Shown here one piece after another: positions 1 to 64,000 of a DNA stretch of 64,000 nt. Both the position numbers and the translations under genes were made by a program. The number at the start of each line of letters is the position of its first letter. Within the stretch, counting starts at the first letter, position 1. This DNA is from Leucothrix pacifica. GTDB lineage: Bacteria; Pseudomonadota; Gammaproteobacteria; Thiotrichales; Thiotrichaceae. Below the pieces are notes generated by a model that saw only the letters and a list, made by a program, of their open reading frames with translations, searched no databases and was not told the origin of the DNA. The stretch covers positions 1-64,000 of the forward strand of contig NZ_QGKM01000037.1 of assembly GCF_003172875.1 (NCBI RefSeq), written 5' to 3'.

Positions 1-279
1 ACTCTTGACCATAGCTCCCGATTGTGAGATACAAAATATGATACCAATCCAAATATAGATATCTTTTGAATCAGGTGGAATGAATGAAAAGAAGTTTTCC
101 AATTTTATTACCTATGTTACGGAAGTGAGTGGTTACTGCTAGGTAACTGTGACTACTCGTTTCTGTGAGAAGTCACAAATTGTTTCATTTTCAATTAATT
201 CATTAGTGAATCTACATTTGGTGAAGAAATTTGGCTTGCAATAAACAAAAAACTCATGAGGATCACCAAACTTATGACC

Positions 280-2394
280 TCAAACACCTGCTAACACACA
301 ACGTAATACTCCATAATTCCAGTGGCCACCTAGTGACTGATACAAATCATTTACAGCACCTTCTGAGCGATTAGGCAGCTTGACTATGGCTTGTCGTATC
401 ACTTCAATATCTTCAGGGTCGAGATCTGTCGCATCTTCAACTGAGATCTTTCCTTCACGCACAGCATCCGCCAAGTCACTGTAAACCGTTGTGGCTACCA
501 CTTGTCGCTTCTGCATGATTTGCTCAACCGTCATACCTTGATTAAACATAGCGAGGGTTGAATTAGCAGAGCTCTCAGTGACCGGCTCCTGATTGCTGGC
601 AAACTCTGCAATTACCGCCATAAACTCATCGCCGTAGCGCTCAAGTTTTGACTCACCGACGCCACCCAAATATCGGAACTCATCATTAGTCAGCGGTTGG
701 TTCTGTGCCATTTCTTCTAGTGTGCGGTCATGGAAGATGACATAAGGTGGCACGCCCTGCTCTCGAGCCAGATCCAAACGCAGCGCCTTTAATGCAATCA
801 ATAAACTCTCATGCTCTGGTGAGAGGTCGGCACGCTCTCTGGAAGAACTACTTTTCTTGGCTAGCTTAGGAATGGCCAGTTTTCTGGCGAGCAGCTGTTC
901 CTGACCTTTAAGTAACGGTCGGGCTTTTTCTGTAAGCTGCAAAGCACCATATCGCTCCATATTGATATGCAAAAAACCTTGCGCAATTAGCTGCCTGAAC
1001 AAACTGCGCCAATCGACCTGCGTATGATGTTTACCCAAACCGAATACTTTTAGGTGATGATGACCGTTTTTCTGAATTCGCTCATCGTCCTTGCCCACCA
1101 GGATATCGGTGACATAAGTGACACCGAAGCTTTGCCCGCTACGATATACCGCAGATAACGCTTTTTGTGCATCTTCTGTCGCATCCCAGGTTTCGGGTGG
1201 ATTCAGGCAATTATCACAGTTGCCACACTTATCCGCAGAAGACTCCCCAAAATAACCTAGTATCGCCGAACGCCTGCAACTCACGGTTTCACACAGTGCC
1301 AGCATAGCTTCTAATTTGTGCTGAGTGATCCGCTTGTGTTCTTCACTCCCACTGCTTTCCTGCATCATCTGGCGCAGTGTAATGACGTCCTGCAAACCGT
1401 AACTCATCCACGCATTTGCTGAGTTTCCATCACGCCCTGCCCGGCCTGTTTCCTGGTAATAAGCTTCGATATTTTTGGGCAAACTTAAGTGCGCGACAAA
1501 CCGGACATCGGGCTTATCGATGCCCATACCAAAGGCAATCGTTGCCACAATAATCACGCCCTCATCTCGCAGAAAACGCGCCTGAGTATGCTGACGAAGT
1601 TCAGCGGGTAAACCTGCGTGATAAGGCAAGGCCGTTCGCCCTTTTCCGCTCAGCCAATGTGCAGTTGTTTCGACCTTTTTACGAGATAAGCAATAGACAA
1701 TGCCGGCGTCTCTAGGGTGGTTCTCCTGAATAAAACGCCACAGCCGGTCACGAGAGTTCTGGGCATCTGACAAGGTATAACGGATATTCGGGCGATCAAA
1801 ACTATTAACAAACACTCGTGCTTGTTGCAGATCCAGCTGCTCAATGATCTCATAGCGGGTTCGCTTGTCAGCAGTCGCAGTTAGAGCAATGCGTGGGATA
1901 TCGGGAAAATATTGCGCCAGTATTCTTAGTTGTTGGTATTCCGGTCGAAAGTCATGACCCCATTGCGATACACAATGTGCTTCATCAACCGCAAATAATG
2001 AAATAGTGCATCGCTGAAGTAATTGCAGGGTGTAATCATTAGCCAGACGTTCCGGAGCAATATACAAAAAATCCAATTCACCCCTGCGTAGGTCTGACTC
2101 AACCGCCTGACGCGCCTCTGCATTTAGCGTCGAATTCAAAAAAGCGGCTTTAACACCGACTTGTTTCAGAGCATCCACCTGATCCTGCATCAGTGCAATC
2201 AATGGTGACACCACAACACCGACGCCATCACGAACAAGTGCGGGGATTTGATAACACAGCGACTTACCGCCACCGGTTGGCATTAGAACGAAGGCATCTT
2301 GTCCGGCAATCACGGTATCAATGATGTCGGCCTGATTATGGCGGAATTCTGAGTAACCAAATGTTGAATTAAGAATTTCCAGCGCACGCGACAT
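280..2394 (-). CDS. recQ: ATP-dependent DNA helicase RecQ
   Basis: This encodes a 3'-5' DNA helicase of the RecQ family (about 704 aa), acting in recombination and replication-fork repair. Visible motifs are Walker A ([12 protein letters not shown]), the DEAH box with aromatic-rich loop ([16 protein letters not shown]), the motif VI region ([12 protein letters not shown]), the zinc-binding cysteines ([15 protein letters not shown]), an RQC winged helix and a C-terminal HRDC domain. The open frame extends upstream to 2523, but I chose the ATG at 2394 because the protein then begins MSRALEIL like other RecQs, an AAGG ribosome site sits about 7 nt upstream, and the long version would overlap purM. 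It is divergent from purM, with about 115 bp of shared promoter space. Confidence 0.95.
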
Positions 2395-2509
2395 AAACAA
2401 ACCTTGAACATTTTGATGGGGAACCAATAAAAGCACATCGCACATCGTAAATGAATTAAAACATGATAGAATTCTATTTTTTAAACGGTTCGCAAGGATC
2501 CACGCTTCA

Positions 2510-3559
2510 ATGGAAGAGAACAAGCCCTCCCTGACTTATCAGGACGCCGGAGTTAGTATTGAAACCGGTAACGCCCTTATTGATCGCATTAAGCCACACG
2601 CACGCCGTACCAAACGCCCGGAAGTACTGGGGAATATCGGTGGCTTTGGTGCACTCATGTCACTGCCTAACCGCTATAAAGACCCGGTTCTGGTCTCCGG
2701 AACGGATGGTGTTGGTACCAAACTAAAGCTGGCTATTGATATGAAGCGATTCGATACGATAGGTATCGATTTGGTTGCGATGTGCGTGAATGACATCATA
2801 GTGACTGGCGCGGAGCCACTATTCTTCCTTGATTATTACGCCACGGGTAAGTTGGATAATGACGATGCTGAAGCGGTTATCAAAGGAATTGCGGACGGTT
2901 GTGAATTAGCAGGTGCTGCGCTGATTGGTGGTGAAACTGCCGAGATGCCCGGAATCTACTCCGAAGGTGATTTTGACCTTGCTGGCTTTAGTGTCGGCGT
3001 GGTTGAGCGTGACGCTATCTTGGATCAAAGCGCTGTTGCTAATGGCAATGTGTTGATTGGTCTGGAGTCCAGCGGCCCTCACTCCAACGGATATTCATTG
3101 ATTCGTAAAGTGCTGGAAGTGTCTGGTCAGACGCTGGATCAAACTTTTGCTGAGAATGATGATACAACATTGGGCGATGCGCTACTTGCACCGACAACTA
3201 TCTACGTTAAGCCCCTGCTACAAGCACTGAAGCAATTTGATATTCGTGCGCTGGCACACATCACTGGTGGTGGGTTAACGGAAAACTTACCGCGTGTATT
3301 ACCAAGCCACTGTAAAGCTGAGATTGATTTAAGTAGTTGGGAGCGCCCGGCCATTTTCAATTGGCTGCAAGAGCAAGGCAATATCGAAAACATGGAAATG
3401 TTGCGTACCTTTAACTGTGGTATTGGTATGGTGATTGTTGTGGCTGAAGATCAGGCAGACGAGATGATCAATAGCTTCAAGCTACAACAAATCCAAAGCT
3501 GGAAAATTGGCCAAATCAGCGCGACTGATGCCGATGAGTCATTTGTAGAGTACGTATAA
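2510..3559 (+). CDS. purM: Phosphoribosylformylglycinamidine cyclo-ligase (AIR synthetase)
   Basis: PurM closes the imidazole ring of FGAM to give AIR in de novo purine synthesis, in the cytosol. The 349-aa length is normal. Family motifs are visible: the nucleotide-binding [10 protein letters not shown] (residues 64-73), [18 protein letters not shown] (140-148) and the glycine-rich HITGGGL (about 250-256). The ATG lies downstream of an AAGGA sequence. It is followed after 3 nt by purN, the standard gammaproteobacterial purMN pair, so both are probably co-transcribed. Confidence 0.96.
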
Positions 3560-3562
3560 GCA

Positions 3563-4201
3563 ATGCTATCAATTGTTGTACTGATCTCTGGTGGCGGGAC
3601 TAATCTGCAGGCGATTATGGATTATATCGCCACCGAAAAACCAGATGCAAACATCGAATTAGTGCTGAGTAACCGACCTGATGCCTACGGCTTGCAGCGC
3701 GCTGCCGGCGCATCCATCAAAACGGAAGTGATAGACCACAAGGCCTTTGATTCACGTGAAAGCTTCGATCAGGCGATGATCGAGGTGATTGATCCTTACC
3801 AGCCTGATCTCATCATTTTGGCTGGCTTCATGCGTATTCTGAGTCATGGTTTTGTTGAGCATTATGAAGGGCGAATGATTAATATCCACCCTGCTTTATT
3901 GCCCGCTTACAAAGGACTACACACGCACAAACGAGCATTGGCAGATGGTGTGAGTCATCACGGAGCGAGTGTTCATTATGTGACACCTGAGCTGGATTCT
4001 GGTGCAGTCATCGCGCAAGGTCGCGTGCCGGTACTAAAAGATGATACGGAAGAATCACTGGAACAACGTGTACATCGTATCGAGCACATAGTGTATCCGG
4101 AAGTTGTTAAATGGTTTGCAGAAGGTCGACTGAGTTATAGAGATAATCAGGCCTATATGGATGATACGCTTTTGACTGAACCTGTCGTTATTGATCTATA
4201 G
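3563..4201 (+). CDS. purN: Phosphoribosylglycinamide formyltransferase (GAR transformylase)
   Basis: PurN transfers the formyl group of 10-formyl-THF to GAR, the third step of purine synthesis. The 212-aa protein has the phosphate-binding SGGGTN (9-14), and the catalytic triad residues expected for PurN fall at N107, H109 (in NIHPALLP) and D145 (in LDSGAVIAQ). Those positions are within one residue of the E. coli enzyme. It starts 3 nt after the purM stop, indicating translational coupling, and is followed by a strong hairpin at 4252-4281. Confidence 0.96.
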   Translation: MLSIVVLISGGGTNLQAIMDYIATEKPDANIELVLSNRPDAYGLQRAAGASIKTEVIDHKAFDSRESFDQAMIEVIDPYQPDLIILAGFMRILSHGFVEHYEGRMINIHPALLPAYKGLHTHKRALADGVSHHGASVHYVTPELDSGAVIAQGRVPVLKDDTEESLEQRVHRIEHIVYPEVVKWFAEGRLSYRDNQAYMDDTLLTEPVVIDL

Positions 4202-4251
4202 CGACTGTGCCATACGAGATTGATGAAGGGACTATAATCGAAACGATTAAG

Positions 4252-4281
4252 ACAGCCATTTCAGTAGCAGGAAATGGCTGT
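4252..4281. terminator. Hairpin between convergent purN and the ABM-like gene
   Basis: A perfect 11-bp inverted repeat (ACAGCCATTTC / GAAATGGCTGT) with an 8-nt loop, followed by a T-rich TTTCAATTTC. It lies 50 nt after the purN stop and 20 nt before the stop of the convergent gene at 4301, so it could serve both directions. Confidence 0.7.
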
Positions 4282-4300
4282 TTCAATTTCTGTCGGTTAG

Positions 4301-4699
4301 TTACTCAGGGACGCCCTGCCACAGCATTTCATAACCCGTTTCATAAGCGTCATCACAGAACTCTAATAGCTCATCGAACTTATCACGAAATGCTTTATCA
4401 GCATGTGACTTTTCATGCTGCTCGTAGGAGTTCCAGTACGTGATTATCGCCAACTCACCGGGCTTGATGCGCTTCTCTTCCGGCTCTTCGGCAAACGATC
4501 CTTCCTCAGAAACGAAGCCACCGTATTTGAACACCTGACCGGCTATAAAACCGCCTTTATCATCACCGTAAGTGTTTTTCACAACGTTACACATTTCGCC
4601 TAACGTCATTTCTACGTCTTCAACGGTAACGCCTTCTTTCAGATCGACCACATTGAACAACATGACACAACCGAAAGGAATAGAGATTGGGTGAAACAT
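4301..4699 (-). CDS. Small ABM-like (ferredoxin-fold) protein of unknown function
   Basis: A 132-aa soluble protein. The C-terminal half (GELAIITYWNSYEQHEKSHA followed by a helix ending in the W of MLWQG) resembles the dimeric alpha/beta barrel antibiotic-biosynthesis-monooxygenase type fold, in which a W-x-S-x-E-x-H-x-x-S/H segment is common. No catalytic role can be assigned. The start is supported by a GAGG about 8 nt upstream of the ATG. It is convergent with purN and separated by about 80 nt from the downstream kdsB stop, so it is probably its own unit. Its 5' leader can form a hairpin (see findings). Confidence 0.6.
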   Translation of the reverse strand: MFHPISIPFGCVMLFNVVDLKEGVTVEDVEMTLGEMCNVVKNTYGDDKGGFIAGQVFKYGGFVSEEGSFAEEPEEKRIKPGELAIITYWNSYEQHEKSHADKAFRDKFDELLEFCDDAYETGYEMLWQGVPE

Positions 4700-4781
4700 G
4701 ATAAGACCTCATTATTAGAATAGTTTTATCATGCTAACAATCCAAACTAAGCGGTATCCATACCTCTTTTGGGTGAGCTAA

Positions 4782-5540
4782 TCAGATGAAGGCTGCTTCA
4801 CGTTTTTGGAAGACTTTCTCGACAGCTGCAAGATCTTCAGCAGTGTCGACACCACCTCCCGGCACTTCTGCCGCCTCAGCAACGTGGATTCTTGTGCCGT
4901 ACCACATAGCACGCAGCTGCTCTAGCTTTTCCAGTTGCTCCAGCTGACAGCTTTCCATTTTCACAAAATTACGTAAATATTTGGCACGGTAAGCGTAAAT
5001 ACCAATATGCCGGCTAGCAAACTCAGAGATGCTCAACTCAGGATCACGCTGATATGGAATGGAAGCACGAGAGAAGTACATCGCCATGCCAGCATTATCG
5101 GTCACTACTTTCACAATATTTTTATCCGCATACTCTTCAGCGCTGGTGATTGGTGTGCTCAGTGTGGCAATCATTGCTTCAGAGTTATTTGCTAAATTCT
5201 CAGCGACCTGATGAAGGTTCACAGCAGGCGTCAGTGGTTCATCACCCTGTAGGTTGACCACGATATCTTCATCATCAAAGTGTCGGAGCGCAGCAACTTC
5301 AGCCAATCGGTCACTACCAGTTTCATGTGAGCTACTGGTCATACACACATCAGCAGCAAAACTTTCGCAAACCTCACTAATGCGTTCATCATCAGTCGCA
5401 ACAATAATATTGTCAAAACCGGCTAATCGCGCACATTCGTAGACCCGTTGAATCATTGGCTTACCGGCGATAGGTAGCAATGGTTTTCCGGGAAGGCGTG
5501 TAGAGTTGTATCGCGCAGGGATTACCAGGATTGTTTTCAT
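4782..5540 (-). CDS. kdsB: 3-deoxy-manno-octulosonate cytidylyltransferase (CMP-KDO synthetase)
   Basis: KdsB activates KDO with CTP for attachment to lipid A. The 252-aa protein has the nucleotidyltransferase N-terminal loop [15 protein letters not shown], the VATDDERI strand, ETGSDRLAE and the NLQGDEPL motif. All are standard for the family. The start codon overlaps the stop of the upstream Trm112-like gene by 4 nt (ATGA). It is the last gene of the exbB-exbD-msbA-lpxK-Trm112-kdsB lipid A operon. Confidence 0.96.
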
Positions 5541-5722
5541 AATTTTTCGACCTCTTCCTGAGTCAGCACTCGGGCTTCGTTTTCCAACATCACAGGCTTA
5601 CCATCGATGATTGGGTATGCAAGCCTTGCGGAGCGGGAAATCAGTTCTTGTTTATTTTTATCGTATATTAAGCGCCCCTTTGTAACAGGGCAAACCAGTA
5701 TATCTAATAGCTTGGTGTTCAT
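5537..5722 (-). CDS. Trm112-family (YcaR-like) small protein
   Basis: A 61-aa Trm112-family protein starting [18 protein letters not shown] and carrying the [11 protein letters not shown] motif typical of E. coli YcaR. Only one of the zinc-ligand cysteines seen in eukaryotic Trm112 is present, as is usual for bacterial members. It overlaps lpxK (upstream) and kdsB (downstream) by 4 nt each, so translation of all three is probably coupled. The molecular role of these bacterial proteins is not established. Confidence 0.9.
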
Positions 5723-6741
5723 TGTTTATCCGACTTAATTTCGTTAATTCGTGCCAGTAGATTCTCAGCAAAAGCACTCGTCACGATTGCGGTGACTGGC
5801 ACGAACCAATGATTGTCTTTTGCAAAACCGCGACACTTGACGGCATCTTTTTCAGTCATGACAACGGGAATTTCGTCGGCGAAGTCTACATCAGCCTGAC
5901 TGAATGCATGATGATCAGGGAATGAATGCCTGGTCACCATTAAGCCGGATTCTTCTAACATATTGAAAAAGCGCAGAGGGTTACCAATACCTGTTACCGC
6001 GTGAATATGGCGACCTTTCCAATCAGATAATGGTTGCTTCAGATCAGAATTCAAGCGACGTATTAGCGTTGCCTGCAATTGCATACTCAGTTCAGAGTGA
6101 GGTTCAGGTTCATTGAAAATCACAAAATCACAGCTGGCCAGTCGTGATTTAGGCTCACGCAGTGGCCCTGCAGGTAAACAGTATTCGTTACCCAAGCCAC
6201 GCTCCCCATCGATCACCACTATCTCAATATCACGCTTCAAACGGTAATGCTGCAAGCCATCATCACTAATGACAATATCAATGTTTCCTGGCTGAAGTAA
6301 CGCGTCAACATCAGCATTTCGGTCCGGCCCGGCAACGACAGGAACACCACTGCGTTGTGCCATCAGTACAGGTTCATCACCATAAAGCGAGGCATCACCA
6401 TCAGCTTCAACAAGTAGCGGCCAGTGAGAGGCGCTACCGCCATAACCGCGTGTAATTATACCCGGCCGATATCCCGCCTCTTTTAACAAATGAGCCAGAT
6501 AAATCACCAGAGGAGTTTTACCTGTACCACCTACACTGATATTACCCACTACAATAACCGGCACAAAGTGGTTGACTTGTTTGTTGAGACTGAAGTGTTT
6601 ATCCAAACGTGCAAGTAATCGATACAAGGCTTCTAAAGGCTTCAATAAATAAGCCCCTGAACCTCCCTGATACCAAATAGTCTCCAGTATGCGTTGCAAC
6701 CAGGAGGTATTGTGATTAGTTTTTTGTGGTCGTGGACTCAC
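5719..6741 (-). CDS. lpxK: Tetraacyldisaccharide 4'-kinase
   Basis: LpxK phosphorylates the 4' position of the lipid A disaccharide precursor at the inner membrane. The 340-aa protein has an N-terminal amphipathic/hydrophobic segment ([18 protein letters not shown]), the P-loop [12 protein letters not shown] (66-77), TRGYGG, the DDGLQHY catalytic motif and MTEKDAVK near the C-terminus. It lies 16 nt after msbA and overlaps the Trm112-like gene by 4 nt. Confidence 0.96.
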
Positions 6742-6757
6742 GTTAACTCTCTAAGCA

Positions 6758-8524
6758 CTAGTCATCACTTTGCATTTGCTGCAAGGTCGCATAAACACCA
6801 TTTTGCGCTAGTAATGACTGATGAGTTCCTGACTCGACAATCTGCCCACTGTCCATCACCAGAATATTATCAGCCTGCTCAATTGTCGTCAGACGATGAG
6901 CAATCATAAAGGTGGTACGCCCTTTTAATAATTCATCCAGCGCTGCCTGAATATAGCGTTCGGATTGGGTATCTAATGCCGAGGTTGCTTCATCCAGAAT
7001 CAAAATAGGTGTGTCTGCCAGTATCGCACGGGCAATGGCTAAACGTTGCTTTTGACCTCCTGATAGCAAGGTGCCATTTTCGCCTATAATGGTGTCGAAA
7101 CCATTGGGAAGTTCTTCTATAAACTCTAGCGCATAAGCAGCTTTTGCAGCATCAATGATTTTAGAATCGTCAAGATTACGTAACATGCCATAGGCAATAT
7201 TGTTCCGAACAGTGTCGTTAAACAAAGTTATATTCTGACCAACATAAGCGAATTGTTGCCTCAGGTTAGCCAATTTATAATCAGTAATCGGCATACCATC
7301 TAACTCGATACCGCCTTCCTGATAATCATAAAACCGTGGCAGCAAATTCACCAAAGTGGTTTTACCGCTACCGGATTTACCCACCAAAGCAATTTTGTCA
7401 CCGGCCTTTACCTTAAAACTGATGCCCTTCAGTATCGAATCAGACTCATCGTAGTTAAATTTAACATTATTGAAACTAACGTCTCCTTTGACTCGCTCAA
7501 CTTCATAACTACCCTGATCTTTCTCTGTCTGGGCATCGATAATCGTGAAGATACTCTCACCGGCTGCTACACCTGCCTGTAAGGTGGCGCTGATTGACGT
7601 TAAGCGTTTCAGTGGGTCAAACAGCAACATCATAGCCGCCATAAAGGACATAAACATACCCGGAGAAAAACGCTCCAGTAAGTCACCACGAGTCGCAATA
7701 ACGATAATGACCGCCAGCGCGACGGCCACGATAAAATGCACAAGCGGCATGCTGAGACGTTCAGTCATGATCCGCTTCATAAATGATTTACGGTTACGCT
7801 CATTTACCTCAGCAAAGCGGTCTTTCTCAAAGTCAGTAGCACCAAATATTCTGACCTCACGGGTTGCCTGAATCACTTCGCTACCGATCTGTGTTACTTC
7901 ACCTGTTGATTCTTGGATCTGTCTGCTAAAGCGGCGGAAACGCTTGGATACATATCGGATAATGAAAGCGATTAGCGGACCTGTCAGCAATACCACACAG
8001 GTAAGCTCCCAGCTGTAGTACATCATCAAGCCTAGCAATCCAATTATCGTTGCAAGATCCTGCACCAATACGGTCAAACCACTAGTGGCGGCAGCAGCGA
8101 CCTGCTCGACATGAAAAATCAGCTTAGTGACCACCTGACCAGAGTTGGTTCGGTCATAAAAACTAACCGGCAAATGAATTAGTCTCGAGAAAACTTCACT
8201 ACGTAGCTCAGTAACGACCTTGCGACCTACCCACGACATAAAATATCCAGACAAAAAGCCTGATATGCCGCGTAGCAAAAAGATAAATAATAGTGCTGCT
8301 GGTGCCCATTTAATGATGTCCGGGTCTTTGTCCATGAATGTGCCATCCAGCAAAGGCTGAAGATAGGCTGCAAACATGGGTTGAGTCAGTGCATTGATTA
8401 CAAGGCCTGACAAGGCCAGTAAGAGATAGCGCCAGTGCTTCAGTGAATAGCCTGCCAGACGCTTATAAATTTCAACCCCATCCATGGATGGGGCTGTATC
8501 GTTACTACTTGTCAAAGATGACAT
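6758..8524 (-). CDS. msbA: Lipid A export ABC transporter MsbA
   Basis: MsbA flips lipid A-core across the inner membrane. This 588-aa half-transporter has six hydrophobic segments in the first about 330 residues and a C-terminal ATPase with Walker A (GKSGSGKTTL), the Q-loop (AYVGQNITLF), signature (LSGGQKQR), Walker B (ILILDEATSALD) and H-loop (IAHRLTTIEQ). Its position between exbD and lpxK supports MsbA rather than a multidrug exporter. Confidence 0.95.
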   Translation of the reverse strand: MSSLTSSNDTAPSMDGVEIYKRLAGYSLKHWRYLLLALSGLVINALTQPMFAAYLQPLLDGTFMDKDPDIIKWAPAALLFIFLLRGISGFLSGYFMSWVGRKVVTELRSEVFSRLIHLPVSFYDRTNSGQVVTKLIFHVEQVAAAATSGLTVLVQDLATIIGLLGLMMYYSWELTCVVLLTGPLIAFIIRYVSKRFRRFSRQIQESTGEVTQIGSEVIQATREVRIFGATDFEKDRFAEVNERNRKSFMKRIMTERLSMPLVHFIVAVALAVIIVIATRGDLLERFSPGMFMSFMAAMMLLFDPLKRLTSISATLQAGVAAGESIFTIIDAQTEKDQGSYEVERVKGDVSFNNVKFNYDESDSILKGISFKVKAGDKIALVGKSGSGKTTLVNLLPRFYDYQEGGIELDGMPITDYKLANLRQQFAYVGQNITLFNDTVRNNIAYGMLRNLDDSKIIDAAKAAYALEFIEELPNGFDTIIGENGTLLSGGQKQRLAIARAILADTPILILDEATSALDTQSERYIQAALDELLKGRTTFMIAHRLTTIEQADNILVMDSGQIVESGTHQSLLAQNGVYATLQQMQSDD

Positions 8525-8537
8525 CCTGTCGTTTCGT

Positions 8538-8960
8538 TTACTTCCTTGGGGCTTGAGCAGTCGCCATCGAGAAGTTAGTTAGTCCCAGTCTTCCGGCAAT
8601 ATCCATCGCGGTCACAACCGCCTGATAATTGGTGGTAGCGTCAGCACTAATGACTAGCGGTGGATTACTACCACGGCTATCCAATGCTTCGCTCATTGCC
8701 TGGAACAATGTTTCTGGTTTGTTATTCAACACTTCACGACCATCGATGTAGTAAGTTCCCTTACCATCAATCAGCAGCTCCATGGTCTGTTTCTGAACGA
8801 CCGGCACTGCACTTTGAGTGGTTGGTAATTCAATTTTAATTTTAGCATTGCGATCAAACGTGGTGGTCAGCATAAAGAATATCAGTAGCAAAAACACCAC
8901 GTCGATCAGAGGCGTCAGGTTAACTTCCACCTCGTCGGGTACATGCTGTGTGAAATTCAT
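8538..8960 (-). CDS. exbD: ExbD/TolR-family biopolymer transport protein
   Basis: A 140-aa protein with one N-terminal transmembrane helix (LIDVVFLLLIFFMLTTTF) preceded by VNLTPLIDV. The Asp in this helix is the conserved proton-pathway residue of ExbD/TolR. The rest is periplasmic. It overlaps exbB by 4 nt and probably forms a proton-driven motor with it. The association with msbA/lpxK is common in gammaproteobacteria outside the enterics. The energised partner, TonB-like or otherwise, is not in the window. Confidence 0.92.
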   Translation of the reverse strand: MNFTQHVPDEVEVNLTPLIDVVFLLLIFFMLTTTFDRNAKIKIELPTTQSAVPVVQKQTMELLIDGKGTYYIDGREVLNNKPETLFQAMSEALDSRGSNPPLVISADATTNYQAVVTAMDIAGRLGLTNFSMATAQAPRK

Positions 8961-9682
8961 GCTACACCGCCTGCAGCCTTACTCTGTTGAGCTGCTCTGA
9001 CTGCGGCCATGGCCTTTTGCGAACCACTGCTTGCTACAGACGGTGCTGCCGCTGCTGCAGCCACTGAGCGCTTGTGTATTGCCGCGTTACCAACGATATC
9101 AACCAGCTTCATGGCTGACTTTTCCATCTCTACAGCAAGACTTGTAATCTTACTACGGAAGTAACGGTGGAATATAAGGGCCGGAACAGCCACTGAGATA
9201 CCGGCAGCCGTTGTGATCAGCGCTTGTGAGATACCACCTGCCAGCTCAGTTGGATTGCCAACGCCCTGACTTGTGATAACACTAAATACGCTGATCATTC
9301 CAACAACTGTTCCTAACAGACCAAGTAATGGCGCGATGGCAGCGATAGTTCCCAGCGTCGTCATGTACTTATCCATCTCATGGATAACGTGACGGCCCGT
9401 TTCTTCAATATTGGTTTTCATGATATGGCGTGGTTGATCAACACTGTCTAGACCCGCAGCGAGTACACGCCCTAGTGGCGAACCATCACGAATTTGTGCG
9501 ATATGGGAGGGTGTCATTTTTCCTGACATAGCTAACTTCCCTGCCATGTCTGCAACCCCTTCAGGGATTACTTTCTTTGTATTTAGTTTAACAAACAGTG
9601 CAATCACGATTGCCATTGCTACGACAGAGCAAAGTAAGATTGGTATAATTAAAATACCACCCGCTGTTATATATTCAAACAT
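8957..9682 (-). CDS. exbB: MotA/TolQ/ExbB proton channel family protein
   Basis: A 241-aa membrane protein with three hydrophobic segments: an N-terminal helix at about 5-30, then LGTIAAIAPLLGLLGTVVGM and GISQALITTAAGISVAVPAL. The latter two carry the family signature. An alanine-rich C-terminal tail (AAAAAAPSVAS) is a local peculiarity. It is the first gene of the lipid A operon, and its upstream region (9683-9854) holds hairpins rather than a gene. Confidence 0.92.
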   Translation of the reverse strand: MFEYITAGGILIIPILLCSVVAMAIVIALFVKLNTKKVIPEGVADMAGKLAMSGKMTPSHIAQIRDGSPLGRVLAAGLDSVDQPRHIMKTNIEETGRHVIHEMDKYMTTLGTIAAIAPLLGLLGTVVGMISVFSVITSQGVGNPTELAGGISQALITTAAGISVAVPALIFHRYFRSKITSLAVEMEKSAMKLVDIVGNAAIHKRSVAAAAAAPSVASSGSQKAMAAVRAAQQSKAAGGVA

Positions 9683-9722
9683 ATCCGGCCTTTAAATTTT
9701 ATTATAATAATAGCTGTCTGAA

Positions 9723-9787
9723 CTGGTTTTGCCCCGAATGAATAAAACCAGGTTCCCTCGACACTGTAGTTACATCCCTCACTACAG
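9723..9787. terminator. Two hairpins between rlmD and exbB
   Basis: Two inverted repeats lie in the rlmD-exbB gap. One is a perfect 8-bp stem (CTGGTTTT at 9723-9730 with AAAACCAG at 9744-9751). The other is a perfect 7-bp stem (CTGTAGT at 9764-9770 with ACTACAG at 9781-9787). They follow the rlmD stop and precede exbB, so they may end the rlmD transcript or fold in the exbB leader. Neither has a strong T-run. Confidence 0.4.
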
Positions 9788-9854
9788 CTAACGTCATTAT
9801 ACAATAACGCCCCGACCCTATTAAAGGCCATAAAGTCAGAACGTACGCTGAATA

Positions 9855-11183
9855 TTAAGGCTTCTCGAAGACAGCAATAGACTCAACGTGAGCAGTATGA
9901 GGGAACATATCCATAACACCAGCGCCAAGCAAGCGGTAACCTTGGTTATTCACCAGCTCATCAGCATCTCGTGCCAGTGTTCCGGGGTGGCAGGAAACGT
10001 AAACAATACGCTGAGCACCAAGCTTTTTAAACTGCTCAATCACCTCTTTCGCTCCGGAACGTGGCGGATCTAACAAAATGCAGTCATATTGCTGTTTCAT
10101 CCAAGGCTGTTGTTTGACATCAGAGGTCAGATCAAATGCATAGTAACTGGTATTATTAATGCCATTGGCCAGTGCCGTTTCCTTAGCACGACGTACCATG
10201 ACTGAGTCGCCCTCAACACCAACGACTTCAGCCGCATTTTGTGCGATGGGTAATGTGAAGTTGCCAAGACCACAAAACAGATCCAGGACCCTTTGTGAAC
10301 CGTCTAATTGCAGTAACACAACAGCTGTTGGAACCATCTTGCGATTGATACTGCTGTTGACCTGAAAAAAGTCCTGCGGTCCAAACGCCACCTTAGTCTT
10401 GAAGTCGGGATGTTCGTAGAATAATGACGCATTGTCCGGCCAAATACAGTGCACCGTGTTTGGCCCCTTAGGCTGTAAATACAGTTGGAAGTTATGCGCT
10501 TTAGCAAAGTCGATCAGTAATCCCTGATCCTTATCACTCAATGGCTCCAGATGACGGAACACTAAGGCTGTTGCCTCGTCACCGACGGCGACTTCAATCT
10601 GTGGAATAGTTTCTTTTGCATCCATCTGAATAATCAGATCCTGTAGATCTGTCAGTTTTTCACCAACTGACGGATGCAACACTTTGCAGGATTCGATATC
10701 GGCAAGGAATCGCCCTGCACGCTCACGAAAACCAACCAGCACTTTGCCTTTTTTACGGTTATAGCGCACACCTAAACGGGCTTTGCGACGGTATCCCCAC
10801 TGCTCGCCCGTGATCGGCTCAAAAACTTTGTCAGGTCTTACTTTACCAATGTGTTCCAGCGCATCAAGCATGGCTTTCTGCTTGTGATGAATCTGCGTTT
10901 CAACAGCCAGATGTTGCATACTGCAGCCACCACAGACCTTAAAGTGAGGACACCCCGGCTCTACGCGCTCTTCAGACGTCTCTAATACCTCAGATACATA
11001 GCCCTCATCGTATTTACGATTGATCGCGGTGTAGGTGAACATCACCTTTTCACCAGGCAAAGCACCACCCACAAAGACTGTCTTACCATCAATATGAGTA
11101 ATCCCTTTACCTTCAAGGCTCAGGGACTCGATCACCGCTTCAACTGGCTTTTGCGGTGGTCTGGGTGGTCTGCGTTTAGCCAT
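9855..11183 (-). CDS. rlmD: 23S rRNA (uracil1939-C5)-methyltransferase RlmD
   Basis: RlmD methylates U1939 of 23S rRNA using SAM. The protein has an N-terminal TRAM/OB domain, four cysteines for an Fe-S cluster (CPHFKVCGGCSMQH plus a later Cys in ESCKVLH), the SAM-binding VLDLFCGLGNFTLP, the LLDPPRSGA motif and the catalytic cysteine region VYVSCHPGTLARD. An open frame reaches 11240, but the ATG at 11183 gives the usual MAKRRPPRPP start, has AGGA 7 nt upstream and avoids overlapping the preceding gene, whose stop is 8 nt away. Confidence 0.95.
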   Translation of the reverse strand: MAKRRPPRPPQKPVEAVIESLSLEGKGITHIDGKTVFVGGALPGEKVMFTYTAINRKYDEGYVSEVLETSEERVEPGCPHFKVCGGCSMQHLAVETQIHHKQKAMLDALEHIGKVRPDKVFEPITGEQWGYRRKARLGVRYNRKKGKVLVGFRERAGRFLADIESCKVLHPSVGEKLTDLQDLIIQMDAKETIPQIEVAVGDEATALVFRHLEPLSDKDQGLLIDFAKAHNFQLYLQPKGPNTVHCIWPDNASLFYEHPDFKTKVAFGPQDFFQVNSSINRKMVPTAVVLLQLDGSQRVLDLFCGLGNFTLPIAQNAAEVVGVEGDSVMVRRAKETALANGINNTSYYAFDLTSDVKQQPWMKQQYDCILLDPPRSGAKEVIEQFKKLGAQRIVYVSCHPGTLARDADELVNNQGYRLLGAGVMDMFPHTAHVESIAVFEKP

Positions 11184-11191
11184 ATTACATC

Positions 11192-12448
11192 CTAATACGT
11201 TGGACAGGTTGCCCGATATGGAGTATTCGTTAAGCCCCAACGACTTTCGATGGGTGCGTGGGGGTCGGATGATACCTTACCCGCATTGAGATTGCTCCAC
11301 AATTGACGCAAATTGATGAATCGCTTTTGGTTAGTTGGATAAGCCGCTAAACCGCAGAAACGGTTTAACTCAGCATTCAGATGCCCCGGTATTTGATCAT
11401 GAAAAATCGCACGTGCCAGTAGTTCGATTGATACTTCATCACGTCGCAGCGCACCACCGGCATATGCAATTTTCTCAACTTCGCTGAAATACATTTTCAA
11501 ACGCTTATCACGTGATGGCGTTGAATAGTAATCATACTCCGTGCGATTCATACACTGGCGACCACCTGCACGCATTTTGCGAACATAATTCAAACCGTCA
11601 TTCACATAGTTCACCCGTTCTTTAGCAAACGCACATAAGCCGTATAAAACGCGAGTCGTTTTCTCATTAAGTGGCTCAGGGCGGCGACGTAGTTTTTTCG
11701 CAATAATGTCCGTGAAGGCGACATAGTTATAGTTCACCTGCTCAGCAATACGGTACTGTTCGTTACTGTAGCCGGGTTGCTGTTGCATTGGCTTTTTCAT
11801 GTTCTGTGGCCATTTAAAACGGCGGTAACCATCACGCATGTTCTTTTTATCCTTAGGAATAAAGAAAGGATAAGCAAATAGTCTCACCATCATCTTAGGT
11901 GAGGCTGGCGTGGTAGAACTCATGATGGAGGTCACACCCGTCTCGGTAATTCCGGTGATCTCATAGGAATGTGAGCCCGGCTCGACATACAGGTCACCCG
12001 CTTTGATGTCTGCAAGCGCGATTGGATATGTATCAAGGTGCAAGCTGCGAGTTCCGACTCTGTCAGCGACATACTTCATAAAATTACGGACGCGTTGTTG
12101 CTCAGGTAAACGATCCCATGTTTTCAAGTCATTCGTCAGCAACTCACCAGGACGCATAATATTATTGATGGCAAACGGCAGTTTGTTCTCATAGGAAAAT
12201 GCCATTCGCATGAAATAGATTGCATCTGCACAATCATGCGCGACCCGGTTATAAATAGGCTTTTTAGGGTTCATGAAAAAGTCTGTTGTCCAGTTCTCAG
12301 CAACCCATTGCTGGTAGCGTTTCTCCCACGCTTGTGACCACTGATTTTTAGTCTGCCAGATCCCCGCATTAGCAGATGACATCAGCATAAACATTGACAG
12401 GAATAGCAGTACTGCAAACGATCCTTTTGCTTTTTTTTGATTACACAT
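11192..12448 (-). CDS. Secreted protein with possible NlpC/P60-like cysteine peptidase fold
   Basis: A 418-aa protein with a signal peptide (hydrophobic stretch FAVLLFLSMFMLMSSANA, predicted cleavage after ANA). I do not recognise a named family. Two segments suggest a papain-like or NlpC/P60-type peptidase or amidase: HDCADAIYFMRM (candidate catalytic Cys) and GDLYVEPGSHSYEITGI (candidate His, with the GDL...H pattern of NlpC). The remaining C-terminal 200 residues are polar with several cysteines. It sits between a YdgA-like gene and rlmD on the same strand. The role is inferred only from the motif pattern. Confidence 0.55.
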   Translation of the reverse strand: MCNQKKAKGSFAVLLFLSMFMLMSSANAGIWQTKNQWSQAWEKRYQQWVAENWTTDFFMNPKKPIYNRVAHDCADAIYFMRMAFSYENKLPFAINNIMRPGELLTNDLKTWDRLPEQQRVRNFMKYVADRVGTRSLHLDTYPIALADIKAGDLYVEPGSHSYEITGITETGVTSIMSSTTPASPKMMVRLFAYPFFIPKDKKNMRDGYRRFKWPQNMKKPMQQQPGYSNEQYRIAEQVNYNYVAFTDIIAKKLRRRPEPLNEKTTRVLYGLCAFAKERVNYVNDGLNYVRKMRAGGRQCMNRTEYDYYSTPSRDKRLKMYFSEVEKIAYAGGALRRDEVSIELLARAIFHDQIPGHLNAELNRFCGLAAYPTNQKRFINLRQLWSNLNAGKVSSDPHAPIESRWGLTNTPYRATCPTY

Positions 12449-12480
12449 AGTTATGGTCTATTTGATTTCCTAAATGTATT

Positions 12481-13854
12481 TTATTGGTCAGTGAGTAGTT
12501 GCTTTAGTTCAGAACTTAAGTCTTCCCATGACACCCGAATATTGTTCAGCAAAAACTGCTGATGGCGAACCGCAATGTCCGCCTCAAAAGCAGCTTCATA
12601 GCGCCTCAACCAAAAACGTTGATACCAACGCTCCAGTAATGTTTGACCAGCCTCAGTCAGTACATCTCTCACTACACCAGCATCGCCACTGAGTGCTAAT
12701 TGTGGGTTTTGCTTGCTGCCTTTGGTTCCGGCCTCAAAAGCGATATGCCCGAGTTCGCCGACATCATCTTTTAATCGAGCGTTCAAGACTAGCTGACTGT
12801 GGTCATATTTAAGCATTGGCCTAAACACATCACGAGAAGATGACTGTTTGATACGGTCTGCATCACCGTACAGACTCATAATAAAATCTTGCTCTTCAGG
12901 GGTTTCTGCTCCCTCTTTCAGCGCCCACTCCGCTTGCTCGTATAAATTGGCGATTTTGGCCTGCTGACGCCAGTAGTCCAAAAAACCATCCGCAATTAAT
13001 TCTCTGAATTGCAGGTCAATACGCAATTGTCGTGCCGTCTCATTGGGATTAGACTTAAACAGCATTTGCCAGTCGCCGCTTAATGTATCATTAATAAGCC
13101 ATAATGAACCACGGCTGCTTAAATCTAATGGGATTTTTTTTCCTTGTTCGCTAAATTGAAGCATCGCCTTGTTGGCAATAATATCGATGATAGCTGCATT
13201 CGATCGACCATCCAGATCAGGGTTTTGAGTTAAACGTTGAGCAGCAATATCAACTTCCGGAATCCTTATGGATGCTCCTCCCCATGAAAGTCGGCTGTTT
13301 AATGAAGAAAAACTCAGATCATAAGCCCCATTACTCAGGTCAAAATGACCTGTCAGCATTAGCTCATCAACCCGTAGATCACGACTTTGAAAATGCTTAG
13401 CTACAAAGTGATAGTGAGCCTGATCAGAGAAATCGAGGCGAATCACCGCTTTTGGAATCTCACCATTAAACAGAGACTCAATGGTATTGGATACGACTAC
13501 ATCTGCAGCTTGGTTAACTGACACCACCCAGCGGACCGACCCAAACTGAATGCCTTCTTCATTAATGAAAACCGGCCCGTTTAAACGCTTAGCAATTAAC
13601 TTTAACTCACCGAATACTGCTTTGAATGAAGGTATTGCAAAGTTGACGGAGAGTAATGCCTCTGCACCTATCAATGTTTCTTTGTAGTCATCAACAGCCA
13701 CATCAAAGAATGGCTCACGGCTATGCGCATTGAGCGCGGCAACATAGTCATGGAAGGCTGCCTCGGATTTTTGAGAAAGATACCAACTGAAGCTACCCCA
13801 CAACACAAGCAGTGCCAGCGTACATATCAACAGTAACTTCAAATGCTGCTTCAT
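12481..13854 (-). CDS. DUF945/YdgA-like periplasmic protein
   Basis: A protein of about 457 aa with one N-terminal membrane anchor (LKLLLICTLALLVLWGSFSWYL) followed by a long, beta-rich extracytoplasmic region resembling the DUF945 (YdgA) family of unknown function. The frame is open to 13980, but the ATG at 13854 overlaps the murJ stop as ATGA, a classical coupled start, and places the anchor at the N-terminus. It is probably translated together with murJ. Confidence 0.7.
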   Translation of the reverse strand: MKQHLKLLLICTLALLVLWGSFSWYLSQKSEAAFHDYVAALNAHSREPFFDVAVDDYKETLIGAEALLSVNFAIPSFKAVFGELKLIAKRLNGPVFINEEGIQFGSVRWVVSVNQAADVVVSNTIESLFNGEIPKAVIRLDFSDQAHYHFVAKHFQSRDLRVDELMLTGHFDLSNGAYDLSFSSLNSRLSWGGASIRIPEVDIAAQRLTQNPDLDGRSNAAIIDIIANKAMLQFSEQGKKIPLDLSSRGSLWLINDTLSGDWQMLFKSNPNETARQLRIDLQFRELIADGFLDYWRQQAKIANLYEQAEWALKEGAETPEEQDFIMSLYGDADRIKQSSSRDVFRPMLKYDHSQLVLNARLKDDVGELGHIAFEAGTKGSKQNPQLALSGDAGVVRDVLTEAGQTLLERWYQRFWLRRYEAAFEADIAVRHQQFLLNNIRVSWEDLSSELKQLLTDQ

Positions 13855-15407
13855 ACGCGTAACAGCTGCCTTGGCCGTATACCCATTGCGAGTATTGCTA
13901 ACAGATATGTCAACATGGCACTCAGTACCAGACCACCCAATGCTGCAATTTTTCCAAACACTCCAGAGTCTTGCCACCAACTGTCAGCTGGATTGACATA
14001 CCAAACAACGGCTGCCATACACAAAGATGCGATGACAATTTTCATTAAATATAGTGGCCAACCAGCCGTCGCAGCAATCATGCCTTGTTTACGCAAACCG
14101 ATAAATAATAATGTGGCATTTACGAATCCGGAGATTGCGGTTGATAACGCTAATCCGGCATGAGGCCCGATAAAGCCGAGCTTGTACCATGGCAATACGA
14201 TCGCGATATTACAGACAATATTAGCAACAATCGCAATCAAACCGATTCTGACAGGTGTACGTGTATCCTGACGTGAATAGAACCCGGGCGCTAACACTTT
14301 AACCATAATAAAGGCGGGTAAACCTAAGGCATAGGTCATTAAGCTTAAACTTGCCATTTCCACATCACGCCAACCGTTGACACCATTATCAATGACCGTA
14401 GCCAAAATCGGCACCGCTAATACAATTAAGCCAACTGTTGCCGGAATCGACACCAGCAGAGACAAACGCATTGCCCAATCTAAGGTGCCTGAAAAGGCTT
14501 TACCCTCAGCGTTGGCGTGATCCCCCGATAACTTTGGCAAAATTACAGTTCCAATAGCGACACCAATCAACGCTAATGGAAACTCCACAAAACGGTCCGA
14601 GAAATACAACCAGCTGATACTGCCTGCGGTTAGTGTTGATGCAATCATTGTGTTAATGGTGATATTGAGCTGTGCGGCTGATGATCCCAATAAAGCTGGC
14701 CCCATCAGTTTCATGATTCGCTTAACCCCCTCATGCCCTTTTTTAAGACTGAAGTGTGGCACTAAGCCGAGTCGTTGAAGAAAAGGCAACTGAAAACCCG
14801 CTTGTACGATACCGCCTATAAACACCCCCCAGGCTAATGCTTCAACTGGCTCTTCAAACGCGGGTGCCCACCAGATAGCAGCAGAAATCATCACTACATT
14901 TAATAGCACTGGCGTAAACGCAGGCACCGCGAAGTTCCCGAAGGCATTCAAAATGCTGCTGAAAAACGCCGCCAGAGAGATAAACAGCATGTATGGCGCG
15001 GTGATTTTTAATAAATAAGCCGCAAGCTCTGGCTCTGCATCGGGTTTTGCTTCAAAGCCCGGCGCAAACACCATCATTAATAGCGGTGACGCAATCACGG
15101 CAATCAATGACACGATAAACAAGATTAAACCCATTAATCCGGCTACGTGGTCAATCAGGTCTTTTAACTCTTCCTTAGATTTTTTTTCTTTATATTCAGT
15201 CAGTACCGGGATGAAAGCTAATGAAAAAGCCCCCTCAGCAGATAAGCGACGCATCAGGTTTGGTATACGAAACGCCACTAAGAATGCGTCCATCGCACTG
15301 CCCATAACAAAGTAATTGGCATAAACCGCGTCACGAACCAAACCAAGTACTCGCGACATGAGTGTCATAATACTGATCACCATGCCTGATCGAAATAAGC
15401 GACTCAT
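13851..15407 (-). CDS. murJ: Lipid II flippase MurJ (MviN)
   Basis: MurJ flips lipid II across the inner membrane for peptidoglycan synthesis. The 518-aa protein has about 14 hydrophobic helices, begins MSRLFRSGMVISIMTLMSRVLGLVRD, and includes the conserved FRIPNLMRRLSAEGAFS and QDTRTPVRIG stretches. It is the first gene of a minus-strand block (murJ, YdgA-like, secreted protein, rlmD). Confidence 0.96.
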   Translation of the reverse strand: MSRLFRSGMVISIMTLMSRVLGLVRDAVYANYFVMGSAMDAFLVAFRIPNLMRRLSAEGAFSLAFIPVLTEYKEKKSKEELKDLIDHVAGLMGLILFIVSLIAVIASPLLMMVFAPGFEAKPDAEPELAAYLLKITAPYMLFISLAAFFSSILNAFGNFAVPAFTPVLLNVVMISAAIWWAPAFEEPVEALAWGVFIGGIVQAGFQLPFLQRLGLVPHFSLKKGHEGVKRIMKLMGPALLGSSAAQLNITINTMIASTLTAGSISWLYFSDRFVEFPLALIGVAIGTVILPKLSGDHANAEGKAFSGTLDWAMRLSLLVSIPATVGLIVLAVPILATVIDNGVNGWRDVEMASLSLMTYALGLPAFIMVKVLAPGFYSRQDTRTPVRIGLIAIVANIVCNIAIVLPWYKLGFIGPHAGLALSTAISGFVNATLLFIGLRKQGMIAATAGWPLYLMKIVIASLCMAAVVWYVNPADSWWQDSGVFGKIAALGGLVLSAMLTYLLAILAMGIRPRQLLRV

Positions 15408-15732
15408 CGGTTAATCCACACCTCTGCGATAAAGTGCATTACTCTTATTGTTATCATTAGTGCTGAAAGTCCTTTTTGGTTTTTTTGTTCAGTGCTACAA
15501 GGGTATACGGCATTTTACACAAGACAGCGTAAAAAGTTAGTGATCAATTTTAAAAGCTGGCAGAGTTTTTAATGATGATAATTAGTTGATTATTTTATAA
15601 TCACATTCCACTTATCAAAAAGTTCCCCCATTCACTCGCTTTTTTCTTGCCTACCCTTTCGGTATCCCCTCTAATGGTGCGCAGATACATTTTTTAGCCC
15701 CCACATAAAAATAAAAACAACGAGTTCATATA
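15408..15732. other. Divergent intergenic region between murJ and the giant OMP gene
   Basis: This is 325 bp of AT-rich DNA without a gene. It must hold the promoters of both divergent genes. A TATAAT hexamer at 15596-15601 is the best -10 candidate for the rightward gene, but no convincing -35 sits 16-18 bp upstream of it. I see no hairpin or conserved RNA. Confidence 0.5.
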
Positions 15733-18700
15733 ATGAAAATAAGAAATCGACACCTCCGGGCACTACGCTATATCGCGCCAGTATTTTGCTCGATCGCTGT
15801 TCTCTCCACTCAAGTACAAGCAGGTCCTACCATCCAACTTAATGGCGATGAGTCTCGAGACGGCATGGCTGACTCTGGTAACTTAGGTTACGTTGGAGGT
15901 AATACCCGCATTGGTGTGAGCATAGACCGCGAACTGCAAGGTCAGGTAGATATTAATCAGATCATTCATGAAGATGATAGCAGTGCAACCAGTGCCGAGG
16001 GTTGGTTTGGTTACAAAATCAAAGACGATGATAATGCGACTAAAGGTTTCCAGGGTGGTGGTGTCAAGGTTAACCACCAATGGGTGAATGACGAGTTAGA
16101 CACTGTACATAAAGTATTTGGAGCCTACGACCGCAATACGGATGACCAGGCTAAAGCAACCTTAGGTTATGGTCAGGAAACAGAAGACTTGTTTTGGTCA
16201 GGTCATGTCAGTAAAGGCATGGGCGACGAAATTGTCAATGGTGATGTAACTACGCGTGGCTACGACTATGGCGTCGGTGGTGAAGTGGGTACGTTCTTCG
16301 ATAGTACACTGACGCGTGTTCGTGGTGGTTTGGACTATGAATTTGGTACTGAGTATGCTGATGATGAAGACCGTCCGGGACAACTGACGGTGTCAGCGGG
16401 TATCGAGCAGTTCTTCCATGACACTCCACACAGTATCAGTCTGGATGTATCCGGTAACCGCAGACAAGGCGGTAATGATGCTGAAGACACTGACTTTAAC
16501 GCACGTTTAGGCTATCGCTATGAGTTCGGTGGCAATGGTGCATTCCAATCTGAGCAAACAACCCGCCGTCGCCGTGTAGAAATTCCGGGAACACCGGGCC
16601 GACCTGGCCGCGCTGCAGTTCCGGCAATACCACCCACACCTGCCATTGCTGCAACACCAGCTCGTCCTGGTCGCGCAGCGATTCCTCCGAAGTATGAGCG
16701 TCGTGCAGTACAAACACCGGGACATGAGTTTGTTAAGACAACGATGAAGCTGGAGAACGAGACCTTCTTTAAGCTGAACTCATCCGCGTTGACAGAATCT
16801 GCGAAGCGCAATCTGGATAAGATCATTTCTCAAGTGCGTGGCCATGGTTACCTTGGTGCAATTCGCATTACGGGTAACACCTGTGGCATGGGTGATCCGG
16901 TCTACGATCAGCGTTTATCCGAGAACCGTGCAAATGCTGTGCGTGATTACCTGATTGACCAAGGTTTCAACCCTGATCATTTGATTGCACGTGGTTTGGG
17001 TAAAGGCAGTCCGAAATATGATCGTTCTGATAATGACTTCAAGAACCGTCGCGTTGACTTAGAGTATGTTACAGAGCGCTCGATTCGCAAGAAGACGACC
17101 AAAACACAGTATAAAAATGTATTGGTTCAGGAAGGTCGTCCGGCAATCCCTGCACAACCTGCCCGACCTGGTCGTGCCGGACACCCTGGCCGCCCTGCTA
17201 TTCCGGCAATTCCTGCGACTCCGGGTACACCATCACGCTTTGTTTGGAAAACAGAAGTGGTTAAATCTGCTCCGATCTGGATCAAGCGTGCCCTTCGCAA
17301 TACGATTAAGCACAACAAGACCATCAGTACTTATACCACGCGTACTGCTCAGGAAGTTAAGAACGACACATTCATCATGGACAGCCGTGATGGTTTGATT
17401 GATGTCTTAAGTAATGACAGCGCTGGCGTCACCTTAGTCCGTGTGTCACAACCTGCGAATGGTACGGTGGTGATTGAAGGAAATAAAGTTCGCTACGTCC
17501 CGAACCCCGGATACAGCGGACCGGACTCATTCACCTATACTGTAAGTGATCGCGATGGAAATGAAATCACCGCAACAGTGAATGTTGATGTCCCGGTCGC
17601 AATGAATAATGTTCCTGTAACGACATCAGACACTGCTTCAACCACAGAAGATACCTTAGTGTTGATCGATGTGCTGAGCAATGACAGCGACCCTGACGGA
17701 GATACTTTGGTTATCGAAAGCACCTCCACCCCTGCCAATGGTTCGGTGCGTGTGGTTGGTGGTCAGATTGAGTACACACCTAATACCGGTTTTGATGGCG
17801 AAGATACGTTTACCTATACCGTCAATGATGGAAACGGCAATATCTCAACTTCGACGGTGACAGTTAGCGTATCGAATGTTAACGAGGCACCAAAAGCCAC
17901 TGATGACATGGTCACAACGCCAGAGAACACACCAGTGACGATCGATGCTGTTGCTAACGATACTGATGGCGATGGTGATGACTTAGTTATTACCTCGCTA
18001 AGTAATCCGGCAAATGGACAGGTTGCGATTGTTAACAACCAAATCGTGTACACACCTGATGATGGCTTCTTTGGAAGTGATAGCTTCACCTACACAATTA
18101 CTGATAATCAGGGCCATGATGTCACTGCGAACGTAACAGTCAATGTGACTGACGTTAATGTAACGCCAGTTCCTGTTAATGACATGCGTACTACGCCAGA
18201 GAATACTCCGGTAACAATCGCAGTGCTTGATAATGACAGCGATCCTGATGGTGATCCGCTAACTATCACAAGTACTACTAATCCGTCTAACGGCTCAGTG
18301 AGTATCGTTGGTGATGAGATTGTTTACACACCTAATACGGGTTACTTCGGTTCTGATAGCTTCCAGTACACTATTTCTGATGGTCAAGGTCACTCTGAAA
18401 CGGCAACTGTTACTATCGAAGTAACCGATGTGAACATGACGCCGGTAGCCGCTGATGACATGCGTACTACGCCTGAGAACACTCCGGTAACAATCGCAGT
18501 GCTTGATAATGACAGCGATCCTGATGGTGACCCACTAACCATCACAGACACTACAAGCCCAGTTAATGGTTCAGTGAGCATTGTTGGGGATGAGATAGTT
18601 TATACACCTAACACTAACTACTCCGGTCCTGACAGCTTCCAGTACACCATCTCTGATGGCCAAGGTCACTCTGAGACTGCCACGGTTAACATCGAAGTAA

Positions 18701-20394
18701 CCGATGTGAACATGATGCCTGACGCTGTTAATGACAGTGAAAAGACAGATCAGGATACGCCAGTGACGATTAGCGTTCTGACCAATGATACAGACCCTGA
18801 TGGAGATACCTTAAGCATTACAGGTGCAACTGCTCCTCTGAATGGTACGGTATCAGTATCTGGCAATGACATTATCTATACGCCAAATACCGGATTTAGT
18901 GGAACCGATATCTTTGATTACAGCATCACTGACGGTCAAGGTAATAACGATACTGCATCGGTCGTAGTTACTGTTGAAAAGACCAATGAAAGCCCGCTCG
19001 CCGTTGATGATTCACGTACAACTGATGAAAATACTCCGGTCACTATTGCTGTACTGGCAAATGACAGTGACCCAGATGGAGATACACTAAGCATTACAGA
19101 TACGACCAGTCCATCAAACGGTACGGTGAGCATCGTAGGAGACAGCATAGTCTATACACCTAATTCAGGTTACTCAGGCAATGACAGCTTCGATTACACC
19201 ATTACTGATAACAACGGGAATGATGTAACAGCGACAGTGACTATTGTGATCAATGCTGTTAACCAGGCACCAAAGTTAACAAATGATGTGGACTCAACTG
19301 AGGAAGACACACCAGTAACCATTGATGTGACGGCGAACGATACAGATCCGGAAGGTGACACACTGACGGTGATGTCAGCATCTGATCCGTCTAACGGTAC
19401 TGTCAGCATTGTCGGTAACAATGCGGTCTACACCCCTGCAGCGGGTTATGTTGGCCCTGATAGCTTCACTTATACTGTGAACGATGGCAACGGAAATACG
19501 CAAACCGCAACCGTCGATGTTACCGTCACGGCTAAGGTCGTTAACCTGCCACCGATTGCAGTTGATGATACAGCCAATGTGGCCTATGAGACACCAACAA
19601 CCATCCCTGTCGCAACGAATGACACGGACCCTGAAGGTGGGACAACCTGTGTATCTGCTATTCAGACAGCTCCAACCAATGGCTGGGTTGAGATTTCATC
19701 AAGTGGAACGGATGTTATCTACACACCATTTGATGGCTTCTCAGGCACTGATAGCTTTGTATACTTAGCGTGTGATGCTGAGGGTAATACTTCACCAGCA
19801 ACCGTAACAGTCAATGTGGCTGCGAATACAAACTTACCACCAGTGATTAGCCCGAACTATGCGGCAATCCAGGGTTATGGTTCAGTACCGATCCGCGTAC
19901 TAGCTGACGATATGGATCCGGAAGGTGACACCCTGACAATTCTACGTATTGAAAATGGTCCTGCAAACGGTACAGCCACTATCAGTGGAGATCGCGTACT
20001 CTATCAAGCCGACGATGGTTTTGTCGGTGCGGACTCTTTCTACTACGTGGTTAGTGACGGTAATGGTAACGAAGGCTCTGCACGAGTTGATGTCGATGTT
20101 AAAAACGATATCATCGAAAACAGAGACCCTGTCATCAGCACTATTCCGGCATTTGATGCAGCAAACAGTGGCACCACGGCAATGGATGTTGGTAGCTTCA
20201 TTTCTGACCCTGACGGCGATAGCGTTTACGTTGCAGTAGCAGATGCGCTAAGCGGAAGAGTTGTGTTCAGCGGTACAACGCTGCAATACACGCCCGAGGA
20301 AGCTAAGTCTGGTGATACAGACACCATCTACATCACTGTATCTGATGGTAACGGCGGAATGGCCGACAGCGTTATAACCGTTAATATTCAATAA
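15733..20394 (+). CDS. Giant outer-membrane protein: barrel-like region, OmpA-like domain, 11 Ig/cadherin-like repeats
   Basis: A 1553-aa exported protein. Residues 1-30 are a signal peptide ending QVQA. Residues about 31-275 are rich in alternating beta segments ending in an aromatic (GYRYEFGG), like a small outer-membrane barrel. Residues 284-320 form a proline/arginine/alanine linker (PGRPGRAAVPAIPP). Residues 336-446 are an OmpA-C/peptidoglycan-binding-type domain (FFKLNSSALTESAKRNLD, ITGNTC, SENRANAVRDYL, NRRVDLEY). A second PGR-rich linker lies at 465-500, and about 543-1553 hold 11 repeats of roughly 92 aa with the pattern DVLxNDSDPDGDTL...NGxVxI...YTPNxGFxGxDSFxYTxSDGxG. It is a likely adhesin or envelope-spanning scaffold. 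The acidic D/N-rich loops suggest calcium binding. Confidence 0.85.
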   Translation: MKIRNRHLRALRYIAPVFCSIAVLSTQVQAGPTIQLNGDESRDGMADSGNLGYVGGNTRIGVSIDRELQGQVDINQIIHEDDSSATSAEGWFGYKIKDDDNATKGFQGGGVKVNHQWVNDELDTVHKVFGAYDRNTDDQAKATLGYGQETEDLFWSGHVSKGMGDEIVNGDVTTRGYDYGVGGEVGTFFDSTLTRVRGGLDYEFGTEYADDEDRPGQLTVSAGIEQFFHDTPHSISLDVSGNRRQGGNDAEDTDFNARLGYRYEFGGNGAFQSEQTTRRRRVEIPGTPGRPGRAAVPAIPPTPAIAATPARPGRAAIPPKYERRAVQTPGHEFVKTTMKLENETFFKLNSSALTESAKRNLDKIISQVRGHGYLGAIRITGNTCGMGDPVYDQRLSENRANAVRDYLIDQGFNPDHLIARGLGKGSPKYDRSDNDFKNRRVDLEYVTERSIRKKTTKTQYKNVLVQEGRPAIPAQPARPGRAGHPGRPAIPAIPATPGTPSRFVWKTEVVKSAPIWIKRALRNTIKHNKTISTYTTRTAQEVKNDTFIMDSRDGLIDVLSNDSAGVTLVRVSQPANGTVVIEGNKVRYVPNPGYSGPDSFTYTVSDRDGNEITATVNVDVPVAMNNVPVTTSDTASTTEDTLVLIDVLSNDSDPDGDTLVIESTSTPANGSVRVVGGQIEYTPNTGFDGEDTFTYTVNDGNGNISTSTVTVSVSNVNEAPKATDDMVTTPENTPVTIDAVANDTDGDGDDLVITSLSNPANGQVAIVNNQIVYTPDDGFFGSDSFTYTITDNQGHDVTANVTVNVTDVNVTPVPVNDMRTTPENTPVTIAVLDNDSDPDGDPLTITSTTNPSNGSVSIVGDEIVYTPNTGYFGSDSFQYTISDGQGHSETATVTIEVTDVNMTPVAADDMRTTPENTPVTIAVLDNDSDPDGDPLTITDTTSPVNGSVSIVGDEIVYTPNTNYSGPDSFQYTISDGQGHSETATVNIEVTDVNMMPDAVNDSEKTDQDTPVTISVLTNDTDPDGDTLSITGATAPLNGTVSVSGNDIIYTPNTGFSGTDIFDYSITDGQGNNDTASVVVTVEKTNESPLAVDDSRTTDENTPVTIAVLANDSDPDGDTLSITDTTSPSNGTVSIVGDSIVYTPNSGYSGNDSFDYTITDNNGNDVTATVTIVINAVNQAPKLTNDVDSTEEDTPVTIDVTANDTDPEGDTLTVMSASDPSNGTVSIVGNNAVYTPAAGYVGPDSFTYTVNDGNGNTQTATVDVTVTAKVVNLPPIAVDDTANVAYETPTTIPVATNDTDPEGGTTCVSAIQTAPTNGWVEISSSGTDVIYTPFDGFSGTDSFVYLACDAEGNTSPATVTVNVAANTNLPPVISPNYAAIQGYGSVPIRVLADDMDPEGDTLTILRIENGPANGTATISGDRVLYQADDGFVGADSFYYVVSDGNGNEGSARVDVDVKNDIIENRDPVISTIPAFDAANSGTTAMDVGSFISDPDGDSVYVAVADALSGRVVFSGTTLQYTPEEAKSGDTDTIYITVSDGNGGMADSVITVNIQ
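18181..18732 (+). repeat. Two near-identical 276-bp tandem units inside the giant OMP gene
   Basis: Ig-like repeats 4 and 5 start at 18181 and 18457 (GACATGCGTACTACGCC in both), exactly 276 bp (92 codons) apart. They are nearly identical at the DNA level over long stretches, unlike the other, more diverged units. This indicates a recent duplication or gene conversion. Confidence 0.85.
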
Positions 20395-20434
20395 TTAATT
20401 GTTTCAGCGTTAAGCATTAAACCTGCCACAACCG

Positions 20435-20467
20435 AGGCCTGCAATTCACATTGCGGGCCTTTTTTTT
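20435..20467 (+). terminator. Rho-independent terminator after the giant OMP gene
   Basis: A 10-bp stem (AGGCCTGCAA / TTGCGGGCCT, one U-G pair) with a 6-nt loop, followed by seven T residues. It is 40 nt after the stop codon. Confidence 0.9.
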
Positions 20468-20544
20468 ACACTTATCCAGATAAGCCTTTACCAAAGACGT
20501 AAGAAACGCTATTTTCTGAACTTTTCACGCACCAATGGAAGTCT

Positions 20545-22431
20545 ATGACGAGCGAATATAACGCGTCAGCAATTGAAGTACTCAGTGGCCTCGATCCGGT
20601 TCGAAAACGTCCGGGAATGTATACCGATACCACCCGCCCCAATCACTTGGCGCAGGAAGTCATAGACAATAGTGTTGATGAAGCAGTCTCAGGCTTTGCC
20701 AGCAAGATTCACGTAACACTCCATACTGACGGCTCACTCTCAGTCTCTGACAATGGTCGCGGCATGCCCGTGGACATTCATCCGGAAAAGAAACTACCGG
20801 GTATTGAAGTCATTCTCTGCACCCTGCATGCCGGCGGCAAATTCTCCGATAAAAATTATCAATTCTCCGGTGGTTTACACGGTGTCGGTGTCTCCGTAGT
20901 AAATGCCTTGTCTCTGATACTGGATGTGCGTATCAAGCGTGACGGCAAAGAGTACCAAATGACTTTCGAGAACGGTAACAAAGCCAGTGATCTGGAAGTT
21001 ATCGGAACAGTTGGCAAGAAAAACACAGGCACCACCCTGCACTTCTGGCCTAATGCGCAGTACTTCGACAGCGTTAAATTCTCAGTGACCCGACTCAAGC
21101 ATAACTTGCGGGCTAAAGCCGTATTATGTCCGGGCTTACATGTTAGCTTTGTAGAAGAAGCTAAAAATGAAACCACCGAATGGTACTACGAAGATGGTCT
21201 GAAAGATTATCTGGTGGATTCCATCAAAGACTTCATTACCTTACCGGAAGAACCTTTCTGTGGAACCTTCCAAACCGATGCTGAAGCCGTTGAGTGGGCG
21301 CTCAGCTGGCTACCTGAAGGTGGTGATCTGGCACAGGAAAGTTACGTTAACCTGATTCCTACACCTCAGGACGGTACCCATGTCAATGGTTTACGCACCG
21401 GATTAACCGAAGCGCTTCGCGAGTTTTCAGAGTTTCGAAACCTATTACCGCGCGGTATCAAAATAGCACCAGAGGATGTGTGGGATCGCGTCAGTTTTAT
21501 TCTGTCATACAAGATGAGCGAGCCTCAGTTCGCAGGGCAAACTAAAGAGCGTTTATCCTCTCGCAATGCTGCAAGTTTTGTCTCCTCTGCCACAAAAGAT
21601 GCATTTAGCTTATTCCTGAATCAACACCCGGAAATTGGCGACCAGATTGCCGAGCATGTGGTTAATAATGCACAACGTCGCCAAAAAGCCAGCAAGAAGG
21701 TCATTCGAAAGAAAGTAGCAACAGGTCCTGCACTACCGGGAAAACTTGCTGACTGCGCTTCACAAGACCTTAGTATGACTGAGTTATTTCTGGTAGAGGG
21801 AGATTCGGCTGGAGGTTCAGCAAAGCAGGCACGTGACAGAGAGTTTCAGGCAATTATGCCGCTACGAGGTAAAATCCTGAATACATGGGAAGTCGATTCT
21901 GACCAGGTATTGGGGTCTCAGGAAATCCACGATATTTCCGTAGCTGTTGGCGTTGAACCCGGTTCAGCAGATCTGGACAATCTACGCTATGGCAAAATCT
22001 GTATTCTAGCTGATGCTGATTCTGATGGTGCTCACATTGCTACGCTCATCTGTGCGCTGTTCGTTAAACACTTCAGACCAATGGTCGCTGCTGGTCACGT
22101 CTATATTGCTATGCCGCCGCTATATCGTGTAGACATCGGTAAGGCCGTTGAATATGCCCTTGACGAATCCGAACGGCAAGCGATTATGGATCGTATTGAG
22201 AAAAAGAAACTTAAAGGTAAAGTGACCGTCACCCGATTCAAAGGACTAGGGGAAATGAACCCAAGTCAATTGCGTGAAACCAGTATGGCACCGGATACAC
22301 GACGACTGATTCAACTGACATTGGATGACCCCGAGTCAGCCGATGCGACGATGGATATGTTACTGGCGAAAAAGCGCGCGAGTGACAGAAAGCAATGGCT
22401 CGAAAGCAAAGGCGACCTTGCAATAATTTGA
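20545..22431 (+). CDS. parE: DNA topoisomerase IV subunit B
   Basis: ParE is the ATPase subunit of topoisomerase IV, which decatenates daughter chromosomes together with ParC. The 628-aa length is typical of ParE and shorter than GyrB. Motifs are the GHKL ATP site (EVIDNSVDEA, DNGRGMPV, GGLHGVGVSVVNALS) and the TOPRIM domain (VEGDSAGGSAKQARDREFQA, DADSDGAHI), ending in the PSQLRETSM region. The wording of the RGKILNTWEV segment points to ParE rather than GyrB. The gene is preceded by a terminator and appears to be a single unit. Confidence 0.95.
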   Translation: MTSEYNASAIEVLSGLDPVRKRPGMYTDTTRPNHLAQEVIDNSVDEAVSGFASKIHVTLHTDGSLSVSDNGRGMPVDIHPEKKLPGIEVILCTLHAGGKFSDKNYQFSGGLHGVGVSVVNALSLILDVRIKRDGKEYQMTFENGNKASDLEVIGTVGKKNTGTTLHFWPNAQYFDSVKFSVTRLKHNLRAKAVLCPGLHVSFVEEAKNETTEWYYEDGLKDYLVDSIKDFITLPEEPFCGTFQTDAEAVEWALSWLPEGGDLAQESYVNLIPTPQDGTHVNGLRTGLTEALREFSEFRNLLPRGIKIAPEDVWDRVSFILSYKMSEPQFAGQTKERLSSRNAASFVSSATKDAFSLFLNQHPEIGDQIAEHVVNNAQRRQKASKKVIRKKVATGPALPGKLADCASQDLSMTELFLVEGDSAGGSAKQARDREFQAIMPLRGKILNTWEVDSDQVLGSQEIHDISVAVGVEPGSADLDNLRYGKICILADADSDGAHIATLICALFVKHFRPMVAAGHVYIAMPPLYRVDIGKAVEYALDESERQAIMDRIEKKKLKGKVTVTRFKGLGEMNPSQLRETSMAPDTRRLIQLTLDDPESADATMDMLLAKKRASDRKQWLESKGDLAII

Positions 22432-22714
22432 TGATGCTTCGAAATATGTCATACTCCCGAACTAACGGTTTGAAATATTACTTGAATTATTACCGTTGCG
22501 AACTTATTCGCTGTTGGAGTGACCAAAGGTGCATTACAACAAAATTACCTCGGATTTTTAGGCAGCTCCCCCGACTGTTTGAAGATTCCGGATACAAATT
22601 TACACTTCCGATTAACGCAAGTCATGCCTTGTCACTCGTGCCTCTAGCGCGACCCTGTACAAGGTCTGTATACAAAAACAAGGAATTCAGCGACTGATGA
22701 ACAAGGAGCTTGTG

Positions 22715-24391
22715 ATGAAACGTTTCCGCAAATTAGGTCTGGGAGCGGCATTGATCGCACTAGCCGGAATGGCGCATGCAAACCCGGGTAACAAACTCGG
22801 CTTTAATACTAGTGGTCTGGCCCAGATCGCAGTATCTAACCCCTTCATTGATAAATTTAAAGTATCTCGTGGTTGGATTACTTCATGTAACTACGATTGG
22901 CAAAACGACCGCCCGATAGATCCCGGTTGTACAAAGAAAACCTCATTCAACACAGGCGAAACTGATAAAGTAAAAGTGGATCGTTTTGGTTGGCCGATGC
23001 GTTTACCGACTAAGGCTGAAGCCCCTGTTTATACCTCAATCAATGCGATTTGGGATTTAGGCGAGTTCTTCACACTAGGTGAATACGTCGTTACTTATCA
23101 GGGTGATGCAGATATCAAACCTCACGGTGATATTGTGATCACTGATCAACGCCCTGGCCGCATTGAATTCACATTGAATTCTACAAAGCGTAATTTACGT
23201 TTACATATCACTCGCATTAATCCTCAGAATTACATCCGTAATATCAAGGTTATTCCTAAGCGTTTCGTACAAGTCGCCAGCCGCCAAAAATTTAATCCGG
23301 ATTACCTGAATACGATTCGTCCGTTCAACTCGATCCGTTTCATGCCTTGGCAGAACACCAAAGATACAACATTTACTCGCTGGGAACAGCGCACTACCCC
23401 GAACCATGCGTTCTACAACGGCAATGCAGGTATGCCAATCGAGACCATGGTTGAGCTGTCCAATCAGGTTAATGCAGCGCCGTGGTTCTCAATGCCTCAC
23501 CTTGCTGACAACACCTTGTTGTACCGCTTTGCCCAGACTGTTAAGCAGAAGCTGAAGCCGGGTCTGAAGGTCTATGTCGAGTATTCCAATGAAATCTGGA
23601 ACTACATGTACCCTGCGACGCATCACGCCACGCGTGAAGGCCTGAAACTCTGGCCTCGTGCATACTCAGAGCTAAACCAAGGTTCACGTAACCTGAAGCT
23701 GGCACTGAACTACAACGCAAAGCGTACTGGTGAAATCTGTGATATCTGGAAGCAGGTATGGGGCAATCAAAAGTCACGCGTTGTATGTGTACTATCAGCA
23801 TACGCTGGTGCACCAGCCATGGGTGAAGAAGCACTAAGCTGTCCTTTGGCAGGCGGTAACTGTGCAGCTAAGATTGATGCTTATGGAATCGCACCCTACT
23901 TCGGTGACTACATCGCACGTATCGAAAACCGCAACATTCTACGTGGCTGGGCACATCAAGGTGCTGCTGGTATGAATGCGCTCTTCTCTGAAATCAATAG
24001 AGGTAACTATATTGATGATAAGATTCCGGGCGGCGCTATTCCACGTGCTGTAAAGAACCGTATTGCACCGAATGTCGCACTGGCTAAAAAGTATGGTGTA
24101 CAACTGCTTGCTTATGAAGGAGGCCAACACCTGCTTCGTGTAGATGGCGCACACCGTATTTATGACGAGAAGATCTTTGAGCTGTTCTCCAAAGCTAACC
24201 AAGACCCTCGTATGATTGGTCCATATCAGCAATATCTGCGTGCATGGAACCAGAATGGTGGTGGCATGATGATGCACTTCAATGGTATTTCTAATATTGA
24301 TAACCGTAACTACTTTGCGATGCTTGAGCGTCCTGAGAATCCAAATTCTGCAAAGTACCGTGCACTGACAAGCTACCTACGCGGTCGCTAA
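22715..24391 (+). CDS. Secreted glycoside-hydrolase-like protein (clan GH-A type)
   Basis: A protein of about 558 aa with a signal peptide (MKRFRKLGLGAALIALAGMA, cleavage after AHA). An upstream ATG at 22697 exists, but AAGGAG at 22703-22708 is placed 6 nt before the ATG at 22715, which I prefer. The VYVEYSNEIWNYMYP motif and a later LLAYEGGQHL carry two Glu residues positioned like the acid/base and nucleophile of clan GH-A TIM-barrel glycosidases. The N-terminal about 150 residues are beta-rich and may be a carbohydrate-binding domain. The substrate is unknown. It stands alone with its own terminator. Confidence 0.65.
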   Translation: MKRFRKLGLGAALIALAGMAHANPGNKLGFNTSGLAQIAVSNPFIDKFKVSRGWITSCNYDWQNDRPIDPGCTKKTSFNTGETDKVKVDRFGWPMRLPTKAEAPVYTSINAIWDLGEFFTLGEYVVTYQGDADIKPHGDIVITDQRPGRIEFTLNSTKRNLRLHITRINPQNYIRNIKVIPKRFVQVASRQKFNPDYLNTIRPFNSIRFMPWQNTKDTTFTRWEQRTTPNHAFYNGNAGMPIETMVELSNQVNAAPWFSMPHLADNTLLYRFAQTVKQKLKPGLKVYVEYSNEIWNYMYPATHHATREGLKLWPRAYSELNQGSRNLKLALNYNAKRTGEICDIWKQVWGNQKSRVVCVLSAYAGAPAMGEEALSCPLAGGNCAAKIDAYGIAPYFGDYIARIENRNILRGWAHQGAAGMNALFSEINRGNYIDDKIPGGAIPRAVKNRIAPNVALAKKYGVQLLAYEGGQHLLRVDGAHRIYDEKIFELFSKANQDPRMIGPYQQYLRAWNQNGGGMMMHFNGISNIDNRNYFAMLERPENPNSAKYRALTSYLRGR

Positions 24392-24412
24392 GTTAGTCAC
24401 ACAAGCTTGATG

Positions 24413-24444
24413 AAGGGCGAAGTCGAAAGGCTTCGCCCTTTTTT
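24413..24444 (+). terminator. Rho-independent terminator after the glycosidase-like gene
   Basis: A perfect 10-bp stem (AAGGGCGAAG / CTTCGCCCTT) with an 8-nt loop, followed by a run of T residues, about 20 nt after the stop codon. Confidence 0.92.
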
Positions 24445-24529
24445 ATGCAAATCAAAAAACTGTCAAAAAGTGGTTTAGCGCTTTAAAAGTGATAAACTGA
24501 CTAATCAGTCAAACAAATGAATACACAAC

Positions 24530-25054
24530 ATGCCTTGGGATGAAGAAACACAAGAATTTATATACGCTGAGCGGCCCAACAAAACGCTGATTAAGCGAGA
24601 GTTGGAAGGTTTGCAAGCACTAATCAAACGCATCATTGCGCTACCGCAGGTACACTTTGATGAAGTACCCATGAGTGATGATATGCGTGAGCAATTTGTA
24701 TTGGCGCGACGTATCGAGCGAGGTGCGCTTAATCGTCACATCCGCTATATGTCTGGCAGGATTCATGAAGAAGATATGGATGCGATGGTCGCAGTGATGG
24801 ACCGTCAGGGGTTGCCTCAAAAGGCCGCCGTCGAGCGCTTACACCGTGTAGAAGGCTGGAGAGATAAATTGATAGCCGGTGATAATGCGCTATTAACCGA
24901 ACTGGTCAACACGCTGCCGGGCTGCGATGTGCAATACCTTCGTCAGATGGTACGCAATGCCAATAAAGAAGCGAAAGCTAAGAAGTCTCCAAAATCTGCC
25001 CGCCTGTTGTTTAAATACTTAAACGAACTCGACGAGCAGCAAGATAAGGGCTGA
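24530..25054 (+). CDS. darP: Ribosome-associated protein DarP/YjgA (DUF615)
   Basis: A 174-aa, helical, charged protein of the YjgA/DUF615 family, which in E. coli acts in late 50S subunit maturation (DarP). Supporting segments are the N-terminal SRE/KRELEGLQALIKRI-type helix, LARRIERGALNRHIRYMSGRI and the C-terminal LRQMVRNANKEAKAKK followed by ARLLFKYLNEL. A short inverted repeat ACTGA-ctaa-TCAGT lies about 20 nt upstream in its probable promoter. It is convergent with the QmcA-like gene 18 nt away. Confidence 0.92.
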   Translation: MPWDEETQEFIYAERPNKTLIKRELEGLQALIKRIIALPQVHFDEVPMSDDMREQFVLARRIERGALNRHIRYMSGRIHEEDMDAMVAVMDRQGLPQKAAVERLHRVEGWRDKLIAGDNALLTELVNTLPGCDVQYLRQMVRNANKEAKAKKSPKSARLLFKYLNELDEQQDKG

Positions 25055-25072
25055 CAACAGCTTACAGAAAGA

Positions 25073-25933
25073 TTATTTCCCGCCCATCATACCTTTGATA
25101 GCGGCGGGGATATCAGCCGGGAATACCACGGTTTTTGAATTATCAGACTGGGCGATTTCTTCCAGTGATGCGACGTACTTCTCACCCAGCAAATACACCA
25201 CAGGCAGCTCATTCTCGCCAATCGCTTCCGTCACCATTTGAATGGAACGCTTACTCGCCTCAGCCAAAATTACTTGCGCCTGTGCATCACGACGGGACGC
25301 TTCTAAACGACCATCCGCTTCCAGAATCTGCGCCTCTTTTTCACCATCAGCACGTGTGACCGTTGCACGACGAGCCCGTTCTGCTGCTGCCTGTTCTTCC
25401 ATAGCATGCTGCATGGTTCCAGATGGATTGATGTCCTGAATTTCGACGGTTTTAAGCACAATCCCCCAGTCTGCAATATCGTCTGAAATCATGCCTTTGA
25501 GCTTTGACTTAATGAGATCACGTGACGACAAAGCTGAGTCCAAGTCCATTTCACCAATAATGGAGCGCAGAGACGTTTGTACCAGCGTTTGGATCGCTAC
25601 CACATAATTTTCAACACCGTAGACTGCTTTTTCAGGCGCAACGATATTAATATACGCCACTGCATTGGCCACAATCACAGCATTATCGCGGGTGATAACC
25701 TCCTGTGAAGGAATGTCCAATACGATGTCTTTGGTCGTCACCTTGTAAGCCACGGTGTCAATAAACGGAATCAAAATATTCAGACCCGGCTGTAAAGTCT
25801 TGTGATATTTCCCTAAACGTTGCACTACCCATTTGTAACCTTGCGGAACAAGACGCACACCTTTGGCAATGGTCATTGCTACAATAAAGAGCACTGCCAC
25901 CGCCAGAATTAACCCAGAATCAATCATTTCCAT
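25073..25933 (-). CDS. qmcA: SPFH/stomatin-family membrane protein (QmcA-like)
   Basis: A 286-aa SPFH (band 7) protein: one N-terminal membrane helix (ILAVAVLFIVAMTIA), the entry to the SPFH fold (VPQGYKWVVQRLGKYHKTLQ), the conserved QTSLRSIIGEMDLDSALSSR segment and a C-terminal AE-rich coiled coil (EEQAAAERARRATVTRADGE). Such proteins form large membrane microdomain assemblies and in E. coli QmcA is linked to FtsH. Here it is the last gene of an operon with an NfeD protein and a proteasome-like Ntn hydrolase, which suggests a role in membrane proteostasis. Confidence 0.93.
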   Translation of the reverse strand: MEMIDSGLILAVAVLFIVAMTIAKGVRLVPQGYKWVVQRLGKYHKTLQPGLNILIPFIDTVAYKVTTKDIVLDIPSQEVITRDNAVIVANAVAYINIVAPEKAVYGVENYVVAIQTLVQTSLRSIIGEMDLDSALSSRDLIKSKLKGMISDDIADWGIVLKTVEIQDINPSGTMQHAMEEQAAAERARRATVTRADGEKEAQILEADGRLEASRRDAQAQVILAEASKRSIQMVTEAIGENELPVVYLLGEKYVASLEEIAQSDNSKTVVFPADIPAAIKGMMGGK

Positions 25934-25938
25934 ACTCC

Positions 25939-26391
25939 TTAAACCTTAATTACAATCAGACTATTCCCGGATATATCACTGACTCTGACCCGGTCACCGG
26001 CCTCAACCTCATCATCACATAAGAACGTCCACTCATCCGCACCTAAAATCGGCACTGAGAAACGCAATACACCGCGTCGGTCAGTGGTTGGCGGTGTCAA
26101 TACCTGTCCTGTCTCACCGACGATCGCTTCACGCGACAAACCTGCTTTAGTACGATCCTTGGATAATGGCTGCATGAATTTAAACCACAGCCATGTCAGC
26201 AATATTGATATAGCTACCCAACATAACACCTGAATCGACAGGCTCATGGAAGGAATAATCAATACAACCACTCCCACTAACACCGCTGCTGCACCAAACC
26301 AAAGCGCCACAAATGAAGGGAGAATAATCTCAAGCGCCATTAAACCAATACCCAGAACGATCCAATGCCAGTACAGCACCACAAAATCCAT
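25939..26391 (-). CDS. NfeD-family membrane protein
   Basis: A 150-aa protein with three or four hydrophobic segments (YWHWIVLGIGLMALEIILPS, VALWFGAAAVLVGVVVLIIP, IQVLCWVAISILLTWLW) and a C-terminal OB-like beta domain (IVGETGQVLTPP, DEWTFLCDDEVEAGDRVRV). This is the short NfeD type that pairs with stomatins. It ends 5 nt before the QmcA-like start, in line with the established NfeD-stomatin pairing. Confidence 0.92.
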   Translation of the reverse strand: MDFVVLYWHWIVLGIGLMALEIILPSFVALWFGAAAVLVGVVVLIIPSMSLSIQVLCWVAISILLTWLWFKFMQPLSKDRTKAGLSREAIVGETGQVLTPPTTDRRGVLRFSVPILGADEWTFLCDDEVEAGDRVRVSDISGNSLIVIKV

Positions 26392-26393
26392 GA

Positions 26394-26582
26394 TTAATCC
26401 TCGTCTTTGGGTTTACGCATTAATTCATTAATCAACTTTTCTGCCAAGCTTTCAGCCTCATCGACTTCTCCCTTTTGAGGGGCATCCTCGTCAATCTCAA
26501 CCGGCATATTCGGGAATAACTCTACCTTTAGCTGCTCCATAGAGTGGAATACTCTGTTGGTTTCATTTGCACGATTAGTCAT
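26394..26582 (-). CDS. Tiny acidic protein between the Ntn hydrolase and NfeD
   Basis: A 62-aa acidic, hydrophilic protein (starts MTNRANETNRVFHSMEQLKV; many E/D; helix-forming C-terminus ending MRKPKDED). The frame extends to 26621, but the ATG at 26582 overlaps the stop of the upstream Ntn hydrolase by 8 nt and has AGAGG about 8 nt upstream, so I use it. I know no family. Its tight coupling on both sides suggests a small partner or inhibitor of the hydrolase or an adaptor to NfeD. That is inference. Confidence 0.75.
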   Translation of the reverse strand: MTNRANETNRVFHSMEQLKVELFPNMPVEIDEDAPQKGEVDEAESLAEKLINELMRKPKDED

Positions 26583-27870
26583 TATCAATACCTCTGAAAT
26601 AATTTTTGTAGAACGTCGCATTCAGCTCTGGCGGGAAATAGTGCTTACGTTTAATCCAGACCAGACCATCACCTTTGGAAATAACTGCCACATCAATTGG
26701 ACCACCGACTGTTTCCAGCGTATTGGTCATTTTACGCTTAAAGGCAGTCAGATTAACCAGAGCCTCAGCCATGGCCGCCAACTCATCCTTCGGTAACACA
26801 CGCACCATATTCATGACTGGTGTGATATGAACATCACGAATGTGCTGACCAAAACCTTGATAATAAGAGTTCAAAGCTGCCTCCAGACTTAAGCCCAAGG
26901 AATCTTTTATCTCAGCAACCGAACGCACCTCCGTATTCAGATCTTCATCTTTAATTAAGTCTGGCACGCGCTCAATAAACCCGGTTAGCGCGGTCGTCAT
27001 ATGATGCAGTATTTGTGAATTCACACCATTTAAGAACAAATTAACCATGTCCTCCTGAGCAAAGGGATAAACCGCCGCATCACGCGAGTGAGTAATCTTT
27101 TTACTTTTACTCTCATCAAGTCGGTATTTCAAACGCCCCTGTAGAATTCCCTCAATCTCATAGTTAGCCACTGACGGGTAAATTTCTTTGTTACCGTAAC
27201 CAGCAAACACCAAGCCTGATGTTGCACGTGAATACACATTACGGGTATGAATATAGATCGCAATATCGTACAGCTTGGTGACATAAGCCTTACGCGGTTT
27301 TAAGTTCTGAAAAACACCTTCCAGCAACTCTTTAAACAACTCACTGTAATGACTGCGTGCCTTATCCTCAAACTCCTCATCCATCCCCAGTCCATAAGGC
27401 TCAGCACCTAAAGTCTCATGCTGCTTATCAATCAGCTCTTCCAACATCTTTGCAACCTGCTCTTCGCTGACAGGTGTTCCGGATTGCATCAGTGGCTCAA
27501 CAGCTTTAATCAGTTGCTCACGTAAGCGGTTGTAGAGCCGGTAAACATTCCCGCCAACCCACTGACGTTCCAGTTCTGGCGGAAACAAATCCATGCGTCC
27601 TTTCAGATAGGATAGAAAATCTTCCGCGTAGTCTTCCAACGTATCCATCTGCTTATCTTTAAGCGCAACACGATAAATCTTGATCAAGGTCTCCCAGGGG
27701 ACCCCCATCAAACCAGCATTACCATAGACCATAATGCCAACTGGCTCTGTTTTTGACAGTGCCATCAGTTTAATCGCGGTGTTATAAATTTTGGTCCCAC
27801 CAATGGTCACTGCACTGTCAGCAGCAAGTGCAACACCTGAAGAATTAAGTATGATCACCTCAGCAGTCAT
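26575..27870 (-). CDS. Proteasome-beta/HslV-like N-terminal nucleophile hydrolase, long form
   Basis: A 431-aa soluble protein whose N-terminus aligns without gaps to proteasome beta subunits and HslV. After removal of Met, Thr is residue 1, followed by GVALAAD with Asp at 17, Thr at 21 (DSAVTIGG) and Lys at 33 (NTAIKLM), exactly the T1/D17/K33 catalytic spacing. A GIMVYGNAG strand-loop follows, as in HslV (AGFAGG). Thr at position 2 favours simple methionine removal, so no propeptide would be needed. The protein is about twice the length of a beta subunit. Its middle section (about 70-330) is helical and charged and may be an insertion or oligomerisation part. The C-terminus (VGGPIDVAVISKGDGLVWIK) could complete the Ntn sandwich. 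It is the first gene of the operon with NfeD and SPFH. The fold and activity are inferred from motif spacing only. Confidence 0.7.
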   Translation of the reverse strand: MTAEVIILNSSGVALAADSAVTIGGTKIYNTAIKLMALSKTEPVGIMVYGNAGLMGVPWETLIKIYRVALKDKQMDTLEDYAEDFLSYLKGRMDLFPPELERQWVGGNVYRLYNRLREQLIKAVEPLMQSGTPVSEEQVAKMLEELIDKQHETLGAEPYGLGMDEEFEDKARSHYSELFKELLEGVFQNLKPRKAYVTKLYDIAIYIHTRNVYSRATSGLVFAGYGNKEIYPSVANYEIEGILQGRLKYRLDESKSKKITHSRDAAVYPFAQEDMVNLFLNGVNSQILHHMTTALTGFIERVPDLIKDEDLNTEVRSVAEIKDSLGLSLEAALNSYYQGFGQHIRDVHITPVMNMVRVLPKDELAAMAEALVNLTAFKRKMTNTLETVGGPIDVAVISKGDGLVWIKRKHYFPPELNATFYKNYFRGIDND

Positions 27871-28190
27871 AGAGCCTCCTATTGTTGTTATGCATTAAGA
27901 TTAAGTCATTAATAACTCACTATACTGCGATTCTTTGAGCATAGCTAGCGAAGCCAAGCCACTCATAAGCTTGCACTAACCATTCATCTGCCCCACGACT
28001 TCAATCACAACACCCTAAGTATTACTCTGAAAAAAGTAAGGGAATGAATCATTCTCTATGTTCGAGCAACCAACCTGCAAACAGTTCAGAATCACTATTC
28101 ATTCGAATAATACCCAAATGAATAATCATCCTGAGTCTCATTTCACAGACATGTGATACACTCTTTAGAACTGTACAACGGAACGAGCAT
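27871..28190. other. Divergent intergenic region between the Ntn operon and the ECF sigma gene
   Basis: This is 320 bp without a gene, holding the promoters of both divergent units. An inverted repeat TATTCATT (28096-28103) / AATGAATA (28117-28124), with half-site starts 21 bp apart, lies about 70 bp upstream of the sigma start and could be an operator. A GAGG precedes the Ntn hydrolase ATG. Confidence 0.5.
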
Positions 28191-28785
28191 ATGACTCAAA
28201 ATCAGGAAGATTTGTGCCTCTTAATTGATAAAATTCAACAAGAGAATCAACAAGCCTTGGGTGAGCTTTATGATGCGACGGCTAACCGGATATATGGTTT
28301 CGTACTGAAGTTAACTAATAACAAACCGCTAACCGAAGAAATCGTTGGCGACTTGTATTATGCAGGTCTGGCGCAACGCGTCGAAGTTTGACGCTGAACG
28401 TGCAACACCAATAGCCTGGTTGTTAATGATGGCACGAAGCCGGGCATTTGATGCACTAAGACGTGAACAATCACGAACCAGACTTCAGGACGCCATACCG
28501 GACAATTTCGATGCTGTTGATGTCACTAACCCTGACCCTTGCACCCAAACTTTGGAAGCAGAAGAAGGTTCAGTGCTGCAAGAAGCGCTTCAGTTGCTGA
28601 ATGAACAACAACGACAAATGATTGCGTTAGCGTTTTACCGAGACATGACCCACAATGAAATAGCAAACTATATCAACCAACCACTGGGTACTGTAAAAAC
28701 CACCTTACGCCGTTCGCAGGCTATTTTGCGGGCAGCGATGACCAAACCTGATTTGGTCAAGAGAGATTGCTATGAACAAGCATAA
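28191..28785 (+). pseudogene. ECF sigma factor (ChrR-associated type), split by a +1 frameshift
   Basis: The first 56 codons encode sigma region 2 up to EEIVGDLY. The rest (MQVWRNASKFDAERATPIAW onward) continues in another frame through region 2.4 (SRAFDALRREQSRTR) and the region 4 helix-turn-helix (LGTVKTTLRRSQAILR). One extra T in the TATTATG at 28356-28362 is enough to explain the break: deleting it joins GDLY to MQVWRN as in intact family members. Both halves are otherwise well preserved, and the downstream anti-sigma gene overlaps by 14 nt. It is either a recent mutation, a sequencing error, or (less likely) a recoding site. Confidence 0.85.
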
Positions 28786-29245
28786 TTACGCTCTGAACAA
28801 CGAGCTTGATGAAGACATCATGCAAGCCTTGGCAGACAATGAATCTGCCGTACCAATGCCTATCGACCTGAAAGCCAAGTTACGCGGTAATATTATGGAT
28901 AGGGTTGCTCAGGAACACTCAGGCGAAGGCCCGGGCTATATCACAGTACGTGCCAGTGATGATGGCTGGGTTGAAGCGTTACCCGGTGGATTTATCAAGA
29001 TTCTGAAAGAAGCAGATGAGAATGGCTCATTGACCTACCTGGCACGCTTAGAGCCAGGCTTTGAAATGCCGAGTCATGTTCACGAGTTTGGTGAAGAATG
29101 CATCATGCTAGAAGGTGAGTTATGGATGGGTGATCTACACCTTAAGAAAGGTGATTATCACTACGCAGCAGCAGGCATGAAACATGGTAAACACCGGTCT
29201 CCTACTGGTGCCCTGATATATTTGAATGGGCCACTACCAATCTGA
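28772..29245 (+). CDS. ChrR-like cupin anti-sigma factor
   Basis: A 157-aa protein with an N-terminal helical anti-sigma part (residues about 1-60, LKAKLRGNIMDRVAQEH) and a C-terminal cupin with the metal-binding pattern SHVHEFGEECIMLEGE and a later His in GMKHGKHRSP. This is the ChrR arrangement, in which a cupin/zinc anti-sigma controls a group of ECF sigmas responding to singlet oxygen or organic peroxides. It overlaps the frameshifted sigma gene by 14 nt, implying coupled expression. If the sigma is truly broken, this gene has lost its partner. Confidence 0.85.
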   Translation: MNKHNYALNNELDEDIMQALADNESAVPMPIDLKAKLRGNIMDRVAQEHSGEGPGYITVRASDDGWVEALPGGFIKILKEADENGSLTYLARLEPGFEMPSHVHEFGEECIMLEGELWMGDLHLKKGDYHYAAAGMKHGKHRSPTGALIYLNGPLPI

Positions 29246-29271
29246 TCAGTAACAAGGTTTGGAGATTAAAA

Positions 29272-29297
29272 AAAATGGGACCCGAGGGTCCCATTTT
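29272..29297. terminator. Bidirectional terminator between the anti-sigma and lipoprotein genes
   Basis: A perfect 12-bp inverted repeat (AAAATGGGACCC / GGGTCCCATTTT) separated by only 2 nt. It has A- and T-rich edges on both sides and lies between two convergent genes. Confidence 0.9.
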
Positions 29298-29322
29298 CAT
29301 TTAGCTGCTATCAAAGTACTGA

Positions 29323-29595
29323 TTACTGTAAACGTTTAATGACAGTTTGAACGGTATCATTATCTTTTACATCAACCGGATCAGCATCGGCTGCGCCAAA
29401 TAAAGCCGTAATATCTGATGTCAACGCCCCCGGATCAAGGATCATCCCGGGATCAGCATCAGCTGACTTATTGGCTAAAGAACTTGCCTGATTTGCAGTT
29501 GCGCCTGTTTTCTTGTCGCTACTGCTGTTGAAACAAGCTGTCAGAATCAACGTTGAACTTAGCAAAATCACTGCATTTAAGTATCGGAATTTCAT
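29323..29595 (-). CDS. Small lipoprotein
   Basis: A 90-aa protein with a lipoprotein signal (LSSTLILTAC, lipobox LTAC at about residues 18-21), a serine-rich spacer and a C-terminal acidic part with two copies of an SADADP/AADADP-like motif. No family is recognised. It starts 18 nt after the DUF4331 gene on the same strand, so the two probably form an operon. Confidence 0.75.
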   Translation of the reverse strand: MKFRYLNAVILLSSTLILTACFNSSSDKKTGATANQASSLANKSADADPGMILDPGALTSDITALFGAADADPVDVKDNDTVQTVIKRLQ

Positions 29596-29613
29596 CGTGT
29601 CACCCTCCTTTGT

Positions 29614-31083
29614 TTAGTTAGATGACCCGCCAATAGGCGTAATCAGGTAAGGGAATGTTGCATCAAACTGCGCAGCACTTTGTGTGACACCATCGGTATA
29701 AGCTAAATCTCCGCTTGGTGCATCCTCAGGGTCACACAAACCCAGATCCAAGTGGCATAGTAAGCCCATCGCAACCCGGATTTCCGCATCAACCACGTCA
29801 TCACCCGGACGACGACCATTTGGGAAACCGGCTACATCACCAGCAGCTACACCCAGATTGTGTTGGTCACCTTTGTCTGTCACGGGAAGACTCGTATTCA
29901 AACGTACCATCTCACCGACAGACCCGTTAGCATTCACACCTTCTAGTCCAGTCAGGAATGCTGCAACCAAATCAGGACGTCCTTCCGCAGTAGGAGCGGT
30001 AACACCAAACAAGGCATTCAACAGAACAGGTAACGTCGGGCTAGTCACATAATCCAGAAACTGCGTGTCATCCTTCGGCTCACTGGCATTAAATAAATTC
30101 TTATCCGGCAATCCAATCACCACCTCATTCACCAGAGGCATACCTAAGCGTGAGACCTGAGTCCAGGCACCTGCTGAGACATCAGCCTGCAAGTTTTTAG
30201 GACTGGGATCTAATATACGAACTTGCGGTAAACTCGCAGTAATCCACGAACCAATAATTCCGCTATCATTGTCGTTCGTCAGGCACGTAATCGGCACTTC
30301 CAGCGCAAAAGTAGTCACGTTTTTGTCTGCCAGATCATCCGCTTCACCATCTGTCGAGCCTAATGGATTGGTATTCACCAAATCAAAAATCTCACCTAAG
30401 TTTACCGAGAACGGATCTTTACGCTGACCAACAAATACCCGACCGCTTTGTGAGCCAACCGGACAACCCGTTAACGTAACCTCATGAATAAAGCTGTCTG
30501 CATAATCTGCATAAGCCTGTTCGCCAAACGTCTTTTCACCAACATTATCGAAGGGCTTAGCAAAACTACCGGAACCAGTTGCTGCATTCTTCACGACATG
30601 CTTGCTGCCGGTGCGTCGATCGCCTTTCACCATTGTTAGCGCATAAGACTCTTTAAAGTTTAAGCTGTCAGAGTTACTGCTGGTCACCGCACCAATATTC
30701 TTTAACGGCACAGCCATGTCTTTTCCATCGATCGCTAACGTCAGACCGCTGCCATCATTGCCCAACTCGTTCGTCACCTGAAATTGGAATGTCAAATCTT
30801 CAACACCATCACCAGTGTTATCAATGTGCATTTCATATAGCGCATCTGCGGCCAGACTGAAATAATTCGGACCGCCGTATGGGTCTTGCAGGGGATTGTA
30901 ATTAGCAATCAACGTCACGTAATCTTCGCGACCTTCCTCATAACTTCTGAAGGCATAAAAGTCAGTGGCGTCAACTTTTGGGTTTGCCGTAATAAACGGT
31001 GCTTCGCGGTGGCTCGATGCATTGACTACGCCTGAAATCGCCAGGGCAAGTGTTGCAACGGTAAGTGTGTGTGATGCTTTCAT
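29614..31083 (-). CDS. DUF4331 exported protein
   Basis: A protein of about 489 aa with a signal peptide (MKASHTLTVATLALAISGVV, cleavage before SSHREAP). The mature N-terminus SSHREAPFI and the KVDATDFYAF, LIANYNPLQDPYGGPNYF and YEMHIDNTGDGVEDLTFQFQ segments are hallmarks of the DUF4331 family of periplasmic proteins with unknown function. The frame is open to 31125, but the ATG at 31083 has GAGGAG about 8 nt upstream and starts the signal peptide cleanly. It is convergent with the ECF/ChrR pair and may be a member of that regulon. That link is inferred from proximity. Confidence 0.88.
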   Translation of the reverse strand: MKASHTLTVATLALAISGVVNASSHREAPFITANPKVDATDFYAFRSYEEGREDYVTLIANYNPLQDPYGGPNYFSLAADALYEMHIDNTGDGVEDLTFQFQVTNELGNDGSGLTLAIDGKDMAVPLKNIGAVTSSNSDSLNFKESYALTMVKGDRRTGSKHVVKNAATGSGSFAKPFDNVGEKTFGEQAYADYADSFIHEVTLTGCPVGSQSGRVFVGQRKDPFSVNLGEIFDLVNTNPLGSTDGEADDLADKNVTTFALEVPITCLTNDNDSGIIGSWITASLPQVRILDPSPKNLQADVSAGAWTQVSRLGMPLVNEVVIGLPDKNLFNASEPKDDTQFLDYVTSPTLPVLLNALFGVTAPTAEGRPDLVAAFLTGLEGVNANGSVGEMVRLNTSLPVTDKGDQHNLGVAAGDVAGFPNGRRPGDDVVDAEIRVAMGLLCHLDLGLCDPEDAPSGDLAYTDGVTQSAAQFDATFPYLITPIGGSSN

Positions 31084-31246
31084 AGTTAACTCCTCAACTT
31101 TCGTGTGGTGTAACAAAAGGCTCAAATGAACCTGTTGTAAGGAGTTACGCAGCTATTTTTCAAACCGGATTTAATTTTCTTAAACTTTTTTCAAATGCGC
31201 TATATTTAAGGGATCGATGCATTAACAAACCATAGGGACATAGTTT

Positions 31247-32563
31247 GTGAAACACACACTAAAAACGCTTACTACAGCAATGACGATTGTCATGCTGGTC
31301 ACGTTGATCACAGGCTGTTTCAGCAAGAAAACAGACAATGATGTTAGTCAATCTCAGGCAATTGAGGAAAACGACACAGAAGCAGCACCTCCTCCACCCG
31401 CAGCGGTCATTGAGCCAGCACCAACTATGTCCGCACCAGTGGTTACATCCGCGCCGGCTGGCTCGATTGATTCGGGTATGGCAGAACCGATCATTGAAGA
31501 ACCGGTTATTGTAGAACCAATGATGGTTGAGCCAAGCGCTGGCGGTGCTGCGGCCCAGAGGCCCAGTAAAACGATTGGTAATATTCTGTATAACCCGCCT
31601 ACAGAAATGACCATGAATGTTACTGAAACAGTGGAAGTGCGTATTGCTAAAAATGAAATCAGTGAAGACAATCTTACAGGCTCCGGCGCCATACAAAAAG
31701 ATGAAATTCCCATTAGCCAAACCATGAAAGTTCAACTGTGCTGTGGTGATTCACAAAAGGGAGACCCCTTTGATATTCACAGCGTCAGTGCCCCGGAGCA
31801 ATTAGTCGATGACCCACTGCTGGATGATGATGAATATACCGAGTGGGTGTTTCAGGTAACCCCGCGCCAATCCGGAGAGCAACAGCTACAGTTGTTAGTC
31901 ACAGCTCTCTATAACTATCCTGACGGCAGTATTCGCCAAAAAGACCGCGTACTCAATAAAGCAATCAAAGTACAGGTCGATACCACTAAAGAGGCACAAA
32001 ACTGGATTTCACAACATTGGCATTGGCTGGGTCTGTTATTAGCCATACCACTGGCAGCGATACTGGTTCGTCGACGCAACAAGCCAGACAAACACTACGC
32101 CGCAGCATCGGGCAATGAATCTATATTCATCAGCTATCGTCGTGATGACAGCAGCGGCTATACCCTCGCCATCTACGAAAAGCTCAAATCCGCACTAGGC
32201 GATGAATCTGTATTTATGGATATGGATGATATTCCTCACGGTGAGGATTTTGCCAAGCACATCGAGAAAGTGCTAAACAAAGCCGATACCGTGTTAGTAA
32301 TGATTGGTAATAGTTGGCTTAACGCCAGTAATTCACAAGGAAGACGTCTGGACAATGCAGAAGACTTTGTGCGAATGGAAGTAGCGACTGCGCTGACAAA
32401 AGATTTGCGGGTTATTCCGGTATTACTGAGAGGCGCTGAGATGCCTGAGCCTGACGAACTGCCGGATACCCTGAAGGCGCTGAGTACTCGTAATGCCATC
32501 CGCATTCATGATGATCAATTCGATGAGAGCATTCAGCGGCTCATTCAATCAATTACGCGCTGA
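31247..32563 (+). CDS. Lipoprotein-anchored transmembrane protein with cytoplasmic TIR domain
   Basis: A 438-aa protein using a GTG start (GGGA 9 nt upstream). Order of parts: lipoprotein signal with lipobox LITGC (Cys 24), a proline/valine-rich tether (about 45-105), an extracytoplasmic beta-rich domain (NPPTEMTMNVTETVEVRI ... EWVFQVTPRQSGEQQLQLLV), one transmembrane helix (HWLGLLLAIPLAAILV), then a C-terminal TIR_2-like domain (IFISYRRDDSSGYTLAIYEK, VFMDMDDIPHGEDFAKHIEK, DTVLVMIGNSWL, VRMEVATAL). The layout suggests an outside-sensing module coupled to a cytoplasmic TIR. Whether it cleaves NAD or signals by contact is not visible from the sequence. Confidence 0.85.
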   Translation: MKHTLKTLTTAMTIVMLVTLITGCFSKKTDNDVSQSQAIEENDTEAAPPPPAAVIEPAPTMSAPVVTSAPAGSIDSGMAEPIIEEPVIVEPMMVEPSAGGAAAQRPSKTIGNILYNPPTEMTMNVTETVEVRIAKNEISEDNLTGSGAIQKDEIPISQTMKVQLCCGDSQKGDPFDIHSVSAPEQLVDDPLLDDDEYTEWVFQVTPRQSGEQQLQLLVTALYNYPDGSIRQKDRVLNKAIKVQVDTTKEAQNWISQHWHWLGLLLAIPLAAILVRRRNKPDKHYAAASGNESIFISYRRDDSSGYTLAIYEKLKSALGDESVFMDMDDIPHGEDFAKHIEKVLNKADTVLVMIGNSWLNASNSQGRRLDNAEDFVRMEVATALTKDLRVIPVLLRGAEMPEPDELPDTLKALSTRNAIRIHDDQFDESIQRLIQSITR

Positions 32564-32636
32564 CTCAATGCAAAATAGTTAATAAGCACCTATAATCGCC
32601 ATCCTATTATTTCCAACAAAGATTTAAGGTTACGAC

Positions 32637-33014
32637 ATGTCTAAATCCTACGAGGCGCAAGGCACCATTCATTCTATTGGCCAAACCACTGAATATGGCA
32701 GCAACGGCTTTACCAAGCGCGAGTTCGTTATCCAGCTGACAGGGCCTGACGAAAACAGCCAATATCCAAACTACGTGGCGCTTGAGTTGATCAAAGACAA
32801 ATGCGCATTGATGGATAACTATAAGGTTGGTGATGAGATACAAGTGACGTTTAATTTATCAGGTCGCTTATGGTCAAGTGGTGGCAAGCCAGAGAAATGC
32901 TTTACTAGTTTACAAGCCTGGAAAGTTGGCTCTGTTTCAGACAGTCAGGAGCAACCACCGCAAGGCTGGGATGACAACGGTGCCCCTCCATTTGACGAAG
33001 ATATTCCGTTTTAA
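32637..33014 (+). CDS. DUF3127 OB-fold protein with SSB-like C-terminal tip
   Basis: A 125-aa protein. Residues 1-95 match the DUF3127 pattern (YEAQGTIHSIG, FTKREFVIQL, PNYVALELIKDKCALMDNYK, GDEIQVTFNLSGRLW, FTSLQAWKV), an OB-type fold reminiscent of single-stranded-DNA binders. A flexible PQG-rich tail follows and ends in PPFDEDIPF, practically the acidic tip of bacterial SSB (DDDIPF). This suggests that it binds ssDNA or docks onto the same partners as SSB. It is a single gene between the TIR gene and a DUF3429 gene. Confidence 0.85.
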   Translation: MSKSYEAQGTIHSIGQTTEYGSNGFTKREFVIQLTGPDENSQYPNYVALELIKDKCALMDNYKVGDEIQVTFNLSGRLWSSGGKPEKCFTSLQAWKVGSVSDSQEQPPQGWDDNGAPPFDEDIPF

Positions 33015-33128
33015 ACACGCTGACCCTATCAGTAAATTGTATGAAAAATAGTGTTTGCTTTCGATACTGAGCGCTTCAGTTGATAGAGTTGAACAACACG
33101 AAACCAGACACTGAAAGCGCTATTAATC

Positions 33129-33557
33129 ATGAATAATGCAAACCTAATTAAGTTGTTAACCTATCTGGGTGCAGCACCCTTTTTTCTGGCTGCTGGCCTC
33201 AGCTTTGCTGGCAATACGTTTCTCGGGGTTACAGCAAGCCAATGGTTTCTGAGCTATGGCTTGGTGATTTTGAGTTTTATGGCAGGCACATTGTGGGGGC
33301 AAGTCATTAATGAACAAAGCCACATCAAAGCGATTGCGATTGCCACAAACGCCATTACGCTTGCTGCTTGGTTCACCTTTTTATTAGGCTCACCATCACT
33401 CACACTAGTGATGGTAGCCCTTGGCTTTGTGGCGCTGTATTTGTTGGAGGCAACGTTTATGAAGCCTCTTAACAAACCAAGTTACTATCTGAGTTTACGA
33501 CGCAATGTAACCACTTTAGTCGTTATCGCTCATGGACTTATGTTGTGGCTGGGTTAA
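33129..33557 (+). CDS. DUF3429 integral membrane protein
   Basis: A 142-aa protein with about five hydrophobic helices and the C-terminal YYLSLRRNVTTLVVIAHG motif characteristic of DUF3429. The function is unknown. The upstream gap holds an imperfect GCGCTTCAG/CTGAAAGCGC pair close to the start codon, which is too loosely spaced to interpret. Confidence 0.8.
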   Translation: MNNANLIKLLTYLGAAPFFLAAGLSFAGNTFLGVTASQWFLSYGLVILSFMAGTLWGQVINEQSHIKAIAIATNAITLAAWFTFLLGSPSLTLVMVALGFVALYLLEATFMKPLNKPSYYLSLRRNVTTLVVIAHGLMLWLG

Positions 33558-33615
33558 TCGGCGTCCTGATTAATCTCGTCAGGCGTAGCCATCTTGGCGG
33601 TTTGATCAATAGCGA

Positions 33616-34104
33616 TTACCAGTGCCACAAAGTACCGTCTTCTAATCGACTCACTGGCAGGTATGAACGTTTGTAAGGGTACTTCGCAGCCGCCTCCTCA
33701 TCGAACTCTACGCCCAGCCCCGGCGCATCACCATTGGCATGCGCATAGGTCAGCACCTCTTTACGGCTCTTACCTCCCAACAACTGATACACCGGCATGC
33801 CTGCCGCTTTCCCTTTAATATCCCACAAAGCCATATCAACCGCTGCTACTGCCGCCATATTAATCGGGCCTCTGCGCCAATACACGCCACGATACAAATA
33901 CTGCCAGATGTCTTCAATATCATGCGCATTGCGACCAATTAAACACGGTGCCACATGCTCCCGAAGATAGGTATACACCGCCATTTCGCGGCCATTCACA
34001 GTAGCATCGCCAATCCCCACTAAACCACATTCAGTCATGATTTTAAGAGTGACAAAGTTACGACCAGGGCAACACGTGATGACCCTTACTTCTTTTATAA
34101 TCAA
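33616..34104 (-). pseudogene. Mannonate dehydratase-like (RspA/ManD, enolase superfamily) with centre deleted
   Basis: Residues 1-134 match the N-terminal capping domain and barrel start of ManD/RspA-type acid-sugar dehydratases ([77 protein letters not shown]). It then jumps directly to the family's extreme C-terminus ([20 protein letters not shown] ... [10 protein letters not shown]). About 240 residues holding the catalytic and metal-ligand residues are missing in frame, so the product cannot be active. The full enzyme is normally about 400 aa. It lies 12 nt after a truncated MFS transporter. Confidence 0.85.
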
Positions 34105-34116
34105 TTTCTCTCCCCC

Positions 34117-34929
34117 TTAAGCGGCAAGCATATTGCTGGATAATATCGATACGGCACACAGTGGAAACGGCTCATCGGTTTTAAGCAGACTTAATTGCTT
34201 CAGGGCAACCGTCAGCGCATTACCACCGCCCTCAGTTGCACCGGGTTGCTCGATAATGCTGGCGAAAATCGCAGTGGCAATCACCCATAATATCCCACCG
34301 GCAATCAACAAACTGGCAAAGACATGAATACCCGCAGCAGCCAAATCAATCGTGCCCAACCAGAGGCCGACAAAGATCACAGCAACCCCGGAAATACTGC
34401 TACTCCATCCCATTAGCGCACCACGGCGACTTTTTGACACCGTTTTACCCAACACATCTTTGGCAGACACCGAGCATAAACCCCGTGATAAACTAAAGAT
34501 AATCAGCATCAATATGATTGCCACACCAGCCGAGACACCTTCGAAACTCACCGCAGCATAAGCCATGCCAAACATACTCAAGGCAGACAAAATCGACCCA
34601 ATCAGCAAGATTGTTTTGCGAATCGCAACACGCCGTACGGCAGCAGCTACCGCTAGCTGAGGTAATAACACACCCGCCTCACGAATCGGCACTAAGAAAC
34701 CGGTGAATACAGCTGGCACCGCCAACATGCCAAACACCCACGGAATAATCAGTTTGGCACTACCAATTTCATCCGCCACCTTGCCCAGCGCATTCGCCCC
34801 AAGATACGCAAAGAAATTACGTGGCTGGTCATTGCATGCTGACTCCGGAATATCCTTACATACCCGTGCATCTTCATCATTGGTGATGCGGTTATACAAG
34901 TTCTCGATGATAGTGTTATCGGTCTTCAA
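34117..34929 (-). pseudogene. Truncated MFS transporter
   Basis: A 270-aa protein with an N-terminal cytoplasmic stretch and about six or seven membrane helices (LIIPWVFGMLAVPAVFTGFL, AIRKTILLIGSILSALSMFG, GVAIILMLIIFSLSRGLCSV, GVAVIFVGLWLGTIDLAAAG). The SRGLCSVSAKDVLGKTVSKS loop is typical of a subset of MFS permeases. MFS proteins normally have 12 helices and more than 400 aa. This one stops after LLKTDEPFPLCAVS, so the C-terminal half is gone. With the neighbouring ManD remnant it is probably the wreck of a sugar-acid uptake and catabolic cluster. Confidence 0.75.
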
Positions 34930-35007
34930 TGGTTGATTTCCTTACTTTGTTGTTCTGATCAGCACAGCGCTAAGTCAATAACCTTAAATCATTAACAGAC
35001 CAGTACC

Positions 35008-35388
35008 TTATTCATGCTCATCAAAATCGATGTGAATATGGTTGCCGTCCGGGTCCCAGACATTAATCTGGATGAGATTAAGCGACTTAATGCCTGAGCG
35101 GCGGAATGTAATGCCTTTGCTATCTAAGCGTGATAAAAACTCAGAACAGCCGCTGGCAGACAAAGCGAAATGCTCAAGTTTTAGCTTATCCTCTGAGCCA
35201 TGGCCAGCCTCACCTTCCACTTCAATTAAGTGGACAACCGGATCATTTCCGGCATACATCCATGCACCATTAAAATTAAAGTCAGGCCGCTCGCCCAGCT
35301 CCAGACCCAATACATCGCGGTACCAATCGATCATCACTGCTAACTGATTAGTACGGATATTGACATGATCAAGCTTATTAATTTGCAT
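35008..35388 (-). CDS. VOC-family (glyoxalase/bleomycin resistance fold) protein
   Basis: A 126-aa vicinal-oxygen-chelate protein: LDHVNIRTNQLAVMIDWYRD at the N-terminus, VVHLIEVEG in the middle, LEHFALSASG and the C-terminal NVWDPDGNHIHIDFDEHE. The His (LDHV, VVHL or LEHF) and Glu/Asp (IDFDE) positions allow metal binding. The substrate is unknown. It sits alone beside gene remnants and appears intact. Confidence 0.85.
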   Translation of the reverse strand: MQINKLDHVNIRTNQLAVMIDWYRDVLGLELGERPDFNFNGAWMYAGNDPVVHLIEVEGEAGHGSEDKLKLEHFALSASGCSEFLSRLDSKGITFRRSGIKSLNLIQINVWDPDGNHIHIDFDEHE

Positions 35389-35637
35389 CGCATTACACCT
35401 TCTTCAAAAAACGGGCACCGAGTACCACCCAGTGTCAGCGGTACGCCATTGATATCTAACGTCGGCTCATCAACCGACATGTCAAACCCAAACCAACTGT
35501 AAAAAGGTGGATATTAAAGGATTCTTTAGAGGCCGGCACTAATCATTACCTAATCAGCGAAATAACTAAATCTAGTAGCAATCTAGCTTGCGTATACCCA
35601 AACACAGCCGACGACAAAGGCAAACAAAGGATGATAT

Positions 35638-36141
35638 ATGATGGAAAAAGCCGATTTAGAGCGCTTTATCTCACAAGCCGCGCTCGGTGATCAGGCAGCA
35701 TTTGGGCATATTTACGACGCCACTGCCGCCAAGCTTTACAGTGTTTGCCTCAAGATACTAAAGCGCCATGACCTCGCCGAAGATGCCTTGCAAGAGACTT
35801 ACATCAAGATATGGATGAGTGCTGACCATTACCAAATAAATGGACTTAGCCCAATGACCTGGCTAATAACCATCGCCAGAAATACCGCCATTGATAAGCT
35901 TCGTTCGAATGATGCACAACATCACTCCCCTGATGAATTAACGCAGCTGGTGGACGCAGGACAAAGCCCCGAAGCTGAATCACTGGCCAATAGTGATCTG
36001 GCAGACGCCGTTCGAAGTGCTTACTTACATGGCTCCAGCTATGCCGACTTAGCAGAACGCCATGAAGTACCCATCAACACCATGCGAACCTGGTTGCGTC
36101 GAAGTCTATTAAAACTAAAAGGGTGCCTAACAAATGACTGA
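35638..36141 (+). CDS. ECF sigma factor (RskA-associated type), possibly shortened linker
   Basis: A 167-aa ECF sigma factor with region 2 (AAFGHIYDATAAKLYSVCLK, LQETYIKIWMSADHY, SPMTWLITIARNTAIDKLRS) and a region 4 helix-turn-helix (SYADLAERHEVPINTMRTWL, RRSLLKLKGCL). The segment between LANS and DLADAVRSAYLHG looks about 15 residues shorter than in relatives, which usually carry a CLxxL helix there. This could impair region 4.1. The product overlaps the anti-sigma gene by 8 nt. Two ATGs sit side by side at the start; AGGA lies just upstream. Confidence 0.88.
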   Translation: MMEKADLERFISQAALGDQAAFGHIYDATAAKLYSVCLKILKRHDLAEDALQETYIKIWMSADHYQINGLSPMTWLITIARNTAIDKLRSNDAQHHSPDELTQLVDAGQSPEAESLANSDLADAVRSAYLHGSSYADLAERHEVPINTMRTWLRRSLLKLKGCLTND

Positions 36142-36811
36142 TATCAAGGAAAACCAAGATACGGTTCTGGTGGCTGAATATACCCTTGGCCTAATGGAAC
36201 CTAAAGAAGCCAAAGACTTTGCCGAACGGCTGACGCATGACGACGGTCTACGCGCAGAATACATTCGCTGGACAGAGTACTTCGCCAAATTATCCAATGA
36301 AATTGAAGCGGTCGAACCACCGGAATCACTCAAAGCCGATATACAAAAGCGCCTGTTTGGTGAACCTGAGCCAGAAAGAACGCCCGGCAGGTGGTTTAAT
36401 ATCCGCTGGGCAGGTGGTTTGGCGCTGGCTCTGATACTTGCCATCGTGGTGTTAATCGACTCCCCTGCACCATTTACGCCCACCTACACGGCGCAGCTCA
36501 CCTCTGCAGACAACAACCTTGCGGTGACTGCGCTGTATGACGAGCAGTTGCAATCACTCAAAATGACCTCGTTCACTGGCACGCCCGAAGCGGGTCGGGA
36601 CTTTGAACTTTGGGTAATTATTGGTGATCAGCCGCCGGTATCGTTAGGCGTGATGTCGTCCCTTAAAAAAGGAGCAATCACGATTGCACCAGCACTTGCC
36701 AAGTCATTAAACGGCGCAACCCTGGCCTTAAGTGATGAGCCACTGGGCGGATCACCGACGGGCAGCCCTACTGGTACCGTGCTCGTAACGGCAACCATTC
36801 AGGCCATTTAA
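36134..36811 (+). CDS. RskA-type transmembrane anti-sigma factor
   Basis: A 225-aa protein: N-terminal cytoplasmic anti-sigma domain (VLVAEYTLGLMEPKEAKDFA, PPESLKADIQKRLFG), one transmembrane helix (WAGGLALALILAIVVLI) and a periplasmic RskA C-terminal domain (DFELWVIIGDQPPVSLGVMS, LALSDEPLGGSPTGSPTGTV). It should hold the upstream ECF sigma at the membrane and release it on regulated proteolysis. It is translationally coupled to the sigma gene by an 8-nt overlap. Confidence 0.9.
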   Translation: MTDIKENQDTVLVAEYTLGLMEPKEAKDFAERLTHDDGLRAEYIRWTEYFAKLSNEIEAVEPPESLKADIQKRLFGEPEPERTPGRWFNIRWAGGLALALILAIVVLIDSPAPFTPTYTAQLTSADNNLAVTALYDEQLQSLKMTSFTGTPEAGRDFELWVIIGDQPPVSLGVMSSLKKGAITIAPALAKSLNGATLALSDEPLGGSPTGSPTGTVLVTATIQAI

Positions 36812-36831
36812 GCCTGATTTAAATTTATTCT

Positions 36832-37044
36832 ATGTCAATGGCCATTAGAGGCATTATCAATGATGACGGCGGCAAACATCCGGTTAAAACACTTGGCGGT
36901 TGCGTGTTACAAGCAAGTTACAGCGGCGACAAGATTATGCTAACGGATGAAAATGGCCGTGTCGCTACGGTGACTGTTGCTGATGTTAAGCAATCAAATG
37001 GTGTGATTCATGTTATTGATACTGTGATGTTGCCAAAGCAATAA
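36832..37044 (+). pseudogene. Fasciclin-domain remnant (C-terminal part)
   Basis: A 70-codon frame whose product (HPVKTLGGCVLQASYSGDKI, LTDENGRVATVTVADVKQSN, GVIHVIDTVMLPKQ) is the last about 55 residues of a fasciclin/beta-Ig-H3 domain. The signal peptide and the first two thirds of the domain are absent. Fasciclin genes commonly follow ECF sigma/RskA pairs, so this is probably the wreck of the regulon's original structural gene, cut 20 nt after the anti-sigma stop. Confidence 0.8.
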
Positions 37045-37071
37045 GTCGCTGATTAGAGTCGACTTGGGGTA

Positions 37072-37099
37072 CTCACTAGTTTTTTATGGGACTGGTGAG
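37072..37099. terminator. Hairpin at the distal end of the CRISPR array
   Basis: CTCACTAG (37072-37079) and CTGGTGAG (37092-37099) form an 8-bp stem with one G-U pair. It lies 25 nt beyond the last, degenerate CRISPR repeat in the direction of array transcription. No T-run follows, so it is only a possible terminator or processing end. Confidence 0.35.
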
Positions 37100-37123
37100 T
37101 TCCTCGAAATTATTGAAGTAGTA

Positions 37124-38636
37124 TCTCTAAGCTGCCTGCTCGGCAGTGAACGCTCATCTACTTCTTCTTTGATTACAGAAGCATTTCTAAGCTGCCTGCA
37201 CGGCAGTGAACACGCCGATGCATACCCGTTGGATCAGCTGGCATTTCTAAGCTGCCTGCACGGCAGTGAACTCTAACAGCCGGAACTTGCCCCCCGGCAC
37301 ATCTTTCTAAGCTGCCTGCACGGCAGTGAACTAATTTATCACTCGGATTTTTTTCAAACTGCATTTCTAAGCTGCCTGCACGGCAGTGAACACTTCCGAC
37401 ATATCGCCCTGAACGGATTTCACTTTCTAAGCTGCCTGCACGGCAGTGAACATAAGTCTCAGGCGCATAGTTTGGCCGGTATTTTTCTAAGCTGCCTGCA
37501 CGGCAGTGAACCACCCAAGCTGGGTACGGCTAAAGCGCGCGGTTTTCTAAGCTGCCTGCACGGCAGTGAACACTGACTCCGAATGAATGCGCCAGACTTC
37601 AAGTTTCTAAGCTGCCTGCACGGCAGTGAACACTACAAAACAAAAGGCGCTCGCAAAGTCCAATTTCTAAGCTGCCTGCACGGCAGTGAACGCTAAGGCT
37701 GGTTAAGTCACTGACGCTGGCAATTTCTAAGCTGCCTGCACGGCAGTGAACTAGTGGCTTATCCGGTGTTGGCGGCTGAGTATTTTCTAAGCTGCCTGCA
37801 CGGCAGTGAACGACCTGCGCTTCGCTTTCTCGCAAACGGCATTTTTCTAAGCTGCCTGCACGGCAGTGAACGGCCACGTTTGATGCCGATGTCGCGACGT
37901 TGTTTTCTAAGCTGCCTGCACGGCAGTGAACTGATTGCGGCATTGCAGGCGTTTAGTGATACATTTCTAAGCTGCCTGCACGGCAGTGAACTTAATCACC
38001 ACGTTGGCCAAGCCCCGCAGGCTTTTCTAAGCTGCCTGCACGGCAGTGAACAAAATGGCTTGCTCTCTGGTTCGTTTGAGACATTTCTAAGCTGCCTGCA
38101 CGGCAGTGAACGACATAGAATACTAACCTACACGACACCGCAGTTTCTAAGCTGCCTGCACGGCAGTGAACGCTGTCAACGAGCGCACGTAAAAATGCTA
38201 CCATTTCTAAGCTGCCTGCACGGCAGTGAACAGCATCGACTCAGCCTCATCAGGTTTTACAATTTTCTAAGCTGCCTGCACGGCAGTGAACTCTAGAGAT
38301 GTGATTTTGTGAGTTGTCCTTTATTTCTAAGCTGCCTGCACGGCAGTGAACGCGCTTGCTTTGAATTCTGGTGTGTCCTTTTGTTTCTAAGCTGCCTGCA
38401 CGGCAGTGAACTTGCATAAAATTGCCGTCTCCACTCTGCGACATTTCTAAGCTGCCTGCACGGCAGTGAACTCTGGGAGCTTGGATTCGACTTGGACGCG
38501 GTCTTTCTAAGCTGCCTGCACGGCAGTGAACAAAAAGTTTAATAGCTTGCCGGATGAGGCGAATTTCTAAGCTGCCTGCACGGCAGTGAACCGCTTCTCT
38601 GGGGCCAACGATGCCGAGCTCCTTTTCTAAGCTGCC
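37124..38636 (-). CRISPR. Type I-F CRISPR array, leader-distal segment (26 repeats)
   Basis: There are 28-nt repeats at a strict 60-nt period from 37124 to 38624, with 25 spacers of 32 nt. Read on the minus strand the repeat begins GTTCACTGCCGTGCAGGCAG, with the Csy4-type hairpin CTGCC-gtgca-GGCAG, and ends CTTAGAAA, matching type I-F repeats. The outermost repeat (37124-37151) has two substitutions, as expected for the oldest end. The 26th repeat is cut after 13-15 nt by an IS3-family element. This segment is separated from the leader by that element. Confidence 0.98.
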
Positions 38637-38701
38637 TGTAGTGGTTTAATAAAACCGGACACCAACATAGGTGGTAAAATCCACCTTCAGTGAGGTGTTA
38701 A

Positions 38702-39864
<1,163 letters not shown>

Positions 39865-39901
39865 CCACTACAAGCGTGGTAAATCTCCGATGCTGCGTGC
39901 C

Positions 39902-42900
39902 TTTCTAAGCTGCCTGCACGGCAGTGAACATCTCGATTTATACCTATACGGCGTTATCGGCTTTCTAAGCTGCCTGCACGGCAGTGAACAACGGCACGTT
40001 CTCCGCACAACGTCAGGAACTTTTCTAAGCTGCCTGCACGGCAGTGAACCGGAAGCTCGCCAGCGTCAAGCGTTTGAAGATTTTCTAAGCTGCCTGCACG
40101 GCAGTGAACCATAACCCACAACCGGTCCAACCGCCTCCTTCTTTCTAAGCTGCCTGCACAGCAGTGAACTGGATGGGGCGGACTGCGCATTTGTTTCATA
40201 ATTTCTAAGCTGCCTGCACGGCAGTGAACGTGGTGATGAGCTGGTTGGTATGGACTGGTTGTTTCTAAGCTGCCTGCACGGCAGTGAACAGAATAATGGC
40301 GGTAACGTGCATACGTTTACGTTTCTAAGCTGCCTGCACGGCAGTGAACTCGGTAAAGGCACCGAAATAATGCTTTCAGACTTTCTAAGCTGCCTGCACG
40401 GCAGTGAACACACGGGCTATCAATCAGCAGCATCTAACACGTTTCTAAGCTGCCTGCACGGCAGTGAACATAGGAGACTCCACCTGAAGTTTGTTCCACA
40501 ATTTCTAAGCTGCCTGCACGGCAGTGAACAGTATGAAGTGGGCAAAACTTTTACACATGATTTTCTAAGCTGCCTGCACGGCAGTGAACGAGTAAGTGAC
40601 GCAACCGACACCGCCATAGCATTTCTAAGCTGCCTGCACGGCAGTGAACGCAATCGCTGGCGCTGGCGTATTATTGCTGATTTTCTAAGCTGCCTGCACG
40701 GCAGTGAACATTGTTTGCTGGGACGGTTAAGTTCTGGCAATTTTCTAAGCTGCCTGCACGGCAGTGAACGCACTACCAACGGCCACCGGAATGCACGGAA
40801 CTTTCTAAGCTGCCTGCACGGCAGTGAACCGAGATAGCGATAGAGCTTGGTAAGCTCCGCTTTTCTAAGCTGCCTGCACGGCAGTGAACCATGACGTGCT
40901 TTCGTTGCAGATCCCGCGTCGTTTCTAAGCTGCCTGCACGGCAGTGAACTCTTTGTAGTGGTCTTCATAAGTGCTGTTGACTTTCTAAGCTGCCTGCACG
41001 GCAGTGAACAGTAATAGAGCATATAAATTTACCCCGTTATGTTTCTAAGCTGCCTGCACGGCAGTGAACGAAGCGACTGATCTAAAGCCTCACCAGTTAC
41101 TTTTCTAAGCTGCCTGCACGGCAGTGAACGCTTGGCTTGCCTGATGGCAATGTCGGTGAGTTTTCTAAGCTGCCTGCACGGCAGTGAACTTCCCATCGTC
41201 GGGAATATGATCTGCCTTGATTTTCTAAGCTGCCTGCACGGCAGTGAACTAATACAAAACCAGATCGACATATTCGGAGGCTTTCTAAGCTGCCTGCACG
41301 GCAGTGAACTGACGCACTTATTGAAGAAGACAAGCGTCAATTTTCTAAGCTGCCTGCACGGCAGTGAACCATAATTCAATTCGCCATCTGACGCACGGAT
41401 TTTTCTAAGCTGCCTGCACGGCAGTGAACGAGAGGCTGGAGGGGCTAATAAAGCACCTAAATTTCTAAGCTGCCTGCACGGCAGTGAACGAGAGGCTGGA
41501 GGGGCTAATAAAGCACCTAAATTTCTAAGCTGCCTGCACGGCAGTGAACCCGTCCGGCGATACTGTGCGCATTGAGCTGGTTTTCTAAGCTGCCTGCACG
41601 GCAGTGAACTTCTCCCTGATCTTGCGTTTAATCTTTGTAGTTTTCTAAGCTGCCTGCACGGCAGTGAACCAAATCGCCGTTAATTGGCGTACTGCTAAAC
41701 CTTTCTAAGCTGCCTGCACGGCAGTGAACATTGAAGTGACCGTCGGCTCAGCAATGACGATTTTCTAAGCTGCCTGCACGGCAGTGAACTTATCCAGTTC
41801 TGAAAGCTTGTCTGCTCTTATTTTCTAAGCTGCCTGCACGGCAGTGAACTGCGAAACATGGCGGCGAACTCGGCGCAGGCTTTTCTAAGCTGCCTGCACG
41901 GCAGTGAACGGGGTGTCGATTGGGGAGATTGAGGAGGTTGATTTCTAAGCTGCCTGCACGGCAGTGAACAGGGCGGGTTGATGGGTAGCTTAATTCAGGG
42001 TTTTCTAAGCTGCCTGCACGGCAGTGAACCAGGAAGGAATGACAGAAGGTTTGTCGCTTTGTTTCTAAGCTGCCTGCACGGCAGTGAACCTTGCCGCGTA
42101 GTTCGCCTTTGTAGTGTTTGATTTCTAAGCTGCCTGCACGGCAGTGAACCGAAAGCCAGTAACAGCTGAGCCAAAACAGGATTTCTAAGCTGCCTGCACG
42201 GCAGTGAACCAACTGGCGGACTGATTGATATATTGCTGATTTTTCTAAGCTGCCTGCACGGCAGTGAACTTCATGCTTAGCTCTTATTGATTGGTGTGAA
42301 TTTTCTAAGCTGCCTGCACGGCAGTGAACATTGCTGAAGCATTTAAACCCAAACTGGTGGATTTCTAAGCTGCCTGCACGGCAGTGAACCGGGTCGTTGC
42401 GCGATGTTTTGGAAGCACCGATTTCTAAGCTGCCTGCACGGCAGTGAACACCAGAAATACCACCGGCTGAATATGCTTTCATTTCTAAGCTGCCTGCACG
42501 GCAGTGAACGAATGGAGCCATTCCCGATGACCGTCAGGAATTTTCTAAGCTGCCTGCACGGCAGTGAACGTTATGCAACGGTTCACTGATATTCAGTTAA
42601 TTTTCTAAGCTGCCTGCACGGCAGTGAACTGTTTATATTGCTTGTACTCAGGAAAATGGCGTTTCTAAGCTGCCTGCACGGCAGTGAACTTAGTGAGCAA
42701 CTGATTAAGCTCTCTGCGTGCTTTCTAAGCTGCCTGCACGGCAGTGAACAGGCAGTAAGGGGTTTGCCTTGAGTTCTTTGATTTTCTAAGCTGCCTGCAC
42801 GGCAGTGAACTCCTGACCCGTTGCTTCATAAAAGGCAATCAGTTTCTAAGCTGCCTGCACGGCAGTGAACGGGGATGCCATGATAAGCCACCCGATCAGA

Positions 42901-45900
42901 GCTTTCTAAGCTGCCTGCACGGCAGTGAACATTACCGAGCTGACACAAAATCACATGGATATTTTCTAAGCTGCCTGCACGGCAGTGAACTCTTCGGTCG
43001 AGCGTGATTAGTGATTGTTCGTTTTCTAAGCTGCCTGCACGGCAGTGAACAATATGTTGATTGTTCATGTTTGTGTTCCTTTTTTCTAAGCTGCCTGCAC
43101 GGCAGTGAACTCTCGTTACCTTCACGATAACAATTTGCATACTTTCTAAGCTGCCTGCACGGCAGTGAACGACGACTCCAACGTATTAGCGACAAAGTGG
43201 TAATTTCTAAGCTGCCTGCACGGCAGTGAACTGGGTGGTGTGAGTGCGTTGCCTCTTGGCATGTTTCTAAGCTGCCTGCACGGCAGTGAACGGCTGGCTA
43301 AGGCTGGCGCTTATGTAGCAAACTTTCTAAGCTGCCTGCACGGCAGTGAACCATTGAAAGACTTTTTTCAAAAGTTAATCTCATTTCTAAGCTGCCTGCA
43401 CGGCAGTGAACAGTGGGCAGGTACGAATTCTCGGTTAGATTCTTTTCTAAGCTGCCTGCACGGCAGTGAACTACAAAGCAGATCATGCCAAGCAAACCAC
43501 ACTTTTCTAAGCTGCCTGCACGGCAGTGAACATTTTAGCGGGAATGTCTGGACTCGTTGCACTTTTCTAAGCTGCCTGCACGGCAGTGAACAGGCTATCG
43601 CCCACCGAATCCAGTGAGCTATTTTTCTAAGCTGCCTGCACGGCAGTGAACACGGTACGACTTGGACAAAAACGGGAACGATGTTTCTAAGCTGCCTGCA
43701 CGGCAGTGAACAAAAAGCTGGACGCTGAGAAAGTAGCTGCACTTTTCTAAGCTGCCTGCACGGCAGTGAACGATACTAAATATCGATCGGTTGTTAGTGC
43801 ATATTTCTAAGCTGCCTGCACGGCAGTGAACTCGACGCAACATGCGCCGCTGCTCCGGTTTTTTTTCTAAGCTGCCTGCACGGCAGTGAACTGAGAGTAC
43901 TGAACCGACTGACCCAGACAGTATTTCTAAGCTGCCTGCACGGCAGTGAACGCCGTATGCGCAAGCGTGAGCGGGCACCTGTCTTTCTAAGCTGCCTGCA
44001 CGGCAGTGAACAATGAAAGTTCTTAGGGTCACCACCTGGATCATTTCTAAGCTGCCTGCACGGCAGTGAACACCCATTTCAGTAACAACAGGCATTGCCA
44101 AGTTTTCTAAGCTGCCTGCACGGCAGTGAACATCGATAAGTCTGGGCCCGGTTTATATATCCCTTTTCTAAGCTGCCTGCACGGCAGTGAACCGATTTTC
44201 GATGAAATTACGAAAATCGCGATCTTTCTAAGCTGCCTGCACGGCAGTGAACGTAATGCTGGGGCTGACCAGTTTTAGCCAGATTTTCTAAGCTGCCTGC
44301 ACGGCAGTGAACCATGAGTGGCGAGGCGGAAGCATCAATGCTTTTTTCTAAGCTGCCTGCACGGCAGTGAACCCAGATGTAAAAGAAAGTCTGCAGCAGT
44401 TAGCTTTCTAAGCTGCCTGCACGGCAGTGAACGCGGATATTCATAGAATGTTTCAGGACTTGGTTTTCTAAGCTGCCTGCACGGCAGTGAACGTAGTAGT
44501 AAAAGAAATCGGAACGGACAAAGATTTCTAAGCTGCCTGCACGGCAGTGAACTTCTAACCATGATTATGAATGGTGGTAACGATTTTCTAAGCTGCCTGC
44601 ACGGCAGTGAACTTAATCGTCCAACGAGTATTCGTCATATTGATTTTCTAAGCTGCCTGCACGGCAGTGAACGTGGATCAGGTAGGGGCAAATAATGCCG
44701 CTACTTTCTAAGCTGCCTGCACGGCAGTGAACCGGTAGGAACAGCGCAAGATCCAGACTTTAAATTTCTAAGCTGCCTGCACGGCAGTGAACAATTAGAC
44801 GGTGCGTTGGTGGCAGAGGTTGATTTTCTAAGCTGCCTGCACGGCAGTGAACTAAGTCCAGCTGGGTACCTTGCTTGTTGTTTTTTTCTAAGCTGCCTGC
44901 ACGGCAGTGAACATGGGTGATGCCTTGTTCGCTGCCCATCGTTTTTTCTAAGCTGCCTGCACGGCAGTGAACACTGACTGCAAACATGCCCAACACCGAT
45001 AGTTTTTCTAAGCTGCCTGCACGGCAGTGAACCAATACCCACCAAACGAACCACCATTGTTCCCTTTCTAAGCTGCCTGCACGGCAGTGAACTCTTAAAC
45101 CGATATTCATAAGGCCAAGCGTGATTTCTAAGCTGCCTGCACGGCAGTGAACCTTCTTGTCCCAACAAAGTTGGAACGCAGGAATTTCTAAGCTGCCTGC
45201 ACGGCAGTGAACATTGCCGTAAGTAATCATTAATTTTTTCAGAATTTCTAAGCTGCCTGCACGGCAGTGAACGCTCCTCATGCCCCAACACACTATTAAT
45301 CGTATTTCTAAGCTGCCTGCACGGCAGTGAACCAAGCGTTGCTCATGACGTGAGTGACGCCATTTTTCTAAGCTGCCTGCACGGCAGTGAACTTTGACCT
45401 GGCTGCTTACATGACAAAACACACTTTCTAAGCTGCCTGCACGGCAGTGAACGCTGTTGTAGCTGGTGCCGGGCTTTGCTGCTGTTTCTAAGCTGCCTGC
45501 ACGGCAGTGAACCTCTAGCAAATTCAGACGTTTTTCACTGATGCTTTCTAAGCTGCCTGCACGGCAGTGAACCATACAAGGCTGCGGTATGAGCACCGCC
45601 GATGCTTTCTAAGCTGCCTGCACGGCAGTGAACCCATCCATTTTTTCTTGGGATCTTCTTTCTCATTTCTAAGCTGCCTGCACGGCAGTGAACTTCGTTT
45701 GGGCGACAGGTTTTACTGCGGTTTGTTTCTAAGCTGCCTGCACGGCAGTGAACAGAAGGCTTTTTCTATCCATTCGGATGTTGATATTTCTAAGCTGCCT
45801 GCACGGCAGTGAACATGAATCGGCACTCTGGGATGTACTTGGCTCATTTCTAAGCTGCCTGCACGGCAGTGAACAATGAACCGTTCTTGATGGCGTTGTT

Positions 45901-45934
45901 TATAGCTTTCTAAGCTGCCTGCACGGCAGTGAAC
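39902..45934 (-). CRISPR. Type I-F CRISPR array, leader-proximal segment (101 repeats)
   Basis: There are 101 copies of the same 28-nt repeat and 100 spacers, at a 60-nt period with five single-base expansions giving 33-nt spacers. The stretch 39873-39901 is a clipped spacer (29 nt) next to the IS. Transcription runs leftward from the leader beyond 45934, so the newest spacers are at the right end. One repeat (40142-40169) has a G-to-A change; the others I checked match the consensus. Two adjacent spacers are identical (41430-41461 and 41490-41521). Confidence 0.98.
41430..41521. repeat. Tandem duplicated CRISPR spacer
   Basis: The 32-nt spacer beginning GAGAGGCTGGAGGGGCTAAT occurs twice in a row (41430-41461 and 41490-41521), separated by one intact repeat. 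This is consistent with replication slippage or unequal recombination of one repeat-spacer unit. Confidence 0.97.
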
Positions 45935-46120
45935 TGGAGTATAAACTCCAAAAAATTAATTACAACAATAAGTTAGCGCTTTTTGGTTAATTTTACCAAC
46001 CAAAAAGCACCAAATCCTAACCTATTGATTTTATTGAGTTGTTAAAGAGCCAGCAAAAAAATGGGTAAAATAGCTAAAATCTTCTACTTTCCCTTGAGGT
46101 CAAAACCTTACTGTTAAAAA
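45935..46120 (-). promoter_or_regulatory. CRISPR leader with probable IHF sites and hairpins
   Basis: This is the AT-rich 186 bp between the first repeat and the cas6f stop. On the minus strand AATCAATAGGTTA (46030-46018) matches the IHF consensus WATCAANNNNTTR exactly. A second, weaker match (CAACAATAAGTTA, plus strand 45963-45975) lies about 30 bp from the first repeat. IHF is known to help type I-F Cas1-Cas2/3 integrate at the leader. A perfect 11-bp hairpin (GCTTTTTGGTT / AACCAAAAAGC, 45978-46008) lies between them, and a palindrome TGGAGT-ATAA-ACTCCA (45935-45950) abuts the first repeat. Confidence 0.75.
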
Positions 46121-46750
46121 CTATCGAAATATCGGTACAGCACTTCTAAGATCATTATCTTCCAGACTCAAACCGTAAGTACTGAATCCAATTCTAGTCT
46201 CATGATGCCCAACATCCTCACGCACAACCGAAACAGGGTATTTACTACCTGAACTTAGGCTTGTCATCCAAAAGAACGGATAATCGCTAGCTTGAAAATC
46301 AGATTGCTGCCTTTGCTCCGTATCCTTAAAAAACGCTAATGCATCCTCTAAAGATATATCTAATTTTTTCGCTCGTCGTCTAGCTAACTTTTCAATATTA
46401 GACTTCTTGTTCAAACGTCTAAAAACAGCATAACCATCAACATGCTCAGGCACACTTTTTATACTGCTCATGTGGGTATAATCATTCAATCGTGACAACC
46501 ATTTAGCAAGACACAACACCTCTAGCGCTTGTTCAGACTCTGCAAAAATACGCAATTTGTCACCCAGCCAACGCTTTTCACCACCTGACTTATACCGAGG
46601 AAATGAAACCCCAATATTCACTTTTCCTTGATCATCAATAATCTCAACAAAAGCTAAATGCAGCTGCTGATAAAGTTTCTCCCAAATAAAGGTAAGAGGA
46701 ATTTCATCTCCGACATTAGGCAATAAAGTAATCTCTTGGTAGAACTTCAT
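46121..46750 (-). CDS. cas6f: CRISPR-associated endoribonuclease Cas6f/Csy4
   Basis: Cas6f cuts pre-crRNA at the base of the repeat hairpin and stays bound to the crRNA 3' end. The 209-aa protein starts MKFYQEITLLPN and has a histidine at position 31 (YQQLHLAF), the place of the catalytic His of Csy4. It also has an arginine-rich helix (FRRLNKKSNIEKLARRRAKK) for RNA binding and the C-terminal glycine-rich RIGFSTYGLS. It is the last gene of the cas operon, next to the leader. Confidence 0.95.
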   Translation of the reverse strand: MKFYQEITLLPNVGDEIPLTFIWEKLYQQLHLAFVEIIDDQGKVNIGVSFPRYKSGGEKRWLGDKLRIFAESEQALEVLCLAKWLSRLNDYTHMSSIKSVPEHVDGYAVFRRLNKKSNIEKLARRRAKKLDISLEDALAFFKDTEQRQQSDFQASDYPFFWMTSLSSGSKYPVSVVREDVGHHETRIGFSTYGLSLEDNDLRSAVPIFR

Positions 46751-46764
46751 AAACTCATCCTCGG

Positions 46765-47751
46765 TTAATCACTCTTTCCACCAAACACGCCACCCCGAAT
46801 AAAGTTGGCCAAGACAAAACAACGTTGCTCATCGCTAATTTCTTTGTCATTTACCCAATCTAGCATCAAGGTGTACAAGTCATTTTTACTTGGCCTATAC
46901 GCTTCGCCACGTTGCGTAACCGAACCATAAGGCTCAATTGCGATTGGTACTTTGGCATTCACGTACCAATCATCAATTGTGCGAATAGCATTACCTACCT
47001 TCACACTGTGCAAGGCGGCGCAATTATCAAGTTTGAACAATACTTTCTTCTTCTCCCCCATGTTCATTTCTTGAGATGGAAACACATGTTGACCATTACC
47101 TAAACGCACATAAGCATCAACTTTTACGCAAACAAAATCACTTTCACTACTTAAACCTTGAAATATTGCATCAGCTAATTCTTCTAAATCTGCATTGTTG
47201 CGTTTTGCCGAAAAATCATTTAGGGGAAAATCATAGCCATTGAATTCAAAGCTCCCTTTTCCATCGCTTAACTCAGTTTTTACCAATACACTTTCCGCAC
47301 AAACACGGTTACGCCATAGAAAGCGCCCACTAGCAATATTATGCGCATAGCGATAAGCCAACTCTTTAAGCCCAATATCTTTAAAGTCAGTAACCTTTTC
47401 AGCTAAAGCCTTTTCAAAAGCAGGCTCATTACAACTGAATGGGCTTGCAACATTACCAATGACTCTTAATGTAAAAGACACCTTCAGCGTGTCACGATCA
47501 TGAGGCAAATTAGCATCTTGACTATCAGAAGAAACAGGATTCGGTTGTGTCTTGGCCTCATCCTTTATGCCATAGGCACTTTGAGTAGATCGATTTTGTC
47601 GTGTTGTAATTTTAATCGGCTGCCATTTGCCTGAATCACTTTGCTTTACATCATCCCACTCACCTGCATACATCAGTGCATCGGACACTTCCAGCTTACG
47701 TTCAAATGCCAGAATGCTGGGTAAAGAGATTGCTTTCTTATCATTAGCCAT
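46765..47751 (-). CDS. csy3: Type I-F Csy3 (Cas7f) backbone subunit
   Basis: Csy3 forms the six-copy crRNA-binding backbone of the Csy surveillance complex. The 328-aa length is normal for the family. Recognisable segments are SLPSILAFERKLEVSDALMY near the N-terminus, YAHNIASGRFLWRNR, the RTIDDWY segment and AIEPYGSVTQRGEAYRP near the C-terminus. It lies 14 nt before cas6f and 28 nt after csy2. Confidence 0.96.
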   Translation of the reverse strand: MANDKKAISLPSILAFERKLEVSDALMYAGEWDDVKQSDSGKWQPIKITTRQNRSTQSAYGIKDEAKTQPNPVSSDSQDANLPHDRDTLKVSFTLRVIGNVASPFSCNEPAFEKALAEKVTDFKDIGLKELAYRYAHNIASGRFLWRNRVCAESVLVKTELSDGKGSFEFNGYDFPLNDFSAKRNNADLEELADAIFQGLSSESDFVCVKVDAYVRLGNGQHVFPSQEMNMGEKKKVLFKLDNCAALHSVKVGNAIRTIDDWYVNAKVPIAIEPYGSVTQRGEAYRPSKNDLYTLMLDWVNDKEISDEQRCFVLANFIRGGVFGGKSD

Positions 47752-47779
47752 TTACGTATTCCTTTGTAAATAATTTAAA

Positions 47780-48931
47780 TTAAAATTCGTCATTAGGGTC
47801 TACTGGGGCACTATCAGTGCCTACGTCTTTTTTGAACTGTCTGCATAGATACCAACCATCGTCATAAAAATATTCCCATTGGCAGTGTGCGAAATGTTCA
47901 GCCGTTTTTAAGCGATTCACACCTCGCCACTCCCCTACCGAATGAATGGATTCGACAAACCTAACATCAGTTTCATAGTCGCGAGTATTTTCAATTTCTG
48001 AGTTTTTATACAGTGGGGAAATCGCTTTGTAGCCCGTCATAATTGGCACTAAGTAACCGGTTGAAGGCTTTGGTAGATGCCCCCAATCGGCGGGCGTTTT
48101 ACTGTCGGGATTTAAGTATTGGTTCCATTGAGCAAGCAGTGCTTTGTTCTTTTTATTATTTTCTAACTGCTCAAAATGAGAGCTAAACAACGCTGGCACT
48201 TCACCATTGTAAGGGCCACTAGCAATATGCTTTTCCCACTTCTCCATAAGTACTGTCTCGTTGCTTTTATCATACCTAAGCAAGTGCTTCTTGATGAGGT
48301 CGGACTTCGGACGTGCTTTTCGTTTCAGTAGAGAAAAGTCGAGCCAAGCGTCCATTAGCTCTGCGCTTCCATGATTCGCTAGGCTTTTATCATAATGCTT
48401 GGCTAATTCTTCCGAACGATCTATCAAAGCAAAACCTGGTAATAACTTTCTCTTTAACAACAGAAGCTTATTACCTTCATCCACATCAAATGCTTGAATA
48501 TCACCAACATCTAAAATGGTTCCTCCTGCTAGTCGCTGTAAAAAGCATCGTTTCTTTAGCCACTTAAAAAATTCATCGCTACGACCAAGGTTCCCCGTGT
48601 ACCCAATCAGCAATGACACCGTCATATTCATTTTTCCCTCTTCAATTACTGAAGGGGTTTTATCCTTGACCGCTGCGTTCTTCATATACGGCGGGTTTTT
48701 ACTCTGAGTGAAGTTATCTTTGTATTCACCATAAGTATGGACGTGATGCTCATGAGCGAAGACACCACAGTTCAATAGTGTAATATTTTCGAAGGCAGTT
48801 CCTTTGAGCTGGCGCACAAGGTTGTGTTGAAAGCCTAAGAAATGAGTAATCGCGGGAAAACCCCAAGTAAAGCCGGCAACAGCATTCGCATTTTGCACTT
48901 TGATGCGATTGATCAAAATATACTGTGTCAT
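47780..48931 (-). CDS. csy2: Type I-F Csy2 (Cas5f) subunit
   Basis: Csy2 pairs with Csy1 to cap the crRNA 5' handle and recognise the PAM. The 383-aa protein begins with the family-typical ILINRIKVQNANAVAGFTWG, followed by FPAITHFLGFQHNL, and has the C-terminal RFVESIHSVGEWRGVNRL. It overlaps csy1 by 4 nt. It is somewhat longer than the roughly 330 aa of the Pseudomonas protein. Confidence 0.95.
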   Translation of the reverse strand: MTQYILINRIKVQNANAVAGFTWGFPAITHFLGFQHNLVRQLKGTAFENITLLNCGVFAHEHHVHTYGEYKDNFTQSKNPPYMKNAAVKDKTPSVIEEGKMNMTVSLLIGYTGNLGRSDEFFKWLKKRCFLQRLAGGTILDVGDIQAFDVDEGNKLLLLKRKLLPGFALIDRSEELAKHYDKSLANHGSAELMDAWLDFSLLKRKARPKSDLIKKHLLRYDKSNETVLMEKWEKHIASGPYNGEVPALFSSHFEQLENNKKNKALLAQWNQYLNPDSKTPADWGHLPKPSTGYLVPIMTGYKAISPLYKNSEIENTRDYETDVRFVESIHSVGEWRGVNRLKTAEHFAHCQWEYFYDDGWYLCRQFKKDVGTDSAPVDPNDEF

Positions 48932-50421
48932 ACCTTCTCCTCATCTTGTGCAGCTAAAACAGCTTCAACGACTTGGTTTGAATCTCTCAGTGCCTTTTCC
49001 ATTAACGACTTCCAGAGCTTTGTATGTTCTTTTTGTGGTGTGAATTTCTTATCTTTTCCTTTCAGTTGATTATTCAGCCATGCCGCAAAATCAGCACACA
49101 CAACGGGAGACCAATCGGTTGCTTGTCGAGCGACTTGAAAATCTTCATCAGAACGATAAGGGTCAAGAAAATACTGCTGCTCCACTTTCAACTTTGACTT
49201 TGGGTCATCTGACCAACCAGGCGTTAAATTCTGGGCATCCTCAGCAAAAAACAATACGTTGGAAATAATACGATTCACCCATTTGACCATCCACTCTCGC
49301 TTTTTGGGGTCTCTGGTACTCAGATCAAGATGATTAAATCGAACTAGGAAATCTCTCAGAAAATCAATATCCTCCTTGGTGGCGCGATAAATACTGTTTT
49401 CATAAAACCACGATGTTTTACGCACCGGTGGTTTCTTTTGATGCTGCCAAACAGGTGGTTGAGCAGAAAAAAGTCGAACCCTCCCACCTCTTTTACCATT
49501 GAGTACCGATACGTTTTGAGGTTGGCTTAAGGTGGTCGCAATTTTACAGACACCAAGCGCCTGCTTAGAGATTTCAGGTGAGTACTTCTCTGCCTTACGT
49601 GCCTTATTGACAGACTCGCTTAACTTTCGAGCTTCCTTTGAAAAATAATCCCCGTATATTTTTTGCGATAAAGATGATGATCTAACAACGGTCAACAGAT
49701 GATAGTCATTCTCTACGGGAAAGTAGATTTGTTTTAATAGGAAGTCACTGCTGGGTTTTTTGTTAAGTATTTCACGATAGTGATCACCCCATACTTTCAA
49801 CTCTAACGGAGTTGATTCAAACCCAGCGAGAACAGAATCATTACCTTTCAACAGCTCATCAAATAAGGCGACTCCACCATGCTCCAGCATTAAAAACTTA
49901 ACTTGCTTCGATAGTGTTGCATTAGGGTAAGTACCATCAATAATTTCATCAGAAAGCGAGCTAGTTGTGAGGTATTCACTTTTTCTACTGATAGATCGGT
50001 CAAGAAATGAAGAACCTGCACTACTAGAATGGGTCAGCTTAGCGATGTGTGTACCAGGAACCACACCATCACCAATCATTACCGAACGGCAAATCCAAAT
50101 GTTATAGAAATTTGTTTTTGTCTCAATGAACTTGATTTTCTCAGTAAGGTCTTCGACCCACTCTTTGGAACGAAAAGTACTATAGAGCGCTTCAAACTTA
50201 ACTCTACTATTCGCTGATGCTGGTATTCTCTTGACGGTAGCGATCAACTTTGAAAGCTCTTTTTGTTCTTGCTCATTGTCGGTCGACGCTCTTGCTAAGC
50301 TGTCCGAATAAAACGAAGACAATAGTTCATTAATAAACTGACCCTTTTTATCTTCATCGTTCAGTTCGTCGATATACGTTTTTATTACTTCCTGCCATGA
50401 AGACAGTGGCTCTGTGCTCAT
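48928..50421 (-). CDS. csy1: Type I-F Csy1 (Cas8f) large subunit
   Basis: Csy1 is the large subunit of the Csy complex, involved with Csy2 in PAM recognition. The 497-aa protein shows family segments such as HIAKLTHSSSAGSSFLDRSI, YFPVENDYHLLTVVRSSSLS and NVSVLNGKRGGRVRLFSAQP followed by PPVWQ. It overlaps cas2-3 (upstream) and csy2 (downstream) by 4 nt each, so all are translationally coupled. Confidence 0.94.
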   Translation of the reverse strand: MSTEPLSSWQEVIKTYIDELNDEDKKGQFINELLSSFYSDSLARASTDNEQEQKELSKLIATVKRIPASANSRVKFEALYSTFRSKEWVEDLTEKIKFIETKTNFYNIWICRSVMIGDGVVPGTHIAKLTHSSSAGSSFLDRSISRKSEYLTTSSLSDEIIDGTYPNATLSKQVKFLMLEHGGVALFDELLKGNDSVLAGFESTPLELKVWGDHYREILNKKPSSDFLLKQIYFPVENDYHLLTVVRSSSLSQKIYGDYFSKEARKLSESVNKARKAEKYSPEISKQALGVCKIATTLSQPQNVSVLNGKRGGRVRLFSAQPPVWQHQKKPPVRKTSWFYENSIYRATKEDIDFLRDFLVRFNHLDLSTRDPKKREWMVKWVNRIISNVLFFAEDAQNLTPGWSDDPKSKLKVEQQYFLDPYRSDEDFQVARQATDWSPVVCADFAAWLNNQLKGKDKKFTPQKEHTKLWKSLMEKALRDSNQVVEAVLAAQDEEKV

Positions 50422-53400
50422 TGATTATCAAGCTCCTGATAAAGTCCTAAATTGTCGTGATAAAAATATTCATCACGATCTTTTTTTTCGTATTCTGTTA
50501 CTCGTAGCTCACCAAAATTTCTGCTTACTTCTGTTAGATCGAAGCCAAAGGCATCGGCAAGCTCCGAATAAATTGCAAGCGGGCTAAGGTCAAACCAGAA
50601 GTGGCTATTATTCCCGTGCATTAAACCTTTCTGCGTAGAGATACTAATAGAGCTGGGTTCACCAAGTTTTGGCGGATAAGATTCTTCGTTTAACCAGCAC
50701 CAGTAAGGTGTTTTGTATTCATCATCAACATATAAATAATAGGCTTCATCATTGTTGGACTGACGGAACCGTTGCTGGCGCTGAACTTCACCACACCAGT
50801 AAGGCTGCTTATCCCACCAAATTTTTGCGTGTTTATCTCCGGTAAATAGCTGCCATGCTAGCGCCTTATGCTCCAAGGCACTCAAGTTCACGTATTCATT
50901 TTTGTCAGTTGGCGTGTAATCCTTAGTATCTGGTAGTGTGATTCGAGGAGTAGCTGTTATTTTGCTGTATTGGCTTTCATGTAGGCACTCCTTCAAATCA
51001 TGAGATGAAAGTTTGATACTTTCCATTTCAAAACCAGGCTTTTCAAAGCAGATTTTATTCCCTTTCAATGCCTTAAGATTTTTGTTCAGCAATACAATAT
51101 TAGGGGTTGTGGGCTGCGCTTCGGTTCTATGGCGCAATAGCCGCCCAGCAAGCTGAATAATAGATCGCATGGAACTAGGTTCAGCAATCGCCCAATCGTA
51201 GTCATGGTCACGACCGACTTCTGCCACAGGAGATGCCAAAACAACAAAGACATGATTAGTCTCTGGGAGATCACCCAAAACACGACCAACTTCACTATCA
51301 GCTTGCCAGAGACTGTCGCTGTCTTTTCGCTTGAGTATTTTATCTAGCTTCCGCTCAATGTGAGATCGAATAGCCAGTGGATAGCGGCTATGGTAAACGC
51401 AATAATGGATACGGGTATCTTCAGGGGCATCCAGCTTCAACAAGGCTTTGGCCACTTCAACAAGCGGGTTAATATTTGCCATGCGTACTAGCCCAATAGA
51501 AACATTCCGTTTTCCATCACTTACGTGGTGGCGTTGGTGCAACTTAAGTATGTTCTCAAATATTACGCTGGATAATGAATTGATCGTTGAAGTTTCCGAA
51601 TCCGTTTCGACAATAGCTAACTCCCCTAAACGATTAATCACTTTTTGAGACAAGAGCTTTTTAGTTCTCTGAGAAACAAAACGACTATGCTGTTTTTTAA
51701 ATATTGCAGCATCAGCAACCATACGTTTATCGACATCTGAAGTAGCGAATTCGTCAAACCACGCGCAACAGATATTGCCATCCCAGGTTGCTAAATTAGC
51801 CTTCGCGTATTGTGCCCAGCCTGATTTGTAGGATTCAAATAATGCCGAAGATAAGGCGGGTGGCATGGTTGCCGTTGACAATAAAACCTTACTTCCCAAC
51901 ATCGCTGCCCAATGGACTAGGCGACATAAGGCTGGAAGATCTTCCAAGCCAAAGTCATCAGGTTCATCCAGTATTAAATCACCAGTTAGTAACCGAAGCA
52001 TTGGACCTATTTGTTTTCCACCTTTTGTACCCTCTGTTGCAGGGATTAAGTGATCAATCGTGCACACAAGCACTGGCGCACATAACAACTTATCGAGTCT
52101 ATCATTCTGCTTAGTCCACGTGCTCAAACTGTGTTTATACAACTCACCCGTGTAATCAACATAGAACTCATCATCGAGCACCTCACCTTCAGACTCACTA
52201 CCTGACTCAGCATATTGATTGGATACCTGCTCCGAAGCTTGGTTATATTCAAACAGTTGTTTTACTGCTGTCCCACCAACCGCAATCGCCACCTCTTCGC
52301 TATTGAGCGCCATTCCTTTTTTATCTTGGAACTCTCTACCAGTTTGCAAGGTAAGTGTTCGCAAGCCCATTGCCACACTAAACCGGATTCTTTCTGCCTC
52401 CTCTCCAAGCGCATACATGATCTTGGCATTGGCAATAGTTTTACCTTTGCCAGTAGACGCCATATTAATTCCAAAAAAACCGTTATTAAGCGTATCCTTC
52501 CCAATTTTTTTAGCAAGTTTTACTGCTTTGTCTTGCCAGCCAAAGCCCGCTTTATTTTTTTTGCTGACAGGGTTTGTTAAAAAATTATTATTCCCCAACT
52601 GCCTCAAACTGCTACTCAGCTTTGGTAAGGATTTAGTGATTCTCCCTGAATGGTAAGCAACACCAATGAGGTGTTCATCCAGCTGTTGTTTAAAGCCTGA
52701 CTTCACATCATGTTTACCATAAGTATTAGCATAAACATTGTAAGAATCACCGCGCCACTTAGTCGTCACCTGCTTTTGTGACGAATAATAGTGATCAGCA
52801 AGCATCATTGATAATCGGGCCAAATGGCTGGTAAAAAGATGGTCATTGATAAAATCCAACGATACTCCACTTTCCAAAAGCCCCAATGCCTCTTTGGCTT
52901 CCGATGCAATAATGCAAGCGTGGGAACGCCATTTTGTACTGTTGTATGGCAAAGCCTTGTTTGGGAAAGCCCAATTTTCTTTTAAACGTGCTTGTTGGTC
53001 TTCTTCTTGACACTTATATGAATTCCAGATTGCTCCGAAATTCTGAGCTAGCCATTCATCTACATATTTGAAACTTGCCGAGCTAACTTCATCTTTCCAC
53101 GCGGGAACTAGCGGTAAACGATGATGTGAAAGAATAATCCACACAACTAAGCGAGCGAATGAAGGCAAGCGCAGAATCGGATGATTATCACTATCAACCT
53201 CTCCGTCTATACCATCTCGGAATAAATCATCGACGCACTCTTGACCAACTTCGGATAACTTCTCCAACCATTCGCTGTCAGTCTGTTTACCAACAAATGC
53301 TTGAAATAGGCGTAACGATACCCACTCATGTCGATAAGGCTCAAAAACAGAAGTTTGTATATTTGGATCGATTTTCTGCTGAAATAGCTGGTTTGCCTTG

Positions 53401-53777
53401 CCGAAGTCATGAAATAGTCCAGCAATTACCGCTGCATAGTGAATGACGTTAATCGTTTGCCACTGGCTATTATCTTGAAATTGGCTGATATCCGTTTCTG
53501 TAGCATTTACAGGAACAATTCCTTGAGCGTTAAATTTACCTCGGTTCCCAACCACCCAAACCAACTCACTCCGACTCCGCGAGCGTATCCAATGACAACT
53601 CACCGCTGTATTCTTACTTGCTGTTTTACGCAGTAATTTCTTAACCGCTTCCAAGCCTTCCAACGTAATCACTGTCTGCCATGTGCGATTTCCAATCCGG
53701 TTTGCAAATGCATCCAATACCCGTCGCGTTTTGGGCAGCGCCTTCTTTTCACACTGCGATACAAAGGTCACCATCAT
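50418..53777 (-). CDS. cas2-3: Type I-F Cas2-Cas3 fusion nuclease-helicase
   Basis: A 1119-aa fusion characteristic of type I-F. The N-terminal about 95 residues are the Cas2 domain (VTFVSQCEKKALPKTRRVLD). Next comes the HD nuclease (HYAAVIAGLFHDFGKANQLF, later LSHHRLP), then the superfamily 2 helicase with Walker A (MASTGKGKTIANAK), DExx box (ILDEPDDFG), STATMP and the motif VI region (QLAGRLLRHRTE). It unwinds and degrades target DNA and joins Cas1 in spacer acquisition. The second Met of MMV may be the real start. It lies 2 nt after cas1. Confidence 0.96.
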   Translation of the reverse strand: MMVTFVSQCEKKALPKTRRVLDAFANRIGNRTWQTVITLEGLEAVKKLLRKTASKNTAVSCHWIRSRSRSELVWVVGNRGKFNAQGIVPVNATETDISQFQDNSQWQTINVIHYAAVIAGLFHDFGKANQLFQQKIDPNIQTSVFEPYRHEWVSLRLFQAFVGKQTDSEWLEKLSEVGQECVDDLFRDGIDGEVDSDNHPILRLPSFARLVVWIILSHHRLPLVPAWKDEVSSASFKYVDEWLAQNFGAIWNSYKCQEEDQQARLKENWAFPNKALPYNSTKWRSHACIIASEAKEALGLLESGVSLDFINDHLFTSHLARLSMMLADHYYSSQKQVTTKWRGDSYNVYANTYGKHDVKSGFKQQLDEHLIGVAYHSGRITKSLPKLSSSLRQLGNNNFLTNPVSKKNKAGFGWQDKAVKLAKKIGKDTLNNGFFGINMASTGKGKTIANAKIMYALGEEAERIRFSVAMGLRTLTLQTGREFQDKKGMALNSEEVAIAVGGTAVKQLFEYNQASEQVSNQYAESGSESEGEVLDDEFYVDYTGELYKHSLSTWTKQNDRLDKLLCAPVLVCTIDHLIPATEGTKGGKQIGPMLRLLTGDLILDEPDDFGLEDLPALCRLVHWAAMLGSKVLLSTATMPPALSSALFESYKSGWAQYAKANLATWDGNICCAWFDEFATSDVDKRMVADAAIFKKQHSRFVSQRTKKLLSQKVINRLGELAIVETDSETSTINSLSSVIFENILKLHQRHHVSDGKRNVSIGLVRMANINPLVEVAKALLKLDAPEDTRIHYCVYHSRYPLAIRSHIERKLDKILKRKDSDSLWQADSEVGRVLGDLPETNHVFVVLASPVAEVGRDHDYDWAIAEPSSMRSIIQLAGRLLRHRTEAQPTTPNIVLLNKNLKALKGNKICFEKPGFEMESIKLSSHDLKECLHESQYSKITATPRITLPDTKDYTPTDKNEYVNLSALEHKALAWQLFTGDKHAKIWWDKQPYWCGEVQRQQRFRQSNNDEAYYLYVDDEYKTPYWCWLNEESYPPKLGEPSSISISTQKGLMHGNNSHFWFDLSPLAIYSELADAFGFDLTEVSRNFGELRVTEYEKKDRDEYFYHDNLGLYQELDNQ

Positions 53778-53779
53778 GG

Positions 53780-54721
53780 TTAAAAGTCACCTTTGCTAAG
53801 TTGCTTCACGCTATCAAACATGAAGTCCAACGCTTTGTGGCTGGTGAAGTTTTGCAGGCATTGCTGGCGAAACTCTTGCTCAGTCGCGCCTTCCTTAGCG
53901 CAGATAAACGCCCAAGGCAAAATGAGTGTGTCTTTAATCAAGTCGGCCACATCAAACACCAATGCACCACGACGCGTTTTACCATGAAGCACGGCAAAGC
54001 CATGTGGTATGCCGAGCACCCAAAGCGTGGTGGCTGCCAGCCCATACGCCAGATAATTGCCGTGATTCAAGAAGGCATTCGCATCATCAACGCTGTCATG
54101 CTGGCGCACGAAGTCGGTTTGCTTAGTTCGGTTGGCAGCGATTTTGTAGAGTGCTTTGGTGAGTTTGGCTTCGGTGAGCAATAGCTCGGTAATATTTTTG
54201 CTTTCGTCGATGCGCTGATTAAACCTCTGTAGGGCGTGCCGGATGTCCTCGTCATCCGCATTAAACCCTTCACCACGCAGATCCCGGTCACTAGTCCAAA
54301 CCCGTTGCATGTATTGAATACGTAAACGCTGTATTGCTTGCCCGGCGAGGAATCGTTTGTGATCATCAAACCAAAACTGCATCCAACCCTGTATGTATTC
54401 GGTAGGTCGGTATTCGCTCTGCGGGGATAGCCATTCAACTTCATTGGCGGCCAGTAAAGGTGTGCCACCACTACCGCTAAAACCGATCAATACACCGGCA
54501 GATGCCAGCATTCTGACAGCGGCCTGCGTGATTGAAGTGCCTGTTCCCAGTAGTATGCAGGTTGTATTGGCGATGGGGATATTCCAATACTGTTTTTCAA
54601 CTTTTTCTTCGGTGAGATAGAGTACGCGACCGTCTTTTTGCATGACGCGGCACTTTTCAAGGTAGTAAATATTTGCCCTTTTTGAGTGTAAAATTGCCTT
54701 TAAATCAGTCAGATAATCCAT
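53780..54721 (-). CDS. cas1: CRISPR-associated endonuclease Cas1 (type I-F)
   Basis: Cas1 is the integrase that inserts new spacers with the Cas2 part of Cas2-3. The 313-aa protein has the I-F type start MDYLTDLKAILHSKRANIYY, the GTGTSITQAAVRMLASAGVL segment and an active-site region with Glu in LLTEAKLTKALYKIAA, His in NHGNYLAYGLAATTLW and Asp in ADLIKDTLILPWAF. It is the first gene of the operon. The intact frame, together with leader IHF-like sites, suggests that adaptation is functional. Confidence 0.96.
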   Translation of the reverse strand: MDYLTDLKAILHSKRANIYYLEKCRVMQKDGRVLYLTEEKVEKQYWNIPIANTTCILLGTGTSITQAAVRMLASAGVLIGFSGSGGTPLLAANEVEWLSPQSEYRPTEYIQGWMQFWFDDHKRFLAGQAIQRLRIQYMQRVWTSDRDLRGEGFNADDEDIRHALQRFNQRIDESKNITELLLTEAKLTKALYKIAANRTKQTDFVRQHDSVDDANAFLNHGNYLAYGLAATTLWVLGIPHGFAVLHGKTRRGALVFDVADLIKDTLILPWAFICAKEGATEQEFRQQCLQNFTSHKALDFMFDSVKQLSKGDF

Positions 54722-54783
54722 TCCAACACATAGTATTTTTCATTGTGAGGCTGTTATGGTGACAGGTTTATAGCCATAAATAA

Positions 54784-54829
54784 ATTATAAATCATCAAAT
54801 AATACCCAATACAATATTAAAATGGGTAT
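54784..54829 (-). promoter_or_regulatory. Putative cas operon promoter with operator-like inverted repeat
   Basis: On the minus strand a TATAAT hexamer lies at 54789-54784, about 63 nt before the cas1 start. Just upstream an inverted repeat ATACCCA (54802-54808) / TGGGTAT (54823-54829), with half-sites 21 bp apart, overlaps where a -35 would fall. This is a possible repressor or activator site. A second hairpin, GCCGTAA-ttttt-TTACGGC (54863-54881), is nearer the divergent ATPase gene. Confidence 0.45.
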
Positions 54830-54939
54830 AAGCAAGCGGCCATATAAATCGAGATAACTTATGCCGTAATTTTTTTACGGCAACTCATCTTGTGTGCTAG
54901 GATTAATTCATATCAACAGCTGCACCCAATGAGATTCCC

Positions 54940-56052
54940 ATGATTACAAAGTTTGAAGTTAAAAACTTTAAGAACTTCGACGATTGGTTTTGTTTCGATC
55001 TGAGTAATACCAAAAACTACAGCTTTAGGCCCGAGTGCATCTCAGATGGCGTGGTTAGCAAAGCGCTCATCTACGGGCCAAATGGTTCAGGTAAATCAAA
55101 TCTTGGCTTTGCAATGCTCGATCTGACCCGCCACCTCAGCGGTGACCGTATCGCAAGCGATAATTATGAACATTACTTCCCTATTGGTTCTAATCACGAG
55201 CTTGCTGAATTTCGTTACTCTTTTGTATTTGACGGTGACGATGTTGTTTATGAGTACGGGAAAAGTGACAAGAATACTTTAGTCTATGAATCTCTAACGA
55301 TTCAGGATGAGCAGGTGCTACAGGTGGACCGCAGAGAGTCAACGACTGCGACAATCAATCTGAAAGGGGCGGAAACATTAAAGACGGATATGGGTGAGTC
55401 CTCTATTTCTTTGGTCACTTATATAAAAAATAATTCACTACTGGATGACAACAGACAAAACGATTTATTTGAACAATTTATCAAACAAGCCTCTGGCATG
55501 CTGTTTTTCAGGTCGCTAAAAGACTACCGTTCTTTAGGTGCAAAACTGCGTCACCGCACTGTGAGTGAGTTTCTGAGTTCAGAGCAAAAGGTTGGGCATC
55601 TTGAGAAATTCCTGAACGATGCGGGGATCGCGTGCTCATTAGAGTTGGTGGAAACCGATAGCGAGCCTGTTTTGATGTTTGTGAAAAACGGCAAGAAAGC
55701 ACCCTTCGCGGAGATTGCATCAACGGGAACTCACTCTTTGGTGGTACTTTACTTTTGGTGGCAACAACTGGTGGTGAACCCCGATATTTCGTTTGTTTAC
55801 ATCGATGAATTTGATGCTTTTTATCACCACGAATTATCAAGGCTTGTCATTCGTCAGCTGTGTCAACTCAATGCTCAGGTAATTCTGACTACTCACAATA
55901 CTAGTATTATGAGCAATGACATCTTGCGTCCGGATTGCTATTTCCTTCTGAATAAGCAGCAAATTGGTTCGCTGGCTGACAAAACGGAGAAAGAGCTACG
56001 ATCTGCCCATAATATCGAGAAGATGTATCGCGCAGGTGCATTTGGTGGCTAA
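54940..56052 (+). CDS. AAA15-type ATP-binding protein (OLD/ABC-like ATPase)
   Basis: A 370-aa ABC-type ATPase of the AAA_15/AAA_21 group: N-terminal strand ITKFEVKNFKNF, Walker A (IYGPNGSGKSNL), a signature-like EIASTGTHSLVVLYF, Walker B (FVYIDEFDAFYHH), H-loop (ILTTHNTSIM) and the C-terminal RSAHNIEKMYRAGAFGG common in these proteins. Relatives serve as the ATPase of several phage-defence systems, usually with a nuclease partner. No obvious TOPRIM or HNH partner is adjacent here; the next genes are vapBC. It is divergent from cas1. Confidence 0.85.
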   Translation: MITKFEVKNFKNFDDWFCFDLSNTKNYSFRPECISDGVVSKALIYGPNGSGKSNLGFAMLDLTRHLSGDRIASDNYEHYFPIGSNHELAEFRYSFVFDGDDVVYEYGKSDKNTLVYESLTIQDEQVLQVDRRESTTATINLKGAETLKTDMGESSISLVTYIKNNSLLDDNRQNDLFEQFIKQASGMLFFRSLKDYRSLGAKLRHRTVSEFLSSEQKVGHLEKFLNDAGIACSLELVETDSEPVLMFVKNGKKAPFAEIASTGTHSLVVLYFWWQQLVVNPDISFVYIDEFDAFYHHELSRLVIRQLCQLNAQVILTTHNTSIMSNDILRPDCYFLLNKQQIGSLADKTEKELRSAHNIEKMYRAGAFGG

Positions 56053-56069
56053 CTGGTTGCTTGGATAAA

Positions 56070-56100
56070 TTTTGTGATATACTATTGATATATCACAAAA
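56070..56100. promoter_or_regulatory. Perfect palindrome upstream of vapB, probable autoregulatory operator
   Basis: TTTTGTGATATA (56070-56081) and TATATCACAAAA (56089-56100) form a perfect 12-bp inverted repeat with a 7-nt centre. It starts 16 nt before the vapB ATG at 56117 (counted from the repeat end) and covers likely -10 hexamers (TATACT, GATATA). VapBC complexes repress their own promoters at such sites. Confidence 0.8.
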
Positions 56101-56116
56101 CATCTTGGAGCGAAGC

Positions 56117-56359
56117 ATGGGACAGATAGCGAAATTATTCATGAACGGGCGAAGCCAAGCTGTTCGACTTCCGGTTGATTTTCGTTTTGATTGCGAAGAA
56201 GTGTATATTCGCCGTGACGAAAAAACCGGAGATATTATCTTATCCAAACACCCTGATTCATGGGATGCTTTTTTTGATTTATTGGACGACTGTGAAGTAC
56301 CTGACGATTTCTTGTCAGATCGTGATAATGATGCACCTCAAGAACGAGATGTCTTCTGA
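56117..56359 (+). CDS. vapB: VapB-type antitoxin (AbrB/MazE fold)
   Basis: An 80-aa antitoxin with the swapped-hairpin DNA-binding domain MGQIAKLFMNGRSQAVRLPV ... EEVYIRRDEKTGDIIL, and a C-terminal acidic tail (FDLLDDCEVPDDFLSDRDND) that should wrap the toxin. A TTG at 56105 would extend the frame, but the ATG at 56117 has GGAG about 7 nt upstream and begins like other VapB proteins. Its stop shares one base with the toxin start (TGATG). Confidence 0.92.
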   Translation: MGQIAKLFMNGRSQAVRLPVDFRFDCEEVYIRRDEKTGDIILSKHPDSWDAFFDLLDDCEVPDDFLSDRDNDAPQERDVF

Positions 56360-56763
56360 TGAGTTCACTTTATATGCTCGATACGAATACCATCAGCTTT
56401 CTGCTTCGCGATAAATCACCCACTATTAAGAAAAAGCTGCAGCAAGTGAGTATGGGGTCTGTTTGTATATCAGCAATAACAGAGGCGGAACTACTTCGGG
56501 GACTGAAGAAAAAGCCGGAGGCTACCAAACTGTCAAAGTTGGTTAATGAGTTTTTACGCAGAGTATCGGTTTTACCGTGGGATTCAGAAGCTGCTGCGGC
56601 ATATGCGGTTTTTCGTACGATGTGTGAGTCTGAAGGAAAATCTCTGGGAAACATGGATATGCTCATAGCTTCCCATGCTATCGCTATAAATGCAGTGTTA
56701 GTGAGTAATGACAAAGCCTTTTTCAAGATAGATCATCTCTTATCTGTTGAGGACTGGTGTTAG
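56359..56763 (+). CDS. vapC: VapC-type PIN-domain toxin ribonuclease
   Basis: A 134-aa PIN-domain RNase with the conserved acidic residues visible: Asp in YMLDTNTIS, Glu in SAITEAELLRGL, Asp in NMDMLIASHA and Asp in VSNDKAF. VapC toxins cut tRNA or rRNA and are held inactive by VapB. The gene appears intact and is coupled to vapB. Confidence 0.93.
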   Translation: MSSLYMLDTNTISFLLRDKSPTIKKKLQQVSMGSVCISAITEAELLRGLKKKPEATKLSKLVNEFLRRVSVLPWDSEAAAAYAVFRTMCESEGKSLGNMDMLIASHAIAINAVLVSNDKAFFKIDHLLSVEDWC

Positions 56764-56798
56764 TATGAAAGGCAACACTTTCTAACTGGTAAATCCCC

Positions 56799-57221
56799 TT
56801 GAAACAAAACATCATCCACATCGCCCTGGTCGTAAAAGACTACGATGAAGCCCTCGATTTCTATGTAACAAAACTCAAATTCGACGTCATCGAAGACACG
56901 TACCAACCCGAGCAAGACAAACGCTGGGTCGTGATCGCGCCACCCAATTCCAGTGGTGTGACCTTACTACTGGCCAAAGCCTCAAAACCAGAGCAGGAAG
57001 CGTTTATTGGCAACCAAGCCGGAGGCCGGGTATTTCTGTTTCTCAATACAGATGACTTCTGGCGAGATTATGAATACATGAAATCAGTTGGTGTTAGCTT
57101 TATCCGCGAGCCTAAAGAACAGGACTATGGCACGGTGGCGGTGTTTGAGGATTTATATGGCAATCGCTGGGATTTATTACAGATGAATCCTGATCACCCA
57201 ATGGTTGCGAGGACCATGTAA
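56799..57221 (+). CDS. VOC-family protein (glyoxalase superfamily)
   Basis: A 140-aa VOC protein: IIHIALVVKDYDEALDFYVT, RWVVIAPPNSSGVTLLLAKA, GGRVFLFLNTDDFWRDYEYM and the C-terminal VAVFEDLYGNRWDLLQ. Metal ligand candidates are the N-terminal His and C-terminal residues. The start is a TTG with only a weak ribosome site, and no ATG gives a complete fold. The substrate is unknown. The second VOC gene in the window (35008-35388) is only distantly similar. Confidence 0.82.
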   Translation: MKQNIIHIALVVKDYDEALDFYVTKLKFDVIEDTYQPEQDKRWVVIAPPNSSGVTLLLAKASKPEQEAFIGNQAGGRVFLFLNTDDFWRDYEYMKSVGVSFIREPKEQDYGTVAVFEDLYGNRWDLLQMNPDHPMVARTM

Positions 57222-57667
57222 TCAGCTCTGAACACAAATAGATTTGAAATAGAGTTTGGAGTACTGGTGCATGTACACTAGTTTTCATTATTTAAGACTG
57301 TGATATCCATTTACGTGATTTCGATGTATCAGAAATCATCTACGCATTACAACTTAATACTCTGCAATACGTTCTCTCGAGTCTGAAACATAGGCATTTA
57401 AAAATGTAAACTGCTAAGCAAACAATTATTTTTATGAACTACAACTGAAACTAGAGATAAACTTAATCAAGTCCCATTCAATCCGGTCTGCCATCAACAC
57501 CAGAGGATGACGCAAATCGATAAAGCCAGATAACACTGGACGACTATTTGGTTGGGATTGGGGATTTATTAGTGGTGGCTAGCGCGTTCTGAAAGAAACA
57601 CGCTAACTTAGACCCACCTTTTAAGGGGAGCTATCCCGCTTACATTCAAGACAAATTGGCTATGAGT
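57222..57667. other. Intergenic stretch between the VOC gene and the RND pump gene
   Basis: This is 446 bp without an intact gene. It includes a transposase remnant (57432-57578, minus strand). Elsewhere I see no hairpin followed by a T-run and no RNA gene. Confidence 0.5.
57432..57578 (-). pseudogene. Transposase N-terminal remnant (IS5-type)
   Basis: A 48-codon open frame without a start codon reads SGFIDLRHPLVLMADRIEWD followed by LIKFISSFSC. This resembles the N-terminal (I/L)DLRHPLVxLAxxIxW segment of IS5/IS1182-type transposases. It is cut by a stop on both sides. No inverted repeats or remainder of the transposase are seen, so it is an old fragment. Confidence 0.5.
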
Positions 57668-60600
57668 TTATGCAACTTGCTCTGAGGTTTTGACTCTAAA
57701 AAAGATACTGTAGAGCACTGGCACTATCACCAATGTGAGAATAGTCGCAAAGCTCAATCCGCACATAATCACGATTGATAAGCCACGGAAGAATGGGTCT
57801 GGTAGCAGAGGAGCAACGCCTAATACGGTTGTCACCATACCCAACACTACTGGGCGTACACGACTTACAGCAGAATCAACCACTGCGGTCATGCGCGCTT
57901 TACCAGAAGCTATTTGACTATCCGTTTCATCCACCAAAACAATGGCATTTTTAATCATCATTCCGGTAAGGCTCAACGCTGCTAAAATCCCCATGAAGTC
58001 CATCGGGCTATTGAAAGCAATCAAACCATAAGCAACACCAACTATCGACAATGGTACGGTCAGCCAAATCACCAATGGCTGACGATAGGCATTAAACAAT
58101 AGAATCACTACCAAAATCATGGAGCCAAAACCCAAGGGCATAATGGATGCTAAACCGCTCTGAGCATCGGCGCTGTCTCCGGCCTCACCTCGCCATTCAA
58201 GGTCGTAGCCAGGAGGTCGCTCTATCTCTTCTACTTTATGTCGTATGCGCTCGTATAAAGCATATGAGTTAACACCATCTGCAGGGTCGGCTTGCGCTTT
58301 AATCGCCAATGCACGATTGACACGACGCACCTTGTAGTCATCAAAGACAACATCAAAACGATCTACTACCTGACTTATGGGAACAGATTGTCCCGAGGTT
58401 GGGCTATAAACCATTACAGAACGTAATGCCTCAGGTGATGTACGATACTCCTCCGCAGGACGGAATATAATCCTACGTAACTCTTCACCTTCACGAAGTA
58501 CGCCTATTTGTGAACCACTAAAGTGCTCTTGAAGTGCTTTAGCAACATCTTCACCACTGAGACCAACTTGACGAGCAGCAACCTCGTTAATAATCGGCTG
58601 AATCGTTTTTATCTGATTCCGCCAATCATCCTTAATAGCAACAGCCCCTTCTTCATGAAATACAACTTTCGCCTGTTGTGAAAGGCTGCGCAAAACAGCA
58701 GGATCTGGCCCAGTAAAACGTGCTTCAATTTTACTCCCTCCCCCTGGACCCAGCAAAAACTTCCAAACTTTAAAACTACTGTCAGGATAGTTTTCAGATA
58801 GGTACTCACGTGTTGGTTGTAACAGGCCCTCTATGACAGAAAAATTATCTACATCCACTAACACCTGCCCGTAGGAGGTTTCATTACTTTCCCCAAGATA
58901 CGTCAACATGAAACGTAAGTGTCCACCACCTACCGCTGTTGTTGACCCTGTTACACCTTCCTGATTGCGCAACCAAGAAGATATTTCCTGTAAATCCTTT
59001 GCTGTTTTACGACTATCCGTTTCAGGTGGGAGATAATAATCAACAACAAACTGTGCTCGAGTAGAAGCTGGGAAAAAGCCTTGAGGTACAGCCGCAAAGC
59101 TGTAGATAGCTGAAGCAAACAGCAACACAATCAGCGCAACAGTTAACCAACGTACTTTAATCGCCAGCATTAAAAAACGACGGTATAAACGTAGCATTAA
59201 ACCTTCTTTATTCGCTTTTGACGCTTTCGATTTATTAAGCGACCGTTGATACGATTTACCAAATGTCAGCGTACAAAAATAAGGTGTCAGCCAAACTGCG
59301 ACTAACCAGCTAAATAGCAGAGAAATCAAAATAGTCCAAAACAAAGACCCAGCATATTCCCCTGTATTGTCTGGAGAAAAGCCAATCGGTGAAAAAGCTA
59401 AAATACCAACAATTGTTCCACCAAGTAGTGGCCACTTCGTTTGATTAACTACATTGATTGAGGCACTTGCAGCGTCCTCACCCTTTTGTACCCGAACAAG
59501 GGTTCCTTCAACGACAACGATTGCATTATCCACCAACATGCCCAAAGCAATGATCAACGCGCCTAGAGAAATACGCTGCATGTCCAGCCCCCCTAGATAC
59601 ATCCCAAGCAATGTCCCAGCAACGGTAATAAGAAGAATTCCCCCCATCAACAAACCAGAGCGTAGGCCCATAAACACTAACAACGTTCCCACTACAATCG
59701 CTAACGCCATAACAACATTCATTATGAAATCATCAACTGACACTTTAACGGACACACCTTGATCAGAAATCGCTTTTACTTCCATTCCCAATGGGCGATG
59801 TTCTTCCAACTCACTTAAACGCTGCTTAATCGCATCAGCCATGTTCACGACATTTCCACCGAGAACATTGGAAATACCTAAAGTAATAGCAGGCTGACCA
59901 TTTGAGAATATACGTTTTTCTGGTGGATCAATTTCTTTCTGTGCCACCGTTGCAATATCACCTAGACGATAACTCACACCACTTTGCGCATCAGTGATTC
60001 TTAAGGCTTCTATATTTGCAACAGAATCAATGACTGAATTTGGTTTAATACGAAGCCGCGTATTATTAAGTATTACCTCACCTGAAGAAGTAACGAGGTT
60101 TTGCCCTCCTAACACCTGAGATATTTGCTCTGACGAAATACCCAATTGCGCTAAGCGCGCAGGCGAGTATTCGACATAAATAACCTGAGTGGGCACTCCC
60201 TGAAGTACCGCCTTGGAAACACCAGGTACAAGCACCAACTCTTTTTGTAAGTCCTTGGCGTACTCATGTACCTCTTCTAAAGTGTAGCCGTCACCTGTAA
60301 TAGCATAGTACAAAGCATAGACATCACCGTAGTCATCATAGACCTGTGAAGGGCTAACGTTGGGTGGCAGGCTTGACTGTGCGTCACTAACCTTGGCGCG
60401 AAGCTGGGTAAAACGCTGATTCAATTCGTTGCGTGTTTTACTCGCATTGATATCAAACTCTATCGTAATTTCTGACAAACCCGGAGTGGATATAGAATTA
60501 ATCTCTTTAACACCTTGCAACTGTTGCAGGGCATTTTCCAAGGGGTCAGTTACCTCCTCGGCTACTTCAATCGAGCTAGCGCCTTGGTATGAGGTAACAA

Positions 60601-60739
60601 CCTGCGCTTGGCGAATAACAAACTCGGGATCTTCGAAACGAGGCAATAAGTTGTAAGAAACATAACCTCCGACCAAGATCAACAAAGTAGCTAATGTACT
60701 AACAACACGTTTTGAGATCGCAAACTGAGCAAGATTCAT
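57668..60739 (-). CDS. RND efflux pump permease (AcrB/MexF superfamily)
   Basis: A 1023-aa resistance-nodulation-division permease. It has an N-terminal TM1 (VVSTLATLLILVGGYVSYNL), a large periplasmic loop, and TM helices 2-6 including a GMLVDNAIVVVEG (TM4-type) segment. A second periplasmic loop follows, and the C-terminal half has TGMMIKNAIVLVDE. The Asp in GMLVDNAIVV corresponds to the usual proton-relay position. Divergence from AcrB (short SYNLLPRFEDPEFVIRQAQV N-terminal segment) fits the less studied HAE1-like groups seen beside lipoprotein fusion proteins. The substrate is not predictable. It starts 2 nt after the fusion protein stop. Confidence 0.93.
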   Translation of the reverse strand: MNLAQFAISKRVVSTLATLLILVGGYVSYNLLPRFEDPEFVIRQAQVVTSYQGASSIEVAEEVTDPLENALQQLQGVKEINSISTPGLSEITIEFDINASKTRNELNQRFTQLRAKVSDAQSSLPPNVSPSQVYDDYGDVYALYYAITGDGYTLEEVHEYAKDLQKELVLVPGVSKAVLQGVPTQVIYVEYSPARLAQLGISSEQISQVLGGQNLVTSSGEVILNNTRLRIKPNSVIDSVANIEALRITDAQSGVSYRLGDIATVAQKEIDPPEKRIFSNGQPAITLGISNVLGGNVVNMADAIKQRLSELEEHRPLGMEVKAISDQGVSVKVSVDDFIMNVVMALAIVVGTLLVFMGLRSGLLMGGILLITVAGTLLGMYLGGLDMQRISLGALIIALGMLVDNAIVVVEGTLVRVQKGEDAASASINVVNQTKWPLLGGTIVGILAFSPIGFSPDNTGEYAGSLFWTILISLLFSWLVAVWLTPYFCTLTFGKSYQRSLNKSKASKANKEGLMLRLYRRFLMLAIKVRWLTVALIVLLFASAIYSFAAVPQGFFPASTRAQFVVDYYLPPETDSRKTAKDLQEISSWLRNQEGVTGSTTAVGGGHLRFMLTYLGESNETSYGQVLVDVDNFSVIEGLLQPTREYLSENYPDSSFKVWKFLLGPGGGSKIEARFTGPDPAVLRSLSQQAKVVFHEEGAVAIKDDWRNQIKTIQPIINEVAARQVGLSGEDVAKALQEHFSGSQIGVLREGEELRRIIFRPAEEYRTSPEALRSVMVYSPTSGQSVPISQVVDRFDVVFDDYKVRRVNRALAIKAQADPADGVNSYALYERIRHKVEEIERPPGYDLEWRGEAGDSADAQSGLASIMPLGFGSMILVVILLFNAYRQPLVIWLTVPLSIVGVAYGLIAFNSPMDFMGILAALSLTGMMIKNAIVLVDETDSQIASGKARMTAVVDSAVSRVRPVVLGMVTTVLGVAPLLPDPFFRGLSIVIMCGLSFATILTLVIVPVLYSIFFRVKTSEQVA

Positions 60740-60741
60740 GA

Positions 60742-62001
60742 TTAATTCCCAATCTCATTGACAGGACGAACCTCAGTGCCTTCAATCATTGCCGAAAGTC
60801 CCGCACCGACAACCACGTCACCAACACTAAGCCCTTTGAGCACAGGAATTCTGTCTTCTCTTGCTTCACCTATTTCAACTTTACGCATTTCAACGATATT
60901 GCCTGAATTAACAAGCCAAACTACCGGATTACCGTCACTATCAGCGCCCAAAGCACCTCCTGGTATACTAATAAGTGGCACTTCCTCTGCTTGAAAAGTA
61001 TCAATGACTCGAACCTGCCCAACCATACCGGGTAAAATAGCAAAGTCCGTTGGTCGCTCTATGGAAACACGTGCTTCAAATGTCCGAGTGCGCTCATCAG
61101 CTTGAGAGGTAAACTCAACAACCTCCGCAGCAAAACGTCTTCCCGGTACTGCGTCTAACGATGCCTCTAGCTTCAGCTCATCAGGGTGGGCACCAAAACG
61201 AGCAACATCTGGCCCAGGAAGGTTAAAACTCAACTCAAGGTTTTCTAAATCCTGAATAACTGCAATGGTTTGATTTGGCTGTACATTAGCAAAGTTATCC
61301 ACTAACCGTTCGGCGACTATGCCATCAAATGGCGCTAGCATTGCCGCGTCATCTTCAACATCTTGCGCATTATTTAATTGTGTTTGAAGGCTTCTAATAA
61401 CCGCACTCTGAGCTGTTACATCTTCCTTTCGTGAACCACTTTGACCTTTATTTAAGGCTTGCTGATCAGCGGCTAATTGAGCCTGCGCTGTTTTCACAGC
61501 AGCAAGTGCACTATCCATTTGTTCTTTAGGGACTAAACCTTTGCGGTATTGCGTAAGTGTGCGTTCTGCATCAGAGCGTGCTGCGACTACCCTAGCTTCA
61601 GACGCCGAGATTGCCGCCCGAAAAGAGGCCAAGTCTTCACTTCTGGAGCCACTGGTCATCGCTTTTAAACGTGATCTTTCTGCTGAAATCTGTGCTTTAA
61701 GCTGATTCACCGTTGAGGTGTAATCACGAGGATCAAGTTTGGCGATCAGGTCTCCTTTTTTTACTTCCGTCATCGCATTAACAGGTAACTCAACAACTTG
61801 CCCACCTACACGGAAAGATAATTCCGCTCTTTGCGCAGATAAAACAACGGCGGGATAGCTATATTCGGTTCCCACTGTTGACTCCGTCACTTTAATCACC
61901 TTAACAGGTCGTGGCGGTGTCTTTTCGACGGCACTTTCTTCAGCAGGTTGGCAACCGACTAACAATAAGAAAAAGAGTACGCCATACTTGTAGTGACTCA
62001 T
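60742..62001 (-). CDS. RND membrane fusion protein, lipoprotein type
   Basis: A protein of about 419 aa with a lipoprotein signal (YGVLFFLLLVGC, lipobox LVGC), a lipoyl/barrel-sandwich entry (RAELSFRVGGQVVELPVNAM, KKGDLIAKLDPRDY), a helical hairpin and the beta-barrel part (FDGIVAERLVDNFANVQPNQ, ILPGMVGQVRV). The frame runs to 62025, but the ATG at 62001 shares a base with the stop of the preceding gene (TAATG) and has GGAG upstream. It should link the RND pump to an outer-membrane factor from the inner-membrane lipid anchor. Confidence 0.92.
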   Translation of the reverse strand: MSHYKYGVLFFLLLVGCQPAEESAVEKTPPRPVKVIKVTESTVGTEYSYPAVVLSAQRAELSFRVGGQVVELPVNAMTEVKKGDLIAKLDPRDYTSTVNQLKAQISAERSRLKAMTSGSRSEDLASFRAAISASEARVVAARSDAERTLTQYRKGLVPKEQMDSALAAVKTAQAQLAADQQALNKGQSGSRKEDVTAQSAVIRSLQTQLNNAQDVEDDAAMLAPFDGIVAERLVDNFANVQPNQTIAVIQDLENLELSFNLPGPDVARFGAHPDELKLEASLDAVPGRRFAAEVVEFTSQADERTRTFEARVSIERPTDFAILPGMVGQVRVIDTFQAEEVPLISIPGGALGADSDGNPVVWLVNSGNIVEMRKVEIGEAREDRIPVLKGLSVGDVVVGAGLSAMIEGTEVRPVNEIGN

Positions 62002-63479
62002 TACGAATCTCCTCTTTTTATCCAAAGCGAAACACTTTCTCCATCACGCAATAACTGATGGCCAACCGTCGTTCTAATAGTCACTAGGAAATTACGCAAG
62101 TCAGTATCTAGTACAGGACTAATTGAATGAATTCGCCCACGAATCTTGTAAGTGTTAAGTGCCTGAGTGGGTCCAATAGCTTCATTAGGTAAACGCTCCT
62201 CCAAGGAAGCATTTACTTTAGTAATATCAATATAAGCGTCTTGGCCTACACGAACCGAGTCATATTGACCTGCAGGTAACTTAATTGAGACTTCGAATCG
62301 AGAAGGGTCAATCAAAATGATTGGAGCCGTATCAAAGACCTGTTGCTCGGTTTGAGTTTGCAAGTATTGCGGTGAATAGTAATAGCCCTGTTCGATATTG
62401 ATTCTAGCCACCACGCCATCAATGGGTGCAACCAAGTACGATTCTTTCTTGCTGACCTGAGCAGTTCTTAGTCCCGCTTTAGCATTGGCAATTCCAGCCT
62501 TGGCTGTGTTTACACTTGCTTTAGCTCTGGCAATACCCGTTTTTGCGACATTTACATCCGCCTTAGCTGTATTAATTTGGCCAATCGCACGTCGCACAGC
62601 AGCTTGTGCGCTAACTAGCTTAGCCTGAGCTTCATCGTATTCCTGTTGAGAAGCTGACTTCTGTTTCAATAATGTGCTGTAACGCTGAAAAGTACGCTTC
62701 GCCAATAAAAGATTAGCATCCGCCTCACTGCGACTAGCCTCCGCAACGGTCACCTGTGTCTGTGCCCTTACTAACTGCGCATTTGCATCAGATACTTGAG
62801 ATTGGCTACTAATGAGTTGCGTATTAGCACTGACTAACTGAGTATTTGCACTTGCCAAAGAAGCCGCTGAGCGACTTTGTTCTTGATACGCCAAAACCTG
62901 GCCTTTGCGAACACGATCACCCTCTTTAAGCTTCGGATCCAAATATGCAATACGACCTGCGCTTTCAAATGTCATATATTCACGGCGAATTGCCCGTGCA
63001 ACACCTTCGGTATATACCCATTTAGCATTCTCAGAAGCTGGTTGACTTACCTCAGTCAGCAAAGCACCACTAATATCCCCCCCCAATAAAGCGGCAACAT
63101 CGGCAACGTTTAAAGAGTCAGTCGGTTCTGATACACCACTACTAGCCATGGCATCATCTAAAGATGGGATATTTAAGATCATTCCTGGAAAAATATTCGT
63201 TGAACCTCCAGGTAATTGATCGGCATTGGCGTTTAAAATAGCACCCCATAAGTCATGACTACCATAAAAATAATTAGATATCTTTGACAATGAGTCACCT
63301 GCAATCACATTATACGTCGTGCTTTTTGTCATCACGGTTGCCAACTGATCAAGGTCTAAATCCCCATTTTGGTTGGATTGTGCTTGGAATGGAATGATAA
63401 GAAGCGCGAACATACACAATGCGCGCAAACCCGTATGGCATAGTTTCATTGCCTGATACTCTTGAGTGTTAATATTCAT
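62001..63479 (-). CDS. LysM-domain membrane fusion (HlyD-type) protein
   Basis: A 492-aa exported protein. A signal-like segment (LRALCMFALLIIPFQAQS) is followed by a LysM peptidoglycan-binding domain at about residues 54-105 (YNVIAGDSLSKISNYFYGSH, LWGAILNANADQL, NIFPGMILNIP). Then come the lipoyl entry (AGRIAYLDPKLKEGDRVRKG), a long alanine-rich coiled-coil hairpin with 7-residue internal repeats (SANTQLV, VNVAKTG, VNTAKAG, IANAKAG) and a barrel-sandwich exit (VAPIDGVVARINIEQGYYYS). The start overlaps the outer-membrane factor stop by 11 nt; the internal ATG at 63449 is an equally good start and gives a cleaner signal peptide. Confidence 0.88.
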   Translation of the reverse strand: MNINTQEYQAMKLCHTGLRALCMFALLIIPFQAQSNQNGDLDLDQLATVMTKSTTYNVIAGDSLSKISNYFYGSHDLWGAILNANADQLPGGSTNIFPGMILNIPSLDDAMASSGVSEPTDSLNVADVAALLGGDISGALLTEVSQPASENAKWVYTEGVARAIRREYMTFESAGRIAYLDPKLKEGDRVRKGQVLAYQEQSRSAASLASANTQLVSANTQLISSQSQVSDANAQLVRAQTQVTVAEASRSEADANLLLAKRTFQRYSTLLKQKSASQQEYDEAQAKLVSAQAAVRRAIGQINTAKADVNVAKTGIARAKASVNTAKAGIANAKAGLRTAQVSKKESYLVAPIDGVVARINIEQGYYYSPQYLQTQTEQQVFDTAPIILIDPSRFEVSIKLPAGQYDSVRVGQDAYIDITKVNASLEERLPNEAIGPTQALNTYKIRGRIHSISPVLDTDLRNFLVTIRTTVGHQLLRDGESVSLWIKRGDS

Positions 63480-64000
63480 GTTTATTGACCCTGATTAGAT
63501 TTAAGGGCTTTTTGCTGTATTTTTTCTGAGATAAAGGCTCCACTCTCTCGTCAAAACCTCCACCTAAAGCAAGCTGTAAATCGATATAATTAATTAGCGC
63601 GTCGTGACGAGCCGAGATACAAGAACTAGCAGCACTCAAAGCTCGTTGCTGACTTTCCAATACCGTCAAGTATGGCTCAACGCCCTGTCGGTAGCGATTG
63701 AAAGCAACACGCTCCGCAGCCTTTGAAGCATTCGCAGCTTCGCACAATGCACTCTGACGACGGTTTATAATGGCACGGGCCGCTAGCGCTGACTCTACTT
63801 CGGTGAAAGCCGTCAATGCAGTTTGTGCATAAACATTAATAGCTTCTTCTTTGACCGCTTCATTCAACTGAACATTGGCTCTTAGTTTTCCACCCTGAAA
63901 AATAGGCTTTAGCAATATTCCTGCTAATGACCAATAGGAATAATCTCCGCTAAGGATATTTCTCAGCTCCGAACTAGCAGTACCGATGGCGGTTGATAAA
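63469..64000 (-). CDS. Outer-membrane efflux factor (TolC/NodT family), 5' end outside the window
   Basis: The C-terminal 176 codons of an outer-membrane factor. The frame stays open to the window edge (ELRNILSGDYSYWSLAGILL precedes the PIFQGGKLRANVQLNEA motif). The segments FTEVESALAA, RYRQGVEPYLTVLESQQRAL and INYIDLQLALGGGF are the OprM/NodT signature helices and final strand. It is the first gene of the operon seen here and should form the exit duct for the two fusion proteins and the RND pump. Confidence 0.92.
   Translation of the reverse strand, partial: LSTAIGTASSELRNILSGDYSYWSLAGILLKPIFQGGKLRANVQLNEAVKEEAINVYAQTALTAFTEVESALAARAIINRRQSALCEAANASKAAERVAFNRYRQGVEPYLTVLESQQRALSAASSCISARHDALINYIDLQLALGGGFDERVEPLSQKKYSKKPLNLIRVNKHEY

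What the first reader, a model, noticed from the sequence alone, without database searches (positions are those of the whole stretch)
26575..27870. Long proteasome-beta-like Ntn hydrolase with the exact T1/D17/K33 spacing
Seen: after the initiator Met, the sequence places Thr at 1, GV at 11-12, LAAD with Asp at 17, Thr at 21, Lys at 33 and Leu at 34. This lines up without a gap to proteasome beta subunits and HslV, and is followed by a GIMVYGNAG loop. Known: T1, D/E17 and K33 are the catalytic core of proteasome-type Ntn peptidases. Inference: this is an Ntn peptidase or amidase with about 200 extra residues, distinct from HslV and from the short Anbu and BPH types. I do not recognise it as a described family.
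Basis: partly seen in the sequence, partly recalled or inferred. Interest (0 to 1): 0.8.

Follow-up and report, generated by a model that had tools for sequence, protein, structure and literature searches.

The report
Proteasome-like enzyme with unnoticed small partner
The gene encodes a proteasome-fold enzyme of a known but unstudied family that is often carried by phages and other mobile DNA, and it comes with a tiny overlapping partner gene that probably controls it.

Summary
The frame is real, on the minus strand (26575-27870). Its model is a proteasome beta fold (pLDDT 91.4; Z 18.9 to yeast beta5). In 105 distinct homologues position 1 is Thr or Ser, Asp17 and the Lys are invariant; the Lys sits exactly at 33 in only 19. 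The family is probably PMI-4 of Fuchs et al. 2021, described but uncharacterised; I had no PMI-4 sequence to prove it.

New here is a second gene: a 62-residue ORF (26394-26582, minus) overlapping the enzyme's end by 8 bases. An ATG ORF of this kind follows the enzyme at 102 of 110 loci, against 116 of 605 control genes. Its largest subfamily (47 of 119 loci) lies only there, is under purifying selection and co-varies with the enzyme (r 0.80). Fuchs et al. reported no informative gene context.

The pair is patchy: archaea, bacteria, prophages (some at the very end), streptococcal satellites, plasmids. I read it as a mobile two-protein threonine-hydrolase module in which the partner controls the enzyme, probably for defence, competition or maintenance. 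Binding, activity and role are inferred; a fused model did not show how the partner docks.

The parts
26575..27870 (-). Proteasome-like Ntn hydrolase, 431 aa (P0001), probably PMI-4 of Fuchs 2021
   Evidence: ORF; PHROG 5990 E 3.4e-129; AlphaFold2 pLDDT 91.4, pTM 0.88; beta-subunit fold, VIA-align Z 18.9 over 184 residues
26394..26582 (-). Small partner ORF, 62 aa (P0002); its ATG lies 8 bases inside the end of the enzyme gene
   Evidence: found by the partner profile built from other loci with E 1.9e-9 after iteration and as the only match in the whole genome, E 2.5e-11 (the profile includes this sequence)
26591..26595 (-). AGAGG, ribosome-binding-site-like, 8 bases before the partner's ATG and inside the enzyme's coding sequence
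   Evidence: read directly; function inferred
27865..27867 (-). Codon of Thr1, presumed nucleophile once Met is removed
   Evidence: T 102 and S 3 of 105 homologues
27817..27819 (-). Codon of Asp17
   Evidence: 105 of 105
27769..27771 (-). Codon of Lys33
   Evidence: 105 of 105
26635..26658 (-). WIKRKHYF, the most conserved stretch of the enzyme, just before a C-terminal tail modelled with low confidence
   Evidence: conservation inflated, since this peptide was one of six fetch patterns; low pLDDT of 409-412 and 429-431

Best explanation
A mobile, two-gene accessory module. Gene 1 makes a proteasome-fold N-terminal-threonine hydrolase that starts Met-Thr, so that removal of Met exposes the nucleophile with no propeptide to hold it back. 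Gene 2, translated from the overlapping end of the same message, makes a protein of about 60 residues that binds the enzyme and controls it (inhibits it, gates its assembly, or brings substrates). Because the pair travels on prophages, phage satellites and plasmids and comes and goes between related genomes, its use is most likely defence, competition with other elements, or maintenance. Shown here: fold, catalytic residues, the partner ORF and its link to the enzyme, mobility. Inferred: binding, direction of control, hydrolase activity, biological role.
For: Fold and catalytic residues. Partner: an ATG ORF of 35-95 aa starts -35..+60 bases from the enzyme's stop at 102 of 110 loci vs 116 of 605 control genes of the same loci; a narrower rule tried first gave 73 of 111 vs 98 of 613. 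Largest partner subfamily: 47 of 119 loci, each hit directly after the enzyme, none elsewhere in 39,817 six-frame fragments. In 43 whole genomes chosen because they hold the pair, 41 have exactly one partner match. pN<pS in 30 of 30 compared pairs, not independent. Enzyme-partner distance correlation 0.80 over 43 pairs, 0 of 5000 permutations reached it. The partner frame is +1 to the enzyme in 40 of 47, usually with overlapping starts: translational coupling (inference). Mobility: 58 viral-contig loci, 13 phage and satellite records, 10 plasmids; 10 of 25 viral contigs of 20 kb or more have the gene within 3 kb of a contig end; in satellite Javan103 it lies between terS and the 3' end, a slot for accessory genes (passage of PMC13376191). 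Presence/absence in the genus: G002 has the flanking NfeD-SPFH genes but no module, homology stopping at window 26401. Fuchs 2021 states that propeptides are not found in the proteasome-like homologues other than beta and HslV.
Against: No binding shown: the fused enzyme-partner model gave no confident placement (pTM 0.77, partner pLDDT about 42-75, coordinates not available to me). The partner is very divergent: the main profile finds none of the 15 annotated phage/plasmid loci, although 12 of these 15 have some short ORF there. Neighbours on chromosomes are mostly ordinary genes; PADLOC families in the 130 nearest genes (216 families) vs 130 distant ones (136) do not show a clear defence island. 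The enzyme itself matches no PADLOC model (best E 0.036). In genome G428 a partner remnant stands without the enzyme, an order of loss not expected if the partner were only a helper, though compatible with an antidote. The Gly47 equivalent is not invariant.
Confidence: 0.5

Rival explanations
1. Classical toxin-antitoxin pair: the enzyme is a toxic hydrolase and the small protein its antidote, keeping mobile elements in the cell.
For: Two overlapping genes, a small charged partner, spread on plasmids, prophages and satellites; an orphan partner remnant after enzyme loss in G428.
Against: Toxicity untested; gene order is enzyme first; many copies are single chromosomal genes among housekeeping neighbours.
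Confidence: 0.2
2. A proteostasis protease with an adaptor: the small protein delivers or activates substrates, as adaptors do for other compartmental proteases; the mobile copies are passengers.
For: Proteasome fold; wide spread over archaea and bacteria; co-variation of the pair; Fuchs 2021 proposes ATP-independent clearance roles for such homologues.
Against: Rare: 4 of 369 genomes of the class, two or more of them in pieces; placed as accessory cargo in phages and satellites.
Confidence: 0.2
3. The partner is the substrate: the enzyme trims or ligates it, as connectase (an archaeal proteasome homologue) joins proteins.
For: Dedicated small neighbour; shared YF/P-rich motifs in the enzyme tail and the partner, seen by eye.
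Against: Profile comparison of enzyme and partner is not significant (E 0.062); partner motif not conserved across subfamilies.
Confidence: 0.08
4. Plain member of the PMI-4 family with a chance small ORF behind it.
For: Short ORFs arise by chance behind 116 of 605 control genes.
Against: 102 of 110 loci, purifying selection in 30 of 30 pairs, profile matches at that one place only.
Confidence: 0.02

Closest known systems
PMI-4 (Proteasome homolog with Multiple Insertions 4), Fuchs, Alva and Lupas 2021, PMC8665760
   Same: Proteasome-like fold with T1/D17/K33, long helical insertions, wide and patchy spread over bacteria, Euryarchaeota and phages as in their Table 1.
   Different: They report no genomic context suggestive of function; here a coupled small partner gene is found. 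Membership by sequence could not be tested.
HslV (with HslU)
   Same: Beta-subunit fold, Thr nucleophile directly after Met.
   Different: 431 aa against 177 aa for HslV of the same genome (L165), which sits next to HslU; no unfoldase beside P0001.
Anbu
   Same: Foldseek E 5.7e-5 to Anbu 5nyw; no propeptide.
   Different: The genome has a separate shorter Pfam-Proteasome protein that I read as Anbu (L166; the name is recalled). P0001 has large insertions.
20S proteasome beta subunit
   Same: VIA-align Z 18.9, rmsd 3.0, 184 residues.
   Different: About 247 extra residues; no alpha subunit; 11% identity.
PHROG 5990
   Same: Same family (E 3.4e-129).
   Different: A phage protein family annotated 'unknown function'; gives no role.

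Membership tests
Proteasome-type Ntn hydrolases | Beta-subunit fold | tested here: met
Proteasome-type Ntn hydrolases | Thr/Ser/Cys nucleophile as first residue after processing | tested here: met
   T 102, S 3 of 105; removal of Met is inferred
Proteasome-type Ntn hydrolases | Asp17 and Lys33 | tested here: met
   105 and 105 of 105; Lys spacing varies 33-41
Proteasome-type Ntn hydrolases | Oxyanion-hole Gly47 | tested here: inconclusive
   hand alignment: G 78, N 20 of 105; no residue-level structural alignment available
Proteasome-type Ntn hydrolases | Peptidase activity | not testable with these tools
   needs biochemistry
PMI-4 (Fuchs 2021) | Long insertions after H1/H2 and between H3/H4 | tested here: inconclusive
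   predicted helices at 98-209 and 285-358 lie at fitting places, but no residue-level superposition was available
PMI-4 (Fuchs 2021) | Spread over many bacterial phyla, Euryarchaeota and phages | tested here: met
   searches compared with their Table 1
PMI-4 (Fuchs 2021) | Sequence clusters with the PMI-4 representative HDY66466.1 | not tested
   that sequence is not held here
HslV | Compact subunit, partner of HslU | tested here: not met
   431 aa, no HslU beside it; genuine HslV-HslU elsewhere in the genome
Pfam Proteasome (PF00227) | Reaches the curated cut-off | tested here: not met
   not among the Pfam matches of P0001 up to E 1; a genome-wide PF00227 search finds two other places only
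Type II toxin-antitoxin system | Coupled pair with a small partner | tested here: met
Type II toxin-antitoxin system | Toxicity neutralised by the partner | not testable with these tools
   needs an expression test
Known anti-phage defence system (PADLOC 2023) | Match to a PADLOC model | tested here: not met
   only E 0.036

The most novel reading that the evidence does not exclude
A new class of mobile immune or addiction module: a self-standing proteasome-like threonine hydrolase held in check by a co-translated, fast-diverging small protein, shared by archaea, bacteria, prophages and phage satellites. In rhizobial plasmids it has been joined to a bacterial ubiquitin-like conjugation operon, a bacterial counterpart of the ubiquitin-proteasome pairing.
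Probability: 0.35. Interest if true: 0.85.

Novelty: new variant of a known kind. Interest (0 to 1): 0.6.

Why it matters
The prokaryotic proteasome-like families named in 2021 have almost no clues to function. A dedicated, co-evolving small partner gives a direct handle: co-purification, inhibition or activation tests and a phage or plasmid-stability assay become obvious experiments. If the pair is a defence or addiction module, it would add a proteasome-fold effector to the weapons that phages, satellites and plasmids carry.

Tried and rejected
Family libraries: no Pfam, NCBIfam, PADLOC or PDB-sequence match of weight for P0001; best weak hits E 0.036-0.69 ignored. Profile comparison of the family with HslV plus the Anbu-like protein of the genome was not significant (25 columns, E 0.076, only two template sequences), so relatedness rests on fold and catalytic residues. 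Partner proteins: no consistent Pfam family in 46 members; single hits at best E 0.0056 judged chance. Enzyme against partner profile: E 0.062, not significant. Fused model of enzyme and partner from L089: inconclusive. An alignment mixing separate partner rows (A3) was discarded because MAFFT placed 35 of the 36 partner rows wholly outside the partner region and one with a single residue in it. Defence-island test: 130 nearest genes (drawn from the first part of the loci) vs 130 distant genes; 216 vs 136 PADLOC families; not a matched control and not decisive. The ubiquitin link is not general: Multi_ubiq in 1 of 43 genomes and there on another contig than the partner match. No relative of the L002 gene by DNA in E. 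coli genomes. NfeD-SPFH neighbours are shared only within the window's genus as far as I looked, so I do not count them as part of the module. The narrow ORF rule was followed by a wider one after I saw that many partner starts overlap the enzyme; both are reported, and the wider one was chosen after seeing the data.

Literature: searches in the open PMC library brought only PMC8665760 on this family; 124 and 125 on the ubiquitin operons gave listings only. Subscription papers and preprints were not searched, and supplements were not read.

Full report
What is there. The reported coordinates hold one 431-aa frame on the minus strand, Met-Thr at its start. Pfam, NCBIfam, PADLOC and PDB sequence searches give nothing of weight; PHROG 5990, a phage family of unknown function, matches end to end with E 3.4e-129.

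Fold. AlphaFold2 on a 98-row alignment gives pLDDT 91.4 and pTM 0.88. Foldseek's first hits are yeast 20S beta (E 1.9e-5) and Anbu (E 5.7e-5). VIA-align, run on the 1000 chains that Foldseek ranked highest, gives Z 18.9, rmsd 3.0, 184 residues aligned to yeast beta5, with model residues 1-408 on chain residues 0-190. Residue 2 (Thr) matches chain residue 1 in many of the listed rows. About 247 residues are extra; from the predicted helices these are mainly 98-209 and 285-358 (placement is my inference). The conserved C-terminal tail is modelled poorly (residues 409-412 and 429-431 under pLDDT 50).

Conservation. One scan of one-genome-per-species contigs returned 226 relatives among 241 pattern matches, the best 80 kept; one scan of viral contigs returned 58. 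Of 142 loci with a readable copy, 125 are full-length and 105 distinct. T/S1 105, D17 105, Lys 105 of 105; the Lys sits at 33 in 19 and at 36 in 63. So catalysis-grade residues are kept, the exact K33 spacing is not.

What family. Fuchs et al. 2021 (PMC8665760, read in parts 1-5 of 6) describe PMI-4: insertions after H1/H2 and between H3/H4, 501 sequences at 90% identity, many bacterial phyla, Euryarchaeota, phages. P0001's family fits on both counts. I could not fetch their representative, so this stays an inference. They write that they found no genomic contexts suggestive of a specific function.

The partner gene. Directly after the enzyme, overlapping its last 8 bases, lies a 62-aa ORF, 26394-26582 minus, with AGAGG 8 bases upstream of its ATG. 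A profile started from one archaeal copy and iterated over all six frames of 119 distinct loci (39,817 fragments) finds it at 47 loci with E 0.01 or less, every hit directly downstream of the enzyme; the only weaker hit (L061, E 0.07) is there too. Other seeds find subfamilies of 10 (plus one in the frame-broken L127), 3, 3, 2 and 2 loci, again at that place; seven further seeds find only themselves. Independent of sequence, an ATG ORF of 35-95 aa starts within -35..+60 of the stop at 102 of 110 loci against 116 of 605 other genes in the same loci, one-sided Fisher P 1.5e-51 (9 of 119 loci dropped for broken copies or under 300 bases downstream). Two of the eight misses, L069 and L088, do have the partner by profile. 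Loci are not phylogenetically independent, so P values overstate.

The partner is a protein. In 30 of 30 compared pairs (50% identity or more) pN is below pS, ratios 0.09-0.49 (pairs overlap). Window against Leucothrix-type G003 copy (43% identity): pN 0.35, pS 0.76. Partner and enzyme distances correlate at 0.80 over 43 pairs, against a maximum of 0.36 in 5000 permutations; this shows joint inheritance, not contact. In 43 whole genomes picked for having the pair, 41 have one partner match and two have a second: a 26-residue weak match in G412 and, in G428, a remnant without an enzyme beside what reads as a CO dehydrogenase operon (the operon name is my reading). The consensus is roughly S-x-x-E-F-E-x-x-Y-F-P followed by a C-terminal helix-like stretch; only Met1 and one Pro are invariant in 46 rows. 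Pfam has no family for it.

Mobility. Relatives occur in 13 of 50,697 phage records, of which 9 Streptococcus (7 satellites), 2 Stenotrophomonas, 1 Providencia, 1 Porphyromonas, and in 10 of 72,556 plasmids. Of 28 viral loci that I tabulated out of 58 (near-identical and fragmentary ones mostly left out by hand), 25 contigs are 20 kb or longer and 10 of these have the gene within 3 kb of a contig end, four within 160 bases, room for little more than the partner. Neighbours of viral copies include endolysins and repressors. In satellite Javan103 the order is terS, two ORFs, enzyme, 55-aa ORF, end of record; PMC13376191 (passages) names the stretch from terS to the 3' end as a place of accessory genes. 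In 12 of 15 annotated phage or plasmid loci a short ORF follows the enzyme; the exceptions are a C-terminally extended copy, a record that ends there and a broken copy; the main partner profile matches none of them. Within the window's genus the pair is in G000 and G003, and split over contigs in G005; G002 has the flanking NfeD and SPFH genes but no pair, with homology ending at window 26401. In the class, 4 of 369 genomes match PHROG 5990, two of the three others in pieces.

Mechanism. The enzyme lacks a propeptide, and Met before Thr is normally removed (established knowledge), so it should be born with a free nucleophile; Fuchs 2021 cites that single proteasome subunits are inactive until assembled. 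A small, co-translated, co-inherited protein is then the natural controller. Whether it inhibits, assembles, feeds or is cut by the enzyme cannot be told; the fused model (L089, 52 rows, only two with the main partner type fused) left the partner as two helices with pLDDT about 42-75 and no usable placement.

Role. Defence, competition or maintenance of mobile elements is my best guess from distribution. Against it: no PADLOC match, no clear defence island, and many chromosomal copies among ordinary genes.

A side lead. In five rhizobial plasmids (two nearly identical) the enzyme lies 1.2-1.6 kb from a Multi_ubiq/E2 gene and 2.0-2.7 kb from an E1 (ThiF, with Prok-JAB in the one scanned Rhizobium copy); four of the five also have a ClpP-like protease gene there. 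E1 relatives occur in 134 of 72,556 plasmids. The other five plasmids with the enzyme show none in annotation or by eye, and it is not general in 43 genomes.

Noticed in passing
L156, L169, L172, L173, L175 (rhizobial plasmids): The enzyme gene lies beside a ubiquitin-like conjugation operon (Multi_ubiq + Prok-E2_E, E1 ThiF, and in the Rhizobium ones DUF6527 and a ClpP-like protease).
   Followed up: partly
window 25073-26391, minus: SPFH/Band 7 gene and a short NfeD gene follow the pair directly; the NfeD start is 2 bases from the partner's stop. Same order in G003 and G005.
   Followed up: partly
window 31247-32563, plus: Protein with a C-terminal TIR_2 domain (E 6.3e-15) after a long N-terminal part with a possible lipoprotein start (lipoprotein reading by eye).
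   Followed up: no
window 28345-29245, plus: Sigma-70-type factor followed by an overlapping ChrR-like cupin protein, upstream of the enzyme on the other strand.
   Followed up: no
L167 (G428:C79): Partner remnant without an enzyme beside what reads as a CO dehydrogenase operon, where three related archaea carry the full pair next to related genes.
   Followed up: partly
G000:C92 (L165) and G000:C107 (L166): The same genome has HslV with HslU and a second Pfam-Proteasome protein that reads like Anbu, so three proteasome-like enzymes coexist.
   Followed up: yes
window 15733-20394, plus: 1553-aa protein of many Ig-like repeats with an OmpA-like stretch (read by eye).
   Followed up: no
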